Part shown: one piece after another, positions 1 through 64,000 of the stretch
Numbering within the stretch: position 1 is the first letter of the stretch
How the letters are laid out: each line of letters opens with the position of its first letter
Source of the DNA: Acidobacteriaceae bacterium
GTDB lineage: Bacteria > Acidobacteriota > Terriglobia > Terriglobales > Acidobacteriaceae
Direction: 5' to 3'
DNA: 64,000 nt
Assembly (NCBI GenBank): GCA_903970395.1
Contig: CAJCIM010000110.1
Location: forward strand, 1-64,000
Made by a program: the position numbers and the translations under genes
The notes under the pieces: generated by a model
Seen by the model: only the letters and a program-made list of their open reading frames with translations
Databases searched by the model: none
Told to the model about the DNA's origin: nothing

Positions 1-159
1 CGCGCTGCGGAATACGACGAGGCCGCGACGCATGAGGCCATGAGCCCCCGTGAGTACACCATCGCCATCGATCTAGGCCAGGGCACAGGCAAGGCGCACT
101 TCATCACATGCGACCTGACCCACGAGTACGTATCGATTAATGCGGACTATTCAACCTAA
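1..159 (+). CDS. argJ: Glutamate N-acetyltransferase / amino-acid acetyltransferase ArgJ, C-terminal end (partial)
   Basis: The window opens inside this gene; only the last 52 codons are present, in frame from base 1 to the TAA at 157-159. The visible tail reads REYTIAIDLGQGTGKAHFI, then TCDLTHEYVSINADYST. The pattern (I/V)xxDLGxGxxxAxxxTCDLTHxYVxINADY is the conserved C-terminus of the ArgJ beta chain. ArgJ moves the acetyl group from N-acetylornithine to glutamate in the cyclic arginine pathway. The N-terminal part, including the autocatalytic Thr, lies outside the window, so whether it is mono- or bifunctional cannot be judged. A promoter-like sequence for aceE begins about 60 bases downstream, so the two are probably separate transcription units. 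Confidence 0.9.
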   Translation, partial: RAAEYDEAATHEAMSPREYTIAIDLGQGTGKAHFITCDLTHEYVSINADYST

Positions 160-220
160 GTTCGTCTTGCGTTGAGTCCTCGATTTAAGGTTTCGCCTGA
201 AACCAGAGAATCAGCCGATA

Positions 221-249
221 TTGGGACGCCGCTGGCGTTCAGGTATAAG
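221..249 (+). promoter_or_regulatory. Candidate sigma70 promoter for aceE
   Basis: TTGGGA (221-226), a 17-base spacer and TATAAG (244-249) give a plausible -35/-10 pair. The -10 lies about 60 bases before the aceE ATG at 309. A short inverted repeat, GGTTTC-GCCT-GAAACC, sits just upstream at about 189-204; it has no T-run, so it is not called a terminator. Confidence 0.45.
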
Positions 250-308
250 CCGCGTTTATCGTAGTAGGTGGAAATTTGCATAACCGACAGCACAAGGGGA
301 ATCTCGCG

Positions 309-2990
309 ATGGCACTGCTCGACGAAGCTGTAAAGAAGGACCTGACCGCAGAGGTCGCTGAGTGGATCGAAGCGTTCGACGAGGTCGTCGCGCATGACTG
401 GAAGCAGGCGGAGAGCGTTCTCGCCGCGCTGCGCACCCGTGCCCGCGAGGCCGGCGTCGCCGCCACCGGCGACGTGACCACTCCTTACCAGAACACCATC
501 CCCAAGTACGACGAGGTCCCCTACCCTGGCGACCGCCAGCTGGAGCGCCGTGTCGAGGCCCTGCTGCGCTGGAACGCCATGGCGATGGTGCACAAGCAGA
601 ACAAGTACGACGCCGGCATCGGCGGCCACATCTCCACGTACTCGTCGCTCGCGACGCTGCTTGAAGTCGGGTTCAACCACTTCTTCCGCGGCAGCTATGC
701 CACCTCCGACGGCGGCTCGCAGCCCGGCGACATGATCTACTTCCAGGGCCACGCCTCCCCCGGTGTCTACTCCCGCGCGTTCCTTGAAGGCCGCCTGAGC
801 GAGACGCACCTCAAGAACTTCCGCCATGAGTTGCGCGATGAGCCGGGCCTGTCCAGCTATCCGCACCCGTGGCTGATGAAGGACTTCTGGCAGTTCCCCA
901 CCGTATCGATGGGCATCGGCCCGCTGAACGCGATCTACCAGGCCCGTTTCATGCGGTACCTCGAGAACCGCGGGCTCATCGAGAAGACCGACCGCAAGGT
1001 GTGGGCCTTCGTCGGCGACGGCGAGACGGACGAGGTCGATACGCTCGGCGCCATCTCACTGGGCAGCCGCGAGCATCTCGACAACCTTATCTTCGTCGTC
1101 AACTGCAACCTGCAGCGGCTCGACGGGCCGGTGCGCGGCAACAAGCGCATCATCGACGAGCTGGAAGGCATGTTCCGCGGCGCTGGCTGGAATGTCATCA
1201 AGGTCATCTGGGGTTCGGATTGGGATGAGCTCTTCGAGCGCGACCACCAGGGCCTGCTACTCAAGCGCATGGAAGAGTGCGTCGACGGCGACTTCCAGGC
1301 CTACAAGGCCAAGGGCGGCGCATACCTGCGCGAGCACTTCTTCGGTAAGTATCCTGAGCTGCTGGAGTTGGTGAAGGACAAGAGCGACGAGGAACTGACC
1401 CGCCTGCACCGTGGCGGTCACGATCCCGGCAAGATCTACAACGCGTACAAGCGCGCGCTGGAGCACAAGGGCGGCCCGACCGTCATCCTGGCCAAGACCG
1501 TGAAGGGCTACGGCATGGGTACGGCACAGGCACGCAACGCCACGCACTCGGAGAAGAAGCTAACCGACGAGGGTCTCGCGGCGTTCGTGAAACAGTTCGA
1601 CATCCCCGTTCCGCCCGAGGCCGCCAAGGACGCGCAGTTCTACAAGCCCGGCGAGGATGATCCGGCAATCCAGTACCTGCAGACGCGGCGTCAGGCCCTG
1701 GGCGGTTATCTGCCCGAGCGCAAGGTGCCGGAGCTTGAGTTCGTTGCACCACAGATGGAGTTCTTCAACGAGTGGCTGGCCGGCTCCAAGGGCCGTGCTG
1801 TCTCCACCACGATGGGTTTTGTAAACATGCTGAAGGGCCTGCTGAAGGACCCCAAGATCGGCAAGCTGGTTGTTCCCATCGTTCCAGATGAAGGCCGTAC
1901 GTTTGGCCTCGAATCCGTCATCAAGCAGGTCGGCATCTACGCCAGCGAGGGACAGAAGTACACGCCACATGACGCGGACATGCTGCTGAGCTATCGCGAA
2001 GAGAAGAGCGGGCAGATCCTCGAAGAGGGCATCACCGAAGCCGGTTCGATGGCCAGCTTTACAGCGGCAGGCACAGCGTACAGCAATTACAAGCTGCCCA
2101 TGGTGCCGTTTTATATGTACTACTCGATGTTCGGTTTCCAGCGCATCGGCGACATGGCGTGGGCATTTGCGGACTCGCGCGGCAAGGGCTTCCTGATGGG
2201 CGGTACCGCGGGCCGCACGACGATGCTCGGCGAAGGCCTGCAACACCAGGACGGCCACAGCCCTGTGCTCTCTGGCACCATCCCCACCTGCCTCACCTAC
2301 GACCCCGCTTACGTCTACGAGATGGCCGTGGTGATCCAGGACGGTCTGCGCCGCATGTACGAGGCCGGCGAGGATTGCTTCTACTACATCACCATGTACA
2401 ACGAGGACTACGCGATGCCCGCCATAGAGAACCTCGACGCGATTCGCGAAGGCATTCTGCGCGGCATCTACAAGTTCAAAGCCGCTGAAAAGCCTGCACA
2501 GGTGCAGCTCTTCGGCTCCGGCCCCATCCTGAACGAGGCGCTCAAAGCGCAGCAGATCCTTGCTGAGAAGTACAACATCGCCGCCGATGTTTGGAGTGTG
2601 ACCAGCTACAACGAGCTGCGCCGCGACTGCCTCGACGTGGAGCGCTGGAACCGTCTGCACCCGGCGTCGAAGGAAAAGAAGCCATACATCGCGGAGGCCC
2701 TCGGCGATGCTATCGGTCCGATCATCGCGGCGAGCGACTATATGAAGTCGCTGCCCGACGCGCTCTCGCCGTGGCTGGGCAACCGACTCGTCACACTGGG
2801 TACCGACGGCTTCGGACGCAGCGACAACCGCGAGCATCTGCGCCGCCACTTTGAGGTGGATGCGGAGTCGATCGTCGCCGCCACGCTGTCGAAGTTAGCA
2901 CGTGAGGGGGTCATCAAACCCAAGATTGCGGAGAAGGCCTTCGCCGAGCTGGGGATTTCCACCGAGGGCAAAGGAGCGGCGCGAGCGTAA
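309..2990 (+). CDS. aceE: Pyruvate dehydrogenase E1 component, homodimeric type
   Basis: This 893-residue protein is the thiamine-diphosphate E1 subunit that decarboxylates pyruvate and acetylates the E2 lipoyl domain of the pyruvate dehydrogenase complex. It is full length for the homodimeric AceE family (E. coli about 887). The cofactor motif is GDGE (235-238) followed by VVNCN (262-266), inside the family signature LDNLIFVVNCNLQRLDGP. The AceE-type block GAGWNVIKVIWG and the later TAGRTTMLGEGLQHQDG are also present. I chose ATG 309 over the in-frame ATG 276 because AAGGGGA lies 9 bases before it and the protein then starts MALLDEAVKK. The E2 and E3 genes are not next to it; instead a degenerate E1-alpha-like gene follows 64 bases later. 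Confidence 0.97.
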   Translation: MALLDEAVKKDLTAEVAEWIEAFDEVVAHDWKQAESVLAALRTRAREAGVAATGDVTTPYQNTIPKYDEVPYPGDRQLERRVEALLRWNAMAMVHKQNKYDAGIGGHISTYSSLATLLEVGFNHFFRGSYATSDGGSQPGDMIYFQGHASPGVYSRAFLEGRLSETHLKNFRHELRDEPGLSSYPHPWLMKDFWQFPTVSMGIGPLNAIYQARFMRYLENRGLIEKTDRKVWAFVGDGETDEVDTLGAISLGSREHLDNLIFVVNCNLQRLDGPVRGNKRIIDELEGMFRGAGWNVIKVIWGSDWDELFERDHQGLLLKRMEECVDGDFQAYKAKGGAYLREHFFGKYPELLELVKDKSDEELTRLHRGGHDPGKIYNAYKRALEHKGGPTVILAKTVKGYGMGTAQARNATHSEKKLTDEGLAAFVKQFDIPVPPEAAKDAQFYKPGEDDPAIQYLQTRRQALGGYLPERKVPELEFVAPQMEFFNEWLAGSKGRAVSTTMGFVNMLKGLLKDPKIGKLVVPIVPDEGRTFGLESVIKQVGIYASEGQKYTPHDADMLLSYREEKSGQILEEGITEAGSMASFTAAGTAYSNYKLPMVPFYMYYSMFGFQRIGDMAWAFADSRGKGFLMGGTAGRTTMLGEGLQHQDGHSPVLSGTIPTCLTYDPAYVYEMAVVIQDGLRRMYEAGEDCFYYITMYNEDYAMPAIENLDAIREGILRGIYKFKAAEKPAQVQLFGSGPILNEALKAQQILAEKYNIAADVWSVTSYNELRRDCLDVERWNRLHPASKEKKPYIAEALGDAIGPIIAASDYMKSLPDALSPWLGNRLVTLGTDGFGRSDNREHLRRHFEVDAESIVAATLSKLAREGVIKPKIAEKAFAELGISTEGKGAARA

Positions 2991-3054
2991 CTCTGCTGCA
3001 TACTAGAGTTACCGGCGCTGCCACCAACTCCACTACGCACGAGGAAACCCCTGC

Positions 3055-3783
3055 TTGTCTGAGAATCCGCTGCTCCCCCACCGCAAGCTGAGTGAGTTGT
3101 ACCTGCGCACGTTGCGCTGCCGCGAGCTGGAACGAGAGCTCGCGCGGCAACGTGGCGCGGCAAAGAAGTTTGGTGCCCGCGAGGCACTCCTTGCTGCCAC
3201 CAGCATTCAGCTCTCACCCGGCGATCTGCTCTGCGGCGAGGCCGACGACATCTCCGTGGAGGAGCTTGCGCCACTCGGCAAGGACGGCAAGACACCCAGG
3301 TTGGTGAAGGCGACACCGAACATACGCCTAGCCACATGCGCAGGCGCTGCACTGGGCGTAATGGCCTCCGCTGGAGGCGGCCTGGTTCTGGCGTACACCC
3401 GCGCAGGCAGTATTCAACCGGGCTGGACTGAGGCGCTGGCCTGGGCCAACGAGCAGCAAGTGCCGCTGATCGTCGTCTGCGAGGACTCTGCAAACGGCGG
3501 CGCGCAAGGCAAAGCCAAACCGGACACGCTGAGCTGGCCCGCCATGCAGACGCTCTCCAAAAAGCTGCGGCTGCCTATCCTTGCTGTCGATGGCGCCGAT
3601 GCGGTCGCAGTCTACCGCGTGATGCAGGAGTCCGTGATCCGCGTGCGCCACAACGACGGCCCGGCGGTCATCTGGGCGGTCACCAGTCCGAAGTCCACCA
3701 AGCTGACGCCATCGCAGCAGCCGCTTGGGCGTCTCAAGACGTACCTCAAGACCCGCCACATTCCGCTTCCCACACAACGCTAG
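3055..3783 (+). CDS. E1-alpha-like thiamine-diphosphate fold protein lacking the cofactor motif (probable pseudoenzyme)
   Basis: The 242-residue product starts at TTG 3055, with GAGGAAA about 8 bases upstream. Its layout follows the alpha subunit of 2-oxo acid dehydrogenase E1. YLRTLRCRELERELARQ near the N-terminus matches the first E1-alpha helix. GAALGVMASAGGGLVLAYT, then WTEALAWANEQQVPLIVVCE, matches the core that normally carries GDG...N. Here GDG is replaced by TRA, and the metal/cofactor Asn region reads SIQPG. About 100 residues of the usual alpha chain are also missing. I infer that it cannot bind thiamine diphosphate normally and may be a structural or regulatory partner. It sits 64 bases after aceE in the same direction, so co-transcription is likely. 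No function is known to me. Confidence 0.7.
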   Translation: MSENPLLPHRKLSELYLRTLRCRELERELARQRGAAKKFGAREALLAATSIQLSPGDLLCGEADDISVEELAPLGKDGKTPRLVKATPNIRLATCAGAALGVMASAGGGLVLAYTRAGSIQPGWTEALAWANEQQVPLIVVCEDSANGGAQGKAKPDTLSWPAMQTLSKKLRLPILAVDGADAVAVYRVMQESVIRVRHNDGPAVIWAVTSPKSTKLTPSQQPLGRLKTYLKTRHIPLPTQR

Positions 3784-3799
3784 GCCGTACACTGTGGGC

Positions 3800-5779
3800 A
3801 TGGCGATCTTTCGCGGCCGCGCGTCTAAACCAGCTGTTCTGTTCATCTTGACCGTCTCTCTCGCGGCCTGTCGCGAGGCAGTTGCGCAGACGCCGACGCA
3901 ACAACCCGCAGCTCCCGCCCCCACGCCTGCACTCCCAAGCAGCCTGCCGTCCATACCGATGCCGACGCCTGCGGGCCAGCGGCCAACGAAGGTCCCGCAG
4001 CCCGGCCAGCCAGCCGCGCAGCCGGTTCTTCAGACTGCACCGCAGTCGCCTCAACAGCAGGTGCCTACGCCGGCATCCGCCGCGACGGTCGCCTCCCTGC
4101 CGCCCTACGACCCTGTCGTCGCAGGCGAGGGCCGCGACGAACTCGGCTCAACGTACATTCCTGTCGACAGCCCTGTGTACACCATGGCGCTGCGCCTGTA
4201 CTCGCTGGGCTATCTCGACAGCTCCTTCACCGACATGCGTCCGTGGACGCGGCGCAGCCTGCTGCACATGCTGAATGCGTCAGCCAGCCGCATCCTGGCC
4301 GACAACGACGACGAGGCGGTAGCCCTGCTCGCCGGGCTGCAGTCGTACATCCCTGAAGAGTCGCCCGGCCCGAACCTCACACGCGGCCGGGTCTACGGCG
4401 TCGACACCGTCTACACGCGGCTGATGGGCATCAGCGGGCAGACGCTGCACGACAGCTACCATCTCGGCGAGACGCTGGCCAACGACTACGGTCGCCCCTA
4501 CGAACCCGGCTTCAACAACATCACCGGCTTCTCCTCCGTCAACGAGTACGGCCCCTTCTCGCTCTACGTGCGCGGCGAGTACCAGCACGCGCCGGCAGGC
4601 ACCGGCTACTCCCAGGCCCTCTCGGCCGAGCTGTCTAACATCGACGGCGTTCCCTACTCCGGCTTCAACCTGCACCAGGCCACCATCCCCACCGGCCCCA
4701 TCGCGTCGGTAAACACCTTTGCGCTGCAGGAGGCCACGCTCTCCTATCACCTGCTGGGGCATGAGATCTCCGGGGGCAAGTCGGACGCGTGGCTCAGCCC
4801 TGCCGTAGGCGGCGCGATGGGCTGGAGCAACAACGCGCAGGATATCTACTCGTTCCGCATCAACCGCGTGGATCCTCTGCACATCCCTCTGCTGTCGCGA
4901 TTCATCGGCCCGCTGGACTACGACTTCTTCGTCGGCTCGCTGAAGGGCCACACCTATCCGAACTCGCCGTGGGTACACTCGGAGACCATCGCCGCGGCAC
5001 CTACCAGCAACATCCGGGTCTCCTTCCAGCGTGTCATCATCTGGGGCGGCGAAGGCCACGAGCCGGTAACGCTGCACACCTTCCTGCAGAGCTTCTTCAG
5101 CTTCAACGACACGAACGGCGCGACCAAGATCTCCGCCAAAGACCCGGGAGCACGCTTCAGCTCCTTCAACTTCAGCTGGCGGCTGCCATTCCTCGAACGC
5201 TACATCACGCTGTACTCCGACTCCACGGTGCACGACGACGTTACACCTATCAGCGCGCCGCGCCGTGCCGCCTACCGACCCGGCGTCTATATCTCACAGT
5301 TCCCCAAACTGCATAAGTTGGACTTCCGCATCGAAGGCACGAATACCGATATCTCGACCACAGCCAGCATCGGCGGCTCCTTCATGTACACCGAGGTCAT
5401 CCAGCGCCAGGGCTACACCAACAAGGGCCAGCTCTTCGGCGACTGGGTTGGCCGCGAAGGCAAGGGCGGGCAGGCATGGCTTACGTATCACCTCAGCTCC
5501 AACGAGTGGGTACAGCTGGAGTACATGCACAAGAAGACAGCCAAGGACTTCATACCCGGCGGCACAACGCAGAACCAGTTCATGGTGGACGTCGTCAAGC
5601 GGCTGCGCAAGGACGTCGAACTGAACGCATGGCTGCAATACGAAGGCTGGAAGGCGCCTGTTTATATCCCAGGCAACGCGTTGAACAAGGACACCACAGT
5701 GGCCGTGCAGTTGACGTGGTTCCCCAAGCTGCACAGCGATCCACAGCCGGGCAGCGCGCCCGTTCTGAGGATGCGCTAA
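3800..5779 (+). CDS. Wzi-family capsule assembly outer-membrane protein
   Basis: The 659-residue protein begins MAIFRGRASKPAVLFILTV, an export signal ending near AVAQ. A Pro/Gln/Thr-rich stretch of about 80 residues follows. The conserved Wzi-like start is then visible: STYIPVDSPVYTMALRLYSL, with DMRPWTRRSLLHML. The rest alternates short aromatic strands and loops, as expected for an outer-membrane beta-barrel, and ends in VLRMR. Wzi proteins anchor capsular polysaccharide at the cell surface. The ATG at 3800 was chosen over an in-frame upstream GTG at 3725, which would overlap the previous gene and push the signal peptide inward. It precedes the tyrosine kinase and export genes, consistent with an exopolysaccharide role. 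The Pro-rich linker is longer than I would expect. Confidence 0.82.
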   Translation: MAIFRGRASKPAVLFILTVSLAACREAVAQTPTQQPAAPAPTPALPSSLPSIPMPTPAGQRPTKVPQPGQPAAQPVLQTAPQSPQQQVPTPASAATVASLPPYDPVVAGEGRDELGSTYIPVDSPVYTMALRLYSLGYLDSSFTDMRPWTRRSLLHMLNASASRILADNDDEAVALLAGLQSYIPEESPGPNLTRGRVYGVDTVYTRLMGISGQTLHDSYHLGETLANDYGRPYEPGFNNITGFSSVNEYGPFSLYVRGEYQHAPAGTGYSQALSAELSNIDGVPYSGFNLHQATIPTGPIASVNTFALQEATLSYHLLGHEISGGKSDAWLSPAVGGAMGWSNNAQDIYSFRINRVDPLHIPLLSRFIGPLDYDFFVGSLKGHTYPNSPWVHSETIAAAPTSNIRVSFQRVIIWGGEGHEPVTLHTFLQSFFSFNDTNGATKISAKDPGARFSSFNFSWRLPFLERYITLYSDSTVHDDVTPISAPRRAAYRPGVYISQFPKLHKLDFRIEGTNTDISTTASIGGSFMYTEVIQRQGYTNKGQLFGDWVGREGKGGQAWLTYHLSSNEWVQLEYMHKKTAKDFIPGGTTQNQFMVDVVKRLRKDVELNAWLQYEGWKAPVYIPGNALNKDTTVAVQLTWFPKLHSDPQPGSAPVLRMR

Positions 5780-5917
5780 CAAAGCCCCTTCACCGTAGTA
5801 TTGGGGTTATGAATGAGTAAACGTTCGCTGTCTAACCCTGCAGGGGGCTAGCACTTCGGGTGCCACCGGCGTCTTTGCAGATGAACGTCCAGCACCGCTT
5901 CGCGTAGACTGACTACG

Positions 5918-8158
5918 ATGATGTCCGCCCCATATGAAACCCCACCGGCCGATCTGGAGAACGTCGCGCTCCCGGTACAGACCGTTGACAACGCGAGTGA
6001 AAACACGCTGTCGGATGCGTGGATCACCATCCGCAAACGTATCTGGCTGATTGTGCTGCTGGGACTGGTGGGTGCGGGCTGGGGCTACTACAAGGCGGTG
6101 ACGCAGCCGCGCCTCTATGACGCCTCTGGAACCATCGAGATCCGCAGCGGATCGACCAATGAGTATCGCCTGAGCGCCACCGCGACCAGCTCCGAAGGTA
6201 CGGGCCAGATTCTCACCCAGGTTGCCCTCTTGAAGAGCGACACACTGCTGTTGGCCGTGGCGCGTGACCTGAACCTGGCCAACGACCCCAGCTTCATGGG
6301 CGGCCCCAGTGCAACGCCGCGCAGCCTCGACGATCCGGTGGTGCGGCAGAATGTGCTCGGCTCCATGCAGGGCGTCGTCAGCATCAGTCCACTGCCCAAA
6401 ACCGACATCGTCCGCATTAGCTGTAGCACACTGGACCCCAGACTTTCGGCGAACATCGTCAACCGGCTCGTCAAGGACTACATCAACCTCAGCTTTCAGT
6501 CTCGGCAGGAAGCCGAACAGCGCATAACCGAGTTCTTCTCGCACCAGCTGGACGACCTGAAAAAGCAGGTGGAGACCTCGCAGGGCAACATGATCGACCT
6601 GCAGAAGCAGCTGGGTGTGCTGGGCTTCGACCCCAGCCTGAACCAGGTAACGGCGAACCTCACGGACCTAAACAAGGCTGCGAACGCCGCGGAGATCGCT
6701 CGCATCGATGCCGAGACACGCTATCGTGTCATCGCCGGGGCTGCCCCCAACAGCACCGCACAGCAGGTGGATGCCAGCCGCACTGGCCCAGCGGTCGTGT
6801 CGTTGCGCACCCAGTTGAACACCGCCCGTGCGCAGTACGCGCAGCTGAACGCCAACCTTGGCCCGAACCATCCACAGGTGCTCGCTGTAAAAGACCAGAT
6901 CACCGAGCTCACGCGGGAGTTGAACGAAGAACAGGACCGTGTGCTGCTGGATGCGAAGGCGGCGTTCATCGCAGCCAAGGCGGAAGAAGACCGCACTCGC
7001 GAGGCGCTGGAGACGCAACAGGCCAACGCGTTCAAGATGCGAGACGCGTTGGTGGACTACACCCTGCGGCAGCGCGAGTTCGACGCCAACCGCACCCTGT
7101 ACGAGGGCCTGCGTGAGCGGCTGCGTACGGCCGGTGTGCAGGCCGGGCTGGAGTCGCAGGAGATCGATATCGTGGACGCGGCAGTGCCGCCCATCTCGCC
7201 TTCGTTGCGGCCCAAGTCGACCATCGTTCTGATCGATACACTGGCCATGCTCATCGTCGGCGTCGTGCTGGCCTTCGTGCTCGACAGCCTGGACATGGGC
7301 CTGCGGACGGTAAGCGAGGTGGAATCCGTCTCCGGCCTGCCGTCGCTGGCGCTCATCCCGCGAGCACGGCGCGGAGTTCAGGACGCAACTCGTTTGAGCC
7401 TCGTGTGGCGCAACCTCATCGTGCTCGCCAGCCCAAAGTCCCAGTCAGCCGAGGCCTTCCGCGCCCTGCGCACCTCCCTGCTGCTCTCGATCGCTGGCGG
7501 GGAGCCGCAGACGATCCTGCTGACCAGTGCAACCCCGGCAGAAGGCAAGACGACGGTCTCCATGAACCTCGCCGCCGTACTATCGCAGCGCGGGGTGCGG
7601 GTGTTGCTGATCGATGCCGATCTGCGCCGCCCTACCGTCCACCACCGGCTCGGCCTGCCGGGCAATGTAGGCCTTACATCGGTGCTCACCGGCAGCGCCA
7701 CGCTCTCGGAGGCTACACAGACTCTTCCAGACGTTGCCGGCCTCGACATTCTCGTCAGCGGACCGGTGCCGCCCTTCCCTACCGAGATACTCAGCTCTGA
7801 GCCTATGCATAAGCTGCTGGAGGAGTGTCGCGGCATCTACACGCACATCGTCATGGACTCACCTCCACTGCTCTCCGTGACGGACAGCATCGTGCTGGCT
7901 CGGGAGGCTGACGCGGTCGTACTCATCGTTCGCCAGGGCAAGTCCAGCAAGCATGCGCTACGTCGCGCACGCGATCTCCTTCTCCGCTCCGGCGCAAGAG
8001 TTACGGGTGTTGTGCTGAACGGCGTCGATCTGAACGGGCCGGAGTACGCCGCCTCCTACGGCTACTACGGTTACTCCGGGTATGGCTCCGAAGGCGTCGA
8101 CAGTGGCAGCTGGGATGCACGCTCCGGCAAGAACAAGCGCAATGGAGGGGAGAAGTAA
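5918..8158 (+). CDS. Polysaccharide co-polymerase / bacterial tyrosine autokinase (Wzc/ExoP type)
   Basis: This 746-residue inner-membrane protein combines a Wzz chain-length domain with a cytoplasmic BY-kinase. TM1 (about 41-60, WLIVLLGLVGAGWGYYKA) and TM2 (about 435-455, IVLIDTLAMLIVGVVLAFVL) flank a periplasmic coiled-coil region. The kinase part has a Walker A motif SATPAEGKTT with K544, Walker A' DADLRRP (D566, D568) and Walker B VMDSPP (D647). The C-terminus has the Tyr cluster YAASYGYYGYSGYG that such kinases autophosphorylate. Phosphorylation cycling controls polymer length and export. Translation can begin at either of two adjacent ATGs. The stop codon overlaps the start of the export gene (TAATG), so the two are coupled. 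The opposing phosphatase is probably the CpsB-like product at 13662. Confidence 0.95.
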   Translation: MMSAPYETPPADLENVALPVQTVDNASENTLSDAWITIRKRIWLIVLLGLVGAGWGYYKAVTQPRLYDASGTIEIRSGSTNEYRLSATATSSEGTGQILTQVALLKSDTLLLAVARDLNLANDPSFMGGPSATPRSLDDPVVRQNVLGSMQGVVSISPLPKTDIVRISCSTLDPRLSANIVNRLVKDYINLSFQSRQEAEQRITEFFSHQLDDLKKQVETSQGNMIDLQKQLGVLGFDPSLNQVTANLTDLNKAANAAEIARIDAETRYRVIAGAAPNSTAQQVDASRTGPAVVSLRTQLNTARAQYAQLNANLGPNHPQVLAVKDQITELTRELNEEQDRVLLDAKAAFIAAKAEEDRTREALETQQANAFKMRDALVDYTLRQREFDANRTLYEGLRERLRTAGVQAGLESQEIDIVDAAVPPISPSLRPKSTIVLIDTLAMLIVGVVLAFVLDSLDMGLRTVSEVESVSGLPSLALIPRARRGVQDATRLSLVWRNLIVLASPKSQSAEAFRALRTSLLLSIAGGEPQTILLTSATPAEGKTTVSMNLAAVLSQRGVRVLLIDADLRRPTVHHRLGLPGNVGLTSVLTGSATLSEATQTLPDVAGLDILVSGPVPPFPTEILSSEPMHKLLEECRGIYTHIVMDSPPLLSVTDSIVLAREADAVVLIVRQGKSSKHALRRARDLLLRSGARVTGVVLNGVDLNGPEYAASYGYYGYSGYGSEGVDSGSWDARSGKNKRNGGEK

Positions 8159-9162
8159 TGCGACAACCAGTTCCCTCCCCTTTGCGTTCGTTCTACGGCA
8201 GGGTGGTGCTGTGCGTGGCGGCCCTCGCGCTGCTCACCACATCCGCAACAGCGCAGTTCAACGGGCCAGCCTCGACGAACTCGAACCCGGAGATCAATCG
8301 TCCGGTGACGCTGACCACCGACAACGCAGTGTTGTATCCGCCTGTGCACGACGCCCTGCTGGCTGCCGGCGATCTGGTCGCCGTCCACATCTTCGCGCAG
8401 GGCGATTACTCTCCCACGGTGCGCATCGGCACAGACGGCAACGTGCTGCTCCCGTTGATCGGCGTGCTGCATCTGGAAGGCCTGACCGTCACCGCGGCCG
8501 AACAGCTGATCGCGACCAAACTCATCGAAGCAGGCATCTACCGCAACCCGCAGGTGACGCTGCAGATCACCGAAGGTCCGGGCGCAGTCGCTACCATCAT
8601 GGGTGAAGCCCACGGCATCGTGCCCATCATCGGAACGCGCCGCCTGCTGGATGTGCTTACCTCCATCGGCGGTCTGCCCGCGACCGCGAGCCACGTCGTC
8701 ACCATCCATCGCTCCGGTCAGCCTGACCCGATCGTCGTCGATCTCGGTAACGATCCGCTGCACAGCCAGCTCGCGGACATTCCTATCTTCGCCGGCGATA
8801 CCATCATCATCTCGCGCATCGGCGTGGTGTACATGATCGGCGCATTCAAGACGCCCGGCATCATCTCACTTACGCCGTACACGCCGCTGACCCTGATGCA
8901 GGCAACCGCGCTAAGCGGAGGCGTCACCTTTGAGGGCAAGTACGACGATCTGCGCGTCATCCGCACCATCGGCGGAGAGCGCACCGTCGTCAAGCTGGAC
9001 ATCAAGCGCGTGCTCTACGGCAAGGCGGCGGACCCCATCCTGCAGCCCAACGACATCGTCTTCCTGCCCAACAGCTCTCTCAAGTCCTCCATCAGTAACG
9101 GCAGCATCGGCACCTTCCTTGGCGTCGCCAGCCTGTTGATCACCGTCATCGCAATCCACTAG
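8158..9162 (+). CDS. Polysaccharide export protein (Wza-like, Poly_export/SLBB)
   Basis: The 334-residue product has a Sec signal peptide (VVLCVAALALLTTSATAQF). A Poly_export domain follows from about residue 65 (LLAAGDLVAVHIFAQGDYSP ... IGTDGNVLLPLIGVL), and then two SLBB-like ligand-binding repeats. It ends with a hydrophobic helix (about 317-334, FLGVASLLITVIAIH). The family forms the periplasm/outer-membrane channel for capsule or exopolysaccharide export, working with the BY-kinase upstream. No lipobox Cys is visible at the signal cleavage site, unlike E. coli Wza. The ATG shares a base with the kinase stop, so translation is coupled. Confidence 0.9.
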   Translation: MRQPVPSPLRSFYGRVVLCVAALALLTTSATAQFNGPASTNSNPEINRPVTLTTDNAVLYPPVHDALLAAGDLVAVHIFAQGDYSPTVRIGTDGNVLLPLIGVLHLEGLTVTAAEQLIATKLIEAGIYRNPQVTLQITEGPGAVATIMGEAHGIVPIIGTRRLLDVLTSIGGLPATASHVVTIHRSGQPDPIVVDLGNDPLHSQLADIPIFAGDTIIISRIGVVYMIGAFKTPGIISLTPYTPLTLMQATALSGGVTFEGKYDDLRVIRTIGGERTVVKLDIKRVLYGKAADPILQPNDIVFLPNSSLKSSISNGSIGTFLGVASLLITVIAIH

Positions 9163-9182
9163 CCGCGGAGCTCGGAGGCCGT

Positions 9183-10421
9183 ATGGTATCGCCAACCGAA
9201 TCTCTGCGTGAACGCGACCCTGCACGCCTCGCCTACGTGGTCAGCCATCCTATCCAGTACCAGGCTCCCCTGCTGCGGCGCATCGCGCAGGAGCGCGACA
9301 TCGCGCTCACCGTCCTCTACGGCTCGGACTTCTCCGTGCGCGGCTACAAGGACCACGGCTTCGGCGTCGATGTCAGTTGGGACGTACCGCTGCTCGACGG
9401 CTACACCTCGGAGTTTCTGCCCGCACTGCGCGACACAGGCACCGTCTCCGCGACAAGCCCCATCAGCCGCGGCCTGCACCGGCGGCTGATGAACACCGAC
9501 GGAAGCCCCGCCTTCGACGCCTTGTGGGTCCACGGCTACGCCAGCGTCAACGCACTGCAGGCGATGCTCGCGGCAAAGCGGCTTGGCATCCCTGTACTGC
9601 TGCGCGCAGAGGGCTGGCTCGGCGACCGCGAGCGCAGCGCATGGAAGCTCGCTATCAAGCAGCTCTTCTTCGCCGCTCTTCGCAACAGCGTGGACGCCGT
9701 GCTTCCCATCGGCGCCCGTAACGCGGAGTACTGGCAGCACTATCTCGGCGACGCCGTGCCGCAGTTCCCCATGCCCTACGCGGTAGACAACGACTGGTTC
9801 GCCCGCCGCGCAGCCGCAGCCGCGCCCCATGCAGCCGCACTGCGAGCCGAGTTGCAACTGGAAGCCGGCCGCCCCATCATCCTATTCGCGTCAAAGCTGC
9901 AGACACGCAAGCACGCCGACCATCTCATCGCGGCCTACGCTCGCTTCCTCGCAGAGCACGAAGCCAACGCAAAGCCCTACCTCGTCATCGTCGGCGACGG
10001 CGAGGAACGTATCCGCCTCGAAGCCCAATGCACCGAGCTGCATCTCGACACCGTCCGCTTCGCAGGCTTCCGCAACCAGACTGAGCTGCCCGCGTTCTTC
10101 CACCTCGCCGACGTCTTCGTTCTGCCCTCGCAGCACGAGCCCTGGGGTCTCATCGTCAACGAGGCGATGGCCTGCGGCTGCGCAGTCATCGTCTCCAGCG
10201 ACGTCGGCAGCCACGTCGATCTCGTCACTGACGGTGTCGAAGGCTGCGTCTACCCCGTCGGGGACATCGTTGCGCTCACGCAGGCTCTATCCCGCGTACT
10301 AGCAAACGCCCGCACTATGGGCAACTCAGCCCGCACGCGCATGGCAACGTGGAGCTTTGAGCAGGATGTGCAGGGCCTCCGCGCCGCGCTCGCACACACC
10401 ACCGGCAAGCTCAATCCTTGA
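9183..10421 (+). CDS. Glycosyltransferase family 4
   Basis: The 412-residue protein has the GT-B fold layout. The N-terminal acceptor half begins RLAYVVSHPIQYQAPLLRRI, a start often seen in GT4 enzymes of surface-polysaccharide clusters. The C-terminal donor half has IILFASKLQTRKHADHLI and YLVIVGDGEERIRLE. The catalytic EX7E signature is EPWGLIVNE, followed by AMACGCAVIVSSDVGSHVDL. It presumably adds a sugar from a nucleotide donor to the growing repeat unit on the cytoplasmic face; donor and acceptor cannot be deduced. The ATG at 9183 lies 21 bases after the export gene. Confidence 0.9.
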   Translation: MVSPTESLRERDPARLAYVVSHPIQYQAPLLRRIAQERDIALTVLYGSDFSVRGYKDHGFGVDVSWDVPLLDGYTSEFLPALRDTGTVSATSPISRGLHRRLMNTDGSPAFDALWVHGYASVNALQAMLAAKRLGIPVLLRAEGWLGDRERSAWKLAIKQLFFAALRNSVDAVLPIGARNAEYWQHYLGDAVPQFPMPYAVDNDWFARRAAAAAPHAAALRAELQLEAGRPIILFASKLQTRKHADHLIAAYARFLAEHEANAKPYLVIVGDGEERIRLEAQCTELHLDTVRFAGFRNQTELPAFFHLADVFVLPSQHEPWGLIVNEAMACGCAVIVSSDVGSHVDLVTDGVEGCVYPVGDIVALTQALSRVLANARTMGNSARTRMATWSFEQDVQGLRAALAHTTGKLNP

Positions 10422-10473
10422 GTCCAGTTGGTATCATCACCAGCAAGGTAACAGCGAGGTTTCAGCAGCAGCC

Positions 10474-11655
10474 ATGCGGACTCTGCACATCATCAGCAAC
10501 ATGAAGCCCGACAAGGGCGGCCCCCAGGAGGCCGTCCGCATGATGCTGCGCGATGCGCCCCCAGGCTGCGAGAGTGAGGTGCTCACACTCGACGAACCCA
10601 GCGCGGCATATCTTCAAGACGCCCCCTTCACCGTCCACGCACTCGGCGGCGACCGCAAGGGCGGCTACTCGCCAAAGCTCGTCCCATGGCTGCGCGCCAA
10701 TCGCAACCGCTTCGACGGAGTCATCCTGCACGGCATGTGGGAGTACCACTCGCTCGCCGTGCTCCGCGCCATCGCCGGTCGCATACCGTACCTCGTCTAC
10801 GCACACGGTATGCTCGACCCTTACTTCAAGCGCGCCTCGCCGCTGAAGCACGCCAAGAAGTGGCTCTACTGGCTGTCGGTGCAGTATTGGTTGCTTCGCC
10901 GCGCACTGCGAGTCGTCTTCACCACCACCGCCGAGCGCGATCTAGCCGCGCAGAGCTTCTGGCTGCATCGCTGGAACGCCGCGGTCATCGGCCTCGGCGC
11001 AGACACACCACCGCAGAACCTCACACAGTGCCGCGAGGCGTTCTTTAACCTCTGCCCCGCCGTCCGCAATAAGCCATACCTGCTCTTCCTCGGTCGCATC
11101 GATCCGAAGAAAGGATGCGACCTGCTGCTCGAAGCCTTCGCCGCAGTCGCAGCACAGCAGCCCGATCTCCACCTCGTGATGGCCGGTCCCGACAGCGTCC
11201 ACTGGCGAAGCAGCTTGCAATCTGGAGCGGCACTTGCTGGCATCGGCGACCGCATCCACTGGCCCGGCATGCTCATTGGAGACGCCAAGTGGGGAGCATT
11301 CGCGGCCAGCGAGGCCTTCGTCCTCACCTCGCACCAGGAGAACTTCGGCATCGCCGTCGTCGAAGCTCTGGCCTGCGGAAAGCCCGTCCTCATCACCAAG
11401 CCCATCAACATCGCCGACGATCTCGCCGTCGATGGCTGCGCGCTGGTCGAACCCGACACCCCGGCAGGCGCGAAGCAGCTTCTCGTTCGCTGGCTGGCCC
11501 TCTCGCCCTCAGAGCGTACCGCCATGAGCACCCGCGCGCTCACCACCGTCGCAACACGCTACGATATGCGGAAGAACACCAGCGCGCTGATCGCTCTCTT
11601 CGCAGCCTCGGCCGCGCAAAGAACGGGCACGCTCGCAGAGGTCCACGAAGCATGA
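10474..11655 (+). CDS. Glycosyltransferase family 4
   Basis: The 393-residue GT-B protein begins MRTLHIISNMKPDKGGPQEA. This is the glycine-rich nucleotide-sugar GT4 start, so ATG 10474 is preferred over in-frame codons reaching back into the previous gene. Other landmarks are YLVYAHGMLDPYFKR in the N-terminal half, LLFLGRIDPKKGCDLLLEAF at the start of the donor domain, and the EX7E motif in ENFGIAVVEALACGKPVLI. It is the second GT4 enzyme of the cluster. Its stop overlaps the next start by four bases (ATGA), so translation of the acetyltransferase is probably coupled. Sugar specificity is unknown. Confidence 0.9.
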   Translation: MRTLHIISNMKPDKGGPQEAVRMMLRDAPPGCESEVLTLDEPSAAYLQDAPFTVHALGGDRKGGYSPKLVPWLRANRNRFDGVILHGMWEYHSLAVLRAIAGRIPYLVYAHGMLDPYFKRASPLKHAKKWLYWLSVQYWLLRRALRVVFTTTAERDLAAQSFWLHRWNAAVIGLGADTPPQNLTQCREAFFNLCPAVRNKPYLLFLGRIDPKKGCDLLLEAFAAVAAQQPDLHLVMAGPDSVHWRSSLQSGAALAGIGDRIHWPGMLIGDAKWGAFAASEAFVLTSHQENFGIAVVEALACGKPVLITKPINIADDLAVDGCALVEPDTPAGAKQLLVRWLALSPSERTAMSTRALTTVATRYDMRKNTSALIALFAASAAQRTGTLAEVHEA

Positions 11656-12305
11656 CCGACTCCGCCACTCCACGCGAAACAGGCCGCCGCCAGCCTGACT
11701 ATCGCGCCAGCGACCACATCCACGCAGCACCCGGCGCCGACGCCTACTCGCAGCCCGCATTTTCGCTCGGCAATCGCGCGCTGCGTCTCGTCTGGGGAAT
11801 TTGCTGGTTGCTGCTCTATCGCCCCACACCGCGTCCGTTTCACGCATGGCGAAGCCTTCTGCTCCGGCTCTTCGGCGCCAAACTCGGCCCGCACTGCCAC
11901 TTCTATCCCGGCTCGCGCATATGGGCGCCGTGGAACCTCCACTGCGCCGACCACGTCACCGCCGCCAACGGAGTCGAGATCTACAACCCCGTCCCCATCA
12001 CCTGCGACTCGCACGTCATCTTCTCGCAGGGCAGCTACATCTGCGGTGCCACGCACGACTACAACGACCCCGCATTCCCTCTGCTCGCCTACCGCATGCA
12101 CTTCGGAGCGTACGCATGGATCTGCGCGCGTGCCTCCGTCACTCCTGGCGTGCAGGTCGGTGAAGGCGCGGTGCTGGGCCTCGGCTCCGTCGCGACGCGT
12201 GACCTCGAACCGTGGACCGTCTACGCAGGCGTGCCGGCCAAGGCCGTCAACACACGCACACAGTTCCTCACGCACCCGGCATCGGACGGGAGAACCCCGG
12301 CGTGA
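11652..12305 (+). CDS. WcaF-like hexapeptide-repeat acetyltransferase
   Basis: The 217-residue protein has a left-handed beta-helix of imperfect hexapeptide repeats from about residue 78 (KLGPHCHFYPGSRIWAPWNL) to the C-terminal VAPG-like end (DLEPWTVYAGVPAKAV). The GAYAWICARASVTPGVQVGE region matches putative colanic-acid acetyltransferases. It likely O-acetylates a sugar of the repeat unit using acetyl-CoA. ATG 11652 is in an ATGA overlap with the preceding glycosyltransferase. The stop is in a GTGA overlap with the next one, so three consecutive genes are translationally coupled. The first 40 residues are polar, with a short hydrophobic stretch (LRLVWGICWLLLY) that may give membrane association. 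Confidence 0.88.
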   Translation: MTDSATPRETGRRQPDYRASDHIHAAPGADAYSQPAFSLGNRALRLVWGICWLLLYRPTPRPFHAWRSLLLRLFGAKLGPHCHFYPGSRIWAPWNLHCADHVTAANGVEIYNPVPITCDSHVIFSQGSYICGATHDYNDPAFPLLAYRMHFGAYAWICARASVTPGVQVGEGAVLGLGSVATRDLEPWTVYAGVPAKAVNTRTQFLTHPASDGRTPA

Positions 12306-13129
12306 TCTCCGTCCTCATCCTGACGCAAAACGAAGAGCTAGACCTGCCCGGCTGTCTAGACGCCATCGCATGGTGCGACGACATCCACATCCTCGACTCG
12401 ACGAGCACGGACCGCACCGTGGAGATCGCCCGCGAACGCGGAGCCACCGTTACCGTGCGCGCCTTCGACAACTACGCAGCCCAACGCAACGCCGGCCTCG
12501 ATCTGCCCTTCCGTTATCCATGGGTGCTGGTGCTCGACGCCGACGAACGCCCCACCCCGGAGCTCGCGCAGGAGATGCAGCAAGCCGTCGCACAAGCACC
12601 GCTCGCCGTCGACGCCTTCAGCATCCGCCGTCGCGACTATCTATGGGGAACATGGCTTAAGCACGCGCAGATGACGCCGTTTTACATCCGCCTGCTGCGC
12701 GTGGGGAAGGCCTGCTACACACGCGAGATCAACGAGGTCGTCGAAGTCGACGGGGCCGTTGTGCGGCTCAACGCGCCGCTCGACCACTTTCCTTTTTCCA
12801 AGGGACTCGCACACTGGGTGTCGCGCCACAACAGCTACTCCACACGTGAAGCCGGGCTGCTGGCGCAGGGCACCGCCATCCAGAGGGCATCGCTGCGGCA
12901 GGCTCTCTTCGGCAAGGACTTCCACCAGCGGCGAGTGGCCCAGAAAGCCATCTTCTATCGCATGCCGTTCCGCCCGCTGATCAAGTGGGTCTATCTCATC
13001 CTCATTCGCGGAGCAATCCTAGACGGACGCGCCGGAATCATGTTCGCCACGCTGATGAGCTACTACGAGTACCTGATCGAGCTGAAACGCCGCGAGCAAC
13101 TGCGCCGTAAGACCGGCAAGCCGCTCTAG
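12302..13129 (+). CDS. Glycosyltransferase family 2 (WaaE/KdtX-like)
   Basis: The 275-residue GT-A enzyme starts at GTG 12302, overlapping the previous stop by four bases (GTGA). From this start the protein begins VISVLILTQNEELDLPGCLD, exactly the GT2 N-terminus; earlier in-frame codons would add about 30 unlike residues. The nucleotide-binding residues are in ILDSTSTDRTVEIA, and the metal-binding region is WVLVLDADERPTPEL. The end (YEYLIELKRRE) resembles WaaE-type glucosyltransferases of lipopolysaccharide core synthesis. It closes the co-directional polysaccharide operon. Its real acceptor (exopolysaccharide or lipid A-core) is not determinable. Confidence 0.9.
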   Translation: MISVLILTQNEELDLPGCLDAIAWCDDIHILDSTSTDRTVEIARERGATVTVRAFDNYAAQRNAGLDLPFRYPWVLVLDADERPTPELAQEMQQAVAQAPLAVDAFSIRRRDYLWGTWLKHAQMTPFYIRLLRVGKACYTREINEVVEVDGAVVRLNAPLDHFPFSKGLAHWVSRHNSYSTREAGLLAQGTAIQRASLRQALFGKDFHQRRVAQKAIFYRMPFRPLIKWVYLILIRGAILDGRAGIMFATLMSYYEYLIELKRREQLRRKTGKPL

Positions 13130-13139
13130 CTAGAAGCCT

Positions 13140-13550
13140 TTAGCCGCGCAGCTTGGCCAGCAGGTCGGTCGGATGCACAGGCTTGGCGAGGATCTCGAAC
13201 TCATGCCCCTGAGCGCGGGCGCGCTCCAGCAGATCAGCCGTAGCCGCCTGACCTGAGAACAGCAGAATTTTGCACTTTGGCAGCCGATTGCGCACCTCAA
13301 TCGCCGCTTCAATGCCCGTCATTCCAGTCATAATCACGTCGGAGATCAGCATATCCGGCTGGAACGAATCCAGCATGTCGATGGCCTTCTCGCCGCTGTA
13401 CACAGCACGAGCCTCAAAGCCGGCCTGGTTGAGGATGATGACCAGGGTGTTTGCAATCACCTGTTCATCGTCGGCCACTAGAACGCGGGGCTTGCTTGTG
13501 GAACTCGATGTCTGTTCTGCCATGAGGACGTTCCCGGAATCTACTTTCAT
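13140..13550 (-). CDS. Stand-alone response-regulator receiver protein
   Basis: The 136-residue protein is a single CheY-like receiver with no output domain. Key residues are the acidic pair D27/D28 (VLVADDEQ), the phospho-acceptor D71 (MLISDVIMTG), S99 (LLFSG) and K123 (ILAKPVHP). It probably relays a phosphoryl signal by protein contact. It lies on the opposite strand between the last glycosyltransferase and the CpsB-like phosphatase, so a role in exopolysaccharide control is possible but unproven. An alternative ATG at 13523 (MAEQTSS) would shorten it by nine residues; neither start has a strong ribosome binding site. It ends 10 bases from the convergent glycosyltransferase. Confidence 0.88.
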   Translation of the reverse strand: MKVDSGNVLMAEQTSSSTSKPRVLVADDEQVIANTLVIILNQAGFEARAVYSGEKAIDMLDSFQPDMLISDVIMTGMTGIEAAIEVRNRLPKCKILLFSGQAATADLLERARAQGHEFEILAKPVHPTDLLAKLRG

Positions 13551-13661
13551 GAAGAAGCTCTGTGCACACTGCGGCGTTTACTGCCGGTATCCATCTTTAT
13601 CATAGGATGCAAAGTTATCTGTTTAGGCTGTCCATCGATCAGTGTTAAACTGAGCGTCGTT

Positions 13662-14462
13662 ATGGTTGATATTCATCACCACCTGTTACCGGGCCTGGAC
13701 GACGGTTCTACCAACCTTGAGACATCCATTGCGATGGCCCGCATGGCCGCCGAGGATGGCATCACCCACATCGTCGCCACGCCACACGCGAACCACCGCT
13801 ACCCATTTGATCGGGCTCATAACGACGAGATGCTGCAGACACTGCGCGAAGCCCTTGTCCGCGAAGGCATATCAATCACCCTTGGCAGCGGCTGCGACTT
13901 CCACCTGAGCTACGACAACATCCAGGATGCTCGCGTCCACCCTCAGAGATACTCCATCAACCGCAAACAGTATCTGCTCATCGAGCTGCCTGATCACGGG
14001 ATCGCGCCGCAGATCGAAGACTCGTTCTATGAGTTGCGTCTGGCCGGCATCACCCTCATCCTCACTCACCCGGAGCGCAATCCGACACTGCAGAACAATC
14101 CTGAACGGCTGAAGCTGTGGGTCCAGCAGGGCATGTTGCTGCAGGTCACGACTAGTTCCGTATTGGGACAGATGGGCACCGCTGCGGAGAAGATGGCCCA
14201 CAAGCTACTCAGCGACCGTTGGGTCCACTTTCTGGCCACCGACGCGCATAACCTGACTCGCCGTCCGCCCAAGATGCGCGCCGCATTCGACATGGTCTCC
14301 AGCAGGTATGGCGCAGCCTATGCACAGTCCATCTGCGTAGACAACCCACTCGCCGCCTTCGAGGGACGTGAGATGCCTCCCCTGGAAGAGCCTCGACACC
14401 TCTTCGAACCGGAAGCTAGGCCCTCATTTCTGAAGAGGCTCTTCGGCGCAACCAGCCACTAG
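13662..14462 (+). CDS. CpsB/YwqE-type protein-tyrosine phosphatase (PHP fold)
   Basis: The 266-residue protein starts MVDIHHHLLPGLDDG, the signature of manganese-dependent PHP phosphatases such as CpsB and YwqE. Further metal ligands are in HIVATPHANHRYPF, GSGCDFHLSYDN, ILTHPERNPTL and FLATDAHNLTRRPPKMRAAF. The family dephosphorylates the C-terminal tyrosine cluster of BY-kinases, which fits the kinase at 5918-8158, although the two genes are about 5.5 kb apart and separated by a gene on the other strand. Its last four bases (CTAG) are shared with the stop of the convergent SDR gene. The C-terminal tail (PLEEPRHLFEPEARPSF) is not part of the catalytic fold. Confidence 0.9.
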   Translation: MVDIHHHLLPGLDDGSTNLETSIAMARMAAEDGITHIVATPHANHRYPFDRAHNDEMLQTLREALVREGISITLGSGCDFHLSYDNIQDARVHPQRYSINRKQYLLIELPDHGIAPQIEDSFYELRLAGITLILTHPERNPTLQNNPERLKLWVQQGMLLQVTTSSVLGQMGTAAEKMAHKLLSDRWVHFLATDAHNLTRRPPKMRAAFDMVSSRYGAAYAQSICVDNPLAAFEGREMPPLEEPRHLFEPEARPSFLKRLFGATSH

Positions 14463-15217
14463 GCCAGTCCGAGTCCGCCATCCACGGCGAGGAGCTGCCC
14501 AGTGATAAAGCTCGGCGCAGTCGCAAAGAACAGCACCGCCGCCGCGACGTCCTCGGCGCTGCCGTTGCGGCGCATCGGGGTCTTCTCCACAAAGTGCTCG
14601 TATGCCGGGTTCACCGTCCCCCACACAATCATCCCCGGCGCCACGCAGTTCACTGCAATCTCAGGAGCCCACGCCTTCGCCATCGTCTGCGAGAGCATAT
14701 GCAGCGCCGCCTTCGACGTGCAGTAGTGCGCATGCGTCGCCCATGGGTGCAGCCCGCCCAGCGACCCGATGTTGATGATCCTGCCCTGCGCCTGTTTCAG
14801 GTGCGAATGTGCCGCCTTGGCTACCAGGAACGGCCCCCGCGTGTTCGTGGAGAACATCGCATCCCACTGCTCGACGCTGAGCTCCTCCAGCGCCGCTGTC
14901 TCAAATGCACCGGCGTTGTTCACCAGGATATCGAGTCCGCCAAACTCTCCGGCAACCGCTGCCATCATCTCGCGAACGCTCTCCTCGCGCGACACATCGC
15001 AGTAGCTGGCGATGCCGCGCACGCCGCGCTGCCGCAGGTCTTCAACCGTTGCTGTCGCCTCAGCCTCGGAGCCGCGATAGGTAATCGCAACATCCGCGCC
15101 CGCGTCCGCAAACGCCAGCGCGATAGAGCGCCCGATGCGACGGGCCGCGCCTGTCACCAGCACTCGCTTACCGCTCAAAGATTTTGTCGATGGACTGCCA
15201 GCGGCAACTCCAATCAC
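14459..15217 (-). CDS. SDR-family NAD(P)H-dependent oxidoreductase
   Basis: The 252-residue protein is a classical short-chain dehydrogenase. It has a Rossmann nucleotide motif VLVTGAARRIG, NNAGAFETAAL, a catalytic Ser in IINIGSLGG, YCTSKAAL as the YxxxK pair, and a C-terminal FITGQLLAVDGGLGL. The RRIG variant of the glycine motif, common in pteridine-reductase-like SDRs, suggests NADPH preference. The substrate cannot be inferred. Translation starts at GTG 15217 in a GTGA overlap with the upstream secreted-protein gene, and the gene ends in a 4-base overlap with the convergent phosphatase gene. Confidence 0.9.
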   Translation of the reverse strand: MIGVAAGSPSTKSLSGKRVLVTGAARRIGRSIALAFADAGADVAITYRGSEAEATATVEDLRQRGVRGIASYCDVSREESVREMMAAVAGEFGGLDILVNNAGAFETAALEELSVEQWDAMFSTNTRGPFLVAKAAHSHLKQAQGRIINIGSLGGLHPWATHAHYCTSKAALHMLSQTMAKAWAPEIAVNCVAPGMIVWGTVNPAYEHFVEKTPMRRNGSAEDVAAAVLFFATAPSFITGQLLAVDGGLGLA

Positions 15218-15762
15218 TGCGGAGTTCCTGCCGGCTTCGGATTTCCAGTAGCAGGGGCAACTGCCTGCGGATGCGGTGGCTCCTGCACGCCCGGCTTGGT
15301 CTGCGCGTCCTTCCCATCGTTGTCCTGGTAGCCGGAGATCTGCGCACGTGGCCGCAGCATCTTCACCACCAACTCTTTCGTCGGCCCGTCCACGTCAATG
15401 TCCTGCGCCGACGTCGCAAAGCCGTTCGCAATCACCTGAACAGTAACCTTGCTGCCGATCTCGATCACGTCGATCACGGCCTTGCCGTCCTCGTCCGTCT
15501 TTACCTCAAGATTGCCGTCGTTGTGGCCGTCGCGCGTCGCATGGAAGATGACAGCCGCATTAATCAGCGGCTTATTGTTGAAGCCCTTCTCCACCGTCAC
15601 CGTGATGTGCGCCGTCGGCGGCAGTGGCTTGTACTTGCGCCCGTGCTCGGGCTCCTGGCCATGGACAGCAGAGACAAAGACGAGGGACACCACCACCGGC
15701 GCCACACTCGCGGCAAAGCGACTTCTGGCACCAGCGAAACGACAGAAAGAGCTGAAAATCAT
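15214..15762 (-). CDS. Small secreted protein with carboxypeptidase-regulatory-like domain
   Basis: The 182-residue product has a positively charged N-terminus, a hydrophobic core (FAASVAPVVVSLVFVSA) and a cleavage-like VHGQ, so it is probably exported. Residues of about 50-140 (ITVTVEKGFNNKPLINAAVI ... DGKAVIDVIEIGSKVTVQVI ... VDGPTKELVVKML) look like a CarboxypepD_reg/Big-type beta sandwich. The tail is Pro/Gln-rich and probably disordered. No catalytic motif is seen. It is translationally coupled to the SDR downstream through a GTGA overlap, an odd pairing of an exported and a cytoplasmic protein. Function unknown. Confidence 0.75.
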   Translation of the reverse strand: MIFSSFCRFAGARSRFAASVAPVVVSLVFVSAVHGQEPEHGRKYKPLPPTAHITVTVEKGFNNKPLINAAVIFHATRDGHNDGNLEVKTDEDGKAVIDVIEIGSKVTVQVIANGFATSAQDIDVDGPTKELVVKMLRPRAQISGYQDNDGKDAQTKPGVQEPPHPQAVAPATGNPKPAGTPQ

Positions 15763-15867
15763 AGCCAGATTCTACAGTGTCGAGCGCCAATTTGGCTTCC
15801 GACAACCTGACCATCCAGCCGCATAGCAGATATGAGTGACATTAACTCAAATTACACACTCAAACCC

Positions 15868-15921
15868 TTGACCCGGCGTAGCGGAGAGCCTATATTAGCA
15901 ATCGGCATCAGAGAGTGCCAG
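15868..15921 (+). promoter_or_regulatory. groESL promoter with CIRCE-like HrcA operator
   Basis: TTGACC (15868-15873), a 17-base spacer and TATATT (15891-15896) form a near-consensus sigma70 promoter. Overlapping the -10 and running downstream is TTAGCAATC (15895-15903), then 9 bases, then GAGTGCCAG (15913-15921). Compared with the CIRCE consensus TTAGCACTC-N9-GAGTGCTAA, this is 8/9 and 7/9, with the exact 9-base spacing. HrcA binding here would block transcription start, so heat-shock derepression is expected. hrcA itself is not in the window. Confidence 0.85.
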
Positions 15922-16005
15922 CGCGAGCCTCCGGCTCTACCTGAACACTCCCTCCCGGTTCCCGGGTCTGCTACAAACCCAGTTCCATCAAGGAGAAGCA
16001 CCACT

Positions 16006-16305
16006 ATGGCAACCACCACATTCACGCCGCTGCACGACCGCATCCTCGTTCGCCGCGTCGAAGAGGGCGAGAGCATTCGCGGCGGCATCATCATCCCCGA
16101 CTCCGCCAAGGAAAAGCCTCAGCAGGGCGAGGTCATCTCGGTCGGCAAGGGCAAGTCCAACGACGAAGGCAAGGTCTTCCCACTCGATGTCAAGGCTGGT
16201 GACACCATCCTCTTCGGCAAGTACTCCGGCACCGAGATCAAGCTCGACGGCGAAGAGTTCCTCATCATGCGCGAGGAAGAAGTCCTCGGCATCCTCAAGA
16301 AGTAG
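16006..16305 (+). CDS. groES: Co-chaperonin GroES
   Basis: The 99-residue protein is the heptameric 10-kDa lid of the GroEL folding chamber. It begins [20 protein letters not shown]. It has the mobile-loop region ([20 protein letters not shown]) that docks GroEL, and ends [20 protein letters not shown] 16006 has an ideal AAGGAGAAG 7-15 bases upstream; in-frame codons further upstream lack the family's start. Expression is expected from the CIRCE-controlled promoter at 15868-15921. The gap to groEL (168 bases) is longer than usual and holds two hairpins. Confidence 0.97.
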
Positions 16306-16402
16306 TCCTGCGCGGACGGCGGGACGCGGCTTCGCCGCAAAGACCTCCGCCCGCACTCAGATGGCGAGCCTACCTCAAGCCGTCTGTTGCAAAGACTGGA
16401 AG

Positions 16403-18144
<1,742 letters not shown>

Positions 18145-18170
18145 GCCTTACTAGCAACCAACAGTAGCAA

Positions 18171-18204
18171 GGCCTCGGAGAAATCCGGGGCCTTTCGCTA
18201 TTTT
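18171..18204 (+). terminator. Rho-independent terminator of groESL
   Basis: An 8-bp stem GGCCTCGG / CCGGGGCC (18171-18178 and 18185-18192, one G-T pair) with a 6-base loop is followed by TTTCGCTATTTT. It lies just after the groEL stop and marks the end of the operon. Confidence 0.8.
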
Positions 18205-18267
18205 CGGGCCAAACGATTCAAAGTATAAACATGATATACATCAAAGACATATCTTTACACTCTTCTG

Positions 18268-18726
18268 ATGATGAACTATGTTCTAAGTCAGGAGCAGGCG
18301 ATGCCTACATACGGAACTACCGATAAAGTTCGGCACAGAGCAACAATCGAATACATCGAACCAGCGCGCAAGTCGGGTAAAACGCAGGTTCGTATCCACT
18401 CAGGTAGCTTCAACAAGAAACTTGTTGAAAGCCTCGTGGTCGAACCCAATCGTCTGACATTGGTCTGCAACGCACTCACTTCACGCAAATTTTTAAACGA
18501 TAATCATCTGCGTCTAGAAAGCGTCGAAGGACCGCCTTCAGGCCGCAGCTCCACCGTCGTCTACACCTATTCGCTGAGTCCTGTGCCCAGCGTCTCCAGC
18601 AACCCCGACGCGACTCAAGCACCCAGTAACTTTATTAGTTTGCGCGGCATACTGAAGTCCACTTACAGAAAGCTGGGCGGCGGCGAACACTTCCACAAGT
18701 CTCAACGTGAGACGTGGGAACGATGA
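18268..18726 (+). CDS. Uncharacterised protein translationally coupled to a PIN toxin (candidate antitoxin)
   Basis: The 152-residue protein (alternative start ATG 18301, 141 residues) matches no antitoxin family I recognise: I see no clear AbrB, ribbon-helix-helix, Phd or Xre motif. The middle (TQVRIHSGSFNKKLVESLVV ... NALTSRKFLNDNHLRLESVE) is mixed alpha/beta. A Ser/Pro-rich linker follows, and the basic tail (SLRGILKSTYRKL ... RETWER) is of the kind that often wraps a toxin. It overlaps the PIN gene by four bases (ATGA), the arrangement typical of type II antitoxin-toxin pairs. Base composition is lower in G+C than the flanks, suggesting acquisition. The antitoxin role is inference from position. 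Confidence 0.6.
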   Translation: MMNYVLSQEQAMPTYGTTDKVRHRATIEYIEPARKSGKTQVRIHSGSFNKKLVESLVVEPNRLTLVCNALTSRKFLNDNHLRLESVEGPPSGRSSTVVYTYSLSPVPSVSSNPDATQAPSNFISLRGILKSTYRKLGGGEHFHKSQRETWER

Positions 18727-19145
18727 GAAGAATTTACTGGGACACCATGCTCTATATCTACTGGTTTGAAAACCACGCCAGATATGCAGCGCGGATCGAA
18801 GAGATATATAAAACGATGCGTAGCAGGGGAGATATTCTCTGCTGCAGTCCTCTGATCCTTGGAGAGGTATTGGCAGGGCCAGCAGCCACAGGGGATGTGG
18901 ATGCTGGAGAAACCCTCAAGAGCTTTTTCCGCTCCGCCGAAGTGTCCATGTTGCTGTTCTCTGAAGACGCCGCTCCTACCTTCGCAGATCTCCGAGCATC
19001 CGGCATCAAAGCACCGGATGCCATGAATCTGGCAACAGCGGCTCACTCAAAAGTTGATCTTTTTCTTACAAACGACAAGCGCCTGCATAAGATCACACAG
19101 TCTGGCATGCCATTTATCGCAACCCTCGAAACAGATCTCTTTTGA
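18723..19145 (+). CDS. PIN-domain ribonuclease toxin (VapC-like)
   Basis: The 140-residue protein has the PIN fold acidic residues in order: D7 in RRIYWDTMLYIYWFE, E in SPLILGEVLAG, D in GIKAPDAMNLATA and D in LFLTNDKRLHKI. Such proteins are Mg-dependent RNases, usually the toxin of VapBC modules that cut tRNA or rRNA. ATG 18723 lies in the ATGA overlap; a GTG nine bases earlier is possible. The length is normal for VapC and all active-site acids look intact, so the toxin could be functional. A decayed second toxin-antitoxin locus lies immediately downstream on the other strand. Confidence 0.85.
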   Translation: MRRIYWDTMLYIYWFENHARYAARIEEIYKTMRSRGDILCCSPLILGEVLAGPAATGDVDAGETLKSFFRSAEVSMLLFSEDAAPTFADLRASGIKAPDAMNLATAAHSKVDLFLTNDKRLHKITQSGMPFIATLETDLF

Positions 19146-19178
19146 AAAACGGGAAACTCCGCCAAAGCTAATTTGTCT

Positions 19179-19368
19179 CTACCACTCATACGCGATCTTC
19201 GTCGTTATCGGCACAAGAGGCGTATCAATGTCTCCTGGAAGTACTTGCAATATCGAACTCTTGAGCGCCGGTAGATCCTTCAAAGTCCATAGTGCCAATG
19301 AACTCGTGGATCAAGCGAATGCTCTCCAGAATGTCACGAAGGTGGGTCGCATCGTCGCTAAAGGGCAA
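19179..19368 (-). pseudogene. HEPN-domain (HepT/DUF86-like) toxin remnant with internal deletion
   Basis: Reading the minus strand from TTG 19368 gives LPFSDDATHLRDILESIRLI, then HEFIGTMDFEG, the N-terminal helix of a HEPN/DUF86 protein. In another frame directly after this comes DLPALKSSILQVLPGD, then a run to the stop at 19179-19181, which is the usual C-terminal end (DDLPxLKxxI). The central portion, roughly 50-55 residues that normally carry the RNase motif RX4-6H, is missing, and the junction shifts frame. It overlaps the end of the nucleotidyltransferase remnant, as in intact MNT-HEPN pairs. The product cannot be an active RNase. Confidence 0.75.
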
Positions 19369-19653
19369 GCACAGCCTCGCGCAACGCCTGCTCGCGGACA
19401 TGCTCCCGCATCCATGCGGAAGCGGATAGATCGACACCAACTCCCAACAGACTTTGCAATCGGTGCTGAAGACTTCCCACCGTCAGCAGAGTGACCGGTT
19501 TTGACGAATCGAACTCGGCAAGCGGATCGATGTCAGACTGAGCATTCGCTTCTCCACGGGCAACCGACCCAAACAGGCGCAGGTGTACAACGCCCGCTGC
19601 CTCAGCTCAGGAGCATTGCTGCGCAAAATCGAGATGACGCGATCTCTATCCAT
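19358..19653 (-). pseudogene. MNT-type nucleotidyltransferase (MntA-like antitoxin) with frameshift
   Basis: From ATG 19653 the minus strand reads MDRDRVISILRSNAPELRQR, then loses frame at a GGG run (19593-19595 on the plus strand). One extra G would restore GVVHLRLFGSVARGEANAQS and DIDPLAEF, the canonical minimal nucleotidyltransferase motif GSX10DXD, continuing to a stop at 19358-19360. In MNT-HEPN systems this protein AMPylates and silences the HEPN RNase. The frameshift is a single base in a homopolymer, so either recent decay or a sequencing error is possible. The deletion in the neighbouring HEPN gene argues for real decay. Confidence 0.75.
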
Positions 19654-19806
19654 GGAACGCCTCGCTAACGACTTGATCTTCGCGCTTCGCTTCGCACTTT
19701 ACAAGCAAAACCTGCCCATGCTGTCTTAGGTGTGCAATCATCGCTGCAAGCGTTAAGCAATCCCTAAAGAACCACGGGCCTCTATCGCCAGCAGCGGGGA
19801 GCCGTC

Positions 19807-20682
19807 ATGTTCGACTTCATTAAGTACCTCTTCGACTTTTTGCTGAACCTTGTTAACTCCCATAACAAGGCGGCTCTTGTCGTCTTCACCATCCTTCTTG
19901 TCCTCTTCTTCGCAGCGCTTCTCTACATCTTTTGGATCTTCCTCAAGAGCGACACGTTCGACCGCGACTTCCCCTTGTTCTTCCTGCGCGTGCGCATCTA
20001 TGGCGGCCAGGGACTGCGTCTCGGCAAGCGCCGCTACCGCAAGGTTCTCTATATCAAGGTGCTTTGTCTCTCCGACCGCCGCTCGGTCGCCGCACCGTTT
20101 TACCAGCGTACGGTGCCTCGCATGGACGGCCCGGCACAGCAGGTGCCTGTCTTCGACGAAGCCGTGTACTACACACTCAAGCTCTTCCCGGATGACCGCA
20201 CAGTCAGCCGCGAGCAGGACCACTCCACCGGCATCGTCGACCCACGCGTCGTCATCCCCTGGGACATCGACAGCGACCAGAACCGGGACACCCTCGGCGC
20301 CACACCAGAACTCGCGCAGATGGAGACCAACACCCAGACCGACACGATGCTCTCCGTCTCACACTTCCTGAACGGCATGCAGTCGCGTGATCAGAAGTTC
20401 TGCACCTACGCTGACGAAGACACCGAATCGCTGCGCCTCGTCGTGGACTTCTCATCCGTGCCGCATGCAGCCGACTTCATCAAGATGAAGCCCGCGCATC
20501 TGTGGTTCAAAAATCAGATCGTTCAGACCGACAACGTGAGCTACCAGGACTGCGGCCGCTCCATCTACATGGCACACTGCCGCGACGCCAAACAAGGCGC
20601 CACGCTGCGCATGGACTTCACCTTCACCACCTGGCCCGAAGACACATCAGCCAAGGCCGTATCCGACTCACCCTGCAACTAG
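19807..20682 (+). CDS. Membrane-anchored protein of unknown function
   Basis: The 291-residue protein starts at ATG 19807, with GCGGGGAG 6 bases upstream. After a hydrophobic N-terminus (FDFIKYLFDFLLNLV) it has one strong transmembrane helix at about 23-47 (VVFTILLVLFFAALLYIFWI). The rest is soluble and polar, with no cysteine pattern or catalytic motif I recognise. The soluble part contains PRVVIPWDIDSDQNRDTL and a Thr-rich TPELAQMETNTQTDTM stretch, and ends in a beta-rich segment (GATLRMDFTFTTWPED). It stands alone between the toxin remnant and a convergent peptidase gene. I cannot assign a family. Confidence 0.8.
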   Translation: MFDFIKYLFDFLLNLVNSHNKAALVVFTILLVLFFAALLYIFWIFLKSDTFDRDFPLFFLRVRIYGGQGLRLGKRRYRKVLYIKVLCLSDRRSVAAPFYQRTVPRMDGPAQQVPVFDEAVYYTLKLFPDDRTVSREQDHSTGIVDPRVVIPWDIDSDQNRDTLGATPELAQMETNTQTDTMLSVSHFLNGMQSRDQKFCTYADEDTESLRLVVDFSSVPHAADFIKMKPAHLWFKNQIVQTDNVSYQDCGRSIYMAHCRDAKQGATLRMDFTFTTWPEDTSAKAVSDSPCN

Positions 20683-20704
20683 CCACGAGCCTTCTCCGTT
20701 ATCG

Positions 20705-23707
<3,003 letters not shown>

Positions 23708-23789
23708 GCAACCAACGTATCGCAATCACGGAAAAGTGCAAACTGAATAAATCAGCTGCGCCTTCCCTCCTGCGTAGCAATACCAATGG

Positions 23790-26225
23790 TTACCGCTCCG
23801 GCGATACCCTCGTCGTCCCTGGCACTCGCGGTTCATTGTCTCCCGGCAGCGACTTCTTTTTCCGCTTCACCGGAGGCGCAGAGCTGGGCGGCTTCTGCTT
23901 GCCGCGGCCGTTCTTCTTGGCATTCGCAGTCTCGATCACCGCGCGCATCCAGTACTCGCCATGCTCGTCGATCTCAATGCCGTGCGTCTCGCGCTCGAAG
24001 CCCGGGAACCGCTTGCCGAACTGCTCCATCGCCAAAATCAGCCGGATCACCGGGCTGTCCGGGCCGCCCAGTCGCTCGCCTGGCATCGACATCGGAATCC
24101 CCGGCGGATACGGCACCAGCATCACCGCCGCGATGCGCCCGGCCATCTCCGCAAACTTCACCTTCTCGGTCTCGCCGGTCAGCATCTTCTGGTACGTCTG
24201 CGACGGCGTCAGCACCGGATCGAAGTCCTCATCGCAGGCCGCGTTCACAAGTCCGGCGAGATTCATCTCGCACATGGCCTGGTGCATCTCGTCGCTCAGC
24301 TCCTTCAGCGTCTGGTTCCGATACCGCGCCGGGTACTTTGAAACCAGCTCCGGCATCGCCTCTTCCAGCGCCGCTTCGGAGTCATACAGTCGCTTGAACT
24401 CGAACAGGTTCTCCAGCAGCGCGCCCCACTTGCCCTTCGACGTACCCACGCTGAACAGCACCAGCACGGTGTAGTCGCCCGTACGCGCGATCTCCACGCG
24501 TCGACCGTCCAGAAACTCCGTCAAAATCGCCGCTGGAATGCCCGAGTCCGCCGCTACACCCTGCGCGTTCACGCCGGGAGTCAGAATCGTCACCTTCGCG
24601 GGATCCAACATGCAGTACTCGTCGGCGATGTCCTCATCCTGGTAGCCGTGCCAGTCCTCGCCGGGCTTCAGCGTCCAGCAGCTCGACCGGTTCGTCAGCG
24701 CGCCATCGGGGGCATCCTCAAGCAAGTAACGCTTGCCATCCAGCGGGTCCACCACATACTCCGGCTGATAGAGCCGGAAGAACCAGCCCTCCTCCGCCTG
24801 CCGCAGCCGGTGCGCAATCGAGCTCATCGCCTTGCGGAAGCTGATCGCATCCTGCAGGGTCTCGCTCATCAGCGTCGGCCCCGCGGGCTCATCCATCATC
24901 GCAGCCGCCACGTCAATCGACGCAATCAGCGGATAGAACGGGCTCGTGCTGCCGTGCATCATAAACGCTTCGTTGAACTGGTCGTAGTCCAGCGGAGCGC
25001 GCGGGCTCAGCTTCACATGCACCATCGACGCCATCGAAAACGCCGCCAGCATCTTGTGCGTGGACTGCGTCGAAAAGATCGCCGGCCGGTCCGGCATCTC
25101 GTCCGGCACACCCATCGCGAACCGCCCCTGGTAGATCGGGTGGAACTTCGCGTACGCGTACCAGGCCTCGTCAAAATGCACGCGACCAACACTCTTCGCC
25201 AGCTCCTCCACCACGCGGTTCACGTCGTAACAAAGCCCGTCATACGTGGAGTTCGTCACCACGGCATACGTCGGAACCTTCGACCGTGCACCGGCAGCAA
25301 AGGGGCTGCGATCGATCAGCGCCTGCACGTTCTCTGGACTGAACCGCTTCAGAGGCACCAGGCCGATCATGCCGTAGCCGTTGCGTGTCGGCTTGAAGTA
25401 CACCGGCCGCGCGCCCGTCACCGTCAGCGAGTGGCACACCGACTTGTGGCAGTTCGCATCCGCCAGAACTATGTCGTCCTGCGCAATCACGCCATGTCCA
25501 ACAATCTGATTCGACGCCGACGACCCGCCCAGCACATAGAACGTCCAGTCCGACCCGAAGATGCGCGCCGCATTGCGTTCGCTCTCTCCCGGTGGCCCCA
25601 GATGGTCCAGCCAGCTGCCCAGCGGCGACGTCGAAATTCCCAAGTCCGAGCGCATGATGTTCTCGCCGAAAAACTTGTGGAACTCCATCCCCACCGGATG
25701 CTTCAGATACGCCACTCCGCCCATGTGTCCCGGCGCGTCCCAGCTGTACGCGCCCTGGTCGGTGTACTTCTTCAGCTCGCGGAAGTACGGCGGCAGCAAC
25801 TGCTCGTGATAGCGCTCAACTGCGAAGTCCACGCGGTTTGCGATGAACGCAGGCGTGTCGCCGAACAGGTGAATGTACTCATGCACCTGCTTCACCACTT
25901 CCAGTGGCAGATCGCTCACCAGCGTGCGGTCGGCGATGAGGAAGATTGGAATCTTCTTATTGCGGCGGCGCACGGCGCGCAGAATCTTCAGCGCTGCGCT
26001 CTCAGTAAACTCGCCTTCACCTTCAAGGTCCCAGTCCAGCAAAATCGCGCTGTACGACGGGTCCGACGTCACGAGTGAAAGTCCATCATCAGGCGTCGAG
26101 GTGCGCACCACCTCGTACCCTTCTTCACCGATGGCCTCCACCAGACGCTCCATCGCGCGATCGGACACAGAGTCCGTTCCGCCTACCTCACTCGCAATCA
26201 ACAGTACCCAACGGCCTTCGCTCAT
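23790..26225 (-). CDS. Orn/Lys/Arg decarboxylase, class III PLP-dependent
   Basis: The 811-residue cytoplasmic enzyme belongs to the biodegradative basic amino acid decarboxylase family, which makes a polyamine or agmatine and CO2 and consumes a proton. Residues 1-135 form the receiver-like wing domain (SAILLDWDLEGEGE). The catalytic core has SWDAPGHMGG (161-170), FDEAWYA (351-357, D352 for the PLP pyridine N) and the Schiff-base lysine K391 in FSTQSTHKMLAAF. The C-terminal domain ends with a Lys/Gly/Pro-rich tail (about 780-811) that is atypical. The start has GAGAGGTG just upstream. Whether arginine, lysine or ornithine is the substrate cannot be read from sequence; the length fits arginine decarboxylase best. 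Confidence 0.9.
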   Translation of the reverse strand: MSEGRWVLLIASEVGGTDSVSDRAMERLVEAIGEEGYEVVRTSTPDDGLSLVTSDPSYSAILLDWDLEGEGEFTESAALKILRAVRRRNKKIPIFLIADRTLVSDLPLEVVKQVHEYIHLFGDTPAFIANRVDFAVERYHEQLLPPYFRELKKYTDQGAYSWDAPGHMGGVAYLKHPVGMEFHKFFGENIMRSDLGISTSPLGSWLDHLGPPGESERNAARIFGSDWTFYVLGGSSASNQIVGHGVIAQDDIVLADANCHKSVCHSLTVTGARPVYFKPTRNGYGMIGLVPLKRFSPENVQALIDRSPFAAGARSKVPTYAVVTNSTYDGLCYDVNRVVEELAKSVGRVHFDEAWYAYAKFHPIYQGRFAMGVPDEMPDRPAIFSTQSTHKMLAAFSMASMVHVKLSPRAPLDYDQFNEAFMMHGSTSPFYPLIASIDVAAAMMDEPAGPTLMSETLQDAISFRKAMSSIAHRLRQAEEGWFFRLYQPEYVVDPLDGKRYLLEDAPDGALTNRSSCWTLKPGEDWHGYQDEDIADEYCMLDPAKVTILTPGVNAQGVAADSGIPAAILTEFLDGRRVEIARTGDYTVLVLFSVGTSKGKWGALLENLFEFKRLYDSEAALEEAMPELVSKYPARYRNQTLKELSDEMHQAMCEMNLAGLVNAACDEDFDPVLTPSQTYQKMLTGETEKVKFAEMAGRIAAVMLVPYPPGIPMSMPGERLGGPDSPVIRLILAMEQFGKRFPGFERETHGIEIDEHGEYWMRAVIETANAKKNGRGKQKPPSSAPPVKRKKKSLPGDNEPRVPGTTRVSPER

Positions 26226-26315
26226 ACACCTCTCACGTCCACGTCTATCCTACAGAAATCGTGGCCGCGAGAGGTGTACGTGCGGTTAGCGGTATGGACT
26301 AATTAGCGGAATGGG

Positions 26316-27254
26316 TTAGTTCGTCACACCCGGATGCACTCCCTCAGGAGCGATAATCTTCACTCCCGGCTGCGTCGTCGAGATTTTGATCTGCGTCAAC
26401 GAGTTTTGCTTCTCTGCACTCGCATTCACCTGGAAGCTCACCGAGTAGCTCTCCAGCATCTGCTTCCGAAACTCATCCAGATACGGCTTGATCGTAACTG
26501 GCGGAATCGTGCCTTGGTTGAACGAGATTCCGCCCGTCGCCTCGGCTACCTGCGCCAGATAGTTCTGTCCGCTGAAGGAGCCGCGCCGCATCCGCGCGTC
26601 CGGATAGTAGATCGAATACACTGCCACGCCGGCGCGCTGCGCGTCTTCCTGCGCCGTCTGCACATACGGGCTGTCCTGGTTCAGGATCGACGTGCTTCCG
26701 TTGTACGGATCAACACCGTTGGTCAGCATCAGCACCAGCCGCGGCCCGGGCTCATTCGACGGCCACTGCTTCACCAGCGTCGACAACGAAAAGTACGGAC
26801 TCGCGCTCACGCCCGCAATCGACAATGGAATGCGCAGCTGCTGGATCAGTGCCTCGTGGTTCTTCGTGAAGCCCTCGCTGCGCACCGTGCCGTTCTGCAT
26901 GTAGCCAACCATCGCGCTTGTGCCCGGAGGCAGCGCGTTGATGAACTCTTCAAGCTCCTTCACCTGCAGTCCGAACGAGCTGCGCAGGCCGTCGTCCAGC
27001 AGAATCGCAACCTGCGCATGCGCTGGCACCAGCGGCGTCACAGCGGTGATCGGCGAATCGTGCCGGTTAACCTTCAGCTTCAGCATGGTCGGGTCCAGCT
27101 GCTCATCATGCCGGCTGGTAATGGTGATCAGTGCGGTAGTGGGCACAGGGCCTTCGGTAACTGCCTGCGCAACAGCGGCAATGGTTCCAGCAACAGCAGT
27201 GGTTCCCAGCAGGCCCAACATCATAGCGGTGTTCAACGTTTTACGGACATTCAT
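26316..27254 (-). CDS. Secreted VWFA-related protein with degenerate metal site
   Basis: The 312-residue protein has a signal peptide (MMLGLLGTTAVAGTIAAVAQ). It has a von Willebrand A fold of the type multiplied in Acidobacteria: TTALITITSRHDEQLDPTML, AQVAILLDDGLRSSFGLQVK, TSAMVGYM, PGPRLVLMLTNGVDPYNG and AGVAVYSIYYPD. The usual metal-adhesion motif DxSxS is replaced by DDGLRSS, so ion binding is doubtful. The end (YSVSFQVNASAEKQN) matches the family's closing strand. Role unknown; extracellular protein interaction is the usual guess. It lies between the decarboxylase and a TonB receptor on the same strand, with a repeat-bearing upstream region. Confidence 0.82.
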   Translation of the reverse strand: MNVRKTLNTAMMLGLLGTTAVAGTIAAVAQAVTEGPVPTTALITITSRHDEQLDPTMLKLKVNRHDSPITAVTPLVPAHAQVAILLDDGLRSSFGLQVKELEEFINALPPGTSAMVGYMQNGTVRSEGFTKNHEALIQQLRIPLSIAGVSASPYFSLSTLVKQWPSNEPGPRLVLMLTNGVDPYNGSTSILNQDSPYVQTAQEDAQRAGVAVYSIYYPDARMRRGSFSGQNYLAQVAEATGGISFNQGTIPPVTIKPYLDEFRKQMLESYSVSFQVNASAEKQNSLTQIKISTTQPGVKIIAPEGVHPGVTN

Positions 27255-27391
27255 GATCTTCTTCTTCCTTCCGCCCTTTGGGGACGTACATTCTCAGCCT
27301 GCAAGCATACAGGCATTCATCACATCAGACGTGATGCCCCGCCCTTACGTTGCAGGGTGATCAATAGGTTCGTTGGTCTTATGCAGATTGG

Positions 27392-27417
27392 TGTCACTGA
27401 TGTCACGCAGTTGTCAC
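27392..27417 (-). promoter_or_regulatory. Three direct GTGACA half-sites upstream of the VWFA-related gene
   Basis: On the minus strand GTGACA occurs three times (plus-strand TGTCAC at 27392-27397, 27401-27406 and 27412-27417), with starts 9 and 11 bases apart. The two copies nearest the TonB-receptor gene also share the extension CTGC (plus-strand TGTCACGCAG). They lie about 140-165 bases before the VWFA gene start and just beyond the end of the TonB-receptor gene. The spacing suggests a multi-site operator. No matching regulator was recognised. Confidence 0.3.
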
Positions 27418-27435
27418 GCAGACAACGTCAGACAG

Positions 27436-29961
27436 CTAGTCACCGCCCAACCGCAGCTTCAAACCCGTCCGAAACGTCAGCGGCAGCCCCGGAAACCCGA
27501 TCGGCCCAATGTGCTGATCGTTCAGCAGGTTATCCACCTGGCCAAAGTACGTAAAGCCATGCTTCAGCGTAACCATCACGCTCAGGTCCAGCTTCACATA
27601 TCCGAAATCCAGGTCCCGGTTCGGCAGCAGCAGCGTGTTGCCACCGTTCAGGTCCTCGCCGCCCAGGTACGTCGAATCGTCGCTGCGGCTCGCCATCGAC
27701 CCGCGCAGCGCCAGGTTCAGCTTCTTGTGGATGTACTGTGCATCGAAGTAGCCCGTGTTCGGCGCGCGCCGAAACAGCCTCGCACCTACCAGCGGCCCCA
27801 GGTTGCCGATCGCGATATTCGGGAAGTTCGGATTCACAGGCCCATTCGCGGCAGCCTCCACATCGGTCGAAAACGACTGCACCACGCGTGAGTCCAGATA
27901 CGTATAGCCGCCGCGCACCAGGAACGCCGGCTTCGGATGCCACACCAGCTCCAGCTCCGCACCCTGCGCCCGGTACGCCAGCGAGTTCACATAGGCCTCA
28001 AACACCTGCGGCACATTCAGCCCGAAGTACTGCTGCAACCCTGTGCCGTCCACGCCCTCCAGCTGGTGGTCGAAGACATTGTGGAAGTACCCGGCCTTCA
28101 GCATCAGCTTCTCGCCGAAGATGTTCTGATCGACACCGAGATCGTACGTGCGCGAACGCTCCGCTCTCTGCGGGCCAATGTGATACAGCGCGATGTCTGT
28201 CGTGTCGCCCGCTGCGAGCAACTGTGTGTACAGGCTTGCAAACTCCAGCGCCAGCGTCGGCTCCTGCACACCCGTCGCCGCATTCGCGCGCAGCCGCGTG
28301 CCATGGAACGCCCGCGTCGTCGGTCGCACCGCAAGATAGCTCAACCCCAGCCGAGGCGTACCCGCAATGCCGTACAGGTGGTTCTTCTCCAGCGCGCCGC
28401 CAGCCGAGTAGAACAACCGGTCAAAGAACTCACCCTGAAACTGCAGGTTGTACTCATAGTTGTTGCGCTGAATCTTCTCGTTCTCTGTAAACACAAAACT
28501 CGGATCGTAGTCATTGAACGATCCCCGCTCGCGGTCGAACCTGAACCCAAACAGCGCGTTGAAGTGCTTCGACCGGCTGTAGTCGCTCTGGTAGTACAAC
28601 TGGTCGCGATTCGAATCCTGGTCGTCGTTGTTCCCCGTAAACAGCTGCACCTGCCCAGTCGCCGAGTAGCCGTTCTCACCGCGAATCGTAACTACGTTTC
28701 CAACATTCCCCGGACCATAGCCAATAATCTGACCATTGTCGTTAAAAATTGGATCAGCCGGATCGTTAGCAAGATAATTTCCACCTGCAGCAAATTCCTG
28801 CTCCTGCTCGCGCTTCCTCGCGATCCCATAACGCACCAGGTTGTGCCACACGCCTTTGTAGGTGTTCTCCACCGTCAGTCCGGAATACAGGTCCTGATCG
28901 CCCTGCTTGTTGTTCTGCGCGACACCCTGAAAATCAAACGGCCCCGGCACACCCGTCGCAGAAACACCGTTATGAATCGTGAACCGCACCTGCGTATCGC
29001 CGTTGATCGCATAGCCCACATTCGCCGCCGACGTCGCAGAGTGATACCGGTCGTTCGGAAGGGCATTCGACGTGTCGAACCGCGAGAACGCGCCGTAGTA
29101 GTCCAGCTTCTGCAGGGTCCCACCCGCCGTCACCTCATTGCGCCACGTATGCAGGTTGCCCGCATCGCCGGAGTACGTAAACACCGGTGACGCCGTCGTC
29201 CCGCGCGGCGTCGAGATCGCCACCACACCCGCACCCGCGTCCGTGCCGTAGATCGCCGAATCCGGCCCGCGATACACCTCAATGTGATCGATCGCCGTCG
29301 AGCTCACCGTGCCGTAGTCGAACGTACCCCCCACATCTCCTGCGGGAACTCCGTCAATCGTCACCAGGTTCGCGGTCGAGTTGCCGCCGCGCAGAAACAG
29401 GCTCGTTACGCCACCGGTCTGACCGCTCTGCACCACAAACGCACCCGGCTCCTGCCGCAACTCCGTGTCCACGCCAATGTCGTTGGACATCAGCTCACCC
29501 GGCAGCACCATCACCGGCGCGGTCAGCTGCGGCAGAGGCGTCGGAATCCCCGTTGCACTCACCGAGATGTCCTGACGCACCGTATCGGTCGCCAGCACCA
29601 CGTTCTGCTCAATAATGTCCTTCGGCCCGGCGTAAAAATCGAGACCCACCGACGGCAGATACTGCGGCGATAGCCCGATCAGCGTAAACCGCCCCGCAAC
29701 GTCGTAGTCGATCTCGAACATGCCATCGACATCGGCAACGCCAAAGGCAACCGCCTTACCCTCGGCCACCAGCTGCACGCGCCCACCGGGGATCGGCGTA
29801 CCCAGCGCATCCGTCAACCGCCCACGCACAATCACCGCCTGCGCCGTAGTCGCCGCAAGCGTCAGAGCTATGACTGTAAAACTAGCGCGCATCAGAAATC
29901 TCGTGCGCGATGAACCGGCTGCGGACCCCATCAGGGTCCGGCTCAGCGTTCGTAACAACAT
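27436..29961 (-). CDS. TonB-dependent outer-membrane receptor
   Basis: The 841-residue protein starts at ATG 29961 behind AGAGGAGA. A long signal region ends near TTAQA. It is followed by a carboxypeptidase-regulatory-like domain (VRGRLTDALGTPIPGGRVQL, about 45-110) and a TonB plug (DISVSATGIPTPLPQL ... SLFLRGGNSTANLVTIDGVP ... HIEVYRGPDSAIYGTDAGAG). A 22-strand-type barrel rich in Tyr/Asn turns ends LTFRTGLKLRLGGD. The last residue is not the usual aromatic. Such receptors import metal complexes, vitamins or sugars. The plug resembles BtuB-like receptors, but no cobalamin riboswitch is visible upstream, so the ligand is open. It stands alone. Confidence 0.92.
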   Translation of the reverse strand: MLLRTLSRTLMGSAAGSSRTRFLMRASFTVIALTLAATTAQAVIVRGRLTDALGTPIPGGRVQLVAEGKAVAFGVADVDGMFEIDYDVAGRFTLIGLSPQYLPSVGLDFYAGPKDIIEQNVVLATDTVRQDISVSATGIPTPLPQLTAPVMVLPGELMSNDIGVDTELRQEPGAFVVQSGQTGGVTSLFLRGGNSTANLVTIDGVPAGDVGGTFDYGTVSSTAIDHIEVYRGPDSAIYGTDAGAGVVAISTPRGTTASPVFTYSGDAGNLHTWRNEVTAGGTLQKLDYYGAFSRFDTSNALPNDRYHSATSAANVGYAINGDTQVRFTIHNGVSATGVPGPFDFQGVAQNNKQGDQDLYSGLTVENTYKGVWHNLVRYGIARKREQEQEFAAGGNYLANDPADPIFNDNGQIIGYGPGNVGNVVTIRGENGYSATGQVQLFTGNNDDQDSNRDQLYYQSDYSRSKHFNALFGFRFDRERGSFNDYDPSFVFTENEKIQRNNYEYNLQFQGEFFDRLFYSAGGALEKNHLYGIAGTPRLGLSYLAVRPTTRAFHGTRLRANAATGVQEPTLALEFASLYTQLLAAGDTTDIALYHIGPQRAERSRTYDLGVDQNIFGEKLMLKAGYFHNVFDHQLEGVDGTGLQQYFGLNVPQVFEAYVNSLAYRAQGAELELVWHPKPAFLVRGGYTYLDSRVVQSFSTDVEAAANGPVNPNFPNIAIGNLGPLVGARLFRRAPNTGYFDAQYIHKKLNLALRGSMASRSDDSTYLGGEDLNGGNTLLLPNRDLDFGYVKLDLSVMVTLKHGFTYFGQVDNLLNDQHIGPIGFPGLPLTFRTGLKLRLGGD

Positions 29962-30018
29962 GTTGCGTCTCCTCTGCTACCTATCTATCTTGTCATCTCG
30001 ACGAAACGCTCTGGGTGC

Positions 30019-30055
30019 CCCATTCATACCGCAGCCTCATCGCGGGATGAATGGG
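30019..30055. repeat. REP-like palindrome
   Basis: CCCATTCAT (30019-30027) pairs with ATGAATGGG (30047-30055), with an inner CCGC/GCGG stem. This long GC-capped hairpin resembles 'CCCATTCAT...GGGGCACCC' elements I recall as dispersed in acidobacterial genomes. No second copy is seen in this window, so the repeat status rests on memory. Confidence 0.5.
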
Positions 30056-30343
30056 TGAGGGTATCAACTCACCCAAGCCCTGTCCGCCAGAGTCCCCTGT
30101 CAATCCCCAACAGCCAACCCACTCCCGCAACCCACACAATCAAAACCACTAAACCCCCGGAAAAGAAAAACACTTTCCCTCTCACCAGCTTCTACAATTG
30201 AATTTAGAGGGAAAACAATCAGCCCCGCCACAGCTCACGTGGAGAAACTTGGCGCTTCCCTTCGCGACCTTTGCGGGAGGCTTTTACAGGCGCCTGAAGG
30301 AAGCTCCATAACCCTAACGCTTGCAATATCATACCCGCAACCC

Positions 30344-30393
30344 AAAAAGAATCAGCCACTTAGGCCGGGGATACCCCGCTAAGTGACTGATTC
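30344..30393 (-). terminator. Rho-independent terminator of the DUF1223 gene
   Basis: On the minus strand GAATCAGTCACTTAG-CGGGG pairs with CCCCG-GC-CTAAGTGGCTGATTC around a TAT loop, followed by TTTTT (plus-strand AAAAA at 30344-30348). The stem is about 20 bp with two bulged bases and one mismatch. It lies 43 bases after the DUF1223 stop. Confidence 0.85.
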
Positions 30394-30435
30394 CACAGCA
30401 AAGCCTCTTCGGCGCAGGTGGGGGGGGAGGGGTAC

Positions 30436-31236
30436 CTACCGCGCAGGCGTAGATGCACTCTGAGCCACAGTCGGCTCGGCAGCCAGCTCCTCGGTCGCCA
30501 GACCCACAACTCGTCCCTGCCCACGCAGCTGAACGATCAACACCAGATGCTTGCCCGTAAGCGACTGGTTCCGCAGCGCCGCCGTCAGCGGAATCGTCAC
30601 CAGCGTCTGCTCGCCCTCATGTAGCACTGTACCCTTGCCGACGCTCCGCGCCACCGCCACATGAGCCAGCGTCCGTCCGGCGTTCTCGCCGTGCAGCACC
30701 TGCTCACTGTCACGGTCGTCAGCCAGCACCGCATACACATCGGCTCCATCACGAGGCACTTTGCCGCTCGCCGTAAACATCACCGAGAGGTTTGCGCCGT
30801 TCGGACGATGCGAGAGGATCTTCAGCTGCAACGGCATCGGAAGGCCCTCCGTTGTGATGGCCCTCACCACAGCATCGTGATCGCTGCCCACAGCCTGCGA
30901 GTCGCCGTTCACCACCACCTGCGGGGTGTACACCTCATCCCGCCCCATCCGTTCGGCATAGGCATTCTGACGATCGGTGAAAAACTGCAGCGAAAACGGG
31001 TCCTTCCAGCCAAGCTGGTCCCAGTACGTAACGTGCTCGCTCAACGCAATGATCTGCTGTCCTGATGGAGAGATCTTTCCATCTAACTTCGCCAGGAGCG
31101 CATCCGCAGGAGGGCAACTCGAACATCCCTCAGACGTAAACAGCTCAACCAACACAGGATTCGACTTAGCGCTCTGCGCCATCACACCCTGCAAACCAGA
31201 CATCACCAACAACACCACAACAGCAACCTTCGTCAT
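30436..31236 (-). CDS. DUF1223 thioredoxin-like secreted protein
   Basis: The 266-residue protein starts MTKVAVVVLLVMSGLQGVMA, a signal peptide; thirteen in-frame codons upstream are ignored for that reason. The mature part opens VLVELFTSEGCSSCPPADAL, the hallmark of DUF1223: a thioredoxin-like fold with a CSSC pair. TYWDQLGWKDPFS and YTPQVVVNGD are also family motifs. The CxxC pair suggests redox chemistry outside the cytoplasm, but no activity is established to my knowledge. It is monocistronic, with its own strong terminator, and ends in a Thr/Ala-rich tail. Confidence 0.88.
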   Translation of the reverse strand: MTKVAVVVLLVMSGLQGVMAQSAKSNPVLVELFTSEGCSSCPPADALLAKLDGKISPSGQQIIALSEHVTYWDQLGWKDPFSLQFFTDRQNAYAERMGRDEVYTPQVVVNGDSQAVGSDHDAVVRAITTEGLPMPLQLKILSHRPNGANLSVMFTASGKVPRDGADVYAVLADDRDSEQVLHGENAGRTLAHVAVARSVGKGTVLHEGEQTLVTIPLTAALRNQSLTGKHLVLIVQLRGQGRVVGLATEELAAEPTVAQSASTPAR

Positions 31237-31320
31237 CGCGTCCACTCCACCAATCAGACACTCCCACCAGCACAAAGGTTACTCAACAAAGAGGTATCAA
31301 CGAATCACTGCCCCTATTTC

Positions 31321-32298
31321 CTAGTTGCTACTTGCTGGAATCAGCAATACTTTACCCGTCGTCTTGCGCCCGGACAGATCGCGATGCGCCTGCTCAGCAT
31401 CCTCCAGCGCGTACCGCGCGCCGATGCGCACCGACAGCGCGCCGCTCGCGACCCACCCGAAGACGTCCTCCGCACGCCGCTCAAGCTCCGCGCGCGTCTG
31501 CACATAGTCCTTCAGCGTCGGCCGCGTCAGGAACAGCGATCCCGCCATCAACCGGATCGGGTCCATCGCAGGAACCGCGCCGCTCGACGCGCCATACAAC
31601 GCCATCAGACCGCGCGGCCGCAGACACTTCAGCGATTCCTCAAACGTCGTCTTGCCTACAGAGTCATACACAACCGGCAATCCAGCGCCGCCGGTAAACG
31701 CCTTCACCGCATCGGCAAAGCTCTCCTGCGTGTACAGAACCACCTTGTCCGCACCAGCACCCCGCGACAGCTCAGCCTTCTCTTCGGTCGAGACGGTCGC
31801 AATCACCGTCGCGCCCAACATCTTGGCCATCTGCGTCAGCAGCAGCCCAACGCCGCCCGCTCCTGCATGGACCAGCACCGTATCGCCGTGCTGGATCGCA
31901 TACGTGCTGTACGCAAGGTAATGTGCCGTAAGCCCCTGCAGCAGCACAGCAGCTGCGTGCTCCGTGCTCATGCCTTCGGGCACATGCAGCAGATCGCTAG
32001 CCGGCGCGCAGGCATACTCGGCATAAGTCCCACGCGTCCCGTTCCATGCCACGCGATCGCCAGCCTTGAACCCGCTGACGCCTTCGCCCACCTCGACGAC
32101 AACCCCCGCGGCCTCCTGCCCCGGAATGAACGGCAGCGTCGCAGGGTAGCGCCCCTCACGCAGATACGTATCGATGAAGTTGACGCCACAGGCTTCGATC
32201 TTCACCAGCACCTGCCCGCTCGCCGGCTTTGGCAACGGCAGTTCTTTCAGCTCCAGAACCTCAGGTCCACCAGTCTTCTCAATCTGTATCGCTCGCAT
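31321..32298 (-). CDS. NADPH:quinone oxidoreductase (zeta-crystallin-like)
   Basis: The 325-residue MDR-family protein begins MRAIQIEKTGGPEVLELKEL, the typical quinone-oxidoreductase start. It has the GroES-like half (VNFIDTYLREGRYPATLPFI, PGQEAAGVVVEVGEGV) and the Rossmann motif VHAGAGGVGLLLTQMAKMLG. No catalytic or structural zinc Cys cluster is present, as expected for QOR rather than alcohol dehydrogenase. It reduces quinones or enals with NADPH in the cytoplasm. ATG 32298 is preferred; a GTG at 32310 would overlap the upstream glycosyltransferase stop by one base. The two genes are probably co-transcribed. Confidence 0.9.
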   Translation of the reverse strand: MRAIQIEKTGGPEVLELKELPLPKPASGQVLVKIEACGVNFIDTYLREGRYPATLPFIPGQEAAGVVVEVGEGVSGFKAGDRVAWNGTRGTYAEYACAPASDLLHVPEGMSTEHAAAVLLQGLTAHYLAYSTYAIQHGDTVLVHAGAGGVGLLLTQMAKMLGATVIATVSTEEKAELSRGAGADKVVLYTQESFADAVKAFTGGAGLPVVYDSVGKTTFEESLKCLRPRGLMALYGASSGAVPAMDPIRLMAGSLFLTRPTLKDYVQTRAELERRAEDVFGWVASGALSVRIGARYALEDAEQAHRDLSGRKTTGKVLLIPASSN

Positions 32299-32309
32299 CG
32301 TGCTCTTCA

Positions 32310-33293
32310 CTATCCTCTGTCCTCTATCCCCTGCTCCACCGGCTTCATCCGCACAATGCGGTCCACCGCATACGGCGAACGCTGCGCATGTGTAAAGAAG
32401 TGCCTCACCTGCAACTCACCCAGCAATCCCACACCAATCAGCTGGATTCCAGCCAGAATCAACACCCCAGCAATGATGAACCACGGTCCATGTTCGCCGG
32501 CAACATCATGCCCGCTCAGCAGCTTGTGCGCCAGCAGCCAGATCGCAATTCCGCCGCCGCTCAGCTCCGCCAGCGCGCCAATGCCGCCGAAGAAGTGCAA
32601 CGGCCGCGTCATATACTTCAGCAGGAACCGAATCGTCAGCAGGTCGAAGAACACCCGGAACGTGCGCGAGATCCCATAGTGGCTGCGCCCGGACTCACGC
32701 GCCGGATTAGAGATCGGCACCTCGCAGATGCTCGCGCCATACCAGCTAGCCAGCGCCGGAATAAACCGGTGCATCTCGCCGTACAGCGGTATGTTCTGGA
32801 TCACTTCGCGCCGATAGCCCTTGAACGTCGTGCCGAAGTCGTGGATGTCCACGCCCGAAAGCCGCGCCATCATCCAGTTCGCGACCCCGGAAGGAATACG
32901 CCGCATCACCATATTGTCGGCCCGCTGTGCTCGCCAGCCGCTCACGACGTCGTAGCCCTCTTCCAGCTTCGCCAGGAACAGTGGAATCTCCGCTGGATCA
33001 TGCTGCAGGTCGCCATCCATCGCCAGGATGAACTCACCCGACGCGTGGTCAAATCCTGCAGCTAGAGCAGACGTCTGCCCGAAGTTCCGGCGCAGCTTCA
33101 CCAACAGAACCCGCGAGTCCACCGCCGCAATCTCCTCTAGCAGCCGGTAGGTACGGTCTCGCGAGCCATCATCGACGAAGACCAGCTCAAAGCTGGAGCC
33201 AACCTGCTCCATCACATCTTTGGCGCGGTCATAGAGCTTGGTGACGTTCTCTTCCTCGTTATGGAACGGGACGACGATGGAGTATCTAGGCAC
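32310..33293 (-). CDS. Membrane glycosyltransferase family 2 (polyprenyl-phosphate GtrB/ArnC type)
   Basis: The 327-residue protein begins YSIVVPFHNEEENVTKL and has the GT-A motifs LVFVDDGSRDRT, LRRNFGQTSALAAGFDHASG and ILAMDGDLQHDPAE. RESGRSHYGISRTFRVFFDL is typical of DPM1/GtrB enzymes. Two hydrophobic helices follow (about 230-255 and 271-293). It transfers a sugar from a nucleotide donor to undecaprenyl phosphate for use outside the cytoplasmic membrane. The start is GTG 33293. The acceptor and the flippase partner are not in the window. Confidence 0.9.
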   Translation of the reverse strand: MPRYSIVVPFHNEEENVTKLYDRAKDVMEQVGSSFELVFVDDGSRDRTYRLLEEIAAVDSRVLLVKLRRNFGQTSALAAGFDHASGEFILAMDGDLQHDPAEIPLFLAKLEEGYDVVSGWRAQRADNMVMRRIPSGVANWMMARLSGVDIHDFGTTFKGYRREVIQNIPLYGEMHRFIPALASWYGASICEVPISNPARESGRSHYGISRTFRVFFDLLTIRFLLKYMTRPLHFFGGIGALAELSGGGIAIWLLAHKLLSGHDVAGEHGPWFIIAGVLILAGIQLIGVGLLGELQVRHFFTHAQRSPYAVDRIVRMKPVEQGIEDRG

Positions 33294-33366
33294 AGACTGA
33301 TTTTACCTCCTCAACGTGATTGAACCACCCATGAAGCAGCAGCGTCCGCGATACACTAACAGAGCT

Positions 33367-33443
33367 GGCCCGGTAGCTCAGTTGCATAGAGCAGCGCACT
33401 CCTAACGCGAAGGTCGCAGGTTGGACTCCTGCCCGGGCCACCA
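33367..33443 (+). tRNA. tRNA-Arg (anticodon CCT)
   Basis: A complete 77-base cloverleaf with encoded CCA is present. The acceptor arm GGCCCGG/CCGGGCC has seven perfect pairs. The D arm is GCTC-AGTTGCATA-GAGC, the anticodon loop CTCCTAA (33399-33405), and the T arm GCAGG-TTGGACT-CCTGC. Two oddities are visible. The D loop has G18-C19 instead of G18-G19, and the T loop has G56 instead of C56, so the 19-56 tertiary contact becomes C-G instead of G-C. The anticodon stem GCGCA/CGCGA pairs only in its central three positions. It reads the rare AGG codon. It may be functional but unusual. Confidence 0.88.
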
Positions 33444-33458
33444 CGCATCTCTCCCACC

Positions 33459-34145
33459 ATGCGGATACTCATCATCGAAGATGAAGTGCGTCTCGCCGAA
33501 AACGTGGCCACCGCGTTCCGAGACCGCTACGGCTCAGCCGTGGATTGCGCGCACGATGGCCTCGAAGGCTTTTCCCTCGCCGAGTCTGGTCATTACGACC
33601 TCCTCATCCTAGACCTGATGCTTCCCGGCGCCGATGGACTCAGCATCGTCACCAAACTGCGCACACGCGGCGATGCGACACCGATCCTTATCCTCACCGC
33701 CCGCGACGAGCGCGCCCATGTTATCGACCTGCTCAACGCCGGCGCAGACGACTACCTCACCAAGCCCTTCGACCTCGGCGAGCTGCTCGCCCGCGGCAAG
33801 GCCCTCATCCGCCGCGGCAAAGGCGTAGCCAACACTGTCCTCACACTCGGCCAGCTCAGCCTGAACTCCGTCGAGCAAACCGTTCACGGAGACAGCCAAC
33901 TCGTCGATCTCTCACCTACCGAGTACCGCATCCTCGAGTACCTCATGTTTCGCCCACGAGCCATCGTCTCCAAACGCGAACTGCTTGAGCACCTCTACGA
34001 CTATCGCTGGGAACACCACTCCAACGTTATCGAGGCTCACGTCTCCAACCTGCGCAAGAAGCTGCGCGCCACCGGCGAACTCGCCCTCGTCGAGACCATC
34101 CGCGGTCGCGGCTACCGCCTCTCCGTTCCGGAAGCGTCCCAGTGA
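33459..34145 (+). CDS. OmpR/PhoB-family response regulator
   Basis: The 228-residue regulator has a receiver with E/D residues in ILIIEDEVRLAENV, phospho-acceptor D52 in LLILDLMLPGADG, T in ILTARDE and K in YLTKPFDLGELLA. A C-terminal winged-helix DNA-binding domain follows (LVDLSPTEYRILEYLMFRP ... NVIEAHVSNLRKKL ... TIRGRGYRL). It overlaps the kinase start by four bases (GTGA), so regulator and sensor are made together. The gene follows the tRNA by 15 bases. Convergent orientation toward the RND operon suggests, but does not show, that it regulates efflux. Confidence 0.95.
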   Translation: MRILIIEDEVRLAENVATAFRDRYGSAVDCAHDGLEGFSLAESGHYDLLILDLMLPGADGLSIVTKLRTRGDATPILILTARDERAHVIDLLNAGADDYLTKPFDLGELLARGKALIRRGKGVANTVLTLGQLSLNSVEQTVHGDSQLVDLSPTEYRILEYLMFRPRAIVSKRELLEHLYDYRWEHHSNVIEAHVSNLRKKLRATGELALVETIRGRGYRLSVPEASQ

Positions 34146-35596
34146 AGACCCGCTCGCTCACGCGCACGCTCACAGTCGGCGTCCTCGCCGCAGAACTGCT
34201 CTGCGCCGCTCTCTTCTCCGTCGTCGCCATCGCGCATGAGATGCATGATCGAGCCCGCGCCTTCGACGTCATGCTCAACGGTCGCGCCGACTCACTCCTC
34301 GGTGCCGTGCAGGACGCCGAAGATCCCGACGATAACGTAGTCGTCGACCAGACCGAACTCGTAGTGCCACCGCAGGACGCCTACGAAGTCATCATGGCCA
34401 ACGGTCGCATGGTTGGCCACTCACCCGGAAGCTCGGCCACCCTGCTTGCTGCCCTGTCCTCGCACACCTCATTCGGTTACTTCAACTTCATGGCCGACGG
34501 AAGACATTACCGCGGCCTTCGCAAGCCGGGCATCCGCGTCATCGACCGAGACGAAAATGGCGGTATCCGCCGTCCCGTTACCTTGCTCTACGCTGCACCT
34601 ACATCACATCTTTGGCATCAGGCAGTCGAGGCTGTCCGCTTCTACATCATCGCGGGCGTTCTTCTTCTGCTGCTTACCGGCGTCATCATGGCATGGTTTC
34701 TTCGCCGCAGCCTTTCACCTCTGCGCGAACTCGCCGAACGTGCCGCGCGTGTCTCCACCTCAGCATGGGAGTTTACGCCACCAGACGAAGCGCTCCACAC
34801 CCACGAGCTCGAACCCATAGCCAGTTCCATTCAGGCACTGCTCCTCGGCCTGCAACAATCCTTCGAACGACAGCGACAGTTCACCGGCGACGCCGCCCAC
34901 GAACTCAAGACCTCCATTGCCGTCCTCAAATCCAGCCTTCAACTCCTCGCTCTGCGCGAACGCACCAGCACTGAGTACGCTCTCGCCATCGAAGGTCTTC
35001 TGCTCGACACCCAGCGCATGGAGGACCTCACCAACAGGATGCTCACCCTGGCCCGCATCGAGCAGGCACCGCCCGCTGCCTCCGCCAGTCTAGAAACAAC
35101 GGACCTCTCCAGCATCGTGCAGATCGTCGCAGAGAGGCTGTACCCCGCCATGCAGCTCCACCGCGTCGCGCTCACCCTCGCCGCATCGTCTCAGATGCCT
35201 GTGACCGTGGCCGCCGAAGATGTCGACGTCCTCTGCTCCAACCTGTTGATGAACGCGATCCAACACAGTACACCGGGCGGTAGTATCTCGGTTTCGCTTT
35301 CCAAAGATCCTGCGAACGTCCGCATGTCCATCTCAGATACCGGAGATGGAATCGCTCCAGACGCACTGCCACACATCTTCGAGCGCTTCTATCGCGCCGA
35401 TGCCTCACGTAGCCGCATCAGCGGCGGCGCGGGCCTCGGTCTCGCCATCTGCAAAGGCATCGTCGATCGCTGTGGCGGTTCTATCGCTGTCACCAGCGTA
35501 ATCGGCAAAGGCACGCACGTTGAAGTCATCATGCCGCTCGCACGCCAATCAAAAGTAGCTCAACTTCACGTAGCTACAGCAGAAGCTTCTTCCTGA
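34142..35596 (+). CDS. Sensor histidine kinase
   Basis: The 484-residue membrane kinase has TM1 at about 9-31 and TM2 at 167-186 (FYIIAGVLLLLLTGVIMAWF) around a periplasmic sensor of about 135 residues. A HAMP linker follows (SLSPLRELAERAARVS), then the HisKA box FTGDAAHELKTSIAVLKSSL with H253. The HATPase domain has the N box NLLMNAIQHS, G1 SDTGDGIAPD and G2 SGGAGLGLAIC. The start is GTG 34142, overlapping the regulator stop. The HAMP-HisKA arrangement is like QseC/CpxA-type sensors; the signal is unknown. Its last 31 bases overlap the end of the convergent RND pump gene. Confidence 0.94.
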   Translation: MKTRSLTRTLTVGVLAAELLCAALFSVVAIAHEMHDRARAFDVMLNGRADSLLGAVQDAEDPDDNVVVDQTELVVPPQDAYEVIMANGRMVGHSPGSSATLLAALSSHTSFGYFNFMADGRHYRGLRKPGIRVIDRDENGGIRRPVTLLYAAPTSHLWHQAVEAVRFYIIAGVLLLLLTGVIMAWFLRRSLSPLRELAERAARVSTSAWEFTPPDEALHTHELEPIASSIQALLLGLQQSFERQRQFTGDAAHELKTSIAVLKSSLQLLALRERTSTEYALAIEGLLLDTQRMEDLTNRMLTLARIEQAPPAASASLETTDLSSIVQIVAERLYPAMQLHRVALTLAASSQMPVTVAAEDVDVLCSNLLMNAIQHSTPGGSISVSLSKDPANVRMSISDTGDGIAPDALPHIFERFYRADASRSRISGGAGLGLAICKGIVDRCGGSIAVTSVIGKGTHVEVIMPLARQSKVAQLHVATAEASS

Positions 35597-38500
35597 TCAT
35601 GACGGTTGCGCGTCAGCAGGTAGTAAATAATCGGCGTCACCACCAGGCTCAGGAACATCGAAATCGTCAACCCGCCAATCACCGCAATCGCCAGCGGCTG
35701 CAGCATCTGCGATCCAGCACCCAGCGCAAACGCCAGCGGCAGCATACCGCATACCGCAGCTACCGCCGTCATCAAAATCGGCCGCAGCCGCCGCTGCGCA
35801 GCCAGCAGCATCGCATCGCGCGCACTCGCGCCTTCGGTACGGAAACGCTCGTCCGCATCCAGCAGCAGGATGCCGTTCTTCGCCACGATGCCGATCACCA
35901 TGATCAGCCCCATGAACGACGCCACACTGAACGTAACGCCCGTGATCAGCAGTGCAAACACCACGCCCCCAATCGACAGCACCGACGAGGTCAGAATCGC
36001 TACTGGCGCCGAAAGGTTTCGGAACTCCGTCAGTAGCACGCCGAACACTAACACCAGCGCCAGCAACAGCACACTCAACAGATCCGCAAATGACTTCTGC
36101 TGCTCCTGATAAGTGCCACCGTACTCCACACGCACATTCGGCGGCAGGTGCATCCCATCAATCACCTTCTGGACCTCGGCTACCCCAGTACCCAGATCAG
36201 CGCCCTCCAACCGGCCCGTCACCACCACCTCCTGCTGCAGGTTCTCACGATGAATCTCGTTCTGCGGCGGCAGCTGCGTAATCTCCGTCATCGATCCCAG
36301 CGTCGCCGTATGTCCCGTAGCGCTGTTGAATACAGTGTTTTGGATCGTATCCAACGATTGCCGTGTGTCATCGCCTAGGCGCACCCGAATCGTATAAGGT
36401 CGTCCGTTCGCAATCAACGGATCGTTCGGCGTCACGCCATCCAAAATCGACGTCGCATCCTCCGCAACCTCCGTCGGCGTAAAGCCCATGCGCGCAGCCA
36501 GCACTGGGTCTACCTGGAAGCTCGTCGCCGGCCCGCTGATAGTGTTCTCCACGCCGTTCTGCACATCCACCACACCGTGCACCTTGCTGATCGCATCGCC
36601 CACGCGCGGCCCAAGCTGGTACAGCAACTTGGGATCGCTGCAGAACAGCTTGATCTGGATCGGTTCCGGCGCGTTCGACAAGTCACCAATCATGTCCTGC
36701 AGCACCTGCGTGAACTCAACATCAAGCTCTGGCTCACTCGTCTTGATCTGGTCTCGGATATCGTTCATCACATCGTCGATCGATCGATCGCGGTTCGACT
36801 TCAACTTAACCGTAATGTCGCCAGTGTTAGCCTCCGTCACGGCCGCAAGCCCCATCTGCAAGCCTGTGCGGCGCGAGGTGCTCTCGACCTCCGGCGTGCT
36901 GCGCAGAATCTGCTCCACATGGTTGAGCACACGGTTGGTCTCTGCCAGCGAGCTGCCCGCTGGCATGATGTAGTCCAGGATGAACCCGCCCTCATCCATC
37001 TCCGGCAACAGATCGGAACCCAGCGAACCATACGCAATATATGTGCCGCCTACTAGCACTAAACAGATCAGCCCCAGCATCGCAGGCTTCCGCAGCGACC
37101 ACTCCAGCACGCTCTTGTGCCAACCCATCACGCGCCCAAGCAGCGGCCCCGGCTCCGGATGCCCATCCTCCGTCAGCGGTGCTCTCCCTTCATCGCGGTC
37201 CTTCAACAGCACCAGGCCAAGACTCGGCGTCCACGTCAGCGCCAGCACCAGCGATGTCAGCAGCGACACCGTCATCGTGATCGCGAGCGCGCGAAAGAAG
37301 CTGCCCGTCACCCCCGACACTGCAATCAATGGCAGAAACACCACCACCGGCGTAATCGTCGACCCAACCAGCGGATGCGAGATCTCGCGCAGAGCCTTAC
37401 GCACCGCCTCAACACGCCCCTCACCCGCGTCGCGGTGCATCACGATGTTCTCAACCACCACGATCGCGTCGTCGATCACCAACCCGATCGCCGCCGCCAG
37501 TCCACCCAGCGTCATAAGGTTGAAACTCTCACCGATCACCCACATGAACAGAATCGTGATCGCCACCGTCACCGGAATCACCAACCCTGCAATCAGCGAC
37601 GATCGCCAATCATGCAGGAAAACAAACAGGATCAGACATGCAAGCCCCAGCCCGATCAAAATCGCGTCGCGTACACTGCGAATGCTCTCGCGCACCAACT
37701 CTGACTGATCGTAGTAAGGCTTCAGCGTCACACCTGACGGCAGCTTCTTCTGCAGCAGCGCAACCTCCGCAGCCACACTATCGGCTACAGCCACTGTGTT
37801 TCCCGAAGACTGTCGCGTAATGTTCAGCAACACCGACGGCTGACCGTCAGCCGTCACCACCGTGTACACCGGCTCCACGCCGTCCACCACCTGTGCGACA
37901 TCGCCCACACGCACGGCTGTTCCGCTCGCAGTGGTCTTCACAACCAGCTGTTTCAGCCCCTCGATGTCATGCACCTGAGCACCCACCAGCCCCAGCACCA
38001 GCTGATGGTTTTCCTCGTACAACCCCGGTGAATCAATAATGTTTGAAGCCTGAATCGCATTCGAGATGTCGAGAATCGTAACGCCCGCAGCCTGGAGCTT
38101 CGCGAGGTTCGGGACCACATGAAACTCCGGCACCTTGCCACCCTGCACCTTCACCGTGCTCACGCCAGGCACGCGGTTCAGCGGTGGCACTAGATCATAG
38201 GTCGCCAGCTCCCATAGCCGCGTCTGCGACAACGTCTTCGACGTTAGGCTATATCCAAGGATCGGAAACGTTGCAAACGTCAACCGGTTCGTCGTGATCT
38301 TCACCGTCGGCGGCAGGTTCTGTTGCACCGTATTCAGCGCCGCGTTCACCAACTGCAGCGTGTGGGACATGTCCACCGACCAATCGAAGAACAGGCTTAC
38401 CTCGGCTGACCCGCGGCTCGTGTTCGACCGCACAGTCACCAGCCCGGGGACGCTGTTCACCGCGCTCTCAATCTGCTTGGTGATCGTCACCTCCATCTGC

Positions 38501-38709
38501 TCCACCGGCATCACGCCGTTGTCCACGCCAATTACCACTCTAGGAAAGTTTGTCTCCGGAAACACCGAGATCGGCACTCGCATCGCCGCCCAGCTGCCAG
38601 CCAGCGTCAGCACGACTACGAAGAAAAAGATGATCTGCGTAGACAGTGCCAGCCAGAACCGCTTCGCGCCTATGGGCTCATTTGTAGCGGAAGCGTCCTT
38701 CGCGGCCAT
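35566..38709 (-). CDS. RND-family efflux pump, inner-membrane subunit
   Basis: The 1047-residue protein is a full-length RND transporter with 12 expected helices and two large periplasmic loops. The first helix is TQIIFFFVVVLTLAGSWAAM. TM4 carries AAIGLVIDDAIVVVENIV; the Asp pair is the proton-relay signature of AcrB-type (HAE) pumps rather than CzcA-type metal pumps, which have D-G. A second-half repeat is seen in LIMVIGIVAKNGILLLDADE. It exports lipophilic substrates together with the adaptor and the TolC protein encoded upstream. ATG 38709 overlaps the adaptor stop (TGATG); GTG 38712 is possible. Confidence 0.94.
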   Translation of the reverse strand: MAAKDASATNEPIGAKRFWLALSTQIIFFFVVVLTLAGSWAAMRVPISVFPETNFPRVVIGVDNGVMPVEQMEVTITKQIESAVNSVPGLVTVRSNTSRGSAEVSLFFDWSVDMSHTLQLVNAALNTVQQNLPPTVKITTNRLTFATFPILGYSLTSKTLSQTRLWELATYDLVPPLNRVPGVSTVKVQGGKVPEFHVVPNLAKLQAAGVTILDISNAIQASNIIDSPGLYEENHQLVLGLVGAQVHDIEGLKQLVVKTTASGTAVRVGDVAQVVDGVEPVYTVVTADGQPSVLLNITRQSSGNTVAVADSVAAEVALLQKKLPSGVTLKPYYDQSELVRESIRSVRDAILIGLGLACLILFVFLHDWRSSLIAGLVIPVTVAITILFMWVIGESFNLMTLGGLAAAIGLVIDDAIVVVENIVMHRDAGEGRVEAVRKALREISHPLVGSTITPVVVFLPLIAVSGVTGSFFRALAITMTVSLLTSLVLALTWTPSLGLVLLKDRDEGRAPLTEDGHPEPGPLLGRVMGWHKSVLEWSLRKPAMLGLICLVLVGGTYIAYGSLGSDLLPEMDEGGFILDYIMPAGSSLAETNRVLNHVEQILRSTPEVESTSRRTGLQMGLAAVTEANTGDITVKLKSNRDRSIDDVMNDIRDQIKTSEPELDVEFTQVLQDMIGDLSNAPEPIQIKLFCSDPKLLYQLGPRVGDAISKVHGVVDVQNGVENTISGPATSFQVDPVLAARMGFTPTEVAEDATSILDGVTPNDPLIANGRPYTIRVRLGDDTRQSLDTIQNTVFNSATGHTATLGSMTEITQLPPQNEIHRENLQQEVVVTGRLEGADLGTGVAEVQKVIDGMHLPPNVRVEYGGTYQEQQKSFADLLSVLLLALVLVFGVLLTEFRNLSAPVAILTSSVLSIGGVVFALLITGVTFSVASFMGLIMVIGIVAKNGILLLDADERFRTEGASARDAMLLAAQRRLRPILMTAVAAVCGMLPLAFALGAGSQMLQPLAIAVIGGLTISMFLSLVVTPIIYYLLTRNRHDQEEASAVAT

Positions 38710-40010
38710 CACTCTTTCTCTCCAACCGCAGGCTTCGCATCGGCGTCCCTGGCGTCAATCTTCACCTTCGTACCATCGTCGATTCCATACGCTCCAGAGT
38801 CGATCACCATATCCGTCGCGCTGATCCCGCTCAAAACCTGCACCTTGTCCGTCAGCCGAATCCCAATCTGCACCGGCTTCCTGTGCGCCGCACCATCACT
38901 GCCCATCACCATCACCGCAAGGCCATTGCTATCCTTACCCGCAACCAACGCCTCCGTCGGCACCTGCAGCGCATCCGGTACGGTGCGACCCACAATCGAC
39001 AGGTGCACAGCTGCGCCAACGCGCAACTTCCCATCTGGGTTCTTCAACTGCACCCAAACCTCAACCGTCGTCGACCCCGGATCGGTCGCCGGACTGATCA
39101 GAGAAACCGCACCATCCACGGGCTCATCCATCCCCGGAACCGTTACCTCAGCCTTGTCACCAATCTTCATCCGTTGCGTCGACGCCTGCGATAGGTGCAC
39201 CTTCGCAATCAGCGATGACGTATCCATCACCGTCACCACCGGCGTTCCCGCCTGCGCTGTCTCACCAGCAAACAATGGCCTATCCGTCACCACACCATTG
39301 ATCGGACTCCGCAGCGATGCGTATCCCAACATTGCCACCGCGCCTTCATATCTTCCCTTCGCAGAGCTCAACTGCCCCTCAGCGCTCTGTGTCGCAGCCG
39401 CACGGCTCACACTTTGCACTGACTGCAGATGCTTGTTCGTCGTGTCATACACAGCCTGCGCCTGTACCAGGGCAGCCTGAGCCGTGTCCAGATCCCGCCC
39501 CGGAATTGCACCTTCTTGAAACAGCTTTTTGCGCCCGTCGACGATACTGCGGTTTAGATCCAGATTTGCTTTCGCCTGCGCTAGATCCAGCTCTGCCTTC
39601 TGCGTATCTTCGGGAACCTGCGCCTTCGTCGTCTGCTGATACGTCGCCTCGGCAGCGGTATAGGTGCCCTTGCTGTCCAGCGCTGCGCCGGCAAGATCAC
39701 CAGCCTCCAGTGTCACCAGCAGTTCACCGGCCTTCACATGCGCGCCGCGTTGCACGTAGAACTTCTTCACCGGAGCACTGATCTTCGGAGCAAGCGCAGC
39801 CTGCGCTACCGGAGCCAGAATCGCATCACCTGTAATCTGCTCGGAGATCGACCCCGTCTCAGGCTTCGCTGCCTCCACCGACACCACCACCTCCGGCGCA
39901 GTATCAGCCTTCTTGCAGCCCGCAATCGCGAGTGGCATCAGCGCGCACGCGGCCACAACGCATAGGACCATCTCCTCGTTCACTCTCACTCGTTGCACCT
40001 CGAGCATCAT
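38709..40010 (-). CDS. RND efflux periplasmic adaptor (membrane fusion protein, lipoprotein)
   Basis: The 433-residue adaptor has a lipoprotein signal ending LAIAGC (lipidated Cys at about residue 32). It has a biotinyl-lipoyl-like hairpin region (APVKKFYVQRGAHVKAGELL), an alpha-helical hairpin (about 110-220, AELDLAQAKANLDLNRSIVD) and a beta-barrel (NGVVTDRPLFAGETAQAGTP). It links the inner-membrane pump to TolC. The start is uncertain: ATG 40010 is used, ATG 40007 or TTG 40019 (overlapping the TolC stop) are alternatives. The gene lies between tolC-like and pump genes in one operon. Confidence 0.92.
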   Translation of the reverse strand: MMLEVQRVRVNEEMVLCVVAACALMPLAIAGCKKADTAPEVVVSVEAAKPETGSISEQITGDAILAPVAQAALAPKISAPVKKFYVQRGAHVKAGELLVTLEAGDLAGAALDSKGTYTAAEATYQQTTKAQVPEDTQKAELDLAQAKANLDLNRSIVDGRKKLFQEGAIPGRDLDTAQAALVQAQAVYDTTNKHLQSVQSVSRAAATQSAEGQLSSAKGRYEGAVAMLGYASLRSPINGVVTDRPLFAGETAQAGTPVVTVMDTSSLIAKVHLSQASTQRMKIGDKAEVTVPGMDEPVDGAVSLISPATDPGSTTVEVWVQLKNPDGKLRVGAAVHLSIVGRTVPDALQVPTEALVAGKDSNGLAVMVMGSDGAAHRKPVQIGIRLTDKVQVLSGISATDMVIDSGAYGIDDGTKVKIDARDADAKPAVGEKE

Positions 40011-40015
40011 CTTTT

Positions 40016-41365
40016 TCAAAACCTTCCCGTAAGTGTCTGCAGATTGGCTAACGACGTCTCGTATCGCACCATGCCATCGGCACGCGCATCCTCAGCCAAA
40101 ATCAAACTATTCTGTGCATCGACCACCTCGAGCACCGTTCCCTCGCCGCCGACATAGCGCAGCTTCGTCAGCCGCAGACTCTCCGTAGCCGTCCCAACAC
40201 TCGTCTCCAAGGACGCCAGTTGATCACGCGCCGAGGCCGCCTCATCGTAATACTCCGCCAGCTCCACAATCAGCCGCCGCTGCGTCGCCGACAGCGCTAC
40301 CTTCGCTGCCTCGCGCCGTATCTCGCTCTGCTTCACCTTGTGCTGTGTCGACAGCCAGTCCCACACCGGTATATCCAGCGTCGCGCTTGCCGAGTAGCCC
40401 AGGTTTTTCGTCCCCTCAGGCCCATTCACAGCAAACTGCGGTGCGTCGATACCGTAGGTCACGTTCAACCCCAAGTCCGGAAGATACGCCGCACGTGCCG
40501 ACAGCACCGCCGCATCACTCGCCTTCACCGCAGCCAACGCGCTCTTCAGCTCCGCATTGTTCTTACTCGCCGCAGCATCTACATCGCTGCGATCCGGCAG
40601 CGCTGGCGGTGCTCCCGTCTCCGTAATAAACGCCGCCCGCGGATCCGGATACAGCAGAATCCCCAACTCCAGATGCGCCTTCGCTGCGGCCAGCCGAGCA
40701 TCGGCCAGATCGCGCGAACGCTGTTGCTGCTCCAGCTCCGCTTTCAGCACATCCGCATGAGCTGCCTCGCGAGCATCCTCCCTCTGTCCCGTCAGCTTCG
40801 CGAAATCATTAGCCTCATCCAAAGCCCTCTGCGCGCTCTCCAGCTTGGCCTCGGTCGCCGCTACGTTGTAGTACAGGTTCACCACCGTCATATGAAGCCC
40901 GCGCCGTGCAACCTCCAGCTCCGCCGCCGCCCGCGCCGCATTTGCATCTGCCAGCGTCACAGCACCGAACTGGGCCAAGCCGACGGTCTCAGTCACCACG
41001 CCCTCGCTCGCATACTCATGCACGGCATTGTTCGCTATAAACCGCGGCGCCGCCGAGTTCGCCGTATGCCCTATCCTGTCCGCCGACCCATTGCCCTGCG
41101 TGAACAGGTACTGGTTATGTATGGTCGCCGAAGGCAGCAGGCCCGCCCGGGCAATCGACTTGTCCAGCTGCGCGCTGCGGCTGTCGGCCAGCGAAGCCGC
41201 AAACACCGGCTCATTCGCCTCCGCGCGGCGAACAGCCTCGTCCAGCGAGATCACCGCAGGTGTCGACGCTCCCGTGCTAACCAGCCCTGCTGCCTGCGCG
41301 GATGCCAGCGCAGACGCAGCACTCATCGCCAAACCTGCTGCAAATACTGGCAGCCGTCTATCCAT
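40016..41365 (-). CDS. TolC-family outer-membrane efflux protein
   Basis: The 449-residue protein begins MDRRLPVFAAGLAMSAASAL, with a signal peptide ending near AQA; AGAGGG lies about 9 bases before ATG 41365. Two long coiled-coil repeats are visible (VISLDEAVRRAEANEPVFAA ... ATEAKLESAQRALDEANDFA ... LRLTKLRYVGGEGTVLEVVD), the standard outer-membrane efflux layout. It forms the trimeric exit duct of the tripartite pump. It is the first gene of the minus-strand operon tolC-mfp-rnd. The upstream region to 41519 is shared with a divergent small gene. Confidence 0.92.
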   Translation of the reverse strand: MDRRLPVFAAGLAMSAASALASAQAAGLVSTGASTPAVISLDEAVRRAEANEPVFAASLADSRSAQLDKSIARAGLLPSATIHNQYLFTQGNGSADRIGHTANSAAPRFIANNAVHEYASEGVVTETVGLAQFGAVTLADANAARAAAELEVARRGLHMTVVNLYYNVAATEAKLESAQRALDEANDFAKLTGQREDAREAAHADVLKAELEQQQRSRDLADARLAAAKAHLELGILLYPDPRAAFITETGAPPALPDRSDVDAAASKNNAELKSALAAVKASDAAVLSARAAYLPDLGLNVTYGIDAPQFAVNGPEGTKNLGYSASATLDIPVWDWLSTQHKVKQSEIRREAAKVALSATQRRLIVELAEYYDEAASARDQLASLETSVGTATESLRLTKLRYVGGEGTVLEVVDAQNSLILAEDARADGMVRYETSLANLQTLTGRF

Positions 41366-41519
41366 CCTCAAAGACCCTCTCTCATGCATCTAAAGAGTAA
41401 CGAGACGACCTTAATTTAGGCTGAACATCTCGCCTATAGCCCAAATCTACCCACGAAACTCCCCTGCCTGGAAAACCCGTCGCAAACCCATCGCATCCTC
41501 ATTAACCGAGGTACCTGCC

Positions 41520-41708
41520 ATGAAACACTTCATCGATGTGGAACTGATCCGCAAGACCCTTCGCGACCGTGGCCACGACGTCGGCCATATCGTACCCGTG
41601 CCCGACAACGCCGGTGAGTACGAGTTCGAGGTCGACGGTAACCTGCTTTCGCTCATCGAGGCGCGCGCCCTGCTGGAACAGGACGCCGCCCGTATGCACC
41701 TGTCGTAA
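41520..41708 (+). CDS. Small uncharacterised protein (62 residues)
   Basis: The acidic, soluble product reads MKHFIDVELIRKTLRDRGHD and so on to QDAARMHLS, with no membrane segment or metal motif. The start is preceded by CCGAGGTACC. Codon use is in line with neighbours, and the sequence looks like a compact alpha/beta fold (VDGNLLSLIEARALLEQ). It lies 42 bases before ispG in the same direction, so it may share a transcript. I do not recognise a family. Confidence 0.65.
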   Translation: MKHFIDVELIRKTLRDRGHDVGHIVPVPDNAGEYEFEVDGNLLSLIEARALLEQDAARMHLS

Positions 41709-41750
41709 CCTCACCGCGACGCGGCGACTCTGGCAAAACTGGTAAACTTA

Positions 41751-42989
<1,239 letters not shown>

Positions 42990-43035
42990 GCCCTTGAGTA
43001 CCGCAAGAAGAATCTGAACTGCAGATATAAATAGA

Positions 43036-43075
43036 AGCGCCAACCATCACCTGGTTGGCGCTCTTGCTTTTCTTG
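43036..43075 (+). terminator. Rho-independent terminator of ispG
   Basis: A perfect 11-bp stem AGCGCCAACCA (43036-43046) / TGGTTGGCGCT (43052-43062) with a 5-base loop is followed by CTTGCTTTTCTTG. It lies between convergent ispG and the HpnB-like gene and could act, less well, in the other direction. Confidence 0.85.
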
Positions 43076-43143
43076 TTGTCACTCCCTCAGCAAAGAATCT
43101 GCTTCACCAAACTGCCACAGAACACAACCGCATCTGCGGATGC

Positions 43144-44394
43144 TTACACCCGTATCTTCGCCGCGCGTCGCTCCTCAGCCGCCAGTCGCACCCAAGCAAG
43201 CTGGCTGTTATGCCTCCTTAGGTCGCGCAGCGCATAATGAGTCCCACGCCACACCACGCCACCCTTCCACCAGGTCGCAGCCATCGAGCGTAGTATCGCC
43301 CAAAGAAACGCCAGCGCACCCAGCGGATACAACCAACCATACCGCGCATCTATCTCGCTAATCTCTCCCATCACGCGATACGATGCGCCGACACAGCACA
43401 GCACCATCACCCCAGCCCCTACCGTCGGCCACCACCCCATCTCTACAAGCGGAGCCAGAAAGAACAACATCATCCAAAGCATCGCGCCCAGCACCAGCAG
43501 AGGCCTAAAGTTGAACGCTGCAAAAAAATTCTTCGTCATCACGCGTACCAGCCCAAACGCACCTGCGGCCCAGTGCAACTGAACTAGCCCGGGCGCGAAT
43601 GCCATCCGCTGCCGCATCCCAGCCAGCTTCATTCGCCGCCCAATCGTCACATCTTCCAGGATCGCCAGCCGCTGCGGTGTCCATCCGCCAATCTCCTCCA
43701 GGGCCGTGCGCCGCACCAGGTTGAACGCACCCACACCCACCGTATCATGCGACTTCGGATCGCTCAGCCGCCACGGCCGCGCCGCCCACATCATCCCCAG
43801 AACCTGCAAAAAGCCCAGGATCACGCCCTCGCCCCAGCTGTGAACCTTCATCGTCGGAAGCACCACCGCGTGGTCGGCCTGCTCGGCCTCCATAAACACC
43901 ATGGCGCGCCGCAGCACCGAGGGCGAAAACAACACGTCGGCATCCGTGTACAGCAGAAATTCCGAGTCCGAATTCGCCGTTGCCACCTGCAGCGCAAACG
44001 TCTTGCCCAGCCACCCCTCCGGCAAGTCCGTCACGTGGATTACATCCAAACGCCCTGGCATCTTTGTCGCATACTCCGCCACATACGCATCAACGATACC
44101 GCCGGTCCGGTCTGTAGAACGGTCATCGATCACCAGCACCTTCAGAGCCGGGTAATCCGCCAGCATCAGCGCATCCAGCGTCGCCGCAATATGTGCCTCT
44201 TCATTCCTCGCCGGCACCACCACTGTCAGCGACGCCACATGACGCGGCAGCCTGTCCCATCCAACCCCTGTCAGGCGCGGCATGCGCGGCATATGCTTCA
44301 CCAGATCGCTCGTACGCCACACCCACGCCGCAGCCACCAGCCAAGCCGTCGTCTCTGCTGCTGTTCTCCAAAGCTCTCGTGCATCTGCAATCAC
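43144..44394 (-). CDS. Glycosyltransferase family 2, HpnB-like, membrane-bound
   Basis: The 416-residue protein has an N-terminal helix (TAWLVAAAWVW), a GT2 catalytic domain (SLTVVVPARNEEAHIAATLD, VLVIDDRSTDRTGG, FLLYTDADVLFSPS, RLAILEDVTIGRRMKLAG) and three or four C-terminal helices (LLVLGAMLWMMLFFLAPLVE ...). The layout resembles HpnB, the hopanoid-associated glycosyltransferase, and CrtQ-type enzymes. The exact acceptor is unknown. GTG 44394 overlaps the stop of the MFS transporter gene (GTGA), so the two are coupled and may act on the same lipid or sugar. Confidence 0.85.
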   Translation of the reverse strand: MIADARELWRTAAETTAWLVAAAWVWRTSDLVKHMPRMPRLTGVGWDRLPRHVASLTVVVPARNEEAHIAATLDALMLADYPALKVLVIDDRSTDRTGGIVDAYVAEYATKMPGRLDVIHVTDLPEGWLGKTFALQVATANSDSEFLLYTDADVLFSPSVLRRAMVFMEAEQADHAVVLPTMKVHSWGEGVILGFLQVLGMMWAARPWRLSDPKSHDTVGVGAFNLVRRTALEEIGGWTPQRLAILEDVTIGRRMKLAGMRQRMAFAPGLVQLHWAAGAFGLVRVMTKNFFAAFNFRPLLVLGAMLWMMLFFLAPLVEMGWWPTVGAGVMVLCCVGASYRVMGEISEIDARYGWLYPLGALAFLWAILRSMAATWWKGGVVWRGTHYALRDLRRHNSQLAWVRLAAEERRAAKIRV

Positions 44395-45641
44395 GCTGCA
44401 ACAACCTCCTGAACATCGTTATGCAGCGCCGGCGCATACCGCGACCCTAGGAAGAAGATCGCTGATGCAATCACAAACGTAATCAGCGTTACACCCAGAC
44501 CCAATCGCAGATTCGAGTGGTCACTTACAATCCCTATGATCTTGGGCGAAAACGCATCGCCAAACACATGAATTGCAAACAGCTGCCCAGCCATCGCAGT
44601 CGCCCTCAAATTCGCAGGTACAGCATTCAATGTCGCCGCATTCACCGGGCCGGTGCCCAGAAACACCAGGAACACCGCCACGCCCAAAGCAGGCAACGTC
44701 ATGTTCTTTGGCCCAAAGAAACAGAGCACCGCAGGCGGCACCGCGAGGATCGCACTCAGCGCTGGCACCAGGTATAGCGCCTTGCTTGTACGCTTGGACC
44801 ACCACTGCGCCAGTATGCCACCCATAACCGTACCGCCCAGCCCGCACACCACCGTGATGCCTCCCATGATCGTGCCCGCTACGCTGGAGTTATATCCATT
44901 GATCCGCTGCAGAAACGAGACCATCCACCACGAGATGCCGCCTAACGAAAACGTCACCGCCGCATACCCAAGGATCGAACTGAGGTACGCCTTGTTCGTC
45001 AGCAGCGACATCACTGTGCCTTTGTCCGTCCGGCTCTTCTCCGCGACAGCAACGCGCGGTGGCTCTTTCATCAAGAATAGGATCAACAACGCGATCACCG
45101 CTCCGGGGATCGCCGACGCAATAAACGCCATACGCCATCCATGACTATGGCTAATGGTTCCACCTGCGAGATACCCCAACGCCGCGCCCACCGGGATCGC
45201 CACATTGAAGATCGTCAACACAGTATTCCGGCGCGACTCAGCAAAGTAGTCCGCCAGCAGCGCTGGCGCGAAGATCCCGAAGCTTGCCTCACCGATCCCG
45301 AGCGCCATGTGTCGCAGGTTTAACGACATGTAACTGTGCACACTCGCTGTAAAGAAATTCATCGCAGCAATACCCAGAGCGGCAATCACGATCATCGGCT
45401 TGCGCGGGAAGCGATCACCCAGCCACCCTGTAATCGGCGACGACAACACATACGCAAAGAAGAACCACGTCGTCAGCGACCCAATCTGATCATCCGACAA
45501 ATGGAAGTCTCCCTTCACCTGCTCCTGCACAGCCGGCAGAATATAGCGGTCAAGGTAGTTCACAAAGTTCATCGCCGTCAGCAGCACCAGAGCCATTGTT
45601 GCTCCAGCCACCGCGCCGCTACGCCGCGTCATCTCCGCCAT
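44391..45641 (-). CDS. MFS transporter, Spinster-like
   Basis: The 416-residue protein has 12 predicted helices. The first is ATMALVLLTAMNFVNYLDRY; the NYLDR motif is typical of Spinster-type major facilitator transporters (Spns lipid/sphingolipid carriers and bacterial relatives). The loop 2-3 motif is GWLGDRFPRKPMI, and GIGEASFGIFAPALLADYF follows. The substrate is unknown. It is upstream of, and translationally coupled to, the HpnB-like glycosyltransferase, which makes a lipid-linked substrate an attractive guess. Confidence 0.88.
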   Translation of the reverse strand: MAEMTRRSGAVAGATMALVLLTAMNFVNYLDRYILPAVQEQVKGDFHLSDDQIGSLTTWFFFAYVLSSPITGWLGDRFPRKPMIVIAALGIAAMNFFTASVHSYMSLNLRHMALGIGEASFGIFAPALLADYFAESRRNTVLTIFNVAIPVGAALGYLAGGTISHSHGWRMAFIASAIPGAVIALLILFLMKEPPRVAVAEKSRTDKGTVMSLLTNKAYLSSILGYAAVTFSLGGISWWMVSFLQRINGYNSSVAGTIMGGITVVCGLGGTVMGGILAQWWSKRTSKALYLVPALSAILAVPPAVLCFFGPKNMTLPALGVAVFLVFLGTGPVNAATLNAVPANLRATAMAGQLFAIHVFGDAFSPKIIGIVSDHSNLRLGLGVTLITFVIASAIFFLGSRYAPALHNDVQEVVAA

Positions 45642-45719
45642 AGGCCCCTCGATCGTCCTCAGCCGAGGATATCAGTAGCCGCCACAAATCTCGCCCCTCT
45701 ATTCCTTACTCACTACTCC

Positions 45720-47066
45720 TTACTCCTTGCCTTCCCGGTACATCAAAATCGCCATGCGCTTCGCCTGCCTTGGCAACGAGTCCAGATACACCGTCTCGAC
45801 CTCCGCATGAGCGCCCGCACCCATCGCTCCCACGCCCACCAACCCCGGCACATACGGAGCCACAGACGCAATATCGCCCGCGCCAGCAAAGATCGGGTCC
45901 GTCACCACCTCTGGCGGATACCCCAGCGTCGCATTCACCTTCTGCAACTCCGCCAGCAGCGCCTGCGACCCCGGCGTCACCGCCATCGCCGGATACCCAT
46001 CCTCAAACTCGATCCGTGCGCTCGTCTTCGCCAGATGGTCGCGAACAATCGCCTCCATCTTCTTCTTCACGCGATCGGTCTGCTCATCGTTCAACGTCCG
46101 CAGATCTCCCAGCGCCAGCGCCGTCGACGGAATCACATTCGTCTTACCAGTCGCATCGCCGCCCGTTTTATTTGCGTTCTCTTCAGCCGTCGCACCGCCC
46201 AATACCAGCCCCACGTTGTACGTCAGCCCCGGTTCGGGCAGCTCGCTTCGGAACTGGTCAAGTATCCTGACCAACTCGTAGACCGCCCCATATCCCATCG
46301 CATCCCCAAACACTCCAGACGAGTGCCCCGTTCGCCCCGTCGTCTCCAGCCGCCACGTGGATGCACTGCGCCGTCCAATCCGCACCGCATCCTGCCCGTC
46401 CAAACCCGCATCACGAGAAGCATTCTCAAACTCCAACGCCAGGTCGCTATGCTTCGCTGCGTCCACCATGTCCTTACGGCTGATGCTCACTGGCGTCCCA
46501 TGCCGCTCCTCATCGCCGCTCAGCACAATCGTGATCTCGCTCTTGTCCAGCACACTGGCGGCCTTCATCGCCCTCAGCGCGCTCAGCATAATCACCAACC
46601 CATCTTTCATATCGCTAACACCCGGTCCCGTTGCCACGCGCCCATTCGTTCCCGGCACAATCTCATACTTCTGGAACGCAGACGTCGGCTCAAACACCGT
46701 ATCCATGTGTCCGATCAACAGAATCCGCTTACCGCACTTGCCCTTCCCCAACGCACAAGGATGCTCCGCCACCAGATCACCCGCGCGGCCATCCAACTGC
46801 TCCATGGGATGCCATTCGGTTTTGAACCCGAGCGCCGCAACCTGCGGCTCCAGAATGTCCTTCACCTTCACCACACCGTCAAGGTTCATCGTGCCGCTGT
46901 TGATGTCCACGATCTTCTCCAGCAGCGCCACATCGCTCGCCGTCGAAGCATCCACGGTATGCACCATGGCGGCCTCTGCCGCATCCGGTTTCTCCTGCGC
47001 CCACGTGCGACCACCAGACAAACCAAGCCCCGCAATGATCGCAGCTACTATCAGCAGTTTTTTCAT
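45720..47066 (-). CDS. Secreted M20-family zinc peptidase (carboxypeptidase G2-like)
   Basis: The 448-residue protein starts MKKLLIVAAIIAGLGLSGGR with a signal peptide ending near TWAQ. Metal ligands appear in LLIGHMDTVFEP, GPGVSDMKDGLVI and VLSGDEERHG, with further ligands near GAGDIASV and GAGAHAEVETVY. The dimerization insert has TGRTGHSSGVFG. The family removes C-terminal amino acids such as glutamate from folates or peptides. It is divergent from the Gfo/Idh gene, with 75 bases between the two starts. Confidence 0.9.
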   Translation of the reverse strand: MKKLLIVAAIIAGLGLSGGRTWAQEKPDAAEAAMVHTVDASTASDVALLEKIVDINSGTMNLDGVVKVKDILEPQVAALGFKTEWHPMEQLDGRAGDLVAEHPCALGKGKCGKRILLIGHMDTVFEPTSAFQKYEIVPGTNGRVATGPGVSDMKDGLVIMLSALRAMKAASVLDKSEITIVLSGDEERHGTPVSISRKDMVDAAKHSDLALEFENASRDAGLDGQDAVRIGRRSASTWRLETTGRTGHSSGVFGDAMGYGAVYELVRILDQFRSELPEPGLTYNVGLVLGGATAEENANKTGGDATGKTNVIPSTALALGDLRTLNDEQTDRVKKKMEAIVRDHLAKTSARIEFEDGYPAMAVTPGSQALLAELQKVNATLGYPPEVVTDPIFAGAGDIASVAPYVPGLVGVGAMGAGAHAEVETVYLDSLPRQAKRMAILMYREGKE

Positions 47067-47141
47067 AATGGCCAGAGCATAGCACGATGCCCGGCACTTC
47101 TCGCTCCACAACCAGCTGCGCACAAGCGTAAAGTGGTTTAC

Positions 47142-48224
47142 ATGCACCGTCGCGACTTCGCCAAGCTCTCAGCCCTCGCCCTCGCCGCCACGCGTCTTCC
47201 GGCCCAATCAGCCGAGCCGAAGGCTAAACCCATCGGCTTCGCAGCCGTCGGCCTCGGCACCATCTCCGGCATCTTTTCGCAGGGCCTGCTCAAGGCCGAC
47301 GACGCCAAACTCACCGCCGTCGTTACCGGTCATCCCGACACCAAGGGCAAAGCCTACACAGCCCAATACGATCTAGCTCCCGGTTCCGTCTACACCTACG
47401 ACACCTACAACACCCTGCGCGACAACCCCGCCGTCGACGCCGTCTACATCGGTCTCCCCAACTCCATGCACATGGAGTACACCGTCCGCGCCGCCGAGGC
47501 CGGCAAACACGTCCTGTGCGAAAAGCCCATGGCCATCTCCTCCGCGGAGTGCCGCCGCATGATCGACGCCTGCCATGCGCACAAAGTGCACCTCATGATC
47601 GCCTACCGCCTCTGGTACGATCCCACCGTCGCCCGCGCCCTTGAGCTCGTCAAAAGCGGTGCCATCGGCCAGGTGCAGTCCTTCGCGGGAGCCTTCATCG
47701 GGCAGCAACCTACCGGCGCATGGCGTCTCAATAAAGCACTCGCCGGCGGCGGCTCCATATTCGACCTTGGCATCTATCCTCTCAACGCCATCCGCTACAT
47801 CATCGGAGAAGACCCGTCCGCCTACACCGCCGTCGTCTCCACACGCGAGAAAGGTCCACGCTTTGCCGAAGTCGAAGAGTCTGTTGAGTGGACGATGAAG
47901 TTCCCCTCCGGCATCATCGCCTCCTGCCGGTCTTCCTACGGAGCCGACGGCGAGAGCCGCCTAGAGATCAATGGCAGCAGGGGCTTCCTTGTCATCGCTC
48001 CCGCCTACGGTTACGACGGTATGAAGCTTACCGGCCGCATCGCAGATGACATCATCGACTACACCGCTACCGGCAGAATACCCTTCCAATTTACACTCGA
48101 AGCCGATCACTTCGCCGACTGCATCCGCAAGAACAAAACTCCTAAAACCCCCGGCGAGCTCGGCCTCGCTGACCTCGAATCCATCGAGGCCATCTACAAA
48201 GCCGCAGGCGCTCCGCTCGCCTAG
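47142..48224 (+). CDS. Gfo/Idh/MocA-family oxidoreductase with Tat-like leader
   Basis: The 360-residue protein begins MHRRDFAKLSALALAATRLP, a twin-arginine-like export leader. The NAD(P)-binding start is IGFAAVGLGTISGIF, and the family motif is VLCEKPMAISS; AGAFIGQQPTGAWRLNKALA and GGGSIFDLGIYPLNA match glucose-fructose oxidoreductase relatives. A Tat-exported enzyme that carries tightly bound cofactor (as in Zymomonas GFOR) is plausible. The sugar substrate is unknown. The last four bases (CTAG) are shared with the stop of the convergent DUF1501 gene. Confidence 0.9.
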   Translation: MHRRDFAKLSALALAATRLPAQSAEPKAKPIGFAAVGLGTISGIFSQGLLKADDAKLTAVVTGHPDTKGKAYTAQYDLAPGSVYTYDTYNTLRDNPAVDAVYIGLPNSMHMEYTVRAAEAGKHVLCEKPMAISSAECRRMIDACHAHKVHLMIAYRLWYDPTVARALELVKSGAIGQVQSFAGAFIGQQPTGAWRLNKALAGGGSIFDLGIYPLNAIRYIIGEDPSAYTAVVSTREKGPRFAEVEESVEWTMKFPSGIIASCRSSYGADGESRLEINGSRGFLVIAPAYGYDGMKLTGRIADDIIDYTATGRIPFQFTLEADHFADCIRKNKTPKTPGELGLADLESIEAIYKAAGAPLA

Positions 48225-49570
48225 ACGAAGCCAAGGTTGTTCGTAGCAAACGTACCGATGTTCGGAAACACCGTCGCCAACTGCGCCGCCGGAACACCAA
48301 ACCACGTGGCCAGCGTCGCTGCATACTGCGCACTGCCCGTTGAAGGCACCCAGCGCCCATTGGACCCAGAATCATCCGGCCCGGCCAGCGCAATCGTCGG
48401 GAAGGTGCCGTACATCTTGCCGCCCTTGACCGCACCGCCAAACACAAAATGATGCGAGCCCCATGCGTGGTCTGTACCGGTATTCGAGTTCGGTTGAAAC
48501 GTCCGCGCAAAGTCCGACATCGTAAAGCTCGTAACTTGGCTCTGCACACCCAACTCCACTGTGGCGTTGTAGAACGCAGCCATCGCCGGACTGATCGCCG
48601 AAAGCAGCGTCGCCTGCAACGTCAGCTGATCCGAGTGCGTATCGAAGTTCCCAATGCCGCAGAAGAAGATCTGCCGCTGCACACCCAGCGCAGCGCGCAC
48701 CTGGATGATCTGCGCAATCTGCTGCAACTGCGCTGCGAGCCCATTCTTCGCCGGAAACACCGTCTTTAGTGGCGTTACCGACTGCGTCGCCGCCGTCAGC
48801 ACCTTCGCATAGTTGTAGGCATTCGACGTGATGCTGTTATCCTCCGTCACTAGCGACACACCACTGCTCAGCGTAATCAGCGACTGGGCTGCCGCCAGCC
48901 GCGCACTGCACTCCGAACCCTCCGAACACGCCGCGCTGCCCAGGTTCCCCGGCGAAACCGAAACCGGCGTCGTCGAAACACCATTGCAGAAGAGTGTATC
49001 GCCCGCAACCGAGGTAATCATCGGAATCGTCGCACCAGAGTTATACGCCCCCGCCAGCGCATCCGACACACGCCCCGCCCAACCCGTCGGCGTCGACGCA
49101 TCCGCCGCTGCGTTCTGCCACTCCTCCTGCTGATCAGGATGCGAAAACAGATTCGATGGCACCGTCCCGCCAGCCAGGTACTGCGCACGCGTAATCGGCT
49201 GCGTCAGCGTACCTACGTTCGCGACAATTGCCGCATTGCCATTGTTGAACAACGTCTGCACATCCGGCAGGCTGGGGTGCAGCGAAAAGTTCGGTAATGG
49301 TGTCAACGGCAACAGACTCGCCTGTGGAATCGCGATGGAACTTCCATTCGCTGTCCGCAGAGCCGAATAGTTGTTGTAACCCGTCGTGTCATATGGAACC
49401 ACCATATTGTTGGCATCGTTCCCGCCATACAGAAAGATGCACACCAGCGCCTTGTAATCCGTCGTGGTCTGGGCAAGTGCATTCATCGCACCGAACGGAC
49501 GAAGCCCGGCGAGATTGCCTGCCGCGGCTAGAGAGGCGTACCGGATGAAGCTACGTCGACGAATCTGCAT
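48221..49570 (-). CDS. DUF1501 protein with Tat-like leader
   Basis: The 449-residue protein starts MQIRRRSFIRYASLAAAGNL, a twin-arginine leader; ATG 49570 has GAGGGA 8 bases upstream. The body has the DUF1501 pattern: LVCIFLYGGNDANNMVVPYD, FSLHPSLPDVQTLFNNG, GIGNFDTHSDQLTLQATLLS and TMSDFARTFQPN with DHAWGSHHF. These suggest an alkaline-phosphatase/sulfatase-like fold. The function is not established. It sits 24 bases downstream of the DUF1800 gene, a pair commonly found together, and is probably co-transcribed with it. Confidence 0.9.
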   Translation of the reverse strand: MQIRRRSFIRYASLAAAGNLAGLRPFGAMNALAQTTTDYKALVCIFLYGGNDANNMVVPYDTTGYNNYSALRTANGSSIAIPQASLLPLTPLPNFSLHPSLPDVQTLFNNGNAAIVANVGTLTQPITRAQYLAGGTVPSNLFSHPDQQEEWQNAAADASTPTGWAGRVSDALAGAYNSGATIPMITSVAGDTLFCNGVSTTPVSVSPGNLGSAACSEGSECSARLAAAQSLITLSSGVSLVTEDNSITSNAYNYAKVLTAATQSVTPLKTVFPAKNGLAAQLQQIAQIIQVRAALGVQRQIFFCGIGNFDTHSDQLTLQATLLSAISPAMAAFYNATVELGVQSQVTSFTMSDFARTFQPNSNTGTDHAWGSHHFVFGGAVKGGKMYGTFPTIALAGPDDSGSNGRWVPSTGSAQYAATLATWFGVPAAQLATVFPNIGTFATNNLGFV

Positions 49571-49594
49571 AACGGTGTCCCTCGTATTCAAAAG

Positions 49595-51751
49595 CTACTG
49601 AATGACCTTGTACTGCGACGACGTAACCACCAGAAACACTGCGATGCGTACCCGTTGAGCGTTTGAGGTGATGGGCGTAATTGTGTTGACGATCGTGGTC
49701 CGCATGGCCGTTGGCATCTGCGAGTGCATAAAGAGCATCGACAGATAATCCACCAGCGTCCCAGGATTCGCTGCCATCGTTCCCAGCGTGCTCGTATTGG
49801 ACAGATCCACACTGAAGCCGCTGATGCCGTTGTTCACAATCGTGTTCGCGAGAGACAGCCGCAGCGTAGCCGTCGCCGTATTTTCAATGTCAAACTCCGG
49901 CGCGTTCAATGTAGTTCCGGGAATCACATAATCCGGCGGGAAGAAGTTGAACACTGAGTTCGCAAAGTAAGGCTCTTCATTCAACGGACTCGAGTAGTTT
50001 GACAGCGTGTAGTATGACCCGTTCGGGTCCGTATTCGTGAAGCCGAGCCCACGTATCATCGCCGTGATAAAGAGGACCGGTTCACGCAGATGACCGCCGT
50101 TGAAGTTGGCATTCGTATCCGCTGCGCGCGCCTCCTCATCGGTAAGAATCTCAGTAATCACCGCCTGCATGTTGCCGCGCACGCCGTTGCCATCATTCGC
50201 AAAGACCGCCGAAACACGGGACACATACGCAGGACTCGGTGTACTCGTCACCAGGTGTTGAATCAGCTGCGTGCAAACAAACGGCCCCACATTCGAATCG
50301 TTGAAGATGTTGGTAAGCGCTCCGGTCAGGTCCGCCTCCGCGGTTCCCCCAGCAGCAAGCACCGTGCCGTTCAGCAGAGTTTTGCTTGTCGTGTCATGCG
50401 CGCTCTCCACCGGTGCCATGGGATACGTATAGTTCGCCGTCCCGTTCGGAAACTTTGTCGGTGATCCGCCCGTCGCCGTCGCATACGTCCAGCCCGTGTA
50501 CGCCCGCGCAAACGCCTGCACCTGCGCCTGCGAGTAGCTCGGAATCGGATTGCCCGATCCATCAAGCTGCTGTGTTCCATCCTGATTCAGCTGATACAGC
50601 CCGATCGTAAACAGCTGCATGTTCTCACGGGCAAAGTTCTCATTCGCAATCTGCCCCGTTCCGGGCTTCGCGCTGTTGAGCATGTTCAAGTAGCCGCCCA
50701 TCGCAGGTGACAGTGCCACATCTTTCATGATCGTCGCGAAATTCCCGAACGCGTCGTTGGAAAGGACATTATGAAACTGCGGAATCGCCGAACCGGAGAT
50801 CGACTGGGTGGAGACCACGAACATCTCCGAGAGAGCAAACGCGACACGCTGCCGCAGTTGGTCGGGCCCAGTCACCGCCGTCTGCCACCACTCGGACTCA
50901 GCGCAAACACGCGCGTTGTTGGCTGCCAGGCAGATCGTCGGCAGCGGACTCGTCGGGATCGCCGCCAACTGCGTTGCCGGCTCGGCGAACTGCTCGGCCA
51001 GATATGCCTTGATACCGATGCTCTGTACATGCTGAATCGTTGCGGCCGTAGGGCCAAAGCTCGTCTGGTCCAAAATCCGCGCCGCCTGCGTCGCCGTCGC
51101 TGCAATATATGTGACAGGCACACTCAACGAGGCAGAAAGAATCGCACCGGGATTCGGGTTTGATACCAGCACCGCAATGCTTGTCGTCGAAGCCGTTAGC
51201 GGCGCGGTTGTCTGCAACTCCGTAGCCGAGACGTAAACCGTCGCCTGCACCGTTCCGTTGACCTCAATCACAGAGGTCGGCACGAAGCCGCTGCCCTGCA
51301 CATCAACTGTGTAGTTCAACGTGCTGCCTACCTGTGTCGCAGTTGACGCGGTGACGACCGGTACCGGATTCTGCAGTGCTTCCGTCAACGACCCCGAAGC
51401 CGACGTCGCAGTGCTGACAGCGGTAATCGTCACACTCGCACTCGCAGGCAGAGTTGCCGGGGCCGTGTAAAGTCCGGAACTCGAGATCGTACCCGTCGCA
51501 GCGGAGCCGCCTGTGATCTGGTTTACCTGCCACGTCACCGCAGTACTCGCTACGCCATTCACCGTCGCCGAAAACTGCGCTGTTCCGCCTACCCGCGTGG
51601 CTGCGGCACCCGCAACCACAACGCTTGGTGTAGGTGCCGGTGTCCCGGATGATCCGGTCGGGTTAATATGCGACGAGCAACCAGCGAGCGACAGCAGTCC
51701 AACGCATAGAAGGAATAGTCGCGCGCGAAGAGACCCAGCCTTGGCAAGCAT
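49595..51751 (-). CDS. DUF1800 lipoprotein with Ig-like N-terminal domains
   Basis: The 718-residue protein starts MLAKAGSLRARLFLLCVGLL and has a lipobox LSLAGC (Cys25). ATG 51751 has GGAGGT ideally placed. Two extracellular Ig-like domains follow (VGGTAQFSATVNGVASTAVT and GSTLNYTVDVQGSGFVPTSV, the latter IPT-like). From about residue 230 comes the DUF1800 domain (AARILDQTSFGPTAATIQHV ... QLRQRVAFALSEMFVVS ... ENFARENMQLFTIGLYQL). Its role is unknown, but the surface anchoring and coupled DUF1501 partner suggest an envelope-associated complex. It is the first gene of a two-gene operon. Confidence 0.9.
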   Translation of the reverse strand: MLAKAGSLRARLFLLCVGLLSLAGCSSHINPTGSSGTPAPTPSVVVAGAAATRVGGTAQFSATVNGVASTAVTWQVNQITGGSAATGTISSSGLYTAPATLPASASVTITAVSTATSASGSLTEALQNPVPVVTASTATQVGSTLNYTVDVQGSGFVPTSVIEVNGTVQATVYVSATELQTTAPLTASTTSIAVLVSNPNPGAILSASLSVPVTYIAATATQAARILDQTSFGPTAATIQHVQSIGIKAYLAEQFAEPATQLAAIPTSPLPTICLAANNARVCAESEWWQTAVTGPDQLRQRVAFALSEMFVVSTQSISGSAIPQFHNVLSNDAFGNFATIMKDVALSPAMGGYLNMLNSAKPGTGQIANENFARENMQLFTIGLYQLNQDGTQQLDGSGNPIPSYSQAQVQAFARAYTGWTYATATGGSPTKFPNGTANYTYPMAPVESAHDTTSKTLLNGTVLAAGGTAEADLTGALTNIFNDSNVGPFVCTQLIQHLVTSTPSPAYVSRVSAVFANDGNGVRGNMQAVITEILTDEEARAADTNANFNGGHLREPVLFITAMIRGLGFTNTDPNGSYYTLSNYSSPLNEEPYFANSVFNFFPPDYVIPGTTLNAPEFDIENTATATLRLSLANTIVNNGISGFSVDLSNTSTLGTMAANPGTLVDYLSMLFMHSQMPTAMRTTIVNTITPITSNAQRVRIAVFLVVTSSQYKVIQ

Positions 51752-51909
51752 ACTTACCTCCGCTGATTCGTAAAGCGGCGAAGGCAGTCTCGTCGTTACG
51801 AAAGAGTGATTGCCATAAGGAAACCACCTTTCCGCGCTTAGTTGTGCGGTTCGCAAAATTATTAATAGTCGCCAAGCGACCTCGTCTAGTCAGCCCTCGC
51901 AAAAGCGCG

Positions 51910-53139
51910 CTAGCCCTGCGGTTCCGCATCACCGCGCATGGACACCGTCCTTGAAGCTAGCAACACTGTCAACCCCAGCGCCGTCAACACCGTCGCTCCC
52001 ACGGACGCAAACACCGTAGGATAGCCGTACAAGCTGATCACCAGCCCTGCAACCGGACCAGTCAGAAACAATGACAGGTCAACAAATGCCGAGTACACCG
52101 CCAGCACGGTGCCGCGTGACGACACCGGAAACGTGTTCGCAACCTCCACGCCCAACGCAGGAAAGATCAGCGAAAACCCAAGCCCCGTGAGCCCGCAACC
52201 AATATATGCCAGCTCGCGCGAGTGGTTCAGCGCGAGCACCGTCAGACCCACAGTCTCGATCGCAAACGAGACGGCAGCCACGCGGAAGCCGCCAAACTTT
52301 GGTATCAGCCCCGCAAACAGCAGCCGCGCACACACAAACGACATCCCGTAGATCGTCAGCGACATCGCCGCGCCCTGCCAGTTCTGGTGCGCGAAGTACA
52401 GCGTGATAAACGCCGCAATCACACCAAACCCCACGCCTCCCAGCGCCAGCGCCATGCCATACGGAGCGACCCGCAGCAGAATCGTGCGTATCCCATGCCG
52501 CTCACCCTCCGGAGCCTTCGTCGGCTCCATACGTGTCGCTCCAAGATACCCAGCTACACACACCGCTGCCACCACCGCACCCAGTGCCGCCATACCGCCA
52601 TACGAAACAATAAGGATGCCCACTGGCGCGCCCAGCGCGATAGGAACATATGTCGCAACGCCGTTCCACGCAATTACTTTTGCCGTCTCAGCCGATCCAA
52701 CGCGGCCAATGCCCCACATAATCGCGCCTGTGCCGCAGAGGCTCTCGCCAATGCCCAGACTCAACCGGCTCGCCACCACAATAGGAATCGCAAGCCACAA
52801 CCGCCGTTGCAGCAACACTGCAACGATCAGCAGCAGCCCACTCAGCCCGCAGAAGATCATCGCCTGCCGCACCGACTCTCGCGGCCCCAACGTGTCTGTC
52901 CTCTTGCCCGCATACGACCGAGTCGCAAACGTAGCGATGTACTGAAGGCTCACGAACAGCCCCGCCAGCACAGCGCTCAAACCAAGCTGCTGATGCACAA
53001 ATCCCGGCAGCGTCGCTATGAAGACACCGATACAAAGGTAAGCGATAAACGTAAAGCTGACTGCAGGGAGTATCCGCCACGTCGAGTTACGCTCGATCAC
53101 CTGCGCAGTCTCTGCCGGTTGCATCGTCGAGCCGGTCAT
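51910..53139 (-). CDS. MFS transporter (YfcJ/YhhS-like, arabinose-efflux type)
   Basis: The 409-residue protein has 12 hydrophobic helices (AYLCIGVFIATLPGFVHQ, FVSLQYIATFATRSYAGKRT, IPIVVASRLSLGIGESLCGT ...). The motif SYAGKRTDTLGPR corresponds to the loop 2-3 signature. The helix TVLAVYSAFVDLSLFLTGPV and a second-half FAGLIPKFGGFRVAAVSF match the YfcJ-like efflux branch. The substrate is unknown. ATG 53139 is used; ATG 53124 is an alternative. It stands apart from its neighbours, with about 100 and 158 bases on either side. Confidence 0.88.
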   Translation of the reverse strand: MTGSTMQPAETAQVIERNSTWRILPAVSFTFIAYLCIGVFIATLPGFVHQQLGLSAVLAGLFVSLQYIATFATRSYAGKRTDTLGPRESVRQAMIFCGLSGLLLIVAVLLQRRLWLAIPIVVASRLSLGIGESLCGTGAIMWGIGRVGSAETAKVIAWNGVATYVPIALGAPVGILIVSYGGMAALGAVVAAVCVAGYLGATRMEPTKAPEGERHGIRTILLRVAPYGMALALGGVGFGVIAAFITLYFAHQNWQGAAMSLTIYGMSFVCARLLFAGLIPKFGGFRVAAVSFAIETVGLTVLALNHSRELAYIGCGLTGLGFSLIFPALGVEVANTFPVSSRGTVLAVYSAFVDLSLFLTGPVAGLVISLYGYPTVFASVGATVLTALGLTVLLASRTVSMRGDAEPQG

Positions 53140-53238
53140 CGCGACACGCTCCCCGCAGCGCCGAACGAGCGACCTCGCGGCATATCCACCGAACTGAACC
53201 GAAATCCAATCACTGGATTCAGTTTAAACGATTCAACC

Positions 53239-54108
53239 TCACACCCCAAACGCCGCACGAACCTCGCCCGCGGCCTTCCGCAGCGCCGCCACCGGCTCTC
53301 CCTGCGGATAAAACTCCATCGCCACAAACCGGTCGTACTTCAATGCAGCCAGCCGCTTGTAGATATTCGCATAATCGATCTCTCCGCTTCCCGGCTCATG
53401 CCGACCCGGCACATCGGCCACATGCACCAACCCCACCTTGTCGATGTTTCCTTCGAGCTTCTCGATCAGATTCCCATGTGCGCGCTGCTCATGGTAAAAG
53501 TCGTACAACACCTTCACCGCATCGCTCCCGACCGCACGAACCATCGCGAACGCCGTCGTCACCGTCGTCAAAAAGATCGTCGGGTTCTCCAAAGGGTCGA
53601 TCGGCTCAATCACGATCTCGATCTGCTTCTCCGCAGCCATCGCGCCCGCACGCTTCAGCGTCTCCACCGCCACCACAAACTGCGCCTCCTCGGTCATCCC
53701 CGGCACACGCCTGCCCGACAGCAAAATCACCTGTGGACATCCCAGTCTCTTCGCCGCTTCCAGGTGTGCCGCAAACTGTGTAAAGAAGTTCTCGCTCTCC
53801 TCCGGAACAGCGAACCCGGCTTTCACACCACTCATCGCATCCACACGCAGCTCCAGCTTCTGCATATGCGCGCGCTTCTGCCGAGTCTCCTCCGCTGACC
53901 AACTCTGGAACTCCCCCACCAGTTCGACGCCATGATACCCCGCAGCCGCCACTATCTCGAGGCAGCGATCGAATGGAGCCAGCTTTTGCAGAGTCCACAA
54001 CATCACAGACAGCTTCACGCCATCCGGCGTCTCAGCCAAGGCCATCCGCTCAAACGCCCGACTCACGACCGCTGCCGCCGCTAACTTGCTGAAGTCTCTT
54101 CGGTTCAT
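53239..54108 (-). CDS. Sugar phosphate isomerase/epimerase-like TIM-barrel protein with Tat-like leader
   Basis: The 289-residue protein starts MNRRDFSKLAAAAVVSRAFE, a twin-arginine-like leader. It then shows the AP-endonuclease-2/xylose-isomerase TIM barrel as in hydroxypyruvate isomerase: FDRCLEIVAAAGYHGVELVG, LGCPQVILLSGR, EIVIEPIDPLENPT, VKVLYDFYHEQRAHGN, KVGLVHVADVPGRHEPGSGE and RFVAMEFYPQGEP. Conserved Glu/His/Asp metal ligands are in EPID, YDFYHEQ, HVADVPGR and EFYP. The reaction is unknown. The same RRDF-type leader is found on the Gfo/Idh gene at 47142. Confidence 0.85.
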   Translation of the reverse strand: MNRRDFSKLAAAAVVSRAFERMALAETPDGVKLSVMLWTLQKLAPFDRCLEIVAAAGYHGVELVGEFQSWSAEETRQKRAHMQKLELRVDAMSGVKAGFAVPEESENFFTQFAAHLEAAKRLGCPQVILLSGRRVPGMTEEAQFVVAVETLKRAGAMAAEKQIEIVIEPIDPLENPTIFLTTVTTAFAMVRAVGSDAVKVLYDFYHEQRAHGNLIEKLEGNIDKVGLVHVADVPGRHEPGSGEIDYANIYKRLAALKYDRFVAMEFYPQGEPVAALRKAAGEVRAAFGV

Positions 54109-54154
54109 AACGCTCCGCGGATGCCCGGTGTTCATCACAGGCACCTGCGAAACT

Positions 54155-54568
54155 CTACCGCATCTCTTCCATTCGCGGATACCGCGCCGTCACTACCGTC
54201 GAGATCCCGCCACGCGGCCGAAAGTCTCCAACGATCTCCGCCCACACAGGATCAGTTGCCTTCACCACATCGTCCAGCACTTGGTTCACGATGTTCTCCT
54301 GAAAGATGCCCAGGTTGCGATATGTGAACAGATACTCTTTCAAGCTCTTCAACTCCAGGCACTTCTCACGAGGCATGTAGCGGATCTTCAAAACGCCGAA
54401 GTCAGGCAGGCCGGTCTTCGGGCACACGCTCGTGAACTCCGGGTCGTCGATCAAAATCTCGTACTTCTGGAACTGGTTGCGCCACGTCTCGATCGCGGGA
54501 AACTTCGTCTTCAACCCCGCCTTGGCGTGGTCGTCGGTATAGCCGGTCGTCTTCTTGTTCTTTGCCAT
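54155..54568 (-). CDS. queF: NADPH-dependent 7-cyano-7-deazaguanine reductase QueF
   Basis: The 137-residue enzyme reduces preQ0 to preQ1 in queuosine synthesis. It is the short, single-domain type (YkvM-like). The catalytic nucleophile C49 and the acid D56 lie in FTSVCPKTGLPDFG. The NADPH-binding QueF motif is LELKSLKEYLFTYRNLGIFQ, followed by ENIVNQVLDD. Other queuosine genes are not in the window, and no preQ1 riboswitch is visible upstream. ATG 54568 was chosen as the first in-frame methionine. Confidence 0.95.
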   Translation of the reverse strand: MAKNKKTTGYTDDHAKAGLKTKFPAIETWRNQFQKYEILIDDPEFTSVCPKTGLPDFGVLKIRYMPREKCLELKSLKEYLFTYRNLGIFQENIVNQVLDDVVKATDPVWAEIVGDFRPRGGISTVVTARYPRMEEMR

Positions 54569-54589
54569 TCCTTAAGTTTACCGCCGCAA

Positions 54590-54624
54590 AAGCAAAAGGG
54601 CACAGCCAAAAGCCGCGCCCTTTC
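54590..54624 (-). terminator. Rho-independent terminator of the M48 peptidase gene
   Basis: On the minus strand AAAGGGC (54617-54623) pairs with GCCCTTT (54595-54601) across a partly paired 15-base loop, followed by TGCTTTT. It lies 22 bases after the M48 stop and 22 bases before queF begins, so it separates the two units. Confidence 0.7.
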
Positions 54625-54645
54625 CTACGTCCTACTTGCTAATTG

Positions 54646-55929
54646 CTAATTTCTGCGCCCCAGCGTCGGCTGATCCGAACCATTGCTCGGCGCATTCGGG
54701 TCATTGTTCGTCGAACTCGTCCGGCGCAGCGTCGGCTTGTTGCCGTTCTTCTTGTCGCCCGTGCCGCGCTTGTTCTGGATGCGCGCCAGCCGCGCCTTCA
54801 CCAGGTCGAACTCAGACGTCGTCACCAGATAATCTGTCCGCGCCGGCAGGATGGTTGCAATCTCTTCCTCGGTCGCGGCAATGCGGTCGGGCGTCGCAGG
54901 GTGATCACTGAACGCCTTCGACAGCGCACCGGGCTTGTGCTTCTCCAGCGCATCTAGCTTCTCGAAGATCGTCACCATTCCCTGCGGATCGTACCCTGCA
55001 CGATACGCATACTGGATGCCCAGGTAATCCGCCTCAGCCTCGTACTCACGCGAGAACTGCAGGAACGTCAGTGGCACCGCCAGCTGCGCCGCTTCGTAGA
55101 TGCCGTAACCAGTCCACGTGCCCTGCGTGAAGATCATCAGCGGGATCGACCCAATCTGCATATAGTTCAGTTTGGTCATCTCACGAGCCGCATGGTGCGC
55201 AGCCACATGAGCAATCTCATGCGCCATCACGCCCGCCAGCTCATCCTCGCTGTCGCACGCCAGAATTAGCCCCGAATTCACATAGAAGAACCCGCCCGGC
55301 AGCGCCATCGCGTTGATCTCGTCCGTATCTAGCACCTTGATCGTGAACGGCACCTTCGCATCGGAGTTCTTCACCAGGTTCTGTCCCACCCGGTTCACAT
55401 ACTCCACTACTACCGGGTCTGTAATCAGGTGCGACGACTTCTCAATCTCCATCGAGTACTGCTTGCCGGTTCCGATCTCCCAGTTCGTCGAGTACCAGTT
55501 TCCCATCCCGCGCCCACCAATGTTGCGCTGCCCCACCGAGTCCACATCGTCCTCGGAGCCCTTCTTGATATGCGGATCAAGCTCCTCACCCGGCGAAGGA
55601 ATCGCGTCTGCCTTCTCGCTCGTATCGCCCGGCTTCGCGTTCTTGTCGGCCTTGGCATTCTTCGGCGCAGATTTGCCCGCATCGGCAGCAGCCGTCTGCG
55701 TCGAATCCTTAGCTGTGTCCGGAGCCTTGGCAGCGCTCTGATCTTTTGCGGCATCCTGATTTTTAGCCGTATCTGGAGCCGTCTGAGCACCCGCCGTCAC
55801 AGGCGTCTGTTGAGAGGACGTAGCTGGTGTCGTCGTGGCCGGCGTAGCCGCAGGCGTCTGCGTACTCTGCTGCGCCATCGCAGCCGTTGCAACGATTGTC
55901 AAAAGAAAGGCTAGATTGAGAGCGCGCAT
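54646..55929 (-). CDS. Secreted M48-family metalloprotease
   Basis: The 427-residue protein starts MRALNLAFLLTIVATAAMAQ, a signal peptide; GAGGGA lies before ATG 55929. A long Ala/Thr/Asp/Lys-rich, low-complexity stretch (about 20-115) precedes the peptidase. The zinc motif is DELAGVMAHEIAHVAAHHA (H237, E238, H241), with the third ligand region EYEADYLGIQYAYRAGYDP. It resembles BepA/LoiP-type periplasmic proteases for outer-membrane quality control, but the disordered linker is unusual. It is downstream of the pseudopilins on the same strand. Confidence 0.9.
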   Translation of the reverse strand: MRALNLAFLLTIVATAAMAQQSTQTPAATPATTTPATSSQQTPVTAGAQTAPDTAKNQDAAKDQSAAKAPDTAKDSTQTAAADAGKSAPKNAKADKNAKPGDTSEKADAIPSPGEELDPHIKKGSEDDVDSVGQRNIGGRGMGNWYSTNWEIGTGKQYSMEIEKSSHLITDPVVVEYVNRVGQNLVKNSDAKVPFTIKVLDTDEINAMALPGGFFYVNSGLILACDSEDELAGVMAHEIAHVAAHHAAREMTKLNYMQIGSIPLMIFTQGTWTGYGIYEAAQLAVPLTFLQFSREYEAEADYLGIQYAYRAGYDPQGMVTIFEKLDALEKHKPGALSKAFSDHPATPDRIAATEEEIATILPARTDYLVTTSEFDLVKARLARIQNKRGTGDKKNGNKPTLRRTSSTNNDPNAPSNGSDQPTLGRRN

Positions 55930-56104
55930 AGGGATATCCCTCGGGGTACAGCAAACGGAGCCAAACCTCACCCACTTACGCACATTGTCGATGGAGCACA
56001 GCTCACGCTACCTGTTGTAGACGTTTGTACGCCTTCACCGGGTTCACGCGCAAGCCGCAAAAGTGCGCCACCCAAGCTATTTCCGCCCCATCAAACTCTC
56101 CGGC

Positions 56105-56509
56105 TCACCAGGTGTTGTACGTGGTCCCATCCGCTGCAACCCCCTGCGAACCCGAGTGCACATCGTCAATCCCGCCCTCGGTCTCGTTAATGTCTATCAG
56201 CGTGTCCGACTGGCCTGTTATCCAGGTATCGTCCCGGCTCGTCATCGGGTCCTTCGGAATCGTCTTCAGATACCCCGCCTGCACCAGGTCATCCAGCGAC
56301 TGCGGCGCCTTTTCCTTGTCGACCGTATAGCTGTCGATCGCCGACCGCATCGTATGCAGATCCTCGCGCAGCACCGCCTCTTTGGCATGCTGCACGGCGC
56401 GTATATAGCTGGGGATAGCGATCGTCGCCAGGATTCCGATGATCGTCATCACGATCATCAGTTCCACCAGCGTAAAGCCAGCCTCGCCTCCCTGCCTCGA
56501 GTTTTTCAT
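56105..56509 (-). CDS. GspG-like pseudopilin 1
   Basis: The 134-residue protein has a type IV pilin-like leader cleaved before Phe: GEAGFTLVELMIVMTIIGIL, with Glu at +5. It has a C-terminal globular domain with IPKDPMTSRDDTWITG and the ending AADGTTYNTW. Prepilin peptidase should cut after the Gly. It belongs to the major pseudopilin class of type II secretion (or a type IV pilus). ATG 56509 starts MKNSRQGG; in-frame codons upstream give no better leader. It is closely related to the next gene upstream, sharing PKDPMT and DGTxYxTW. Confidence 0.9.
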   Translation of the reverse strand: MKNSRQGGEAGFTLVELMIVMTIIGILATIAIPSYIRAVQHAKEAVLREDLHTMRSAIDSYTVDKEKAPQSLDDLVQAGYLKTIPKDPMTSRDDTWITGQSDTLIDINETEGGIDDVHSGSQGVAADGTTYNTW

Positions 56510-56576
56510 CTCTACGCTCCGCATTCTCCGCCTCGCCACAGCTCCCGTTTCCTACTTTTTACTCAAGACTCATTGC

Positions 56577-57068
56577 TCACCACGTGCTGTACTTCGTCCC
56601 ATCCAGCCCCGTACCCGTGCTCTTGGTGTAGACATCGTAGACGTTCTGCCCGCCAAAGCTGTCCGAATCCGGTTCGTCCTGGTTCGACCGAAGCCCCCAG
56701 TCCGTCGAACCCGTCATGGGGTCCTTCGGGATCTCGCGCAGAAACCGCATCCGCTTGTCCTTCACATCCACACCATTCACCAGCGTCTGCAGGTCCGGTG
56801 GATAGTTGTTAGAGTCGGCCTTCGTCTGGATGCCGCCCAGGTCCGCGACATCCTTATACCGGTCGATCGCGGCGCGCATCATCCATAGGTCCCGTCGCAG
56901 CTCACGCTCCTTCTGCCGCTTCACCTCGAACTTCACCGCCGGAACAGCCGCCGTCGCCAGAATCGACAGAATTGTGATGACAATGATCAGCTCCGTCAGC
57001 GTAACTCCGGCTTCGGAGCCAAACCGCTCTCCGCTCGCCCGTTGCACGCCGCCTCGAAGCCACTTCAT
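56577..57068 (-). CDS. GspG-like pseudopilin 2 with Val at +1
   Basis: The 163-residue protein carries SEAGVTLTELIIVITILSIL. The residue after the predicted cleavage Gly is Val, not the usual Phe/Met, while Glu +5 is kept. The globular part contains LREIPKDPMTGSTDWGLRSN and ends GLDGTKYSTW, matching pseudopilin 1. A region of about 30 extra residues (DLGGIQTKADSNNYPPDLQT) accounts for the greater length. It lies 38 bases downstream of the secretin, with GTG or ATG start (ATG 57068 used), in the operon secretin-pseudopilin 2-pseudopilin 1. Confidence 0.9.
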   Translation of the reverse strand: MKWLRGGVQRASGERFGSEAGVTLTELIIVITILSILATAAVPAVKFEVKRQKERELRRDLWMMRAAIDRYKDVADLGGIQTKADSNNYPPDLQTLVNGVDVKDKRMRFLREIPKDPMTGSTDWGLRSNQDEPDSDSFGGQNVYDVYTKSTGTGLDGTKYSTW

Positions 57069-57105
57069 CACTGCTCTCTACTCCTTTACCCTCTACTCCT
57101 CTGCT

Positions 57106-59571
57106 TTACTTCACCGTCACCACGCCCTGCGATCCAACCGCAGGCAGCGTGTTCTGTGCGCTATCCTTCGCGCCCACGCGCACCAGCGACACCGGCGAGA
57201 CTCCTGGAGCAATCGCCTTGAACGTCAGCGTGCAGATCGTACCCTGCCCGTTCACGCCCTTGGATCCCGGGGGGCGCGTCTCGGACACCGTCACCGCGCC
57301 ATTGCCATCATCGCGATGCACCGTCGTCACCGCCTGGCCGTCGTTGCCCAGCAGCCCTGCCGTTCCGTTGTCATCCACATTCACCAGCGATATCACCTTC
57401 GGGTCGAACTGCAGCTGCATCGGCACGCTGGTCAGGTCATGCGCGTTGGCCGCCGTAATCGCAACCTGGAACGTCGATCCCACCGACTGGTTGGAAGCAG
57501 GCGGCATCACCGACAGCTTCACCGGTGCTAGCTGCGCGTTCGCTGCAGCCACCGCACCCGAAGCAGACGTTCCTCCCGTCACACCGGGAACCGGCATCGG
57601 CTTCGCATCGGCCGCAATCTTTCCAATCATCGCGTTCGCCGCATTTGCCGCCGACGTCGTCGGACCCGCAGGCGTCACCGCTGCCGGCGTCTCACTGACC
57701 GCAGTCTCCTTAGCAGGGTCCTTATACCGCAGTTCCACAGCCTGGCCCGTGCCCGTATAGATCTGCCGTGTGTTCTCGTCCGTCAAGATCGACTCGCGCA
57801 CAATGTGCGGAATCACCAGGAAAACGAGCTCGTCGGTCTGCACTGTTTTGTCATGGCTGGCGAAGAAGTACTTCAAAATCGGCAGCTCACCCAGGCCCGG
57901 CGTCCCGCTGATGGCCACGCTGTCCTGCTTCTGAACCAGACCGGCCAGAATCGCAGGCTCACCGTCCTTCAGCTGGATCACCTGGTCTGAAACCTTCTGC
58001 GCAATAATCGGCTCGGTCACACCCGAGATCGTCACCTGCCCATTCTGGCTCGAAACCTCGATCTTCATCTTCAGCGAGATCTCGTGGTCATAGTGGACCG
58101 TCGGCGTAATGTCGATGTTCACGCCCACGTCCAGGTACGTAAACTGCGTCTGCACACCCAGCGCCGCCGTCGTTACCGCCGCGCCCGCCGAGTACGATCC
58201 CGTCGCAACCGGGATCTTTGAACCGATCTTCAGGGTCGACCGCTGTCCATCCGTCGCCCGCAGCCGTGGATTCTGCAGCACCCGCGTATCCGAGTCCGAG
58301 AGCAGCGCATTCAGCGTTCCGCCCGTGATCGAAACCGCAAAGTTGGTCGCATTCAGGTGCGCCAGCGTATTTAGCGTTACGCCGGTGTTCGCATTCGTGC
58401 TCGAATTGGTGGCACCGTTGTTCGTCGTGTTCGAACTCGTGTTCGAACTTGCGTTCGACACGTTAAGATTGGTCGCCTGCGGCGTCAGCCCAAAGCTGGT
58501 CGGCAGAGTAATCCCCAGGTTGCGCTCCAGTTGACGGCTCACTTCGAGCACGGCCACGTCCATCACCACCTCGGGCCGCACACGGTCCAGGTCGTTCACC
58601 AGCTTCTCCGCCAGCGTCAACTCCGCCGGCGTCGCGCGCACAATGATCGCATTTTGGCTCGCCACTAGGTACAGCTTCACGCTGGGGTCCAGCAGGTTGC
58701 GCAGAGCCACTAGGATCTCGTTCGCATCGTTCTGCGCCGAGACGTTCGTCAGGTAAAACGTCTGTGCCGCCAGGTCGTCCAGATCCGTGTGCTTGGTGCG
58801 GTTGTTCTGCGCCACGAAGATTGTGTTCGCCGTCACCGGCTTGTAGAACGTGCCGCTCAGCGTCCCAACAATTCTTAGGGCGTCCTGTAAAGAGACGCCC
58901 GTCAGATCCACCGGAATCTGCTTCGACTGATAATCCGGGTCAAAGATGACATTCAACCCCGCAGCCTTGCCCACCGCCTGGTAAACGACCTTCGCATCCT
59001 GCTGCATGTGGAGGGTGATCGCGTCAGTGGACACCGGCTTCAGCACCACCGGTCCGGCCATCGAGTCGATGTCCGCCTGCACCTTGCGCTGGTACGGTGT
59101 CTGCTCCGCCACGCCTGGTATCAGAGGAGTTCCCGCATTTGACCCAGCCGGCTGAACCGCCGCACCGTCCGGCCCAGCCGTGGCTGGCCGCTGCTTCTCG
59201 GAAAGTTGCAGTTCCTGCGCAGCCGCCTCGTTACCCGGATCGATCTGCACCGCCCGCGCAAACTCGTTGATCGCGCCCGTTATATCGCCCGAGGTACGCA
59301 ACACCCGACCCCGGTCCACATGCATATTAGCGGCCTCGAACTTCATCCGCTCGTATCGCGTCTTGTAGCGTATATCCTTTGGCTTCTTCAGATGCGCCTG
59401 ACGGTACGCCTCAAACGCCGCATCAAAGTCCTCGCGTGCCTCGGCAGTATCGCCCCGCTTGCTCCAGGTTCCGGCGCTCTGCGCCTTGACCTGCACCGGC
59501 ATCAGCCCTGCTCCCAGCGTCAAACCCAAAACCAGCAGCACCAGCGCACCAGCGCCTTTGCGGCTATACAT
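57106..59571 (-). CDS. Secretin (GspD/PilQ-like) with N-terminal TPR-like and C-terminal cohesin-like domains
   Basis: The 821-residue outer-membrane channel protein starts MYSRKGAGALVLLVLGLTLG with a signal near VKAQ. A short TPR-like segment (RGDTAEAREDFDAAFEAYRQ, GAINEFARAVQIDPGNEAAA) comes first. It is followed by an STN/N0 region (AAGLNVIFDPDYQSKQIPVD), an N1-like domain (QTFYLTNVSAQNDANEILVA) and the secretin core (LRATDGQRSTLKIGSKIPVA ... GLGELPILKYFFASHDKTVQ). A cohesin-like beta sandwich closes it (SVGSTFQVAITAANAHDLTS ... FDPKVISLVNVDDNG). It forms the gate of a type II secretion or type IV pilus apparatus. The ATP-driven parts are not in the window. Confidence 0.92.
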   Translation of the reverse strand: MYSRKGAGALVLLVLGLTLGAGLMPVQVKAQSAGTWSKRGDTAEAREDFDAAFEAYRQAHLKKPKDIRYKTRYERMKFEAANMHVDRGRVLRTSGDITGAINEFARAVQIDPGNEAAAQELQLSEKQRPATAGPDGAAVQPAGSNAGTPLIPGVAEQTPYQRKVQADIDSMAGPVVLKPVSTDAITLHMQQDAKVVYQAVGKAAGLNVIFDPDYQSKQIPVDLTGVSLQDALRIVGTLSGTFYKPVTANTIFVAQNNRTKHTDLDDLAAQTFYLTNVSAQNDANEILVALRNLLDPSVKLYLVASQNAIIVRATPAELTLAEKLVNDLDRVRPEVVMDVAVLEVSRQLERNLGITLPTSFGLTPQATNLNVSNASSNTSSNTTNNGATNSSTNANTGVTLNTLAHLNATNFAVSITGGTLNALLSDSDTRVLQNPRLRATDGQRSTLKIGSKIPVATGSYSAGAAVTTAALGVQTQFTYLDVGVNIDITPTVHYDHEISLKMKIEVSSQNGQVTISGVTEPIIAQKVSDQVIQLKDGEPAILAGLVQKQDSVAISGTPGLGELPILKYFFASHDKTVQTDELVFLVIPHIVRESILTDENTRQIYTGTGQAVELRYKDPAKETAVSETPAAVTPAGPTTSAANAANAMIGKIAADAKPMPVPGVTGGTSASGAVAAANAQLAPVKLSVMPPASNQSVGSTFQVAITAANAHDLTSVPMQLQFDPKVISLVNVDDNGTAGLLGNDGQAVTTVHRDDGNGAVTVSETRPPGSKGVNGQGTICTLTFKAIAPGVSPVSLVRVGAKDSAQNTLPAVGSQGVVTVK

Positions 59572-60026
59572 ACCCCACTCTGCATTACGACACTGCAGGC
59601 CGATCCGGCCTACTCTATTTGGCTGCATGTCTGCGACCCGCTCCCGACGGCTTTGATCGATGAACGCCAGATCCCCGAACTCCAAACGCGGCTCCGCGGG
59701 CGCTTCGATGCCTCTCAAAATCTGCGCTAAACCTGCCTTCGAAGGCTTTCCAGGCTCTGGATTTAGCTGGGTCGATAATACCATTCGCTTCATGCTCACT
59801 TTGCCTCAAAGTCATCTTCTGCCGACAGGCTAGCAGACGCTTCATGCGTCCTGCACTCTCTGCCCACCGGTCTGCCTGCGTCCTGTCGCCGCCGGCTTCT
59901 AGCTCTCTGTCGCTGGCAATTCTGCGTCTATCTCCAACGGGGTATGTTCGCTTCGCGTAACATTCTGCTAGCCTTTCCTTTGGACGCATCATCCAATCTT
60001 TCGTCGTCACCTCTATTTTTGATTCC
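59572..60026. other. 455-base divergent intergenic region
   Basis: It separates the secretin (minus) from smpB (plus). The minus strand stays open to a GTG-type codon near 59799, but the residues look non-coding and no signal peptide would fit. No tmRNA, tRNA or riboswitch-like structure was recognised. The promoters of both genes must lie here, but no -35/-10 pair stands out. Confidence 0.5.
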
Positions 60027-60569
60027 GTGCCTCGCTCACTCTCCAACCCGACAGTACCTGCCGCCGCCAACAAGCCTGTAACCCGGGCCAAAGACCGTGA
60101 TCCCGTGGCCGCAGGCCTACGCGATGCTGCCTTCAACCGCTCAGCCAGCTTTAACTATTTTCTCTCCGATCGCTTCGAAGCAGGCGTCGCCCTCCGCGGC
60201 ACAGAAGTCAAGAGCATCCGCGAAGGCAAGGCCAATCTCAAGGACGCCTACGGCCTCCTCAAGGACGGTGAGTGCTTCCTCTTCAACGCCCACATCGGCC
60301 CCTTCTCCCACGGCAATGCTATGAATCACGAATCCCTCCGCACTCGCAAGTTGCTGCTGCACAAGCGGGAGATTCAAAAGCTCGAAGGTTTGACGAAGCA
60401 AAAGGGTTTTACGCTTATCCCCGTCAAGTTGTACTTCAAACAGGGCCGCGTAAAGTGCGAGATCGCTCTCGCGAAAGGCAAGCAGGACTGGGACAAGCGC
60501 GAAACGGAGCGCAAACGCGAAGCCGATAACGAAGCCAGATCGGCCATCGCAAGGAGCCAGCGACGCTAG
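60027..60569 (+). CDS. smpB: SsrA-binding protein SmpB
   Basis: The 180-residue protein binds tmRNA and brings it to stalled ribosomes for trans-translation. Family blocks are present: FNRSASFNYFLSDRFEAGVA, LRGTEVKSIREGKANLKDAY, GECFLFNAHIGPFSHGNAMN, KLLLHKREIQKLEG and GRVKCEIALAKGKQDWDKRE. The basic tail ends AIARSQRR. The start is GTG 60027. The first 35 residues (Pro/Ala/Arg-rich) form an extension absent from E. coli SmpB. tmRNA (ssrA) was not found nearby. Confidence 0.95.
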   Translation: MPRSLSNPTVPAAANKPVTRAKDRDPVAAGLRDAAFNRSASFNYFLSDRFEAGVALRGTEVKSIREGKANLKDAYGLLKDGECFLFNAHIGPFSHGNAMNHESLRTRKLLLHKREIQKLEGLTKQKGFTLIPVKLYFKQGRVKCEIALAKGKQDWDKRETERKREADNEARSAIARSQRR

Positions 60570-60601
60570 CTTGGAATCGGGCCCTATTTCAGGAGACTGC
60601 A

Positions 60602-61114
60602 ATGAAGACTGGTGTACTGTACGCTTTACTTCTTCTCTTCCCCGCCGCCGTCGCGACGGGCGCTCCCGCCCAGACCACTCCGTCTGAGGCCAACTATCCT
60701 GTCTGGGCAGCCCTCTCGCACAAGCTGGAGGCCAACCCTCTCGACCCCCAGCTCAATCGCGACACCGAGATCGCCGTGCAGGAGATCCGTGCCTCGGCGG
60801 ACTTCCACACCCCGCTCTGTAATAGCTTCTTCACCTTCTTCAGCCGCCTCAGCGCCACCGGCTATCCCTACCAGGCACAGGTCTATCGCCTCTACACCCT
60901 GGGCAGCGCCACCTACCGCATCGAGACAGGCAAGACCGACCCCTACGGCACCAATCTCTACGCCTTCACCAGCGTACTCAAGGGTTACTCGTCCATCCTC
61001 GCCAAAAACCCCGCGGACCGTGACAAGACCATGGATGACCTCCTCGTCACCGATCTCAAGGGCAAGCTTCCCGACATGCTCGGCAAAGACAGCACCTGCC
61101 GGGCTGGTCGCTAG
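60602..61114 (+). CDS. Small secreted protein of unknown function
   Basis: The 170-residue product starts MKTGVLYALLLLFPAAVATG and has a Sec signal ending near APAQ. The mature part is helical and polar (WAALSHKLEANPLDPQLNRD, VQEIRASADFHTPLCNSFFT, FFSRLSATGYPYQAQVYRLY) with two Cys that may form a disulfide. AGGAGA lies 8 bases before the ATG. It is 32 bases after smpB in the same direction, so they may share a transcript. I do not recognise the family. Confidence 0.8.
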   Translation: MKTGVLYALLLLFPAAVATGAPAQTTPSEANYPVWAALSHKLEANPLDPQLNRDTEIAVQEIRASADFHTPLCNSFFTFFSRLSATGYPYQAQVYRLYTLGSATYRIETGKTDPYGTNLYAFTSVLKGYSSILAKNPADRDKTMDDLLVTDLKGKLPDMLGKDSTCRAGR

Positions 61115-61235
61115 ACCCCCAAAAACTGCAACCATATCCCACAGCAAGCTGCCACATTCAGATTCTCGGATGCAAGCACATTTCTGTTCGATATAACAAC
61201 AGTTGATCCACTACACGGCACGATACGATAGACCT

Positions 61236-62795
61236 GTGAACATCTCCCTTCAGCTTCAGGACGCGGCGGCCTTTGCCACACCGTTGCTCGCCGTCTTCGC
61301 CGTCGATATCGCGACTGGCTCCGCCGACCAGCCTTCGCCCGCGCTGCTCTCCACCTCCGACGCCATCGCCGCAGCAGCAGCCCCCTGGCTTGCCTCCGGC
61401 GAGTTCAAGGCTTCTGTCGGCGAGACGCTTCTCCTTCACGCGCCCTCCGGCGTCAAAGCCGAGCGGCTCCTCATCATAGGCACCGGCAAGCTCCCCGCGC
61501 TCAGCGTCCACCAACTCCGCAAAGCTGCCGGCGTCGCCGTCCGCTTTTCCAAGGCCCGCAGACTCCGCGACATCGTCGTCGCCTTTCCCGACGACATGGC
61601 TCTCTCCGACGAGCACATGGACACCCTCCCTGCCGAACTCACCGCCCGCGCCATCGCCGAAGGCTCCATCCTGGCTGACTTCGACATCGATACCTACCGC
61701 TCCGACCGCATGGACACTTCGATATCCTCAGTCATCATCCTCCACAATGACCGCGCAGACTCCGCCCAGGCGCACCTCCTGCAGGGCATCAGCGAGGGCG
61801 TTCTCATCGCCGAAAGCCAGAACTTCGCCCGCGCTCTCGTCAACGAGCCCGGCAACATCCTGACTCCCACCGAACTCGGCCGCCGCACTGCTGCGATGGC
61901 CTCCGAAGTCGGCTTGGCATGTGAAGTCCACTCCACTGACAAGCTCAAGGAACTCGGCATGGGCGCCTTCCTCGCCGTCACCCAGGGCTCATCCGAACCA
62001 CCCGCTCTCATCGTCCTCCGCTACGAGCCTGAAAACGCACCAGTCGACGGCCCTGTCCTCGGCCTCGTCGGCAAAGGCATCACATTCGACACCGGCGGCA
62101 TCTCCATCAAGTCTGCCGACGGCATGGAGAAGATGAAGTACGACATGGCCGGCTCAGCCGCCATGATCGGAGCCATGCGCGCCATCGCTCTGCTCAAGCC
62201 CAGTGTCCGCGTCATCAGCGTCGTCTGCTCCTGCGAGAACATGCCTGACGGCCGCGCCTTCAAGCCCGGCGACGTCGTCACCGCCATGTCCGGCAAGACT
62301 ATCGAGATCATCAACACCGACGCCGAAGGCCGTCTCGTCCTCGCCGACGGCCTCCACTACGCCCGCACCCTCGGCGCTACCCACCTCATCGACGCCGCCA
62401 CCCTTACAGGAGCCATCGGCGTCGCCCTCGGCCTCATCAACGCCGGACTTTTCTCCAACGACGACGCCACCACCCAGCAGTTCCTCGACGTCCTCCCCAC
62501 CACCGGCGAAAAGTACTGGCACATGCCCTGCACCGACGACTACCGCGACCAGATCAAGAGCCAGATCGCCGACATCCGCAACACCGGTGCCACCCGCTAC
62601 GGCGGGGCCACCAGCGCCGCCATGTTCCTCAAGGAATTCGTCGGGAACACCCCTGGCCTGCCTCACGCAAACTGGATCCACCTCGACATCGCCGGCACCG
62701 CCTGGTCCGATGACAACGACCCTTGGATCTCTCGAGGCCCTACCGGCATGGCCGTCCGCAGCATCACCGAGTGGGCCCGCAGCTACGCAAAGTAG
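61236..62795 (+). CDS. pepA: Leucyl aminopeptidase (M17, PepA-type)
   Basis: The 519-residue cytosolic enzyme cleaves N-terminal amino acids with two metals. The M17 domain has FARALVNEPGNILTPTELGR, GLVGKGITFDTGGISIKSAD (metal-binding Lys/Asp), KYDMAGSAAMIGAMRAI and the signature NTDAEGRLVLADGL (N360, D362, E364). The final block is HLDIAGTAWSDDNDPW. The start is GTG 61236 (MNISLQLQ...); an in-frame TTG at 61203 is possible, and neither has a strong ribosome binding site. Its N-terminal M17_N domain is present. PepA can also bind DNA in some bacteria; that is not testable here. Confidence 0.94.
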   Translation: MNISLQLQDAAAFATPLLAVFAVDIATGSADQPSPALLSTSDAIAAAAAPWLASGEFKASVGETLLLHAPSGVKAERLLIIGTGKLPALSVHQLRKAAGVAVRFSKARRLRDIVVAFPDDMALSDEHMDTLPAELTARAIAEGSILADFDIDTYRSDRMDTSISSVIILHNDRADSAQAHLLQGISEGVLIAESQNFARALVNEPGNILTPTELGRRTAAMASEVGLACEVHSTDKLKELGMGAFLAVTQGSSEPPALIVLRYEPENAPVDGPVLGLVGKGITFDTGGISIKSADGMEKMKYDMAGSAAMIGAMRAIALLKPSVRVISVVCSCENMPDGRAFKPGDVVTAMSGKTIEIINTDAEGRLVLADGLHYARTLGATHLIDAATLTGAIGVALGLINAGLFSNDDATTQQFLDVLPTTGEKYWHMPCTDDYRDQIKSQIADIRNTGATRYGGATSAAMFLKEFVGNTPGLPHANWIHLDIAGTAWSDDNDPWISRGPTGMAVRSITEWARSYAK

Positions 62796-62822
62796 GCTCT
62801 GCGCTTTATCTTTCTTGGTTTG

Positions 62823-62860
62823 TCATTCCGTAGCGAGGCGGAGGAATCTGCTTCTAACCA
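62823..62860. repeat. Candidate dispersed intergenic repeat
   Basis: ATTCC-GTAGCGAGGCGGA-GGAAT (62825-62847) is an imperfect palindrome in the sequence GTCATTCCGTAGCGAGGCGG and beyond. I recall very similar 'TCATTCCGTAGCG...GGAGGAATCTGC' stretches in acidobacterial intergenic regions. There is no second copy in this window, so the call rests on memory. Confidence 0.4.
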
Positions 62861-62882
62861 CCCCCTGCATCATCAAACACTC

Positions 62883-63770
62883 ATGCCTCATCGCTCAGCC
62901 CTCAGGGCCTACGCCGCTCTGGCCCTCGGCGTCGTGGCCATCTCCTGGTCCGCCATCTTCGTGCGCTGGACGCAGATGCCCGGCGTCGCCTCTGCCTTCT
63001 ACCGAGTCTTCTTCGCGGCCCTCGTCCTCTGGGCCATCCTGTTCGCCCGCCGCACCCCTGTCCAGATGAGTCGTTCCACCCTCTGGCTCGCCATACTCGG
63101 CGGTGCCTTCTTCGCCGGAGATCTCGGCTTTTACAACGTCTCCGTACTGCGCACCGCCGCCGGCAGCGCCACCTTCCTCGGCAACAACGCCCCACTCTTC
63201 GTAGGAATCGTCACCTGGATCGCCACACGCCGTGCACCCTCCAGCAGCTTCTGGGTCGCCTTTGCCATCGCACTCGTCGGAGCCTGCTTCATTGTCTCGC
63301 CCGACCTCCAGAAGTCCGGCACGCGCTCCGCCGCCGATCTCATGGCCATCGCCGCATCGGTCTGCTTTGCTCTCTACCTATCCTTAACCGAGCGCCTCCG
63401 CGAAGCTGGCTCCACGCTCACCCTCCTCGCCGTCTCCACCACCGCCAGCGCCGCCGTCCTGCTCCTCATCGCGCCCCTCACCCACTCATCTCTCCAAATC
63501 CCGTCGACTCAATCGCTCGCCTCACTCATAGGCCTTGGCATCGTCTGCCAGCTCATCGGCTACTTCGGCCTCACCTACGCGCTAGGCCATCTCCCCGCGA
63601 CCGTCAGCTCCGTCGTCATGCTGGCCGTGGCCCCGTTTACCGCAGTTCTCGCCCTCATCCTCTTCAACGAGCGCATGACGCACGTCCAGATCCTTGGCGG
63701 CGTACTCGTCCTCCTCGGTGTCTGGATCATCAGCCGGTCGGACATTGACACCGCCCTCCCGGCTCCATAG
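62883..63770 (+). CDS. DMT-superfamily (EamA) transporter
   Basis: The 295-residue protein begins MPHRSALRAYAALALGVVAI and has ten predicted helices in two EamA repeats (ISWSAIFVRWTQMPGVASAF ... GDLGFYNVSVLRTAAGSATF, and YFGLTYALGHLPATVSSVVM ... LALILFNERMTHVQILGGVL). The second half has the conserved ATVSSVVMLAVAPFTAVLAL segment. Such proteins export amino acids or other small metabolites; the substrate is unknown. ATG 62883 was chosen because earlier in-frame codons lie in the intergenic repeat. Confidence 0.9.
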   Translation: MPHRSALRAYAALALGVVAISWSAIFVRWTQMPGVASAFYRVFFAALVLWAILFARRTPVQMSRSTLWLAILGGAFFAGDLGFYNVSVLRTAAGSATFLGNNAPLFVGIVTWIATRRAPSSSFWVAFAIALVGACFIVSPDLQKSGTRSAADLMAIAASVCFALYLSLTERLREAGSTLTLLAVSTTASAAVLLLIAPLTHSSLQIPSTQSLASLIGLGIVCQLIGYFGLTYALGHLPATVSSVVMLAVAPFTAVLALILFNERMTHVQILGGVLVLLGVWIISRSDIDTALPAP

Positions 63771-64000
63771 ACTTTCGCTTCAACGCCCTCCTCTCACCAC
63801 GTTGCTCACATTTAGCAGCAACTCCGATTGTGGTCATCGTTCTTGAAATCAGCCTTTATAAGAAAGATCGGCGGCAAGGCGTTCTACGCGACGGGGAAGA
63901 ACCCGACGCTATGCATAGGTTGCATGATCTGGTGAATCGAGCAGGCACCTAAGATACAAAAACACGTGGCGACTCGATCTATTTCACTCGTTTTATACAC
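63771..64000. other. Window end, 230 bases after the DMT gene
   Basis: No clear gene. A short plus-strand reading frame from GTG 63830 to TAA 63952 (40 residues, VVIVLEISLYKKDRRQGVLR ...) has some coding look, but no ribosome binding site or recognisable family; I do not call it a gene. No terminator-like hairpin with a T-run was seen after the DMT stop. Confidence 0.4.

Follow-up and report, generated by a model that had tools for sequence, protein, structure and literature searches.

A compensated C19-G56 elbow pair in a conserved acidobacterial tRNA-Arg(CCU) and its bias towards arginine tRNAs

The G19-C56 elbow pair is near-universal in tRNAs and holds the corner of the molecule together. 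It presents a flat face that is recognised by the ribosome, RNase P, RNase Z and T-loop enzymes. The elbow stack A58-G18-R57-G19-C56 is closed by the 19-56 pairing (PMC4810234; PMC7912444), and the T-arm consensus for TruB is 53-GUUYRANYC-61 (PMC7912444). Bacterial arginine identity resides in A20, C35, U/G36 and position 73, in contrast to leucine identity, which depends on G19-C56 (PMC9976931). One paper writes 'C19-G56' for a ribosome-bound tRNA, with no further comment. In the open-access literature searched, neither a natural tRNA with C19-G56 nor a bias of elbow re-pairing towards arginine was found, which is not proof of novelty. The gene described here encodes a tRNA-Arg of known kind; its elbow variant, and the arginine bias of such variants, look new. 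As in the canonical elbow (Zhang and Ferre-D'Amare, 2016; PMC4810234), a Watson-Crick pair between D-loop position 19 and T-loop position 56 lies atop the elbow stack; here purine and pyrimidine are exchanged, and partners such as the ribosome and RNase P meet an exposed flat face that is altered.

The tRNA-Arg(CCU) gene and its elbow pair

The window (the whole stretch of DNA analysed, 64,000 nucleotides from an Acidobacteriaceae bacterium) carries a tRNA-Arg(CCU) gene with encoded CCA at 33367-33443 on the forward strand, to which all tRNA positions below refer. Coordinates, strand and anticodon were exactly those given by the sequence-only reading, as found with ARAGORN and Rfam. The covariance-model search that it had proposed gave a match to RF00005 of 56.5 bits (E 7.7e-11; gathering cut-off 29), and the cloverleaf was also called by ARAGORN. 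In standard numbering the tRNA reads GGCCCGG TA GCTC AGTTGCATA GAGC A GCGCA CTCCTAA CGCGA AGGTC GCAGG TTGGACT CCTGC CCGGGCC A CCA.

With the bacterial elongator tRNA-Arg(CCU) of RF00005 it shares the cloverleaf, A20, the CCU anticodon (33401-33403, reading AGG), U33, an A/G73 discriminator (here A73), the encoded CCA, G18, T54, T55 and A58, and it differs by C19-G56 and by an A31-C39 mismatch. The D loop has G18-C19-A20, with C19 at 33385, where almost all tRNAs have G; its partner in the T loop TTGGACT (T54, T55, G56, G57 and A58; 33421-33427) is G56 at 33423, where almost all tRNAs have C. The canonical G19-C56 is absent, and a Watson-Crick 19-56 pair is present together with G18, U55, R57 and A58. 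A20 (33386), the main bacterial arginine identity base, is retained, as are C35, U/G36 and 73 (PMC9976931). Because G56 breaks the T-arm consensus of TruB, GUUGGACUC having G at 56 where a pyrimidine is expected, reduced Psi55 is predicted for this tRNA.

When the tRNA was folded as a single strand, the D and anticodon arms were not recovered as in the cloverleaf, a result that says nothing on tertiary folding. A consensus scan for a promoter or terminator beside the gene gave no match, the consensus being uninformative for Acidobacteriota.

Conservation in the Acidobacteriota and genomic surroundings

The gene was searched for in 60 relatives, 27 of them belonging to the genus or standing very near it. 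Identical or near-identical copies, with C19, G56 and no pair at 31-39 or 27-43, were found in 25 of these 27. Most are the identical 77-mer; the others differ by one D-loop base, by one base at 39, or by a T stem GGCAG/CTGCC, and the T arm is fully paired in every variant, this alternative T stem included. Genus genomes that lack the full gene usually retain a 3' fragment. Among the named records with the identical tRNA or a close variant are Granulicella mallensis, Edaphobacter modestus and Terriglobus roseus. Since many independent genomes carry C19-G56, a sequencing error was ruled out; standard G19-C56, which had been proposed as the sign of such an error, was seen in this gene only in other genera.

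Sister genera of the same family (genomes G030, G031, G033 and G034) have an Arg(CCT) gene alike in family, anticodon, D stem and A20, with G19-C56, G30-C40 and U31-A39. Relative to these, positions 19, 56, 30, 40, 31 and 39 have changed in the Granulicella/Edaphobacter/Terriglobus clade, a group of soil Acidobacteria, and C19 is invariant within it. Because the sister genera have G19-C56, the swap is, on this comparison, derived in the clade, and the change of both partners proposed at the outset holds.

At the level of the phylum, C19-G56 was found in 26 of 297 Acidobacteriota genomes and U19-A56 in 3 of 297, all in Arg(CCT) genes; A19-U56 was found in one of 149 genomes, in an Arg(UCG) gene, and two more were found by another route. 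Every swapped tRNA seen in Acidobacteriota is thus a tRNA-Arg, and all Watson-Crick combinations occur at 19-56. The intermediate with G19 and G56 was found in none of the 297 genomes, and A, C or T at 19 with C56 in none of 149. Positions 19 and 56 formed CG in 29, GC in 18 and UA in 3 of 50 distinct Arg(CCT) genes and were unpaired in none, in line with the covariation in related acidobacteria that had been proposed as a check; these genes were partly selected by pattern and the counts are not frequencies. A20 and the core of the anticodon loop are invariant across the same 50 genes. Paired cells amounted to 96.5% against 73% in shuffled sequences, with 16 pairs changed on both sides, in a set of sequences that were partly chosen by pattern. 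The earlier view that compensation suggests selection is strongly supported by the conservation across the genus, the repeated origins (see below), the presence of all Watson-Crick combinations and the G19/G56 class standing at 0/297.

The anticodon arm (33394-33410) has the stem GCGCA/CGCGA, in which, as first read, only the three central pairs 28-42, 29-41 and 30-40 form; G27-A43 and A31-C39 are unpaired. The 27-43 mismatch is shared with relatives whose Arg(CCT) gene is canonical, and the A31-C39 mismatch is specific to the Granulicella/Edaphobacter/Terriglobus clade, where it is kept, as A31-G39 in Terriglobus. In one genome (G196, locus L747) the pair is G28-C42 instead of the C28-G42 seen elsewhere, with A31-C39 retained, a compensatory change. 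On account of this change, the 27-43 mismatch common to canonical relatives and the retention of A31-C39/G39, the stem is, to judge by its variants, maintained, with one conserved mismatch at the loop end, in a pattern unlike decay. A31-C39 may be a clade-specific feature, tolerated or tuned, rather than a sign of decay.

The two mismatched stem pairs are one of the points in favour of relaxed constraint, by which a CCU tRNA that reads a rare codon, readable also by tRNA-Arg(UCU), would drift to decay, its unusual elbow and its stem mismatches acquired on the way. In the larger open reading frames of the window, 4.9% of the arginine codons are AGG, and a complete genome of the genus (G007) has a canonical tRNA-Arg(UCU). 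This explanation is unlikely, however: the sequence is invariant over most of the genus, unpaired 19/56 combinations were not found in the phylum (scans of 297 and 149 genomes), and the stem has been compensated in L747. The loss of conserved positions and the variation among relatives that would mark a pseudogene were not seen. The suggestion of decay made from the weak stem is not supported, given the near-constant sequence, the intact identity elements and the G28-C42/C28-G42 exchange, and the alternative reading of that stem as a specialisation is not needed.

In the complete genome G007, 46 tRNAs were called by ARAGORN, and in 45 of them the T loop begins with the standard TTC, the swapped gene being the exception. 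That gene is also the sole Arg(CCT), no second one having been called by ARAGORN in this genome. The search for another AGG-reading tRNA suggested by the sequence-only reading thus had a divided outcome: AGG could be read by the canonical tRNA-Arg(UCU) too, and a second tRNA-Arg(CCT) is absent. A further tRNA-like gene, resembling tRNA-Glu, was observed with the same body in two genomes of the genus (L984, G000:C210:20438-20512, and L186, G007:C1:358220-358294, both on the reverse strand). Its anticodon loop has 8 bases (ACACTCAT) and lacks the usual U33, and its T stem is bulged. The gene was missed by ARAGORN, scored 41 bits with Rfam, and by inspection of the sequence lies downstream of a xylose isomerase-looking gene in both genomes; it may be used outside translation.

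Upstream of the tRNA lies a glycosyltransferase family 2 gene (32310-33293, reverse strand; PF00535), which, the window left aside, adjoins the tRNA in 21 of the 24 full-length loci in the genus; near one canonical Arg(CCT) of a sister genus, the orthologous glycosyltransferase is about 3 kb off. The response regulator gene downstream (33459-34145, forward strand; PF00072/PF00486) was not found at the other genus loci of the tRNA. Such comparisons show the region 3' of the tRNA to be variable. Between 33459 and 44394 the window has, beside an ispG-like gene, genes of response regulator, kinase and efflux type; the glycosyltransferase encoded at 43144-44394 is similar to one situated just past an island in G007.

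That island (L259:3108-14619) is an integrative mobilizable element of 11.5 kb, inserted in tRNA-Arg(CCT) between 49-base direct repeats; it encodes a tyrosine integrase and a MobF relaxase. The repeat corresponds to the 49 bases at the 3' end of the tRNA gene (33395-33443), a segment that is duplicated exactly in several genomes of the genus and serves in relatives as the attachment core of integrative elements. No second copy of this core was found within the window, and the downstream genes of the window are not claimed as a tRNA-borne mobile island, there being no att repeat in it.

An integrative element of this kind might have brought in a foreign 3' half with G56, to which C19 was then compensated. 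The 49-base core is used for attachment by integrase-bearing elements, the T stem in the genus differs as a block (GGCAG/CTGCC versus GCAGG/CCTGC), as replacement of the 3' end predicts, and a partial 3' copy occurs in Brevundimonas too. Yet C19-G56 is already present in genomes with the ancestral type of T stem, which places the visible 3' replacement after the swap; no donor with G56 was seen, and the dominance of arginine across anticodons and in phages (below) would be left unexplained. A mobile-element origin is accordingly held to be improbable.

Recurrence in other bacteria and in phages

GTDB species were scanned with an anticodon-blind pattern in the standard D-stem frame, with G18-C19 and a T-loop G56, which detects only tRNAs with the D stem GCTC/GAGC. 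At least 119 stretches and at least 42 distinct C19-G56 tRNAs were recovered, and 36 of 42 were tRNA-Arg among the matches listed. Among the same matches, C19-G56 occurred in Arg(CCT) of Acidobacteriaceae, Brevundimonas, Marinicaulis and Blastocatellia, in Arg(CCG) of Aridibacter and relatives and of one Holophagaceae genome, and in Arg(TCT) of Symploca; the remainder were single cases of Ala, Asn, Gly, Pro, Thr and a tRNA with an ACT anticodon. Other tRNAs with C34, which under relaxed constraint should be equally dispensable, were hardly represented among the swapped tRNAs of the matches listed. For three Symploca loci (L090, L134 and L177) ARAGORN called a tRNA-Pyl(CTA), which in the standard 7-base loop register becomes a tRNA-Arg(TCT) with C19-G56. 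Bins labelled Verrucomicrobia, Rhodanobacteraceae and Bordetella (L110, L092 and L135) were seen to carry tRNA-Arg(CCT) of the Acidobacteriaceae or Brevundimonas type and are probably misnamed or contaminated.

Acidobacteriaceae, Brevundimonas and Blastocatellia each acquired the swap separately. Elsewhere in the Caulobacteraceae the pair is G19-C56, and the nearest of these tRNAs (L754) is distinguished from that of Brevundimonas chiefly by positions 19 and 56 and the T stem, so that the origin in Brevundimonas is independent. The swapped Arg(CCT) tRNAs of Brevundimonas and Blastocatellia show the same compensated elbow in the same isoacceptor as that of the window; by their canonical relatives they are of separate origin, and their 31-39 pair is normal, unlike that of the window tRNA. 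In Blastocatellia, U19-A56 in Arg(CCU) and A19-U56 in Arg(UCG) were also found.

Viral tRNAs were scanned in IMG/VR, in full for C-G, U-A and G-G at 19-56; the figures for A-U and for canonical tRNAs are those among the matches listed, so that shares within a class are comparable and totals between classes are not. Some of the loci are host tRNAs at prophage edges. Arginine accounted for 15 of 25 C-G and 42 of 63 U-A tRNAs, and, among the matches listed, for 58 of 114 A-U and 83 of 488 canonical G19-C56 tRNAs. Compensated pairs other than GC were thus arginine tRNAs in 115 of 202 cases (57%), the other 87 being non-arginine, versus 83 of 488 (17%) for the canonical pair (odds ratio 6.4, P 2e-24; among the matches listed). 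The enrichment persisted after clustering at 80% identity (odds ratio 5.7, P 3e-15) and within one D-loop length (odds ratio 11), again among the matches listed. A candidate observation, that unpaired intermediates are fewer in arginine than in other tRNAs, was dropped: 47 of 51 non-arginine 'mismatches' have a G at 20 able to pair with C56, and the apparent excess of mismatches in non-arginine viral tRNAs is mostly a register effect.

A20 was retained in 78 of 79 compensated viral arginine tRNAs of one D-loop length. Six non-arginine viral tRNAs have A20 (one swapped, five canonical), too few to separate A20 from arginine identity. The near-constancy of A20 in these tRNAs also fits the idea that G19 is needed in most tRNAs to direct dihydrouridine to U20, so that A20 would free arginine tRNAs at position 19; the enzyme hDUS2 requires the G19-U20 step and leaves tRNA-Arg-ACG unmodified (PMC11046453). 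hDUS2 is a human enzyme, however, and non-arginine viral tRNAs with C20, likewise without U20, gave 4 swaps to 99 canonical versus 15 to 63 for U20 (among the matches listed), and we regard release from this modification as an unlikely cause.

Escape from tRNA-cutting toxins or defence enzymes that recognise arginine tRNAs by the elbow or the anticodon arm would fit two facts: swapped arginine tRNAs are common in phage contigs, and evasion of such defences by phage tRNAs is known (PMC10264068; PMC11555353). The published changes lie in the anticodon loop, though, with no mention of the elbow, D loop or T loop; that loop is unchanged in the window tRNA, no toxin was identified, and the chromosomal swap is fixed across genera. 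Such an escape is very unlikely to account for the swap.

Arginine identity and the elbow

The reading that we favour, and consider probable from the comparisons above, is that the gene encodes a vertically inherited, functional chromosomal tRNA-Arg(CCU) that decodes AGG, in an elbow that needs a pair and tolerates other letters, a freedom found mainly in arginine tRNAs. Both partners of G19-C56 would have changed in the ancestor of the Granulicella/Edaphobacter/Terriglobus clade to give C19-G56. By its geometry this pair should preserve Watson-Crick pairing and hence the stacking of D loop and T loop and the L shape of the molecule. The tRNA would then be charged by the single arginyl-tRNA synthetase (ArgRS) through A20 and the anticodon and serve ordinary translation. 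Selection at 19-56 would demand a pair and not particular letters, the letters being freer in arginine tRNAs. The most plausible cause of this freedom, from correlation, may be that bacterial ArgRS anchors on A20, the D-loop neighbour of the 19-56 pair.

ArgRS matches were found at one locus per genome in the 24 genomes searched, which ruled out a second synthetase for the swapped tRNA. The protein of G007 has the ArgRS N-terminal domain and is assigned as an arginine-tRNA ligase by NCBIfam. The ArgRS of Acidobacteriota (e.g. L960:331-2331) is divergent, with an archaeal protein (2zue) as its best solved match, and is unlike that of Caulobacteraceae. The type of ArgRS does not explain the swap, because Brevundimonas has an ordinary one.

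A bolder proposal, which we put forward as tentative, is that arginine tRNAs have a corner rule of their own, by which any Watson-Crick 19-56 pair will do and is repeatedly switched under selection, be it from the docking of ArgRS at A20 or from an attacker directed at arginine tRNAs; the 'universal' G19-C56 would thus carry identity information. The swaps point to an arginine-specific rule that is absent from the open-access papers searched. Natural, conserved and recurrent within one amino-acid family, they provide compensated variants that would show which partners of the elbow need the pair and which need its letters.
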